Origin: a virus | Reading direction: 5' to 3' (one strand) | Virus record (IMG/VR): IMGVR_UViG_3300032246_000686 | Location: 1 to 24,974 of that record | Length of the DNA stretch: 24,974 nt | Shown here: piece after piece, positions 1 to 24,974 of the stretch | Numbering within the stretch: position 1 is the stretch's first letter | Layout of the letters: each line of letters opens with the position of its first letter | The notes under the pieces: generated by a model | The model's database searches: none | What the model was told of the DNA's origin: nothing | What the model saw: only the letters and a program-made list of their open reading frames with translations | Translations under genes and position numbers: made by a program

Positions 1-798
1 GCTGCCCAAACCAATGTGCGGCAAGAGTACCTCAACCAGCTCCGCGAAGACCAAGCCGCCGCCGGTATTGCGGGTGAAGCCAAAGAGAAACGCATAAACC
101 AGCGCGAAAGCGATTTGGAAAAACAAAAAGACATGAACCTTAACTTGTCTTTGATGGAAGCCGGGTTTGCCACTATGCAGTCCCGAGGCAAAGGTCTAGC
201 AGGTATTGGCGAAGGTGCAACAGCCGGACTTAAAACATACGGCAGCGGTATTCAGCGGCTGCAAGCAGCTCGGGAAAAGATTGACGAAGCCCGCGACCAG
301 TTGGATGATCTGCGCCGCAATGAAGCCAACATGAACCGCCGCGAGATACGTGCGGCAACTGGCGACCTCAACCAAACTATTGCAGCGGGGCAAGAAAAGA
401 TACTTCAAGGATTGCGATCACAGTTTGGCGTGGACAGCGCACAGGCAATGGACTTTGCAAAAATGACGCAACAATCCAAAGAAGGCGCACTTGACCGCGC
501 TTCACGTAAAGAGATTGCCCAGATTCAAGCCAGTGCTACTCCAGCGCAGATGCAGATTATCGAAAAACTGGGCGGCGGCGACTTTGCCAAAGGGTATGAA
601 ATTTACAAACAAGAAAGCATGCTGCCCGCCATGAAAGCCAACTACGACAAGCTGTCTATGGATTTGGCAAATGGAGCGACGTTTACGGCAAAGTACCCTA
701 CTTTTGAAACATATTTACAGTCTATAAACGGGGCATCTAACCGCGGCATTATTGATGTGCCAAAAACAGCTGCTGCAGGGGCTGTTCGCCAGAGGTAA
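1..798 (+). CDS. Coiled-coil virion-associated protein, 5' end outside window
   Basis: The reading frame is open from base 1, so the GTG at 16 is probably internal and the gene starts left of the window. The visible 265 residues are hydrophilic, rich in Ala, Glu, Gln and Arg, and predicted from composition to be largely helical, with a likely coiled coil at about residues 80-130. A Gly-rich, weakly hydrophobic stretch (GKGLAGIGEGATAGLKTYGSG) precedes it. There are no Cys residues and no catalytic motif that I recognise. It lies 72 nt upstream of the giant internal virion protein and is co-oriented with it. From that position I infer a structural or ejected internal protein that works with the next gene. 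The specific function is unknown. Confidence 0.75.
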   Translation, partial: AAQTNVRQEYLNQLREDQAAAGIAGEAKEKRINQRESDLEKQKDMNLNLSLMEAGFATMQSRGKGLAGIGEGATAGLKTYGSGIQRLQAAREKIDEARDQLDDLRRNEANMNRREIRAATGDLNQTIAAGQEKILQGLRSQFGVDSAQAMDFAKMTQQSKEGALDRASRKEIAQIQASATPAQMQIIEKLGGGDFAKGYEIYKQESMLPAMKANYDKLSMDLANGATFTAKYPTFETYLQSINGASNRGIIDVPKTAAAGAVRQR

Positions 799-813
799 GT
801 TTTGGCATAATCT

Positions 814-847
814 GCCTGTGCGTTCTCAACTCCGCTGACGCACGGGC
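814..847 (+). other. Stem-loop between the two virion genes
   Basis: GCCTGTGCG at 814-822 pairs with CGCACGGGC at 839-847 (9 bp, one G-U wobble) around a 16-nt loop. An A-rich stretch follows, not a T run, so it is not a standard intrinsic terminator. It occupies most of the 72-nt gap between the genes and may be an RNA-processing or stability element. It could also be a chance fold. Confidence 0.35.
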
Positions 848-870
848 GGATAAAAATTTAAGTGGTGGCC

Positions 871-3800
871 ATGCCTAAATACGTCAAACTTCCAGACAAC
901 TCCTTGTTTCCTGTCGAAGAGGGTGAAGACTACTCGGCGGCCATGCGTGCGGCTTACGCCAAGTACCCCGACGCATTCGGTGCTCCTGCCGCCCCAGAAC
1001 AAAAAAAGTCCGGCATTGCCGGAGCGTTTGGTAGGGGGCTTGAAAACTTATTTTCGTCAGGCCAAACTGCTGTTGGAGCGATAACAGGGTCTCCTGAAGA
1101 AGCTGCCGCAGCCGCAGCTAAACGGCAAGAAGCAATAGACCAGAAGTACGCCGAGCAAGTTAGCTTGGAGCGGGTCAAGTCTGCGTACAACAAAGATGGT
1201 ATTTTGGCTGCGGGTAAAGAAGCCCTCAGTCAGATTCCTGCAGCGATTGCTGAACAAGCGCCCAACCTAGCAGAGATGGCTGGTGGTGCACGCCTTGGAG
1301 CTATGGCTGGTTCCTTAGCTGGCCCTGTTGGTACGATTGTGGGGGGTGCAGCGGGTGCGTTAGCGCCGTCTCTTTTGCATCAGTTTGGCGGCAACATCGA
1401 ACGCCAAGCGCAAGAACAGACCAACGCTGGTCAACCCGTTAGTATCAACACAGGTGCAGCGGCGCTGGCTGCTGCACCACAAGCGGCTTTGGATGTTGCA
1501 AGTAACTTCATCCCGTTTGGTGGCAAACTTGTAAGCAAGCTGACAGGTATCCCCGAGAAAGCGTTTTTCAGTAAGTCCGCCGAAGCCGCAGAAAAAGTGG
1601 CCAATGAGCGTTTGATGACCACACTGGCCAAGGGTACTGCTACCGGGGTGTTGGCCGAAGTGCCAACAGAAATTGCTCAGCAGATGCTGGAGCGTGCGCA
1701 AGCAGGGCTGTCGCTGACAGACCAAGACGCAATGGCGGAATACGGCAAAACTGCTTATCAGGTTGGGTTGCTTGGGCCTTTGGGTGCTGTGGGCCGTTTG
1801 TCCGAAAAATCTGGGGCTCGTGCTGACATTGAAGACCGTAAGAACGCCGAGGCCGAAGCCGCCCGCGCAAAGGCACAAGCGGATGCTGCTGCCGCAGAAG
1901 CAGAGGCCAACAAGCCTAAGTTGCTAGAGTACACGCCTGAAACTGCGCCCGAGCAAACGCCCCCTGCTCCCCAGCCCCCTATCAATGTGGCACGCTTGAT
2001 GGAAGAGCACGACACTTTGCAGCGCCAGCAAGAAGACCTCTATACAAAAATGAGTTCTTCGCCGGAAGCGTTTCGAGAGTTAGAGCCGCTCCACACACAG
2101 CTTGAACAACGTACAAAAAATCTTGCCAATTTAATTGAACAAAACGGCGGCACAACAGAAACCCCTGAGCGTTTTGATGCGCAAGCAACGTCAGCGTTGT
2201 CGGCACTAGATAAAAAAATCGAAGCCGCAAACAAAGCCTTTGCTACAGCGATGGACCCAAACAATCGCAAAATTGAAGAAGGCAAGAAAGCTGTTGCGCA
2301 ACTGGACAAACTTACCGCTGAACGCAACACACTGGCGCAAGATTTAGAAACTCGCCGCACATCTTTGAGTGAAAAGATTGCGGGCTTGCAGCAGCGTGGG
2401 CAGACCCGCGATATGTTTGCCGAAGCTCCAGCCCCCGCACCCACCGCGCAGAACGAAGCGGAAAAAAGTGTCGTGCAAGAAGCCGAACAAGACCGTGCGC
2501 TGTATGGCCCTGATGCTAAACGTGCGTCGGCTATGCAGGCATTTTCTATGGCAGGCATTGGCCCACAAGGTCAGATTGAAGCTGCGCCAGAACAACGGAC
2601 TTTGACCCTCCCCGGCTTGCGCCTCAACCAGCTAAAGCAATCGGAAGTTAAATACGACGAGGCTAACCGCAAGTTGGCGGAAGCTGTAAAGACTAAAGAC
2701 CAAGTGCTGATTGACTCCGCTTTAAAGGATGTCAACAAATATGAAGCGCAATCATCAAGATTGTCTGAACCTTTTGTCAAGGGAAACCCAATTGACATTT
2801 TTGATACCTCCAACATTTTGAAAAACGCGATTGACCGTAACGACTGGGCTACGGTTATGGAGCACACAAAGGCTCGTGAAGAAGTTGATAAGCAGAGCCT
2901 TGAACAAAAAGCTAAAGAACGTCAAGAACTCGACCGCGTATTGAGTGATCGTCTTGGCATGGGCGGCAACGCGCCAGCGACAACCAAAACAGGAGAAAAA
3001 GGGGAACCACTACGCAGTGTTGAGCGGGTGCAAAAACCAATTGAAGAAATTGCTCGCGAGCATCCAGAGTTTGGTGATAAGTACCGTCTATTGCGTTCGG
3101 GCACGTACCCCAATTCTGTAGAAACAACAAATGTTGACGCCCGTCGCCGCGCTGAAGAAGAGCAGCTTCGCTATGACCAAAGCCCCGATGCGTATGCGTA
3201 TGACATTGTGATGGGCAAGATTGAAAACCTAAAGAAAAAAGTCGAGCGCAAGCAGGGTAATGCCAAGCGTTCTTGGTTGCAAGAACTTACCGATATTGCC
3301 GAAGAACATGCTACTGTGCAACAACAGCTTGAGACAGGTATTGCCAAGCCGACTATGCGTGAAAAAGTTGCGGGCGTACAAGCTACGCTAGGCAAAGGGC
3401 AAGCTCCCGCTCAACGCCAAATGGATGCCGCTGAAAAAGCGCAAGCCGCCAAACGCATGGAAAAACTTGAGGAAGAGTACCACCGTGTCCTCAACAAAAT
3501 AACGCCGGTTAAAAATGAAATTGTGAAGATGTACAGCAGTCTGTACAACACACGTCCGTTACAAACAGTTAAAGAAGAACAAAAAGCCAAGGCGGATCTG
3601 TCTGCGGCTCCGGCTAAAGAAGCTGCATCCCGTCTGGTGGCGGCTAGTGAGAAGCTAAAAACAGCCAAAGCCTTTAACGACACAGAGGCCGTTGCAGAAG
3701 CCGAAAAAGAAATTAAGCGCCTGTCCACGATGTCCCGCGAAGCTAAGAGGGCTAAGCGTATCAACGAAGGCGACGTGCGTTACGAAGCAGGCAAGTCCGA

Positions 3801-6800
3801 AAAAATGGATGCTCTTGCTTATGGGTTAGGTACGCAAACGGATGCTTTTGACGCCGCCTTGAATGGTGCAGGACAGCGTTTGGAAAAACTGGTTGCGCGG
3901 TACGGCAACGAAGATAGCAGTGTTAAAGAATTTAAACAACTTACAAAAGAGTTGCTTACCGAAGTGGCTATTCGAGAGGGAAAAAAGACCCCTGAGTTTC
4001 GTACGGCCATGAAAGAGCAAGTGCAGATGATGCGAACTGCACTAGGGAGCGCTCCTCAAGAAGTACAGTCTCGCCGGGATAAAACACCTGTATCGCGCAC
4101 AGTTAGTGTGGCTCGTAAAGAAAAGCCGTCTTCTGTGCCTGTGGCGGATAAGGAACCGGGCAAAGCTACGACTACCAAAGGCAAAGCCGCCGCCAAGAAA
4201 GTCAACGCGCAAGATGGCGGTACTGCCTACCGTATGCGTGAAACTGAAGGCACGGTCATTGACGCCAAAGAAGCCGCGGATTTCATGGACAACGTGCAAA
4301 AGAACTTGCCTGAGAACGTGAAGCTGGTCTATGCCCCTACCCCCGGTCAGATTCCGGTTCGCGTTTTAAAGATGATGGCGGCGGAAGGCGTTGACCCGAC
4401 CGAAGCCATGGTGCAGGGCGCTGTGTTCAGTGACGGCACGGTTTTGGTGGTGGGCGATCAGCACGTTGACTTACGAGACTTGGAAGAAACCGTGGCCCAC
4501 GAGTTAGTCGGTCACTACGGCATCGACACCATCATCGGCACAAAACGCTTACAAGAGTACGCTAATAAGACTGACTTGGCCAAGCTGGCTGAAGACATTG
4601 GTGGCGAGCAACTCTTGCGTGAAATGCAACGCGTCGGAGCAAACAACTTGGCAATGGGGCGCAGCGAAGAATTGCAGAAATTGCAAGTGTTGCGCGAGAT
4701 CATCGCCCATACCGAAGAAGCACGCGTTACTGAGTCGTTCCGTGAAAAGGCTGGCCGCTGGATGAAAGAGCTAGTCGGTATGGTGCGTGCAGGGCTACGC
4801 GACATGGGCTTTACCAAACTTACGGGGTTATCTAACTCTGACGTGTTCTACATGTTGAGGCAGTCTCGCAAAGAGTTCAACAACAAAACAATTGGCCCGT
4901 ACCGAGCAGCCGACGGACAGATTGCGTTTCGTACCAAGCGTGAACCAAGCAGCTCGATCTTTGCCCGGGAGCCATCCGTAGTTGATACTTTTCTTGGCAA
5001 CGTCTTGGGTTTGGCAGGGCGTGTCCAATACGTGGACAAGCACGCCGCTCTGTCGGAAGCCTTCAAACGCGGTCAAGCTGCAGGAAAAATTACCAGCCAA
5101 GAAGCGCTTAACGCCGAGTGGGGTTTACGGTTTGGCGAACAGCGAAGCATGTATGCGGGCCAGTTCATGACCAACGGTCGTGTGCACCTTGTCACTGAGA
5201 AAACCCCGGACGGCACATCGTTTGTTTACGAGAGCAAAAAGGGCGTCAACATGCTGGATATGGCTAAAGCGCTCAACGAAGGCGGTTTTGAAAATGACAC
5301 CAAAGCAGAAAACGTCCTGACTATTTACGAAGCTGGCGCTCGTGCCAACCAAGTGGGTTGGGAAAAGTTGAATTTTGAAAACGCCGCTGCGGCCAAGGCT
5401 GAGTATCAAGGCGTGATGGCAGAGCTTAACGCTAACCCCAAACAAAAAGCGGCGGTTGAAAAAGCATCGAAGCTGTACCGCGAGTACAACGCAGGCTTGT
5501 TGGATTTCCTTGTGGAGACAGGTGCCCTAACCAAAGAGAAAGCCGCCGAATTAAAATCAATTAGCTACGTACCGTTCTACCGTGTGGCAGGCAGCGGCGA
5601 TGTGCAGTTAATGGTGGACAAAGAGCACATCGTTCGCATTGGCAACATTAAAGACGAGCCGCAGCTCCAAGCACTGGTGGGCGACAACAAGCACATCATG
5701 CCTATTTTTACCAGTGCTGTGCAGAACACTTTCATGTTGACAGACATGGGCCTGCGTAACCAAGCCGTAAAAGAGTCTGCCTTTGCGTTGCACAAAATTG
5801 GTATTGCCAGTCGCATTGCAGACGGCAAAGGCCCCGCTAATCCCGACACCGTGCGCTTTAAGGTTAAGGGCAAAGACGTGTACGCCACGATCGACACCGA
5901 CATGTATGGCATCCCTGCCAGCTTGATTGTCAAAGGTATGGAAGGCATCAAGACTACGCTGCCAGCAGTTGTAAAACTCATGGGTATTCCAGCCGATATT
6001 TTGCGGAAATTTGTAACACGTAACCCCGTGTACGCTGTACGCCAAGTAGTTCGTGATCCATTGAACGCGTGGTTGACTACCGGCACAGATGCCACGCCTG
6101 TTTTGAGTTCTATGAAAGAGCTGGCCGGTATGGTTGCTGGTCGCAGCAAAGTTGAACGGGAGTTGATGGAAGCGGGGGCGATTAGCTCCAACGTGTTCTC
6201 TGGCGATCAGCGGGACATGGCCAAGTTTTTACGCGACGTCACTGCTGGAAAATCAGGATGGGAAAAAGTGATGGCCAAGCTCGATGCGTTTGCCTTACAA
6301 GGCGACGCTGCTACCCGAGCTGTGGTCTATAAGGACTCTTTGGATAAGGGCATGACCAAACAGCAGGCGTTGCTCCGTACGCTAGAGTCCATGAACTTTA
6401 GCCGCCGTGGTTTGTCGCCAAGTATGCAAGCGCTGTCGGTAATGATTCCGTTTTTTAACGCACAAATTCAGGGTCTGGACGTGCTGTATCGTGCGTACAC
6501 AGGCAACATGCCTTTTAGTGAGCAGCTGCAGATCAAACAAAAAATGATTGCCCGAGGACTTATGTTGGCCGCGGGCACAATGGCTTACGCGGCCTTGATG
6601 AGCGACGACGAAGCATACAAACGCGCTAAGCCAGAAGAACGCTACGCCAACTGGTTTGTGTATGTTCCCGGCCTTGATGAGCCTGTGCGCGTACCAATCC
6701 CATTTGAATTGGGCTACCTGTTCAAAGCGCTGCCTGAAGCGGTGTACAACATGGCCGTTAACGACGAGAAAGCCAGCAAAGCCTTGGGCGGTATGTACAA

Positions 6801-7491
6801 GTTGTTGGAACAGTCTAACCCCTTTTCGTTGCCGCAAGCCATCAAGCCGCTTACCGAGGCGGTACTGGGTAAATCTTTCTATGGTGGGGACATCGAGTCT
6901 CAGCGCGAACAAAACTTGTTGGCCACCGACCGTTACCGTGAGACCACGACCGAGCTATCCAAACTCTTGGGCAAAGCAACAGGAGAGGTCGGCGTCAGCC
7001 CCATCACGCTCGACTACCTAATCCGTGGTTATACCGGCCCATTGGGTATTGCGCTAGTGTCTTTGGCAAACCCGATCCTCAATACCGAGGTCAAAGCGGA
7101 CGTTGCCGAGCCTACCTTGAAACTAAGCAAGACGCCATTTATTGGGGGTTTATTCCAGCCAGTTGAGGGACGGGGCACGTTGGATGAAGCATATGACTTG
7201 ATGAAAAAAGTTCAGCAGACTAAAGGTACGTACAACGACATGGTGGAAAAAGGCAACCGCGCCGAAGCCGGAAGGTTTGTACAAGAAAACACCAACATGT
7301 TAGCCTTGGCTTCGACATCCGGCGCTGTTCAAAAGTACTTGGGAGACCTTGCTAAACAAGAGCGCATGGTGCGGGCATCTCCGAATCTTACGACCGAGCA
7401 AAAAGACGAACGCTTGGCCAGATTGGACAAGATCAAAACGGAATACGCTCGCAAGTTTATTGCCCTAGCCGATAGAACCACACCCCGATGA
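871..7491 (+). CDS. Giant polyvalent internal virion protein (LPD38-like C-terminus, zincin-like site)
   Basis: A protein of about 2206 residues. I prefer the ATG at 871 (MPKYVKLPD), typical of the family, over GTG at 862; neither has a strong ribosome site. In order: an N-terminal conserved segment (1-40); Gly/Ala-rich, possibly membrane-active stretches (~130-170 and ~190-250); a long charged coiled-coil region (~320-1060); a Lys-rich linker; then a peptidase-like domain with HELVGH (H1210, E1211, H1215) and a downstream E1276 in REIIAH. A region with RNPVYAVRQVVRDP at ~1716 and hydrophobic segments to ~1960 resembles large polyvalent protein-associated domain 38. Such proteins are known from phages, often as the largest gene, and are thought to be packaged and ejected with the DNA. 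Peptidase activity is inferred; the HExxxH spacing is not the canonical HExxH. Confidence 0.85.
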   Translation: MPKYVKLPDNSLFPVEEGEDYSAAMRAAYAKYPDAFGAPAAPEQKKSGIAGAFGRGLENLFSSGQTAVGAITGSPEEAAAAAAKRQEAIDQKYAEQVSLERVKSAYNKDGILAAGKEALSQIPAAIAEQAPNLAEMAGGARLGAMAGSLAGPVGTIVGGAAGALAPSLLHQFGGNIERQAQEQTNAGQPVSINTGAAALAAAPQAALDVASNFIPFGGKLVSKLTGIPEKAFFSKSAEAAEKVANERLMTTLAKGTATGVLAEVPTEIAQQMLERAQAGLSLTDQDAMAEYGKTAYQVGLLGPLGAVGRLSEKSGARADIEDRKNAEAEAARAKAQADAAAAEAEANKPKLLEYTPETAPEQTPPAPQPPINVARLMEEHDTLQRQQEDLYTKMSSSPEAFRELEPLHTQLEQRTKNLANLIEQNGGTTETPERFDAQATSALSALDKKIEAANKAFATAMDPNNRKIEEGKKAVAQLDKLTAERNTLAQDLETRRTSLSEKIAGLQQRGQTRDMFAEAPAPAPTAQNEAEKSVVQEAEQDRALYGPDAKRASAMQAFSMAGIGPQGQIEAAPEQRTLTLPGLRLNQLKQSEVKYDEANRKLAEAVKTKDQVLIDSALKDVNKYEAQSSRLSEPFVKGNPIDIFDTSNILKNAIDRNDWATVMEHTKAREEVDKQSLEQKAKERQELDRVLSDRLGMGGNAPATTKTGEKGEPLRSVERVQKPIEEIAREHPEFGDKYRLLRSGTYPNSVETTNVDARRRAEEEQLRYDQSPDAYAYDIVMGKIENLKKKVERKQGNAKRSWLQELTDIAEEHATVQQQLETGIAKPTMREKVAGVQATLGKGQAPAQRQMDAAEKAQAAKRMEKLEEEYHRVLNKITPVKNEIVKMYSSLYNTRPLQTVKEEQKAKADLSAAPAKEAASRLVAASEKLKTAKAFNDTEAVAEAEKEIKRLSTMSREAKRAKRINEGDVRYEAGKSEKMDALAYGLGTQTDAFDAALNGAGQRLEKLVARYGNEDSSVKEFKQLTKELLTEVAIREGKKTPEFRTAMKEQVQMMRTALGSAPQEVQSRRDKTPVSRTVSVARKEKPSSVPVADKEPGKATTTKGKAAAKKVNAQDGGTAYRMRETEGTVIDAKEAADFMDNVQKNLPENVKLVYAPTPGQIPVRVLKMMAAEGVDPTEAMVQGAVFSDGTVLVVGDQHVDLRDLEETVAHELVGHYGIDTIIGTKRLQEYANKTDLAKLAEDIGGEQLLREMQRVGANNLAMGRSEELQKLQVLREIIAHTEEARVTESFREKAGRWMKELVGMVRAGLRDMGFTKLTGLSNSDVFYMLRQSRKEFNNKTIGPYRAADGQIAFRTKREPSSSIFAREPSVVDTFLGNVLGLAGRVQYVDKHAALSEAFKRGQAAGKITSQEALNAEWGLRFGEQRSMYAGQFMTNGRVHLVTEKTPDGTSFVYESKKGVNMLDMAKALNEGGFENDTKAENVLTIYEAGARANQVGWEKLNFENAAAAKAEYQGVMAELNANPKQKAAVEKASKLYREYNAGLLDFLVETGALTKEKAAELKSISYVPFYRVAGSGDVQLMVDKEHIVRIGNIKDEPQLQALVGDNKHIMPIFTSAVQNTFMLTDMGLRNQAVKESAFALHKIGIASRIADGKGPANPDTVRFKVKGKDVYATIDTDMYGIPASLIVKGMEGIKTTLPAVVKLMGIPADILRKFVTRNPVYAVRQVVRDPLNAWLTTGTDATPVLSSMKELAGMVAGRSKVERELMEAGAISSNVFSGDQRDMAKFLRDVTAGKSGWEKVMAKLDAFALQGDAATRAVVYKDSLDKGMTKQQALLRTLESMNFSRRGLSPSMQALSVMIPFFNAQIQGLDVLYRAYTGNMPFSEQLQIKQKMIARGLMLAAGTMAYAALMSDDEAYKRAKPEERYANWFVYVPGLDEPVRVPIPFELGYLFKALPEAVYNMAVNDEKASKALGGMYKLLEQSNPFSLPQAIKPLTEAVLGKSFYGGDIESQREQNLLATDRYRETTTELSKLLGKATGEVGVSPITLDYLIRGYTGPLGIALVSLANPILNTEVKADVAEPTLKLSKTPFIGGLFQPVEGRGTLDEAYDLMKKVQQTKGTYNDMVEKGNRAEAGRFVQENTNMLALASTSGAVQKYLGDLAKQERMVRASPNLTTEQKDERLARLDKIKTEYARKFIALADRTTPR

Positions 7492-7651
7492 GGCCGTTGC
7501 GGATGCCGGGCGTAGCCCGAGCATCCAGCAGTCTGAGTTTGATGGCCTCCTTTAAGCCCTCCTCACGGATGGCGGCGGTATCAAGGCAGGGGATGAAAAA
7601 CCCCTGCCCCCTCTCAGTTTGTTTCCAAGGATAGTGAATCGCGAGTTTCAT
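7457..7651 (-). CDS. Small conserved phage protein of unknown function (64 aa)
   Basis: This ORF fills the gap between the two converging blocks. It overlaps the end of the primase-helicase gene by 38 nt and runs 35 nt antisense into the giant virion gene. The protein is Pro/Gly-containing with a core GQGFFIPCLD, a helix EEGLKEAIKLRLLDARA, and a C-terminal RNGLIGVWFYRLG. I recall this pattern (YPW...GQGFFVPCLD...R..IR.GL.GV.F.R) from small proteins in many proteobacterial phages, which is why I call it real despite the overlaps. The Shine-Dalgarno match is weak (GGAC), so translation is probably coupled to the upstream gene. Function unknown. Confidence 0.68.
   Translation of the reverse strand: MKLAIHYPWKQTERGQGFFIPCLDTAAIREEGLKEAIKLRLLDARATPGIRNGLIGVWFYRLGQ
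7501..7526. other. Strong hairpin at the convergence point
   Basis: GGATGC CGGGC - GTA - GCCCG A GCATCC forms an 11-bp stem with one bulged A and a 3-nt loop, starting 10 nt after the stop codon of the giant + strand gene. No T run follows on either strand. It lies inside the 64-residue - strand gene, so it also encodes protein. A role in ending + strand transcription is plausible but not shown. Confidence 0.4.
7585..7608. terminator. Possible bidirectional transcription-ending hairpin
   Basis: GGCAGGGG at 7585-7592 pairs perfectly with CCCCTGCC at 7601-7608 around ATGAAAAA. It sits between convergent transcription units, where a terminator is expected. The T content on the + side (CTCAGTTTGTTT) is modest. 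It also codes for GQGFFIPCL of the small - strand gene, so the hairpin may be partly a by-product of that sequence. Confidence 0.35.
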
Positions 7652-10514
7652 CGTCCATGTCCGATATGCGACAGCTTATCTTTAAAACACTCACGCGCAT
7701 CTGAGGACCTTGCGTACGCGCCGTCATGTTCTTCTTGGCTACATGCGACACGGTGAACACAGAAGCCAGCAACCGTTTGAAGTCCGCGTAACCAAAACTC
7801 ATTGACGAGCAGTAGGCTTTGAGCAGCGCCTCCTCGATAAAGAAGTCCACATGGTCTGGCGTAAAGCCGTGCTCGACGCGTCCCATGATCTGAGACCTTG
7901 TTGTCGATTTGTCAACTTCACCCCCGCGCCCAAGCTCTGCCAACACCGTACCAGCAGTCTCACGCACAACGATGAAGTGGCCGTAGTTCTCACGGGTATA
8001 GGCGTTCAGCACATCCTCTGCGCTTCGGGCGCTGGCCTTGATGTTCCCGCGCATGGCGACAACCACCTTCTTAAAGCAGTTCAGGATTTGCTTCATGGGC
8101 AGCGTCACGATGCCCGCCTTGTTGAAGATCACGCCAGCGTAGACGATAGCGCCGATACCAGCCATCCAGAACCGCTCGTCGTTGGTTGCGCCAAACTCTT
8201 TGTACATCTGTTGTACAGCATCTGGTACAGCTACGGCCAGCTCTTCCACGTTATCCACCATGTACTGCGCCATCATGTGGCCTGCCACTGCGTAGTTGTG
8301 CTGCAAGGACTTGATGACTTCGATCTCGTGGGGCTCCCACTCGCAAGTTTTGGTCAAGATGAACTCAAGCAAGCGGCGCAGCTCACCTTCGGATGAGTGC
8401 TTACGCCCACCTGTCAGGCCATCGACCACGTGCGTGTTGGAAGACATAATCGCGCAGGTCATCCATGTGGACAAGTTGATGCGTTCTTTGTTGGCACCGG
8501 ACTCCATACGCTCCTTGCCGCGACCCTCAGTCATATCCAGCAAGAACTCAGGCAACCACTCAAAGTTAGCACGGTTCTTACTGGTCAGCTCGTCCGTGAT
8601 AAGCGGGTGGCTGTTGAGTAAACCAAGGCGTTGCTGCATGGCAACAGGCGACGTGCTCTTACCTGTGCGGTAGTGCACAGGATGGCCCCAGACAGAAGCG
8701 GCAGCTTCCAGCGCCAGCGACTTACCCGTACCCGACTCCGTTGAACCGCAGTGATAGGTCATGCCGTAAATGCCTGTGAAGCGCATGAGCGGAGCCGAAG
8801 CTCCGGCCAGCATGATGGCCAAGTGCTCAAACATTTCCTTCTTGACAAGGAGCTGCATGAACGAGCGCCACGCTTCGATGGTGCCAGTTGGTTTGGTGTT
8901 GGCTACGATGTTCTCAAGACCGGGCATGGGCACGGCCACAGGAGGTTTGCCTTTGGAGAAAATCTTGCCCGCAAACACGTAGGTGTTGTCGTGCTGCCAG
9001 CCGTAGTTCGATGGGACTTTAACGGGGGCCCGCCCAGTACTTGCTTGTTCCACAGATGCTCTCACATAATCAAAAAGGTTTTTGTCGTTGCCAGAGCCGT
9101 AGGCGGCTATGACGTTTTGGTTGGCCAGAGCCTTGACGGTTTCGTCCTTGCTCACGATGGCCTTTTGGGACATGGTGATGGTCTCCGCCCCCTCTGGACG
9201 GATGCTCATCAGGTGGACAGTGTGTTCACCGTTGTGTTTCAGGATGTCTACCACGAACAAGTCGTAGGGCAGCAGCATGATTTGGCGCTTGGTCTTATTA
9301 CCTTCGCTGTCCTCGTCTTCCTTTTCCATGAAGACACCACCACGCGCACCGAAAGCGTATCCCTTGGGCGGTGTGGGGCGCAGGACTTTGAACACATCTT
9401 CTTTGATGGTCTCAGACTCAGACGGCATGTGGACTTCGATCTCTTTGGCTTCGGTCTCAACTATGACCTCGCGACCAAGAGCCAAGGGGTTGGTTATTTT
9501 TCCAAAGTGTTGACACCCGTCACAGATGCCGGGGTTCTCGCTGTCGAACTTCACGCACGCATACGGCCCTTTAATCTCGGCCAGCTTCTGGTGCATCCGG
9601 TGTTGGGAATACGGGTGCAAGTCGCTCAGCCAGATGGCTGCTTTCTCGCCGTCCGAGCAGGGTTTGGCAATGCTTAGCCAAGCACGCCACAAGGGTTCCA
9701 TGCCTTCATCACTGGCGTTCTCAACGTAGTGCTTGAGTTGGGCGCAGCCCTTGCCGATCTTGGTCGCATGGAAGATTTTCTTGAACGATGTGGCGCTGTT
9801 CTCCATGAGCTTCACACCAGTCGCCGTCTTGGGCGCGTTTGATGGGCGCTGGCCGGGCAAGCTCAACGCTGTCTGTGTCGGTACTGGAGCTGGCGCTATA
9901 GTCTTCAAGAGGCTCACCACATGAGCCTTCAGTGTCTCGAAGTCGAACGTGTCGCCCTCGATGAGCAACGTCACGGGACGCGGCTCTGGGTATTTGGGTT
10001 TGAAATTAAACGTGTCAGGGATGCGTAAAACTCGGGCGGCGTCGGCCGTCACCGTCATGTCGATCGTCAGCTTTTGTTGTTTGCACAGGCGTTTGAAGTT
10101 CTCAGCCAGCGGCTTCCACTCCTCGACCTCGATGTTGTCCGTGAACGGCCAGTAGCAGTGCAGCCCACCGCCAGAGCCCACGATGTACGGGGAGCCAAGC
10201 AGGTCTAAGCCAGTCTCGGCAAGGAACGCTTTGAGTGCGAACGCTGCCTTTTTCTTGGACTCGTACCCGTCCATGTCGATGAACAACGACTTCACATACA
10301 GGGCGTTCTCGGCCTTGCGCTTGCCCTTGTCATCGAACGTCGCCAGCGCGAAGTAGGCGTCAGCCTTTTGCTCGACCCAAGTGTTGACCTTGGGGTAAAA
10401 GTCCTCCAGATTTTCTACGAACAGATGTTCTTTTTTCTTAGTCAGTTCCGCCGCGCAGTACACCCCGTGACCCGGAGTCGGCAAAACAACCGCTAGGAAT
10501 TCAAGCGGGTTCAT
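7614..10514 (-). CDS. Phage primase-helicase (AEP-like primase plus DUF927-like ATPase)
   Basis: A 966-residue replication protein. The N-terminus looks like an archaeo-eukaryotic-type primase: FIDMD (D80, D82) as metal-binding acidic pair, SGGGLHCYW (113-122), and R161/R164 with N170 in a RVLRIPDTFNF segment. The middle holds a putative zinc site (C320, C331, C334, H336). The C-terminal half matches a DUF927/superfamily 3-like helicase: YGWQHDNTYVFAG near 504, Walker A ending GTGKS (K598), LITDE (D641, E642) as Walker B, then an SSN sensor-like segment and an RRLLEF arginine region. It probably primes and unwinds DNA for the polymerase encoded in the same block. The start ATG has AAGGAA about 7 nt upstream. 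Primase assignment is by motif; helicase assignment is firmer. Confidence 0.85.
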   Translation of the reverse strand: MNPLEFLAVVLPTPGHGVYCAAELTKKKEHLFVENLEDFYPKVNTWVEQKADAYFALATFDDKGKRKAENALYVKSLFIDMDGYESKKKAAFALKAFLAETGLDLLGSPYIVGSGGGLHCYWPFTDNIEVEEWKPLAENFKRLCKQQKLTIDMTVTADAARVLRIPDTFNFKPKYPEPRPVTLLIEGDTFDFETLKAHVVSLLKTIAPAPVPTQTALSLPGQRPSNAPKTATGVKLMENSATSFKKIFHATKIGKGCAQLKHYVENASDEGMEPLWRAWLSIAKPCSDGEKAAIWLSDLHPYSQHRMHQKLAEIKGPYACVKFDSENPGICDGCQHFGKITNPLALGREVIVETEAKEIEVHMPSESETIKEDVFKVLRPTPPKGYAFGARGGVFMEKEDEDSEGNKTKRQIMLLPYDLFVVDILKHNGEHTVHLMSIRPEGAETITMSQKAIVSKDETVKALANQNVIAAYGSGNDKNLFDYVRASVEQASTGRAPVKVPSNYGWQHDNTYVFAGKIFSKGKPPVAVPMPGLENIVANTKPTGTIEAWRSFMQLLVKKEMFEHLAIMLAGASAPLMRFTGIYGMTYHCGSTESGTGKSLALEAAASVWGHPVHYRTGKSTSPVAMQQRLGLLNSHPLITDELTSKNRANFEWLPEFLLDMTEGRGKERMESGANKERINLSTWMTCAIMSSNTHVVDGLTGGRKHSSEGELRRLLEFILTKTCEWEPHEIEVIKSLQHNYAVAGHMMAQYMVDNVEELAVAVPDAVQQMYKEFGATNDERFWMAGIGAIVYAGVIFNKAGIVTLPMKQILNCFKKVVVAMRGNIKASARSAEDVLNAYTRENYGHFIVVRETAGTVLAELGRGGEVDKSTTRSQIMGRVEHGFTPDHVDFFIEEALLKAYCSSMSFGYADFKRLLASVFTVSHVAKKNMTARTQGPQMRVSVLKISCRISDMDDETRDSLSLETN

Positions 10515-10527
10515 GTGATTCCTTGGG

Positions 10528-10722
10528 TTATTTGGTGTCGGTAAACAGGTCTAGCTGCTTGGGGTCAATAGCGGGGAACTCGTCGATAGGGGCAAGCGCG
10601 GTGAATCGGCGCAGTAACTCAATCTGGTAGGCAGTAGGCAGCTCTTGCACGACGTCCATTAAATTGGCGCAGTGGTTGATGAGCTCGGTGTTGCTCAGGG
10701 TGCGAGGTTGTATAACTTGCAT
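10528..10722 (-). CDS. Small hypothetical protein (64 aa)
   Basis: I use the internal ATG at 10722 because GGAG lies 6 nt before it; the ATG at 10734 has no such site and lies within the preceding gene. The product (MQVIQPRTLSNTELINHCANL...) is helical and acidic at the end, with no recognised domain. It overlaps the HTH regulator gene by 28 nt and ends 13 nt before the primase-helicase gene, so it is probably co-translated with both. A partner or modulator role is only a guess. Confidence 0.65.
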   Translation of the reverse strand: MQVIQPRTLSNTELINHCANLMDVVQELPTAYQIELLRRFTALAPIDEFPAIDPKQLDLFTDTK

Positions 10723-10973
10723 ATTTTTCTCCATGCGTCGTCCGCGTCACGGGCGCTTTGTAATATTTTTAAAAGAAGTTCAGCTCGCTCTTGGTATGCA
10801 GGGAAGATGTCCTTGCCCAAGAACCAGTTGTACGCGGTCTGTCGTGTCACACCCAGTGCTTTGGATACGCGCACCACAGAGAAGTCGTGATAGATGCACC
10901 AGCGGCCAAGTTGGTTTCCCAAAGTCTTGTCCGCATCGGCAACACCATCAATGATTTTTTGTGAATATGGCAT
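10695..10973 (-). CDS. Helix-turn-helix DNA-binding regulator (Cro/C1/XRE-like)
   Basis: A 92-residue protein with a helix-turn-helix at about residues 30-54: FSVVRVSKALGVTRQTAYNW has the spacing and Gly-turn of the XRE fold. It is the right size for a phage Cro- or C1-type regulator without a cleavage domain. The start ATG has only a weak ribosome site and follows directly on a large nested palindrome (10991-11098), so its own expression may be controlled by RNA structure or by an operator there. Targets are unknown; candidates are that palindrome and the inverted repeats at 12767 and 22861. It is unlikely to be a lysogeny repressor by itself, as no integrase is seen here. Confidence 0.75.
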   Translation of the reverse strand: MPYSQKIIDGVADADKTLGNQLGRWCIYHDFSVVRVSKALGVTRQTAYNWFLGKDIFPAYQERAELLLKILQSARDADDAWRKICKLYNLAP

Positions 10974-10990
10974 GGTCGTTCTTAAAAGGC

Positions 10991-11098
10991 GCTGACACCG
11001 GCAGGATGGGAAACGCAGTCGTTGGGATGTTAATTACCTAACGAGGCCGTTTTGGACACCCCGCCCAACGCAATGCGACCGCCACCCTGCCGGGCAGC
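10991..11098. repeat. 108-nt nested palindrome upstream of the HTH regulator gene
   Basis: Four nested stems share one axis. GCTG (10991-10994) pairs with CAGC (11095-11098). CCGGCAGGATGG (10998-11009) pairs with CCACCCTGCCGG (11082-11093), with one mismatch. CGCA (11014-11017) pairs with TGCG (11074-11077). CGTTGGG (11020-11026) pairs with CCCAACG (11064-11070). A small apical hairpin AACG-AGGC-CGTT is at 11040-11051. It fills the only gap between the ssDNA-binding gene and the HTH gene. On the - strand, CCTTTTAAG follows the outer stem, so it could end or attenuate transcription. It could also be a structured RNA or a cruciform or origin element. Confidence 0.6.
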
Positions 11099-11108
11099 GG
11101 AACTTCAA

Positions 11109-12104
11109 TTAGTCTTCGTCATCCCAACCACCGACCACATCGGCCAATGATTTCTTAACGGGCACAGCGCTTGGCTTCTTCTCAGCCTTGCGAACTTCTG
11201 GCTCGGCTTCGTCTTCGTCTTCGTCCGCTACTACGGGAGCAGGTGCGGCCTTGGCTTTGGCTTTTGCCTTGGTAGCCTTGGCTCGCTCAGCCGCAATCGC
11301 TGCGTCCTCTTCTTCATCCATCATCTCGCCCATCGGCTTGGCCTTGGGCTTCGCGCCTTGCAGTGCATCGGCTGGCTTGGCGTTGTCGGTTGCACCGACT
11401 GACATGGTGATGGCTTTGAGCGCATCGTCGGTCTTGCCTTGGTCACCAGCTTGGGTGAACTCATCATCGGTCAACCAACGCATGGCTTTGAAGTGCAGCT
11501 TGGGGGCCTCGGCCTTGGTGTCAAACTTCATGCGAGTCACGACCATGCTAGGGTCAACGCTTTGCGCAACCAACCAACGAGCATACGCTTGCAGCGGACG
11601 GTTCTCGCCTTCTTCCTTACCAAAGATCGAAGTGGCTGGCAATGCCAACTGCATCACGTCGCCTTCAATATAATCGGCCAAGACCACAGCCAAGCGCTGT
11701 TGGTAGCGGCAAGCACGGCTCTGACCATTGCCTGAACCCGCGATGTTTTGTGGGCAGCTTTCGCATGTTGCAGCTTGTGGGTTGGCGGACTTGGCATCAG
11801 GCTTATCACCTTCAGGAGACCAGCAGTCGGGTTGTGCTGCGGTCTCTCCATCGTACTTGGCTGCGTAGAACACGCGTGACACTTTTGGTGCGGCCTTCAC
11901 AATCACCACGTCGAGGAAGCGTTCGTCAATGGCTGAGACTTCTTTGCCAGCAGACATTAAACGAAACACGCCGCCCTTGATAGAGATGCGCTTGCCGCCA
12001 CCTGCGCCGCCACTACCGGCCAGAGCTTTAGCGATGTCGGAAAGTTCACCTGAACGGGCGAACGCGGGGAGTTGGGATGGGTTGAATAAAGCTACGTTGC
12101 TCAT
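11109..12104 (-). CDS. Putative phage single-stranded DNA-binding protein
   Basis: A 331-residue protein with a folded N-terminal ~235 residues, a low-complexity Ala/Lys-rich linker (~250-290) and a strongly acidic C-terminus ending DVVGGWDDED. Acidic tails that recruit replication partners are characteristic of ssDNA-binding proteins such as T7 gp2.5 and bacterial SSB. Four cysteines (C94, C114, C117, C132) in an SCPQN...ACRY context could bind zinc, as in T4 gp32. I recall close relatives with the RLAVVLA...GDVxQLxLPATSIFG core in many phages. The ribosome site AAAGGAGAAA is strong. Its place among polymerase, helicase and nuclease genes supports the role. The assignment rests on architecture and context, not on a recognised OB-fold motif. 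Confidence 0.65.
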   Translation of the reverse strand: MSNVALFNPSQLPAFARSGELSDIAKALAGSGGAGGGKRISIKGGVFRLMSAGKEVSAIDERFLDVVIVKAAPKVSRVFYAAKYDGETAAQPDCWSPEGDKPDAKSANPQAATCESCPQNIAGSGNGQSRACRYQQRLAVVLADYIEGDVMQLALPATSIFGKEEGENRPLQAYARWLVAQSVDPSMVVTRMKFDTKAEAPKLHFKAMRWLTDDEFTQAGDQGKTDDALKAITMSVGATDNAKPADALQGAKPKAKPMGEMMDEEEDAAIAAERAKATKAKAKAKAAPAPVVADEDEDEAEPEVRKAEKKPSAVPVKKSLADVVGGWDDED

Positions 12105-12325
12105 TTGGTTTCTCCTTTGATGAAGTCTAAAAATAAAGTCGCTGTGCTGACGACTTGTTGGGGTTGGGTCATGCCGCCGTTGTTCTTATGGAACGTGATG
12201 GAAAACTCTAATGCAGTTTGGCGCATCCAAGGAACGCTCGAGTCTGCAAAGGCGATTTGCCCGAGGGCGGTGTCAGTCACTGTGTCTTCCATGACAGGCA
12301 AGCTGTCTGTTTGTTTCTTGGTCAT
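12101..12325 (-). CDS. Small hypothetical protein (74 aa)
   Basis: A 74-residue protein, slightly acidic, with a central SSVPWMRQTALEFSITFHKNNGG segment predicted to be mixed helix and strand. The stop overlaps the start of the ssDNA-binding gene in an ATGA junction, and the gene begins 3 nt after the upstream stop, so it is translationally coupled on both sides. The ribosome site is weak. I do not recognise a domain. Context suggests a DNA-replication accessory. Confidence 0.7.
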   Translation of the reverse strand: MTKKQTDSLPVMEDTVTDTALGQIAFADSSVPWMRQTALEFSITFHKNNGGMTQPQQVVSTATLFLDFIKGETK

Positions 12326-12328
12326 AGC

Positions 12329-12739
12329 TTATTTGGCTGAAGGTTTGCGTACCGAAATGTCGTACTCCGCGTTGGAGTTCAAGCCGGGCGGTACAACCCC
12401 GGGGTTCTCGTCAAGAAACTGCTTCATGTTGGTCTGCGCGATGCGCTTCTCAAACAAGTCCAAGGCATCGTGCTCGACGACGAAAGACTTGAAGCTGTCC
12501 CAATCGGATGTGGAGTAGCGCGTCTTTACAGACAGCACCACGGTTCCTTGGTCAGTGCGAACAGAAGTCACGCCAAGCGCTTGCATCTGTTCTTTCATAG
12601 CGGCTGCGATCTCTGCTTGCTGCGCCTTGATGGTCTCGACTTCGTTGTCGTACTCACGGGTCAGCTCAGAGACGCGGTCGCGCATCTTACGGTAGATTTT
12701 GGCCAACTTATCCATTGGCACTACGTTCTCAGTTTCCAT
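12329..12739 (-). CDS. Conserved phage coiled-coil protein, Gp157/Gam-like architecture
   Basis: A 136-residue protein: an N-terminal antiparallel-type coiled coil (about residues 8-55), then a compact C-terminal part with GVTSVRTDQGTVVLSVKTRY and NMKQFLDENPGVVPPGLN. The coiled coil followed by a small VxTDxGT beta element resembles siphovirus Gp157 and Gam-type nuclease-inhibitor proteins. I know similar proteins from many phages, all of unknown exact function. The ribosome site TAGGAGAAG lies 6-7 nt before the ATG. It is the first gene after the only gap between replication genes, which carries an operator-like site. A role in protecting DNA ends or modulating nucleases is an inference from architecture. 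Confidence 0.75.
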   Translation of the reverse strand: METENVVPMDKLAKIYRKMRDRVSELTREYDNEVETIKAQQAEIAAAMKEQMQALGVTSVRTDQGTVVLSVKTRYSTSDWDSFKSFVVEHDALDLFEKRIAQTNMKQFLDENPGVVPPGLNSNAEYDISVRKPSAK

Positions 12740-12766
12740 TTACTTCTCCTATGAAGTGGTTGTTGT

Positions 12767-12783
12767 TTGTCTAAGGTTGGACA
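12767..12783. promoter_or_regulatory. Operator-like site, second copy, with adjoining TACACT box
   Basis: TTGTCTAAGGTTGGACA on the + strand matches the core of the perfect inverted repeat near 22866-22882 (TTGTCCAGTGTTGGACA on the - strand) at 14 of 17 positions. The hexamer AGTGTA (TACACT on the - strand) adjoins it at 12783-12788, as it also occurs beside the other copy. It lies 27 nt upstream of the coiled-coil gene, in the only gap between replication genes upstream of the ssDNA-binding gene. I read it as a promoter-operator for the left replication genes. No good -35 box is visible. Confidence 0.45.
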
Positions 12784-12809
12784 GTGTAACCATGTTTTTT
12801 AATCTTTGT

Positions 12810-12817
12810 ACCTCCTT
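12810..12817 (-). promoter_or_regulatory. Orphan perfect Shine-Dalgarno after the helicase stop codon
   Basis: AAGGAGGT, a full match to the 16S rRNA anti-SD, follows the helicase TGA at once. No ATG, GTG or TTG lies at proper spacing. An ATT six nt downstream opens a 10-codon frame (12771-12803), and an ATG 16 nt downstream opens a 14-codon frame (12749-12793). It may be a leader-peptide site, a ribosome stand-by site or a relic of a lost gene. Confidence 0.4.
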
Positions 12818-14380
12818 TCAAGATTTAATTTCTGTATCAAACATTTGGGTTAAGAGTGAGTGGTCACTGACCTTCATTTCTAATGCTTTAAACATCTTCT
12901 TCTCAATCGGCGAGCCTTGGATGTGGATGACGGTCACCTTGTCTGAGGTCTGTCCCTTGCGGTCAGCACGGGCGCAACACTGTACGTACTGCTCAACAGA
13001 CATCAACGGGCCGTAGAACACAACGGTATCAGCAGCAGTTAGGGTAATCCCGTGGGCAGACGCTTGTGGCTGCATCACCAAGACGCGGGGGTCAGGTTCA
13101 TTCTGGAACCGGCGGATGATGTCACCACGCTTAGAGGCGGGCACGTCACCACGGATCATCTCGGTGCTGATGCCCTTTTTCAACAGGTGGTTGTAGATGT
13201 TGTCGATGCTACTGGTGAACAATGCAAAGATGATGACCTTGCGTGTGGTCTCTTCTAAGATTTCCTCCAGTACCGCCAAGCGTGGCGTGGCGTCGAACTC
13301 AACCACTTCACCGCTCTCGGTGTACGCTGCGCCACAACTGATCTGCAACAATTTAGATACGCCCGCGGCAGCGTTGACTGCGCTGATCGTCTCCCCTGCG
13401 GTTTGAATGAGCATCCGATCTTTGAGCTGCTCGTAATATTTTTTCTGTTGCGGGGTCATCGGCACTTCGCGTGTCATCGTAATCACTGGCGGCAAGTCCA
13501 AGCACTCTGCTTTGGTGAAACGGATCGCGGGTTGCAGCGCCTCGTGTACGAGCTCCGGTGCATTAGCTTTTGGCCCCCACTTGAACATCGTGATCTTGTT
13601 CATCACCTTGTCACGCCACGCAGTAAAAAACTTGGGCACGTTGTTGGGGTTCACCAGCTTGGCCAAACCAAACGCATCCGCAGGTGACTGCGAGGCAGGT
13701 GTACCTGTCATCATCCACAACAGTGTCTCGGGCTTGATGATTGAAGCGAGAGACTTCCAGCGCCGTGTTGTGATGGTCTTGTATGCGTTCGCTTCGTCTA
13801 CGATGATGAGGTCGAACTTGCCGTTGGCGTTGATCTCGTCGGCTATCAGGTTCAAGCCTTCATAGTTGGTGATGACGAACTCATAGTTTTGTTGAACCAT
13901 CTCGATTCGACGCGATGCTTGTGGGTGGTGGGCGATGACTGCACTGCGGTGAATGATGGATGCGTTCAAGTCCTGCATCCACGCTGACTGCATGATCGAC
14001 AAGGGGCACAGGATGAGCACACGCCGCACCTCACCACGCGTCATCAAGTAGTCCGCAGCCCACAGAGCAGAGAGCGTCTTACCCGTGCCCGGCTCGCTGA
14101 ACACAAACGCTTTGCGGTGCAGTGTGAGAAACGATGCTGTCTGAACTTGGTGTGCCATCGGTGTGTGACGACCGGGCCAGTTGTAGCGTCTGGTGATTGG
14201 TGAAGGGACATCCTTCACGCCTAAGTTTTTGAGCACACGCGCTTCGTCAAGGCCCCAGAAAACAGCAACCTCCGCAGACCCATCATCGTATTGCTCGATG
14301 ACTTTGCTACGGGGGATGACGCTGTATTTTTCTGGATTTCTTGTACGAAGTAGGAGTGCCTTATCGTCAATAATTTCCAT
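12818..14380 (-). CDS. SNF2/DEAD-type superfamily 2 helicase
   Basis: A 520-residue SF2 ATPase with both RecA-like lobes. Seen: MAHQVQ (Q78), Walker A SEPGTGKT (K101, T102), DEAN box (195-198) preceded by LIIV, TGTPASQ (motif III, 225-231), a second-lobe start VIIFALF (382-388), and motif VI QCCARADRKGQ (467-477). The RADRKGQ form and short length match the SNF2-like phage helicases that travel with VRR-NUC and family A polymerase genes. It probably translocates on double-stranded DNA to remodel replication or recombination intermediates; substrates are unknown. The start has GAGAGAAG upstream, moderately strong. It starts 13 nt after the small HNH gene. Confidence 0.9.
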   Translation of the reverse strand: MEIIDDKALLLRTRNPEKYSVIPRSKVIEQYDDGSAEVAVFWGLDEARVLKNLGVKDVPSPITRRYNWPGRHTPMAHQVQTASFLTLHRKAFVFSEPGTGKTLSALWAADYLMTRGEVRRVLILCPLSIMQSAWMQDLNASIIHRSAVIAHHPQASRRIEMVQQNYEFVITNYEGLNLIADEINANGKFDLIIVDEANAYKTITTRRWKSLASIIKPETLLWMMTGTPASQSPADAFGLAKLVNPNNVPKFFTAWRDKVMNKITMFKWGPKANAPELVHEALQPAIRFTKAECLDLPPVITMTREVPMTPQQKKYYEQLKDRMLIQTAGETISAVNAAAGVSKLLQISCGAAYTESGEVVEFDATPRLAVLEEILEETTRKVIIFALFTSSIDNIYNHLLKKGISTEMIRGDVPASKRGDIIRRFQNEPDPRVLVMQPQASAHGITLTAADTVVFYGPLMSVEQYVQCCARADRKGQTSDKVTVIHIQGSPIEKKMFKALEMKVSDHSLLTQMFDTEIKS

Positions 14381-14393
14381 TGCTTCTCTCTAT

Positions 14394-14630
14394 TTATTTG
14401 TTATCGCCTTGGTTGGCTTTTTTGGAACGCAAACGCAGATTACCTGCTGTTGATTTGCCACCCGCTCGTAGCGGTTTGATGTGGTCAATATCTTTGCCCG
14501 CACGGGCGATACCTTTTTTGTCGTACTCACGACGAGCACGCTGGCGCTCGTGTTGATCGGAGCCGGGGCCGGATTTGCCTGTCTCCAAGTCTCGTTTGTA
14601 TTCAGCTTTGTAATCTCGTTTGGTTGCCAT
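14394..14630 (-). CDS. Small HNH-type endonuclease-like protein
   Basis: A 78-residue basic protein. The C-terminal half carries an HNH-like core: DHIKPLRAGG (D49, H50), STAGNLRLRS (N64) and a final KANQGDN (N73). Compared with full HNH nucleases it lacks the CxxC zinc knuckles but keeps the catalytic pattern. It lies between the PD-(D/E)XK nuclease and the helicase. It could be a nicking enzyme that acts on replication or packaging intermediates, or a solitary selfish nuclease. The motif is clear; the activity is not proven. Confidence 0.75.
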   Translation of the reverse strand: MATKRDYKAEYKRDLETGKSGPGSDQHERQRARREYDKKGIARAGKDIDHIKPLRAGGKSTAGNLRLRSKKANQGDNK

Positions 14631-14638
14631 GGTTCACC

Positions 14639-15304
14639 TCAATGCTTTTTATGAAACTCGCAGCCAGTGCATGGGCACCAGCCGCAGAGCGGGGTACGGG
14701 TTGGGTTCCATACATCGTTGTCGATGCAGGATGCGATGCGGCTGACACGCTCACGATACTTCCACCATTCGGCATCCATCTCGTCAACGCTCATACTGTG
14801 TTTGACCATATCGTTTTTCACCACAAAGAGCAAGGCAGAGTTGACCTTGCGGATGTGCGGGAAGTGCTTGAACACCATGATCGACATGAGGCGAAGCTGG
14901 TCACGGTCTGGGTACTTGTTGTTGCCCGTCTTGTAGTCCACCACCCAAGCAGTCAGGTTCTCGTCATCAATGATGAGCAAGTCGGCAACGCCACGAACCC
15001 ACGCGTCTTTGGCGAACCATTCAGTAGGCGTGAGGTCTTCACGAAGCGTCATCTTGTATTCAGCCAGCTTGCGTCCGGGCTTGTTGATAAGCGCGTCGAG
15101 CGTGTCCTTGATGAACTCGAACTGCTTGGGCAGTGGTGTGCCGTTTGCAACATAGAGTTCGGCTGCTTTGTGCAGCTCGTTGCCGTAGCGTGTAGCCTCA
15201 GTCTCTTGGAATGGGTACATCTTGAGAATCTTGACTTGGTGGTAGCGACGAGCGCACCCTTCAAAGTCTTTCAAGGAGCTGTGGCTCCACGTTACCTTGG
15301 CCAT
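14639..15304 (-). CDS. RecB/Cas4-like PD-(D/E)XK nuclease with probable Fe-S cluster
   Basis: A 221-residue nuclease of the PD-(D/E)XK superfamily. Motifs in order: GNELHKAAE (H45), GVADLLI (D108), VVDYKTG (D123, K125) and QLRLMS (Q136). C17 together with the C-terminal C207, C210, C212 and C215 fits the four-cysteine iron-sulfur cluster of Cas4/AddB-type nucleases, with one spare Cys. The expected role is exonuclease or end processing in phage recombination and replication. It takes the place held by DUF2800-type proteins in other phage modules of this kind. The start overlaps the upstream stop by one base (TAATG). No Cas1/Cas2 is nearby, so a CRISPR role is not supported. Confidence 0.85.
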   Translation of the reverse strand: MAKVTWSHSSLKDFEGCARRYHQVKILKMYPFQETEATRYGNELHKAAELYVANGTPLPKQFEFIKDTLDALINKPGRKLAEYKMTLREDLTPTEWFAKDAWVRGVADLLIIDDENLTAWVVDYKTGNNKYPDRDQLRLMSIMVFKHFPHIRKVNSALLFVVKNDMVKHSMSVDEMDAEWWKYRERVSRIASCIDNDVWNPTRTPLCGWCPCTGCEFHKKH

Positions 15305-15606
15305 TAAAACCTCGCTGTTTGTATTGCACGAGTCAGTCGGTTGGCAAAGCCAGTGACGAACTGCTCGTTGTTGTTGAGTGTGTGCATCCCCATGTCGGTA
15401 AGGATGGCGTGTGTCAGCTCGTGCCAGAACGTATCCTCAATGGCCTCGGGCTTGAACGCCTTGCCTGTGATGTTGCTGCGTTGGCCTAGGGTAATGCGCT
15501 TGCGGTCATGGTTTACATCCCCCATACGCCCCCTGTGTGCCATCGTCTCAACGATCTCAATCGAGTAGTGCTTGTTGCCCACTCGTACCTTACGTGGTAG
15601 TTTCAT
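15304..15606 (-). CDS. Small HExxH zinc metalloprotease-like protein
   Basis: I take the ATG at 15606, giving 100 residues (MKLPRKVRV...), because AAGGAGAAAG lies just upstream; the longer ORF to 15741 overlaps the neighbour in full and has a low-complexity start. The protein has an N-terminal beta-rich half and a helix with the zincin motif WHELTHAIL (H62, E63, H66). A likely third ligand is E81, in NNNEQFVTGFANRL. The form recalls small SprT/ImmA-like phage zincins. Its substrate is unknown: SprT-like enzymes cut DNA-protein crosslinks, ImmA-like ones cut repressors. Setting among replication genes fits either. Confidence 0.8.
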   Translation of the reverse strand: MKLPRKVRVGNKHYSIEIVETMAHRGRMGDVNHDRKRITLGQRSNITGKAFKPEAIEDTFWHELTHAILTDMGMHTLNNNEQFVTGFANRLTRAIQTARF

Positions 15607-15823
15607 CTGCTTTCTCCTTGTAGTTATGACACATGGTGTATGCGTCCAGTAAGCGAAGCACCAGTATCTGGCGTCCGTCGCTGTCGTCGTAAATTGTTTC
15701 GTACATGCAGTGCTTTTCAACGTACTCTTTGAACTGCTCAAACGTCAGACCGACATAAGGCTTGGGCAAGTTGTACTTGCCTGCTCGCATGACGATCTTG
15801 TCTTCATGAATCTCCATTGGCAT
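15590..15823 (-). CDS. Small hypothetical protein (77 aa)
   Basis: A 77-residue protein (MPMEIHEDKIVMRAGKYNLP...) predicted to be a beta hairpin followed by helices; I see no catalytic motif. The ribosome site AAGGAGAAG is placed well before the ATG and overlaps the stop region of the polymerase gene. Its end overlaps the next gene by 17 nt. It lies between polymerase and a zincin gene, so a replication-accessory role is likely but unspecified. Confidence 0.75.
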   Translation of the reverse strand: MPMEIHEDKIVMRAGKYNLPKPYVGLTFEQFKEYVEKHCMYETIYDDSDGRQILVLRLLDAYTMCHNYKEKADETTT

Positions 15824-15833
15824 ACGCTTCTCC

Positions 15834-17822
15834 TTAGTTCTTTGCTAACCCGTATCGTCTATGTGCGCCACCGTCAGCGTCGAGCGGTATGCCCGGCATA
15901 TAACGTGGCTCCATAGTCATCTGCGCCAAGACCCAAGTCTTAGCGTCAGCCACCTCTGCATCGGGCACAACCACGATCTGTTCATCATGCACTGTTCCCG
16001 CCACGAAGTACTTCTTCGCGGTTCTCAACATACCGTCCGTCATCACGCATCTCGCTACGCCCTGCGTGACGTTGTTGGTAATTTTTCCTGCGTACAGTTT
16101 AGTCGAGTCTGGGCCGTATGTCCACTGCGCCCTACCTTTTTCATCCTTGGTGCGTTTCAAGTCAGGATACAACAAGCTCATACCAGAGGGCAGCACGATC
16201 TCGCCCTTCTTAAATGTCAGGCACTTGTAAGTGTATTCCTTACCACCGTACAGGCTGGTCTCGATGAGCTGGCCACACATGCCCCAAAAGTCCACCACAG
16301 GCTGCGCAGTCTTACGGTACTTGTCGATGATCTTCTTGGCCGCAAGGCAGTGGATGAGCAGCTCCTGCTTGGTGCAGATGTGCGGTATCTCCATCATCTT
16401 CGCAACGTAGTCTTCGTTGTCCAAGAAGCTCTCAACATCTTGCGCCGTGACGCCCAAGGCTTTTGCGAACTTGCGCTCGTACCGTACAGGCGGCGCACCA
16501 AGAAAGCCGACAAGCAGCTGCGATGCAAACGATGCCCAACCCAAACCATAACCGGCCCCCAAGAGAGCTGATTTAGCAGACTGCCGTAAGTCGGGGTGCG
16601 ACTCTTTTGTGAGGCCCGGGATGTTGAACATCTGAGCGCCGAACTGTGCGTAAGGGTCACCACCTGCGACGAAGATGCGTAGCAGCTCCTCATAGTCTGC
16701 AAGCCAAGCAAGAACACGGGGCTCGATCTGCGATAAATCTCCCACAACAAGCTGATACCCTTTCGGAGCCATGATCGCCTTGCGTAAGAACGAACCACGC
16801 TTGAGGTTTTGCATATTGATGGCCGAACCTTTGGACGCAGTCCATCTGCCCGTCGCAGCACCATAGTACGAGAGTGGTACAGGAAGCGTGCCCCGTCCCG
16901 CGATGTCAAGAAAACGCTGTGCGCGAGTCCTCTCAGTGGTCGATTTAACTTTGAGCCGCGCTTCGCATAGTGCTGCAACATCTTCGTTGTCTCCGTTCAA
17001 CATGGCTTGGAACATAGCGTCTGTCTTAGCGAACGCGAAGTTCTCACCAACAGGGTTCGGTGTCTTGACCGTGGGTTTCTTCTTCTTGGTAGGTGGCTCG
17101 ATGCCGACGTTGCGCAAGGCCTCAGCGAAGTGCACATTGCTGGCCAGCACGCTGTCCGTCAACCCTAGGCGCTCAAGCAGGGCCTCACGCTTTTCCTTCT
17201 CCTCATGCAAGGCATCGGTCAGCATGTTGGCGTCCAGCTCCAGCACGGGGTGCGTGTACATCTTCAACGTCATGTCGATAAGGCGCAGCTCCTTGGTCGG
17301 GTAGCCTAGTACAAGCCGTTTAAAGATTTCTTCACAGAGGAAAACGTCATGCTTGCAGTACTCTGCCAGCTCGTGGGTAATCTGCGGTGTGAGCTCGACA
17401 AGTCCATTGGTCGTATATACGGCTGTCCCTTTGGCGGGAAGACCAAAATCGCCTGCCAGTCTCGCGAGGGAATTGCCAACCTCCACGCCGCGAAGAGCGC
17501 GTGCCATTGACAGTGTGTCGAAGATGAAACAGGGGTGTATATCGTAGACCCACTCAAGGATGGATACATCAAACTGTGCGTTATGCGCAAGGATTGCGGT
17601 CTGTGTCCAGTCGAATGTCCGAAGGACTCGATGTAGTTCATCGTCTCGATACCATTGAATGATGCCGTCGCTTCCGTATACATGGAGGCAAGCTCCGAAC
17701 GCTCTAAATTTACTGTCACGTACATACTCCTCTGTTGTCATCTTCGACAACGTGTACCCGCTGGCTGTGTCCCAGTAAGTCTCGAAGTCGATCGTTACGA
17801 TCTGTTTGTAGGGTGAGCTCAT
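15834..17822 (-). CDS. Family A DNA polymerase with 3'-5' proofreading domain
   Basis: A 662-residue replicative polymerase. The N-terminal DnaQ-like exonuclease shows ExoI IDFET (D12, E14), ExoII HNAQFD (N81, D85) and ExoIII YCKHD (Y155, D159). The polymerase domain shows TGRW (324-327), motif A DLSQIEPR (D362-R369), motif B R413...K417...YG at 425-426, and motif C VHDE (H612-E614). All catalytic residues are present. There are about 185 residues between motifs B and C, against about 115-130 in E. coli Pol I and T7 polymerase, pointing to an insertion near 430-505. No 5'-nuclease domain is present. The start overlaps the preceding gene as ATGA; the ribosome site is moderate. This is the main genome-copying enzyme. 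Confidence 0.95.
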   Translation of the reverse strand: MSSPYKQIVTIDFETYWDTASGYTLSKMTTEEYVRDSKFRAFGACLHVYGSDGIIQWYRDDELHRVLRTFDWTQTAILAHNAQFDVSILEWVYDIHPCFIFDTLSMARALRGVEVGNSLARLAGDFGLPAKGTAVYTTNGLVELTPQITHELAEYCKHDVFLCEEIFKRLVLGYPTKELRLIDMTLKMYTHPVLELDANMLTDALHEEKEKREALLERLGLTDSVLASNVHFAEALRNVGIEPPTKKKKPTVKTPNPVGENFAFAKTDAMFQAMLNGDNEDVAALCEARLKVKSTTERTRAQRFLDIAGRGTLPVPLSYYGAATGRWTASKGSAINMQNLKRGSFLRKAIMAPKGYQLVVGDLSQIEPRVLAWLADYEELLRIFVAGGDPYAQFGAQMFNIPGLTKESHPDLRQSAKSALLGAGYGLGWASFASQLLVGFLGAPPVRYERKFAKALGVTAQDVESFLDNEDYVAKMMEIPHICTKQELLIHCLAAKKIIDKYRKTAQPVVDFWGMCGQLIETSLYGGKEYTYKCLTFKKGEIVLPSGMSLLYPDLKRTKDEKGRAQWTYGPDSTKLYAGKITNNVTQGVARCVMTDGMLRTAKKYFVAGTVHDEQIVVVPDAEVADAKTWVLAQMTMEPRYMPGIPLDADGGAHRRYGLAKN

Positions 17823-18037
17823 GCGTTGTCTCTTTGTCGGATTGTTGATGGGTCAGAAGCGCACGAATACGCATCATGGAGTTGGGCAAGGTCAGCACAA
17901 AACTTTTTATGTGCATCAACCCGAACCGCGTGTTCAAACCGTGCAAGACAATGGATAAACGCTTCGGCTTCAAAGTGCTGGAACCCTGCCTCCATAGCAC
18001 GGAGCAGCATCGTGTCTTTTTTACTCAAGGGCTTCAA
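17819..18037 (-). CDS. Small hypothetical protein (72 aa), TTG start
   Basis: A 72-residue helical protein (EAFIHCLARFEHAVRVDAHKKF) with no recognised domain. The start is TTG at 18037, overlapping the upstream TGA, with AAGGAG 8 nt before it, so translation is probably coupled. The next ATG (18010) has no such site. The stop overlaps the polymerase start as ATGA, which supports co-translation with the polymerase. Confidence 0.6.
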   Translation of the reverse strand: MKPLSKKDTMLLRAMEAGFQHFEAEAFIHCLARFEHAVRVDAHKKFCADLAQLHDAYSCASDPSTIRQRDNA

Positions 18038-18327
18038 TTCATCATCTCCTTGGGTGGGGCATCGACCGTGTTGACCATGTGGATGTACTGTTGCAGGTTA
18101 CTTAGCGCTCGCCCTGTTTGCATCTCGTCGCAGTTGATCGACAGCACCAATGTCTTCTCGTCAGTGTCCGAGGCCACCATCAGCACGCCATGCCTGTCTT
18201 CGTTGAGGTAGCAGTCCACGACGATCTGTATCAGCTTTTGCATGTGGTCGCGTTGCTCGGCTGTGAGTCGGTCGATCTTGTCCATGAACTCCAGCGATTC
18301 TTTTGTTTGTTCAAAGGTTCTTCTCAT
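18034..18327 (-). CDS. Hypothetical phage protein (97 aa)
   Basis: A 97-residue protein: N-terminal helix with a likely amphipathic stretch (EFMDKIDRLTAEQRDHMQKL), then a beta-rich section (HGVLMVASDTDEKTLVLSINC) and a C-terminal helix. No motif is recognised. The fold outline (helix, strands, helix) is compatible with a small regulatory or nucleic-acid-binding protein, but that is a guess. TGGAGAAGC before the ATG is a fair ribosome site. It overlaps the VRR-NUC gene by 17 nt. Confidence 0.7.
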   Translation of the reverse strand: MRRTFEQTKESLEFMDKIDRLTAEQRDHMQKLIQIVVDCYLNEDRHGVLMVASDTDEKTLVLSINCDEMQTGRALSNLQQYIHMVNTVDAPPKEMMN

Positions 18328-18622
18328 TTTGCTTCTCCATTCTTAGTAGTTCTTCTATGCGGTCTACGTTGTCTTCGTTGATGACAAACGCCCAGCCCTT
18401 GGCTGCTTGAATGTTGCGTAGCTCGCGCTCTTGCAATGCGGTTGGAATGTTCTTGCCAGCCTTGCACTCAAACGCCACGAACTGCCCGTTGTAGCAGCCG
18501 ATAATGTCTGGGATACCCGCACGGCCGAAGCCGTTAGCAGGTGGCATGAAGTGGTAGATACCCAACTGCGTCAGGTGTTTGCGTAGCTTGTCTTTGACTT
18601 TGGATTCAGGCGTTGCTGCCAT
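18311..18622 (-). CDS. VRR-NUC nuclease (PD-(D/E)XK fold)
   Basis: A stand-alone VRR-NUC domain of 103 residues. Motifs: N-terminal SKVKDKLRKHL helix, GIPDIIGC (D39), FVAFECKAGK (E52, K54) and the following Q64. This is the usual phage-size family, related to Holliday-junction and flap-type nucleases such as FAN1. It probably resolves branched replication or recombination DNA. The AAAGGAG ribosome site overlaps the end of the HNH gene. VRR-NUC with family A polymerase, SNF2 helicase and primase is a repeated phage arrangement. Confidence 0.9.
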   Translation of the reverse strand: MAATPESKVKDKLRKHLTQLGIYHFMPPANGFGRAGIPDIIGCYNGQFVAFECKAGKNIPTALQERELRNIQAAKGWAFVINEDNVDRIEELLRMEKQNEKNL

Positions 18623-19082
18623 TTTTTAAACTCCTTTTAAAGTTTGCTGTCACTTTTTTGGTTATTTTTAATACGCCTGCGTGAACTTTTCTGTGGCAGT
18701 TAGAGCACAGCAACACGCACTTGTCTGCTTCTTTAAGAAATGTCTTTAGTGTGGCGCTGGCTGCGGGATTTGCTTCCTTTTCGCTGGGGTCTAGATGGTG
18801 CATATCTAACACCCACGGCTCCGTCTCACCGCAGACAGTGCACCCCCTAGCTCTCTTCCATTCAGCAATCTCTTTACGCTTGGCGTCCATGCGCTCTTTC
18901 AGCTGCGCACGGTTTTTCTTCCAGTACTCGCGCATGTATTTTGTAGCATGGGTCGGGTTTTCTATTCGCCATTGACGGCTTTTTTCTGCAACACATGCTT
19001 TGCACTGGGACCGCAACCTCCCACCATTAAATGGAAACTCTGTTTCATGCTTTGTCTCCCCGCATTTGTTGCAATGTTTCAT
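18606..19082 (-). CDS. HNH endonuclease with zinc-finger N-terminus
   Basis: A 158-residue nuclease. N-terminal zinc finger CNKC...CKAC (C4, C7, C27, C30), a basic helical linker (~35-78), then the HNH fold: CTVC (C81, C84), LDMHHLDP (H95, H96), CSNCHRKVH (C126, C129, H130, H134). It is of the kind found as free-standing homing or nicking nucleases in phages. The first 38 nt overlap the end of the DUF3310 gene in another frame, so the N-terminal zinc finger is coded in two frames. The ribosome site is weak. It may be a selfish insertion or a packaging/nicking function; it is not next to a terminase in this window. Confidence 0.85.
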   Translation of the reverse strand: MKHCNKCGETKHETEFPFNGGRLRSQCKACVAEKSRQWRIENPTHATKYMREYWKKNRAQLKERMDAKRKEIAEWKRARGCTVCGETEPWVLDMHHLDPSEKEANPAASATLKTFLKEADKCVLLCSNCHRKVHAGVLKITKKVTANFKRSLKNGSNA

Positions 19083-19350
19083 TAAATTCTTTCAGTTTCT
19101 GGATGTAGTGTTTGGCTTTGCCCGCGTCATCACTGTCTTGCTTCTTACCTTGGCGCATGGCGTACTTTATCACATTTCCACGTAAGAACCCGCGGAACTC
19201 CTCTGGTGTGAGCACCGCCTCCATCACAGCCCACGGCTGCACGGCCATGTCCTTGTAGTGGTTGCCACTGACTTGAACATCGTCGGCGCGTAGTCCGTTC
19301 AGCTGTTGTTCGAACAAGTCTTTTTGGTTTTCAGTTGGGATGGGTTTCAT
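19045..19350 (-). CDS. DUF3310 protein
   Basis: A 101-residue protein with the full DUF3310 signature: SGNHYKDMAVQPWAVMEAV, LTPEEFRGFLRGNVIKYAMR (about 48-66) and a final helix DDAGKAKHYIQKLKEF. This domain is found in many phages, often annotated as nucleotide kinase-like (SaV family). I know of no firm biochemical role. The family places it in nucleotide metabolism or DNA replication control, which fits the neighbours. The start overlaps the upstream gene by 20 nt and the ribosome site is weak, so coupling is likely. Confidence 0.85.
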   Translation of the reverse strand: MKPIPTENQKDLFEQQLNGLRADDVQVSGNHYKDMAVQPWAVMEAVLTPEEFRGFLRGNVIKYAMRQGKKQDSDDAGKAKHYIQKLKEFNETLQQMRGDKA

Positions 19351-19786
19351 GTTTCGCTTTCAAAAGTTGTGTTGCTAGATAGTGGGCAAAGTGAAGGTTG
19401 GCTTCTTCGTCGCTGATTACAGGCGTTCTTGTGTACGTGATGAAGTCAACTTGAGATTTATCATCAACTTCGAACAAGTCCGCTCTGCGTTTGCTTTCCA
19501 TTGCGCGGTAGGTACGAGACCAGCCAGATGCGTGTGGCCAACACAAAGTCGGCATTACATCTTGCCTGTGTTCGTAGCCGGGCAGTATGCGCCCAGCCTT
19601 GTGGTACACACCGGAGTCCCCCTTACCGCAGATGTCGCACACCTTTCCAGATGGTTGTCGAATGAAGTCGTTGTAGACCTCGTGTACTTGCTGAAGCAGT
19701 GCAAAGATTTTCTTTTGCGCATCCCCGTGGAGATGCGGGTTGTCTTCTGCTCTTGCAAACTTCAATGCTTGCAACGCGTTACTCAC
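19331..19786 (-). CDS. Hypothetical zinc-binding protein (151 aa)
   Basis: A 151-residue protein with GTG start at 19786, overlapping the upstream stop by 8 nt. Residues 50-85 hold VCDICGKGDSGVYHKAG...TLCWPH: C50, C53, C82 and H85 form a probable zinc knuckle. The part before is helical (KKIFALLQQVHEVYNDF). The C-terminus has a helix near EEANLHFAHYLATQLL. I recognise no enzyme family. It may bind nucleic acid or another phage protein through the zinc site. Confidence 0.7.
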   Translation of the reverse strand: MSNALQALKFARAEDNPHLHGDAQKKIFALLQQVHEVYNDFIRQPSGKVCDICGKGDSGVYHKAGRILPGYEHRQDVMPTLCWPHASGWSRTYRAMESKRRADLFEVDDKSQVDFITYTRTPVISDEEANLHFAHYLATQLLKAKHETHPN

Positions 19787-20033
19787 CGCTGTTCCCGATC
19801 GGAATACCGGCAGACGTCAAGGCCAAAGGTTCAAAGCGCATGCCCGCTTTATAGAACGCCGCGGCTTCGATCTCTAACTTCTTGGTGTTGATGATCTGCA
19901 CGGCCAGCTTCGCCACGGCTGACGCTCGGTGTGAATCACTGAGTCCGTTGCGCAGCAAGTCGAACTCCTCGAATAACGCATCGCAAAGACCCGCGCTAGT
20001 TTTATCAGTTACTTTCAGTGGTTGTGTGCTCAT
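19779..20033 (-). CDS. Small conserved phage protein (84 aa)
   Basis: An 84-residue helical protein: SAGLCDALFEEFDLLRNGLSD, then AVAKLAVQIINTKKLEIEAAAFY. The LxxxIxNTxKLEIxxAxF pattern is one I know from small proteins in the replication regions of betaproteobacterial phages; function unknown. The ribosome site CAGGAGAAAAC is strong. The start overlaps the upstream stop as ATGA. A transcription or replication accessory role is possible. Confidence 0.75.
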   Translation of the reverse strand: MSTQPLKVTDKTSAGLCDALFEEFDLLRNGLSDSHRASAVAKLAVQIINTKKLEIEAAAFYKAGMRFEPLALTSAGIPIGNSGE

Positions 20034-20191
20034 TTTGTTTTCTCCTGTTGTTCACGTTGGATTCGTTCAAACTCTTCGTCTTCAGCTTGCCAGTCTTCCT
20101 TGGTTTGTCTGAAGATCGCATCGTAGTTGGCGCTGTATTTGTTGTGGTCAGTGGGGCGCTGTGTGTCACCCTTTCCTGCTTCGTGTGTCAT
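20030..20191 (-). CDS. Small conserved phage protein (53 aa), GKGDxQRP type
   Basis: A 53-residue acidic protein beginning MTHEAGKGDTQRPTDHNKYS, then NYDAIFRQT and a charged helix. The GKGDxxRP...YxxNxxxIF pattern recurs in short phage proteins across many proteobacterial phages. No function is known. AGGAG precedes the ATG. Both junctions are ATGA overlaps, which together with the family pattern makes it a real gene in spite of its size. Confidence 0.78.
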   Translation of the reverse strand: MTHEAGKGDTQRPTDHNKYSANYDAIFRQTKEDWQAEDEEFERIQREQQEKTK

Positions 20192-20325
20192 GTGTTCTCC
20201 TCAATGTGCTTCACCAACACGTCAAACCATTCTTCTGTGGTCTTGCCCATGCCTGCTCTGTCCAGTGTTCGTATCGCGGGGCGCATCTCCTTGATGATCT
20301 GCAAAATCTTTTCTTTGTCTGTCAT
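20188..20325 (-). CDS. Tiny hypothetical protein (45 aa)
   Basis: A 45-residue protein, MTDKEKILQIIKEMRPAIRT..., amphipathic N-terminal helix followed by GMGKTTEEWFDVLVKHIEE. The GMGKTT stretch is not a P-loop in context, since a core of this length cannot hold an ATPase fold. AGGAG before the ATG and ATGA overlaps at both ends support translation. Function unknown. Confidence 0.65.
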   Translation of the reverse strand: MTDKEKILQIIKEMRPAIRTLDRAGMGKTTEEWFDVLVKHIEENT

Positions 20326-20501
20326 ACGTTCTCCTCAGGGCTGCCTTCGTCGCCCATCTCTTTAAGCATGTGATTTAAAGCCATCATCTGTTTGCTTTTT
20401 TCCATGCGCTGTGCATGAAGTAAGTTCATTGCATCCCCCAAGGCTTGCGTAGCCCCGTACAGTTCAATGATTTCTTCTTTGATTTCTTGTTTGGTTTTCA
20501 T
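20322..20501 (-). CDS. Small hypothetical helical protein (59 aa)
   Basis: A 59-residue protein, almost entirely helical by composition (TKQEIKEEIIELYGATQALGD, MNLLHAQRMEKSKQMMALNHML), probably a small coiled coil. GGAGAG lies upstream of the ATG and both junctions are ATGA overlaps. No family recognised. Confidence 0.65.
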   Translation of the reverse strand: MKTKQEIKEEIIELYGATQALGDAMNLLHAQRMEKSKQMMALNHMLKEMGDEGSPEENV

Positions 20502-20605
20502 AGCGGACTCTCCGGTAGTTTGTTACGTTGTTGCTGTGCGTACTCGCGTACTTGTTTTGGCTTCCAAGGCACGGGGCCTGTCGGTGGTGGGAACGGCCAG
20601 CTCAT
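20498..20605 (-). CDS. Tiny Pro-rich hypothetical protein (35 aa)
   Basis: A 35-residue peptide starting MSWPFPPPTGPVPWKPK, with a basic, Gln-rich helix after it. The Pro-rich, Trp-containing start suggests a short binding peptide. AAGGTGAAGAA precedes the ATG. ATGA overlaps on both sides place it in the chain of small genes. Because of its length it is the least certain member of the chain. Confidence 0.55.
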   Translation of the reverse strand: MSWPFPPPTGPVPWKPKQVREYAQQQRNKLPESPL

Positions 20606-20871
20606 TTCTTCACCTTTGTTGTGTTGGCTGTGCCCGCTCTGCTGTACGTGTTGAACTCCCTCGGAGCAAGCGCTGCACTCCTCGCTTTGGTTTTGGGGAA
20701 CGTGTTGATGGAGTCCACGTTCTTGCCGTGCACGGACTCACGTACAGCTCTTGACTTCGTGCCGCTGGTTGAGCCCGTGGCTTCCTTCTCGGAGTCGGAC
20801 TTGAGTGTGCTCAAGAACTGAGGCATGTGGGTCTTGATGTAGTCGGGGTGAAAGGCGTTGATGATGGTCAT
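20602..20871 (-). CDS. Small basic hypothetical protein (89 aa)
   Basis: An 89-residue protein with a short N-terminal helix (MTIINAFHPDYIKTHMPQFL) and a Ser/Thr/Lys-rich, probably disordered rest ending NTTKVKK. Net basic, so DNA or RNA contact is possible. A TTGGAGAAA ribosome site lies before the ATG. ATGA overlaps at both ends. No homologous family is recalled. Confidence 0.65.
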   Translation of the reverse strand: MTIINAFHPDYIKTHMPQFLSTLKSDSEKEATGSTSGTKSRAVRESVHGKNVDSINTFPKTKARSAALAPREFNTYSRAGTANTTKVKK

Positions 20872-21020
20872 GGTTTCTCCAATACGATTTTGCTGAGTAC
20901 GTCAATCATGGTGTTCAGGTTCTCGTGCAAGTAAGCAGGCAGTTGTTCTTTCATACTGAACGACCATGACTCCACTGCTGACAGCAGCATGATTGCTTGT
21001 AGTGCTTCTTCTTTTGTCAT
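20868..21020 (-). CDS. Small hypothetical protein (50 aa)
   Basis: I use the ATG at 21020 (MTKEEALQAIMLLS...), which forms an ATGA overlap with the upstream stop and has GGAG 10 nt before it. The longer frame to 21116 would lie inside the neighbour. The product is 50 residues, two helices around SWSFSMKEQLPAYLHENLN. Function unknown. Confidence 0.65.
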   Translation of the reverse strand: MTKEEALQAIMLLSAVESWSFSMKEQLPAYLHENLNTMIDVLSKIVLEKP

Positions 21021-21226
21021 GGGTGGGTGACTCCAATCAGGATGTCTTCGAGGATGCCTTCCATCTCGGGTTCGCTTGATGGTGAGTTGATCCATTTCTG
21101 CAAGATGCGTTCGCACCGCGCACGCTCAAACTCAATCCCCATCTCGTAAGCGTTTTCCATAGCGGTAACTGTGTTCTCGTTCGCGCCCATGCTACGCACG
21201 AGCTTTGTCATTTCTTGTTTAGTCAT
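21017..21226 (-). CDS. Small hypothetical protein (69 aa)
   Basis: I use the ATG at 21226 (MTKQEMTKLVRSMG...), preceded by AAAGGAGAAG, over the longer frame to 21259. The start overlaps the upstream stop as ATGA. The 69-residue product is helical and acidic with AYEMGIEFERARCERILQKW, a pattern common in small phage proteins. Function unknown. Confidence 0.7.
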   Translation of the reverse strand: MTKQEMTKLVRSMGANENTVTAMENAYEMGIEFERARCERILQKWINSPSSEPEMEGILEDILIGVTHP

Positions 21227-21792
21227 GTGTTCTTCTCCTTTAATACGGCTGCTGCCCATAAAGCACCAAGAGCAAAATAAGCCGCGTGATCGTCTTTCTT
21301 AGCTTGAAAATCAATATCTTCATCCGTCAGTCCAACCCATGTGCGTTGTTGTGCTGGAAACGGATTTGGGTTTTTATCTGCAATCATCTTGAAAAAATCA
21401 TCAGCACTTACAGGCTCACCCTGTTCTTGCTTTGGTTGTGGTGTGGTGTAAAGAGGTTTGTATGTCCAGCCTTCAATCAGCTGGCCTTCTGGGTTTTCAT
21501 ACCAAATGTCATATTCCTCCCCGTTAGAGTCAATGGTCATCCACGCCACAGGCTCATCCTGCTCTTGCTTGGCTAGTGCATCTTCTAGTTCTTTGATGTA
21601 CGCATTACATCTTTCAATCTCTGGTTTGTTCTCGGCGATGATGCGTTCAATCTCTTTAGCTGCTACCAGTTTGGCAAATGCTTGAAGAACTTCGGGCGTG
21701 GCAAATACTTGCACATCTTCCCAATACTCAGGATGTCTGCGAGGTATACACCCTGCCTGTCTAGCCATCGCAATGATTTCTTCTTGTGTCAT
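21223..21792 (-). CDS. Phage protein with EPVAWM and RTWVGLTDEDI segments (189 aa)
   Basis: A 189-residue protein. An N-terminal helical part (about 1-75) is followed by DEPVAWMTIDSNGEEYDIWY, then GWTYKPLYTTPQP, and near the end RTWVGLTDEDIDFQA and a helix rich in Ala. These two segments recur in variable combinations in hypothetical proteins of betaproteobacterial phages and prophages. No enzyme motif is visible. The short beta element around EPVAWM may be a binding module. AAAGGAT lies before the ATG, which overlaps the stop of a tiny membrane protein gene. Confidence 0.8.
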   Translation of the reverse strand: MTQEEIIAMARQAGCIPRRHPEYWEDVQVFATPEVLQAFAKLVAAKEIERIIAENKPEIERCNAYIKELEDALAKQEQDEPVAWMTIDSNGEEYDIWYENPEGQLIEGWTYKPLYTTPQPKQEQGEPVSADDFFKMIADKNPNPFPAQQRTWVGLTDEDIDFQAKKDDHAAYFALGALWAAAVLKEKNT

Positions 21793-21902
21793 TTTTTATC
21801 CTTTCCGCCAGCCATTACGGCAAGCACAGCAACTACAACGATCAGCAACATGACAAGGCACGTCACGATCAGCGAGATTAAAAGTGGCAAATCTTCAGTC
21901 AT
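21789..21902 (-). CDS. Tiny single-pass membrane protein (37 aa)
   Basis: A 37-residue protein MTEDLPLLISLIVTCLVM... with one hydrophobic segment of about 26 residues and a basic tail GGKDKK. The charge pattern predicts the N-terminus outside and the tail in the cytoplasm. No good ribosome site is present, so it is probably coupled to the upstream gene (ATGA overlap). It could be a holin-like or membrane-modulating peptide. No lysis gene is in the window. Confidence 0.6.
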   Translation of the reverse strand: MTEDLPLLISLIVTCLVMLLIVVVAVLAVMAGGKDKK

Positions 21903-21970
21903 TTGAAATACACCGCTAGTAAAAAACAGATCAGTGCAAAGCACAACATGTCTTCAGCAACTTCAATCAT
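21899..21970 (-). CDS. Tiny membrane peptide (23 aa)
   Basis: A 23-residue peptide, MIEVAEDMLCFALICFLLAV plus YFK, with a hydrophobic core of 14-15 residues and acidic N-terminus. AAGGAG sits at good distance from the ATG, and both ends are ATGA overlaps with neighbours. Size alone would make it doubtful; the strong ribosome site and the overlaps are the evidence. It lies directly before another membrane peptide gene. Confidence 0.5.
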   Translation of the reverse strand: MIEVAEDMLCFALICFLLAVYFK

Positions 21971-22167
21971 GATTGCTCCTTGGTCACATACGCAGTGAGG
22001 CGCTTAACGCGCTCGGCGTGGTACGAACACATTGACTTGGCGTAATCCTGCGCCGACTGCATCTGCAACAGCTCGCGCTTGGCTTCTTCAAGCTCTCTCA
22101 CGGCCATCACGTCAGCGTTGGGCAGACGGAACGAGTTGGCGAATCGGGTCATCAATAATTTAAACAT
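21967..22167 (-). CDS. Small conserved helical phage protein (66 aa)
   Basis: A 66-residue protein starting at ATG 22167, one base overlap with the upstream TGA (TGATG), with GGAG upstream. The C-terminal two thirds, ELEEAKRELLQMQSAQDYAK followed by CSYHAERVKRLTAYV, is a helical pattern I recall from many small phage proteins. Probably a short coiled coil. Function unknown. Confidence 0.72.
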   Translation of the reverse strand: MFKLLMTRFANSFRLPNADVMAVRELEEAKRELLQMQSAQDYAKSMCSYHAERVKRLTAYVTKEQS

Positions 22168-22832
22168 CACAGTGCTCCAAAAAGTTGTTGCAGGTATGCG
22201 TGGACAGCCTTAGCTTGCAGCAGCGTCAGCGTATCGACAGTGTCCTCTGGTCTCCAAGGACGTGGGCGTGAGGTTAGTTCTACGCTTGATGTGAGCGCTC
22301 CGAGACCTGCACTGATACCTGCATTGGTATCCACACCAGTACCCGCTACGTTGGCGTTGTGTGCGGCCTCTGCTTCTTGCGCGGTGCGGCGTTTGACGAT
22401 GACTAGCTTGCGAGGCTCGGCAGCTTTCTTTCGTTCTCTGCGCAGCTTGTTGATACTGAACGGCTCGAACTCAGGCTTGATCGCATGGAAGGTGCAGTTG
22501 TTTTCGTCTTTGCGCAGCAGCCCTGCTACGACCATCTGGTACGTCAGAGAACCCACTGTGTTTGACTTGTGGTTTGGTAAACCTGCTTTGATTTCTGAGA
22601 TGCGAAGGCCGGGGTTATCGCGTATGAAGTTGAACGTATCACGCGAGGCGTTATTAGTTGGTTGGAATAGGTATGCAGTTTTAGGTGTGGTGGTAGTGCT
22701 CATGGTTTCTCCTTTGATTTGTTTCTGTTCATCGTTGTCCCACTCAGTGAGTGTGGCTTGTAAGGCTTCTTTCTTTGCGGCTTCTTCAAATTTTGCACGC
22801 AGTTGTTCGCCCAATGTCATCTGTGCTCTCAT
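22167..22832 (-). CDS. Winged-helix-like protein with two in-frame starts (221/178 aa)
   Basis: The reading frame runs up to 22892, but that first ATG lies 5' of an operator-like repeat and has no ribosome site. I use ATG 22832, with AAAGGAGAAAG before it (221 residues). A second in-frame ATG at 22703, residue 44, has AAAGGAGAAAC at good spacing, so a 178-residue form is likely too. Residues ~58-115 (TFNFIRDNPGLRISEIKAGL ... SLTYQMVVAGLLRKDE) look like a winged-helix domain with an SxxTYQMVVxGLL recognition helix. A basic segment (RRERKKAAEPRK) follows. It is the first gene after the promoter-operator and a candidate early regulator. Confidence 0.7.
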   Translation of the reverse strand: MRAQMTLGEQLRAKFEEAAKKEALQATLTEWDNDEQKQIKGETMSTTTTPKTAYLFQPTNNASRDTFNFIRDNPGLRISEIKAGLPNHKSNTVGSLTYQMVVAGLLRKDENNCTFHAIKPEFEPFSINKLRRERKKAAEPRKLVIVKRRTAQEAEAAHNANVAGTGVDTNAGISAGLGALTSSVELTSRPRPWRPEDTVDTLTLLQAKAVHAYLQQLFGAL

Positions 22833-22851
22833 TGCTTTCTCCTTTTTGATT

Positions 22852-22860
22852 AGTGTATCA
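22852..22860 (-). promoter_or_regulatory. Extended -10 box of a probable - strand promoter
   Basis: TGATACACT on the - strand fits an extended -10 element (TGn plus TACACT). The -35 position, 18-19 nt further, is TGTCCA or TTGTCC, a weak match, and lies inside the perfect inverted repeat 22861-22886. It is 20 nt before the start codon at 22832, allowing a short leader. Not shown experimentally. Confidence 0.5.
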
Positions 22861-22886
22861 GAGATTGTCCAACACTGGACAATCTC
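22861..22886. promoter_or_regulatory. Perfect 10-bp inverted repeat, probable operator
   Basis: Arms GAGATTGTCC (22861-22870) and GGACAATCTC (22877-22886) are exact reverse complements around a 6-nt AACACT. It covers the -35 and spacer region of the putative promoter, so a bound dimer would block RNA polymerase. A diverged relative is at 12767-12783. No T run follows it on either strand, so a terminator is unlikely. The regulator could be the HTH protein (10695-10973) or the winged-helix protein; unknown. Confidence 0.6.
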
Positions 22887-22902
22887 GCGCAAGTAGGTAT
22901 TT

Positions 22903-23169
22903 CTACGCAGCCTCTCCTTTCGTGTAAACGTGGTTCAGTGTGTTCGATGGTTCGTAGACCAAGCGAATCTCTCTACGCTCCCGCATGTAGTCGAGCGCGG
23001 CCATCTTGAGCCATGTGTCGCCAGCGATCGTGCGCATCACCTTCTCGAACGAGAACGCCCCTGCTTGGAACAACAGCTTGCTTGAGTGATCGCGCACTTG
23101 CATGAGCAGCTCCACGCCGTCCTCGGTGAACAAGTCTTCGCGCATATCTTCGTAGTTGTAGTTGCTCAT
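22903..23169 (-). CDS. Small conserved phage protein (88 aa)
   Basis: An 88-residue protein with LLMQVRDHSSKLLFQAGAFS, FEKVMRTIAGDTWLKMAALD and a C-terminal strand. The pattern recalls short phage proteins with a winged-helix-like outline (helices then GEIREI-type strand) from Burkholderia-type phages. The start forms an ATGA overlap with the tiny membrane protein gene upstream. Function unknown; a DNA-binding role is possible. Confidence 0.75.
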   Translation of the reverse strand: MSNYNYEDMREDLFTEDGVELLMQVRDHSSKLLFQAGAFSFEKVMRTIAGDTWLKMAALDYMRERREIRLVYEPSNTLNHVYTKGEAA

Positions 23170-23270
23170 ACCTTGCCCATCCCATATCCAATTAAATAAA
23201 ACACAACTGCCACAACCACAGGGTGTTTGAGACAGCGCCCACTAAACCACCAATCAATAAATTTATCCAT
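23166..23270 (-). CDS. Tiny single-pass membrane protein (34 aa)
   Basis: A 34-residue protein MDKFIDWWFSGRCLKHPVVV... with one hydrophobic segment at about residues 16-31. Trp-rich N-terminal interface region. AAGGAAAAGG lies before the ATG, and the stop overlaps the next start as ATGA. It is the first gene after the intrinsic terminator, so it needs a promoter near 23270-23290 or read-through. Function unknown. Confidence 0.55.
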   Translation of the reverse strand: MDKFIDWWFSGRCLKHPVVVAVVFYLIGYGMGKV

Positions 23271-23289
23271 ACCTTTTCCTTTTAAAAAC

Positions 23290-23307
23290 GCAGGGGAATT
23301 CCCCTGC
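23290..23307 (-). terminator. Intrinsic terminator after the zinc peptidase gene
   Basis: A perfect 18-bp palindrome: GCAGGGG, AATT loop, CCCCTGC. On the - strand it is followed after one G by TTTTT then AAAA. It starts 17 nt past the peptidase stop codon. Stem length, GC content and T run meet the usual pattern for a Rho-independent terminator. Confidence 0.8.
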
Positions 23308-23324
23308 AAACCAATTGACACCCG

Positions 23325-24401
23325 TCACTCTTTGTACAGCGTGTCGAACACAGTGCACAACAAAGTATCAGCATCATACGTATGCGACAAGTCCATCAGT
23401 TTGTCAATGAGGTCATCCGTCAAACGCTTAGCGTCAAGGAACTTGACAGCCAGCTCAGGGTCTTCGGGATACACAGACTCACCGACCAGATAGAACAACT
23501 CATCGTAGTACCCCTCCTTGGCGTCATGCAGGGCGAAGCGGATGTCATCCATCTCAAAGTCATACGGCTCGTCCTTGGAGTACGTAGTCCAGTCGAACGC
23601 ACTCGTGCCCCATGACTTAGTCTCGACAACCTTGGGGTCACGCTCAACAGGCAGCGCATCCCAATCGAACTTCAACACCGCACGAGACAACGACTGCAAG
23701 TGGTTGACATCAAGGTGCTCACGCTCGCCATGCTCAGAGTAATACCCGATGGAGATGTTGGTGCACTCAGGGATGTTGTCAGTGAACTCAGCCGTATCCG
23801 TATACACACCGCTGTCATCGGTCGAGTACATCAGCGTCATGTCGTCATCATTGAGCGCATCTGCCAACGCTTGGCCGAACACATCAGAGCAGCAGCGACC
23901 ATACCCTTGATGCGTAATCACGCTGTCCACGTTGCGCCTGTCGAACGCAATGGCTCTGTCGAACTGGTCGAGTAACTCAACGTTGTGTTGGGCCAGATAC
24001 TTAGCACCAATGCCACCGCACTCCTCGCCTTGTGTGAACACGTAGTAGCCAGCCACACCGCCATGCAGCATGTGCATAAGCATCGCCACACCCGCGCCGT
24101 CATCCGCACCAAGGCATGAGTTGGGTGTCGCGTGCCAGACGTGCTCCTTTTTGTTCTTGACCTTACGGATAGGGTTCTTACCCTCGACACGATGCACAGT
24201 GTCAACGTGCGCCACGAACAAAGTGCGGTGCTTGGCATCAGTCCTTGCGTCCACGTGCAAGTTGCCACAGGCATCAATAAAAGTCTTCTCTTGAACGGAC
24301 TCGGGCACAGCAGTGGCAAGCCACTCAGTGAAGGCAGCAACGCCAGCGCCAGCGTGTGGGCGTTTAACGGACAGGGCGCGTTGTAATGTAGTCATCAACA
24401 T
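23325..24401 (-). CDS. Zinc di/tripeptidase-like protein (M20/M28/M42 fold) with C-terminal extension
   Basis: I start at ATG 24401, which has GGAG 7 nt upstream; ATG 24407 is only 2 nt from it. In 358 residues the co-catalytic zinc peptidase ligands appear in order: FVAHVDTVH (H65, D67), LGADDGAG (D100), TQGEECGG (E126, E127), AFDRR (D154) and EHGEREH (H224 or H229). These set the M20/M28/M42 clan, enzymes that trim peptides at their ends. The last ~110 residues are an acidic extension I cannot place. It follows the Cys-rich acidic gene with the stop just 3 nt before and has its own terminator. Possible roles are peptide salvage, or processing of a modified peptide or cell-wall fragment; not known. 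Confidence 0.85.
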   Translation of the reverse strand: MLMTTLQRALSVKRPHAGAGVAAFTEWLATAVPESVQEKTFIDACGNLHVDARTDAKHRTLFVAHVDTVHRVEGKNPIRKVKNKKEHVWHATPNSCLGADDGAGVAMLMHMLHGGVAGYYVFTQGEECGGIGAKYLAQHNVELLDQFDRAIAFDRRNVDSVITHQGYGRCCSDVFGQALADALNDDDMTLMYSTDDSGVYTDTAEFTDNIPECTNISIGYYSEHGEREHLDVNHLQSLSRAVLKFDWDALPVERDPKVVETKSWGTSAFDWTTYSKDEPYDFEMDDIRFALHDAKEGYYDELFYLVGESVYPEDPELAVKFLDAKRLTDDLIDKLMDLSHTYDADTLLCTVFDTLYKE

Positions 24402-24403
24402 AA

Positions 24404-24974
24404 TCATTCTCCAGTAGTTTCAGTTGTTTCTTCGGTGGCAGGGGCGTTGTCCTTGTGGTAGAACTTGCCGTCAACCTTGACGCGGTCATCGCTGTCGTTG
24501 TTGCTGTAATACGTATCGGTCGCCTCGCACATCCAAGCGTCATCGCTGTGGCACATCGTGCCGTTATGCAGCTCAACGCAGTCATCACGCAACTCGTAGC
24601 GCTCGTTGTAGTCGTCGTAACACACACGCTCATCATCTTGCTCGTAGTACTCGGAGCATGACTCAACATACACCGCGTCATCTAAGGCACAGGCGTCGCC
24701 GCACTCAAGCCGCACGATGTCGTTGTCGGACAGGTAGTCCTCGTCGTACCACTCATCGTTGCAGTACACCGCGTTGTCGCTGTCGATGTAGTACTGGTTA
24801 CCCCTGCGACCATACACATACGTGTAGCTGTTCTCAAGGCAGGACTGGCAAACCTGACGCGACTCGTCACGATACACCCAGTACCCATCGTCCTCGTTCA
24901 TGCCGTCACCGCAGTCCTCGCAAGAGGTCGGGCTCTCCACAGTCACTGTGCCGTTCGTGTTGTCGCAACAATAC
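24404..24974 (-). CDS. Cys-rich, highly acidic repeat protein, 5' end outside window
   Basis: The frame is open to the right edge (upstream residues YCCDNTNGT), so the gene is truncated; GTG 24946 is probably not the start. The visible 189 residues hold 14 Cys and many Asp, Glu and Tyr. CEDC and CQSC pairs and later single Cys recur every ~10-20 residues in a loose module of the form aromatic-Cys-xx-Asp/Glu-x-Tyr, ending in a short KFYHKDN. Such modules suggest a series of treble-clef-like zinc knuckles, most of them degenerate. Similar proteins occur in phages near ATPase or amidoligase genes, by recall only. It is paired with a zinc peptidase gene, 2 nt apart. Function unknown. Confidence 0.75.
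   Translation of the reverse strand, partial: YCCDNTNGTVTVESPTSCEDCGDGMNEDDGYWVYRDESRQVCQSCLENSYTYVYGRRGNQYYIDSDNAVYCNDEWYDEDYLSDNDIVRLECGDACALDDAVYVESCSEYYEQDDERVCYDDYNERYELRDDCVELHNGTMCHSDDAWMCEATDTYYSNNDSDDRVKVDGKFYHKDNAPATEETTETTGE

Follow-up and report, generated by a model that had tools for sequence, protein, structure and literature searches.

A structured RNA behind the stop codon of a phage SSB-like gene: a candidate cis-acting element in coupled translation

Chemla et al. (2020, PMC7518266) described ribosome termination structures (RTS), stable mRNA structures centred just past a stop codon with the next gene at least 25 nt away, which are stronger behind the genes of abundant proteins and have been tied to translational re-initiation; in a synthetic operon, post-stop structures inhibited re-initiation rather than promoting it (PMC7518266). 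Genes 25 and 38 of bacteriophage T4 have split ribosome-binding sites, in which a hairpin brings a distant Shine-Dalgarno (SD) sequence to a working distance from the AUG (PMC3014915). The intercistronic region of the E. coli rpsL-rpsG (S12-S7) pair is targeted by a protein whose repression is confined to coupled translation (PMC10931766). The L17 downstream element and the STAXI motif (PMC2864571) are further structured RNAs, located in 3′ UTRs or close to SSB genes, and a review of translational coupling emphasises that the effect of a structure depends on its position (PMC12548453).

The element considered here fills most of the gap between an SSB-like gene and an HTH gene in the window, by which we mean the whole analysed stretch of 24,974 nt from IMG/VR virus record IMGVR_UViG_3300032246_000686. 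The original prediction had noticed four complementary blocks in mirror order (4, 12, 4 and 7 bp), and these are present at 10991-11098 inside the 135-nt gap. The 12-bp block stands, while the one mismatch ascribed to it turns out to be G-U pairing in the RNA of the - strand; a fifth helix, P4 (CGGGG/CCUCG), absent from the list of blocks, is present as well. The features are as follows.

10695-10973, - strand: HTH gene (ORF), 92 aa, the downstream and putatively coupled cistron; 130 distinct homologous starts compared
10971-10990, - strand: spacer GCCUUUUAAGAACGACC and AUG of the HTH gene; no SD, best duplex -1.4 kcal/mol
10974-11108, - strand: gap of 135 nt that separates the stop of the SSB-like gene from the HTH start, both genes on the - strand
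10991-11098, - strand: class A structured RNA, whole element with outer stem, predicted from fold (z -4.3) and covariation
11002-11088, - strand: conserved core, match to covariance model R1 (80.1 bits)
11095-11098, - strand: outer P1 5′ strand GCUG, pairing with 10991-10994
10991-10994, - strand: outer P1 3′ strand CAGC
11082-11093, - strand: P1 5′ strand CCGGCAGGGUGG, pairing with 10998-11009 with one G-U; inner pairs covary in relatives
10998-11009, - strand: P1 3′ strand CCAUCCUGCCGG
11074-11077, - strand: P2 5′ strand CGCA, pairing with 11014-11017; A-U to U-A changes in relatives
11014-11017, - strand: P2 3′ strand UGCG
11064-11070, - strand: P3 5′ strand CGUUGGG, pairing with 11020-11026; double changes at 5 of 7 pairs
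11020-11026, - strand: P3 3′ strand CCCAACG
11059-11063, - strand: P4 5′ strand CGGGG, pairing with 11042-11046, with a conserved G-U
11042-11046, - strand: P4 3′ strand CCUCG, followed by a conserved UUA
11109-12104, - strand: SSB-like gene (ORF), 331 aa, acidic tail GGWDDED; stop TAA at 11109-11111

Folded as RNA and compared with shuffled sequences, as had been proposed, the - strand reaches a minimum free energy of -53.8 kcal/mol (z -4.30), which none of 200 dinucleotide shuffles equalled; the + strand gives -48.6 kcal/mol (z -4.23). Chance, already thought an unlikely source of the ordered blocks, is excluded independently by the conservation of the pairs in relatives. The half operator TTGGAC read at about 11052 fared less well: it lies in the variable, unconserved loop of P4 and for that reason is best taken as a coincidence. 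Elsewhere in the window, positions 22862-22885 form a genuine palindrome, AGATTGTCCAACACTGGACAATCT, with letters related to the TTGGAC motif, and this is likely an operator; in its place, related phages have CGGGTCACTGTGACCCG palindromes that recur in the spaces between genes. An intrinsic terminator is not supported, there being no U tract behind the element (only GCCUUUUAAG follows) and no hit in a terminator scan of the - strand.

Class A resembles an RTS in that a stable structure (-53.8 kcal/mol in the window) stands directly past a stop codon, and the window has the spacing of one, with 135 nt to the next gene where at least 25 nt are described. The outer stem begins, in SSB contexts, 2-12 nt past the stop codon, mostly 5-10. 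The difference lies in kind: an RTS is a generic stability signal without conserved sequence, whereas class A appears as a definite RNA family whose core is invariant and which is found once per genome and moves between phages. It is single-copy in 12 of the 12 records with a true match, many of these records being incomplete.

Sequence comparison indicates that class A is a real RNA family, a sense-strand fold common to dozens of phages and without a match in Rfam. Its core, built of four helices and rich in near-invariant letters, was recovered from 63 distinct phage and provirus sequences. In a first alignment of 27 sequences, standard pairs occupy 97.7% of the pair cells and double changes occur in 11 of 21 pairs, a level reached by 0 of 500 shuffles; when the partners were slid, only 31-61% paired. 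Further members were found with the covariance model, and in the resulting alignment of 63 sequences, which is fitted to that model and biased towards it, 98.0% of the cells are paired and 197 are doubly changed, against 52.6 in shuffles, with slid controls collapsing. The compensatory changes that the original prediction had proposed to look for in related phages are thus there to be found. Conserved letters outside or beside the helices comprise the GCGGU and GCGUUUCC strands around P2, UGC leading into P3, UUA behind P4 and ACA before P3′, and a good part of the near-invariant letters are unpaired. By mutual information the strongest pairs are the structure's own, and beyond the nested helices and the outer stem next to them no convincing signal of a pseudoknot was found. 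Searches of the 4227 families of Rfam 15, at a loose threshold for the window and at the gathering threshold for 20 related loci, returned no relevant match, known ribozymes included, and whole-region DNA comparison with phage records returned none either. The only blastn match to a class A core among phage records, 36 nt in an Aeromonas phage (L356) that lacks the fold, was set down to chance, as was a pattern match of 27.8 bits with no nearby upstream stop (L169). Among 46 pattern matches in bacterial genomes two are true: L336, which has the same SSB/HTH operon, and L350, in the deposited strain Curvibacter lanceolatus ATCC 14669, where an intrinsic terminator follows class A within about 30 nt; a 62-kb IMG/VR record (L398) has the same element as L350.

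The 27-sequence subset contains 44 G-U cells and 0 A-C cells, from which we conclude that selection has acted on the RNA fold of the coding strand. This bears directly on the earlier suggestion of a cruciform, origin element or operator acting as DNA. A long palindrome upstream of the primase-helicase gene would be in keeping with such a role, but the pairs under selection are those of one RNA strand only, the almost invariant G-U of P4 would be a mismatch both in DNA and in the other strand, and the element invariably follows a stop codon on the coding strand. We give a DNA-level role next to no credence.

The nature of the upstream gene deserves some caution. The window's 331-aa protein belongs to PHROG 27714, of unknown function, and has no Pfam match; sequence searches of solved structures found no relative, and Foldseek against solved structures found none at E ≤ 0.001. 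Its structure model is of low confidence (mean pLDDT 69). The best match is the phiC31 recombination directionality factor (Z 8.1, rmsd 3.6, 149 aligned); BRCA2, telomere-end and other OB-fold single-stranded-DNA binders come next at Z ≤ 5.5, a range in which a match may reflect only a common arrangement. The viral relatives are mostly uncharacterised. For these reasons we label the protein "SSB-like" only; it is, with low confidence, predicted to be single-stranded-DNA-binding-like.

The start of the HTH gene is unusual in the window. Its ribosome site had been called weak, and indeed it has no SD, the best duplex amounting to -1.4 kcal/mol. An SD-like duplex was found at 1 of 130 distinct HTH starts and is present at most other genes of the window. 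In about 12 clear cases the HTH start is gapless, the upstream stop lying between -1 and 3 nt from the ATG (two further candidates, L149 and L216, were discarded as artefacts in which the stop lies inside the element). The remaining starts have gaps of 26-172 nt, and 92-96% of the gaps are closed by one helix; among those of 50 nt or more the figure is 92-94%, as against 34-36% once they are shuffled. What stands out is the single closing helix; the short effective distance from stop to start is not special, being matched in shuffles.

Among the roles originally offered for the palindrome, the best fit is a structured RNA that controls the HTH gene, in keeping with the sense-strand covariation, the 44-to-0 ratio and an HTH start without a ribosome-binding site. 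The comparisons show that an RNA folds immediately behind the stop codon of the SSB-like gene, and we suggest, with a probability of about 0.5, that the main local role of this element is that of a cis-acting intercistronic RNA governing coupled translation from the SSB-like gene to the HTH gene; class A perhaps also caps the SSB message. Because an SD is absent and because stop and start are in direct contact in the gapless relatives, translation of the HTH gene most likely falls to ribosomes fresh from termination on the SSB-like gene. The closing helix would abut the terminating ribosome and bring the stop and start codons together, and it would determine what share of the ribosomes continue, and with it the SSB:HTH ratio, by promotion or by throttling. 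In a synthetic operon post-stop structures lowered re-initiation (PMC7518266), so that the effect of the fold here may be to throttle and not to bridge. The arrangement, an intercistronic region between two coupled cistrons, recalls rpsL-rpsG, the likeness being one of arrangement and the coupling here a prediction. A stimulator of read-through or frameshifting was rejected, as no single frame is conserved after the stop: the class A core falls in the three reading phases 23, 19 and 9 times.

The likeness to the split sites of T4 genes 25 and 38 is partial. As there, no SD lies between the structure and the AUG; class A is much larger, however, and has a conserved core, and in the window the SD just upstream of the stem is weak (UUGAAG). 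The want of a good SD ahead of the window's stem also counts against the coupling reading. Several relatives of the window phage (L047, L050, L078 and L094) have an SD and then a hairpin that stands 5 to 7 nt from the AUG, and in plain-hairpin relatives such as L050 the three form a split site like that of T4 gene 25. In favour of coupling, a strong SD just upstream of the stem was counted in only 1 of 64 cases with a strong downstream SD and in 35 of 117 without one (p = 5e-7), a comparison that spans hairpins, class A and class B and that draws on many related and hence not independent sequences. The SD thresholds and the rule for the HTH N-terminus were chosen after the data had been seen.

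What occupies the gap is swapped wholesale among relatives. About 150 loci with HTH or SSB-like homologues were taken from IMG/VR and the gap was cut out of each; class A proved to be one of several types, the others being class B, folds of the L058, L072 and L043 types, and the plain hairpin GGGGGCUUCGGCCCCC. Sister phages retain the SSB-like and HTH genes while the fold differs: in L002, whose HTH protein is 92% identical to the window's and whose SSB-like protein is about 84% identical, the gap holds a plain hairpin only. The original prediction had named relatives that keep both genes and lack the paired blocks as evidence against it. Many such relatives exist, and in them another fold closed by a single helix sits in the same place; the sequence of class A is therefore dispensable at the locus, and a closed structure almost always stays. 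Small cargo genes, often with their own SD, stand between the SSB-like gene and the HTH gene in several phages (L003, L024, L097, L145, L209 and others), and there the HTH gene either follows the new stop codon immediately or comes after a second element.

Class B is a second family of post-stop structured RNA, with a loop-E-like GAAAG/GAGUA above a G5-C5 stem; its sequence is GGGGGGAAAGCGGAUGCUG...GCAGCGAGUACCCCCACCU, the top being highly variable, and it is followed by a near-constant ACC(U/C). One exact pattern finds it in at least 120 viral contigs (examples are L009:4914-4985, L194, L210, L244 and L357:2944-3022), mostly in phages other than those with the SSB-HTH operon. An upstream stop lies within 28 nt in 83 of 89 cases, mostly at 3-9 nt, and the canonical pattern is single-copy in 20 of 20 records, many of them incomplete. 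No Rfam match was obtained for the class B loci tested; STAXI is a tandem pseudoknot, whereas the class A and class B loci tested match none of the 4227 Rfam families. Classes A and B occurred together in none of the records tested, many of which are incomplete, and no hidden second copy was found in the hairpin-only phages among the genomes scanned. Their unrelated cores sit in a common outer context, (U)UUNCGGGG...CCCCACC(U), as if a payload had been exchanged inside a common stem. In four SSB-HTH gaps (L012, L120, L121 and L138), hairpins resembling a tRNA T-arm (GGUUCGANUCC) occur in the class B top or enclosed by the stem; ARAGORN called no tRNA in these inserts. A generic scan for post-stop stems was too noisy to use.

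The genes just upstream of class B, as far as automatic ORF calls near the elements can be relied on, encode DUF669-type SSBs (7), Gp2.5/Enc34-like SSBs (4), small SSBs of PHROGs 18154 and 7364, a classical SSB and RecT. SSB C-termini typically have an acidic tip that ends in PF, and such a tip is found on some of the proteins encoded upstream of the elements, including the class A neighbour in L402. Class A itself lies in the SSB-HTH operon in 38 of 41 contexts in one set and 54 of 68 in another. The link to SSB genes is not absolute, since DUF932, DUF2303, a PHROG 9528 protein and small unknowns also occur upstream. Ten genes upstream of plain hairpins yielded no SSB.

These neighbourhoods lend something to a different explanation, in which a fold flush behind the stop blocks 3′-5′ exonucleases, RNase E or Rho, so that the SSB mRNA outlives the downstream operon. 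The stability of the mRNA of T4 gene 32, which encodes an SSB, the most stable mRNA of that phage, with an RNase E site at its stop codon, offers a precedent (PMC3014915). The element stands at the edge of the terminating ribosome and has no U tract; plain G/C hairpins replace class A at the locus and are also found behind other genes; and class B lies behind ssDNA-binding genes of several unrelated families (DUF669-type, Gp2.5/Enc34-like, small acidic-tip and classical SSB). For such protection a plain hairpin would suffice, however, which leaves the conserved core unexplained; protection does not explain the common lack of an SD before the HTH gene, and three class A contexts already have an intrinsic terminator behind them. 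We think a 3′ shield possible, though somewhat unlikely as the main role.

Coupling is not the whole reason for the conserved core either, since class A also stands before genes with their own SD (L158 and L409) and before intrinsic terminators (L350/L398, L407 and L420). The conserved non-helical part of the core would thus have an extra role beyond that of a plain hairpin, most likely protein binding or a compact tertiary fold. One form of this is an operator to which the SSB-like or the HTH protein binds and so adjusts the operon, as gp32 and S7 do. The near-invariant letters, numerous and in good part unpaired, and the link to SSB genes across families speak for it, but sister phages have the same SSB/HTH pair with completely different folds, and class A is also found behind the non-SSB genes of L158 and L350; we regard this as distinctly unlikely. 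A self-cleaving ribozyme or other processing RNA seems more doubtful still. Unrelated classes interchange at one locus, as known ribozyme classes do, with one copy per genome and conserved asymmetric internal loops, and small ribozymes are known in phages (PMC10879173); against this, no Rfam ribozyme matches, mutual information gives no sign of a pseudoknot, and plain hairpins substitute for the element.

More broadly, we speculate, as a rather unlikely proposal, that several unrelated phage lineages independently attached dedicated structured RNAs to the 3′ ends of ssDNA-binding or annealing genes. There would be at least two families of these, A and B, one per genome and mutually exclusive in the records tested, with cores that bind a protein, perhaps the SSB, and tune the replication operon from its 3′ side. 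If true, such tuning by protein-bound cores would be a 3′ counterpart of the autoregulation of T4 gp32.

Class A is a defined RNA family of phage replication operons, and on the reading that we prefer, governance of coupled translation from the SSB-like gene to the HTH gene, it would offer a handle on how the ratio of SSB to regulator is fixed. The swaps of folds and hairpins between similar genes amount to a natural experiment that may separate the role of the closing helix from that of the core, and the RTS proposal, so far drawn from a synthetic operon only, becomes testable on natural elements.
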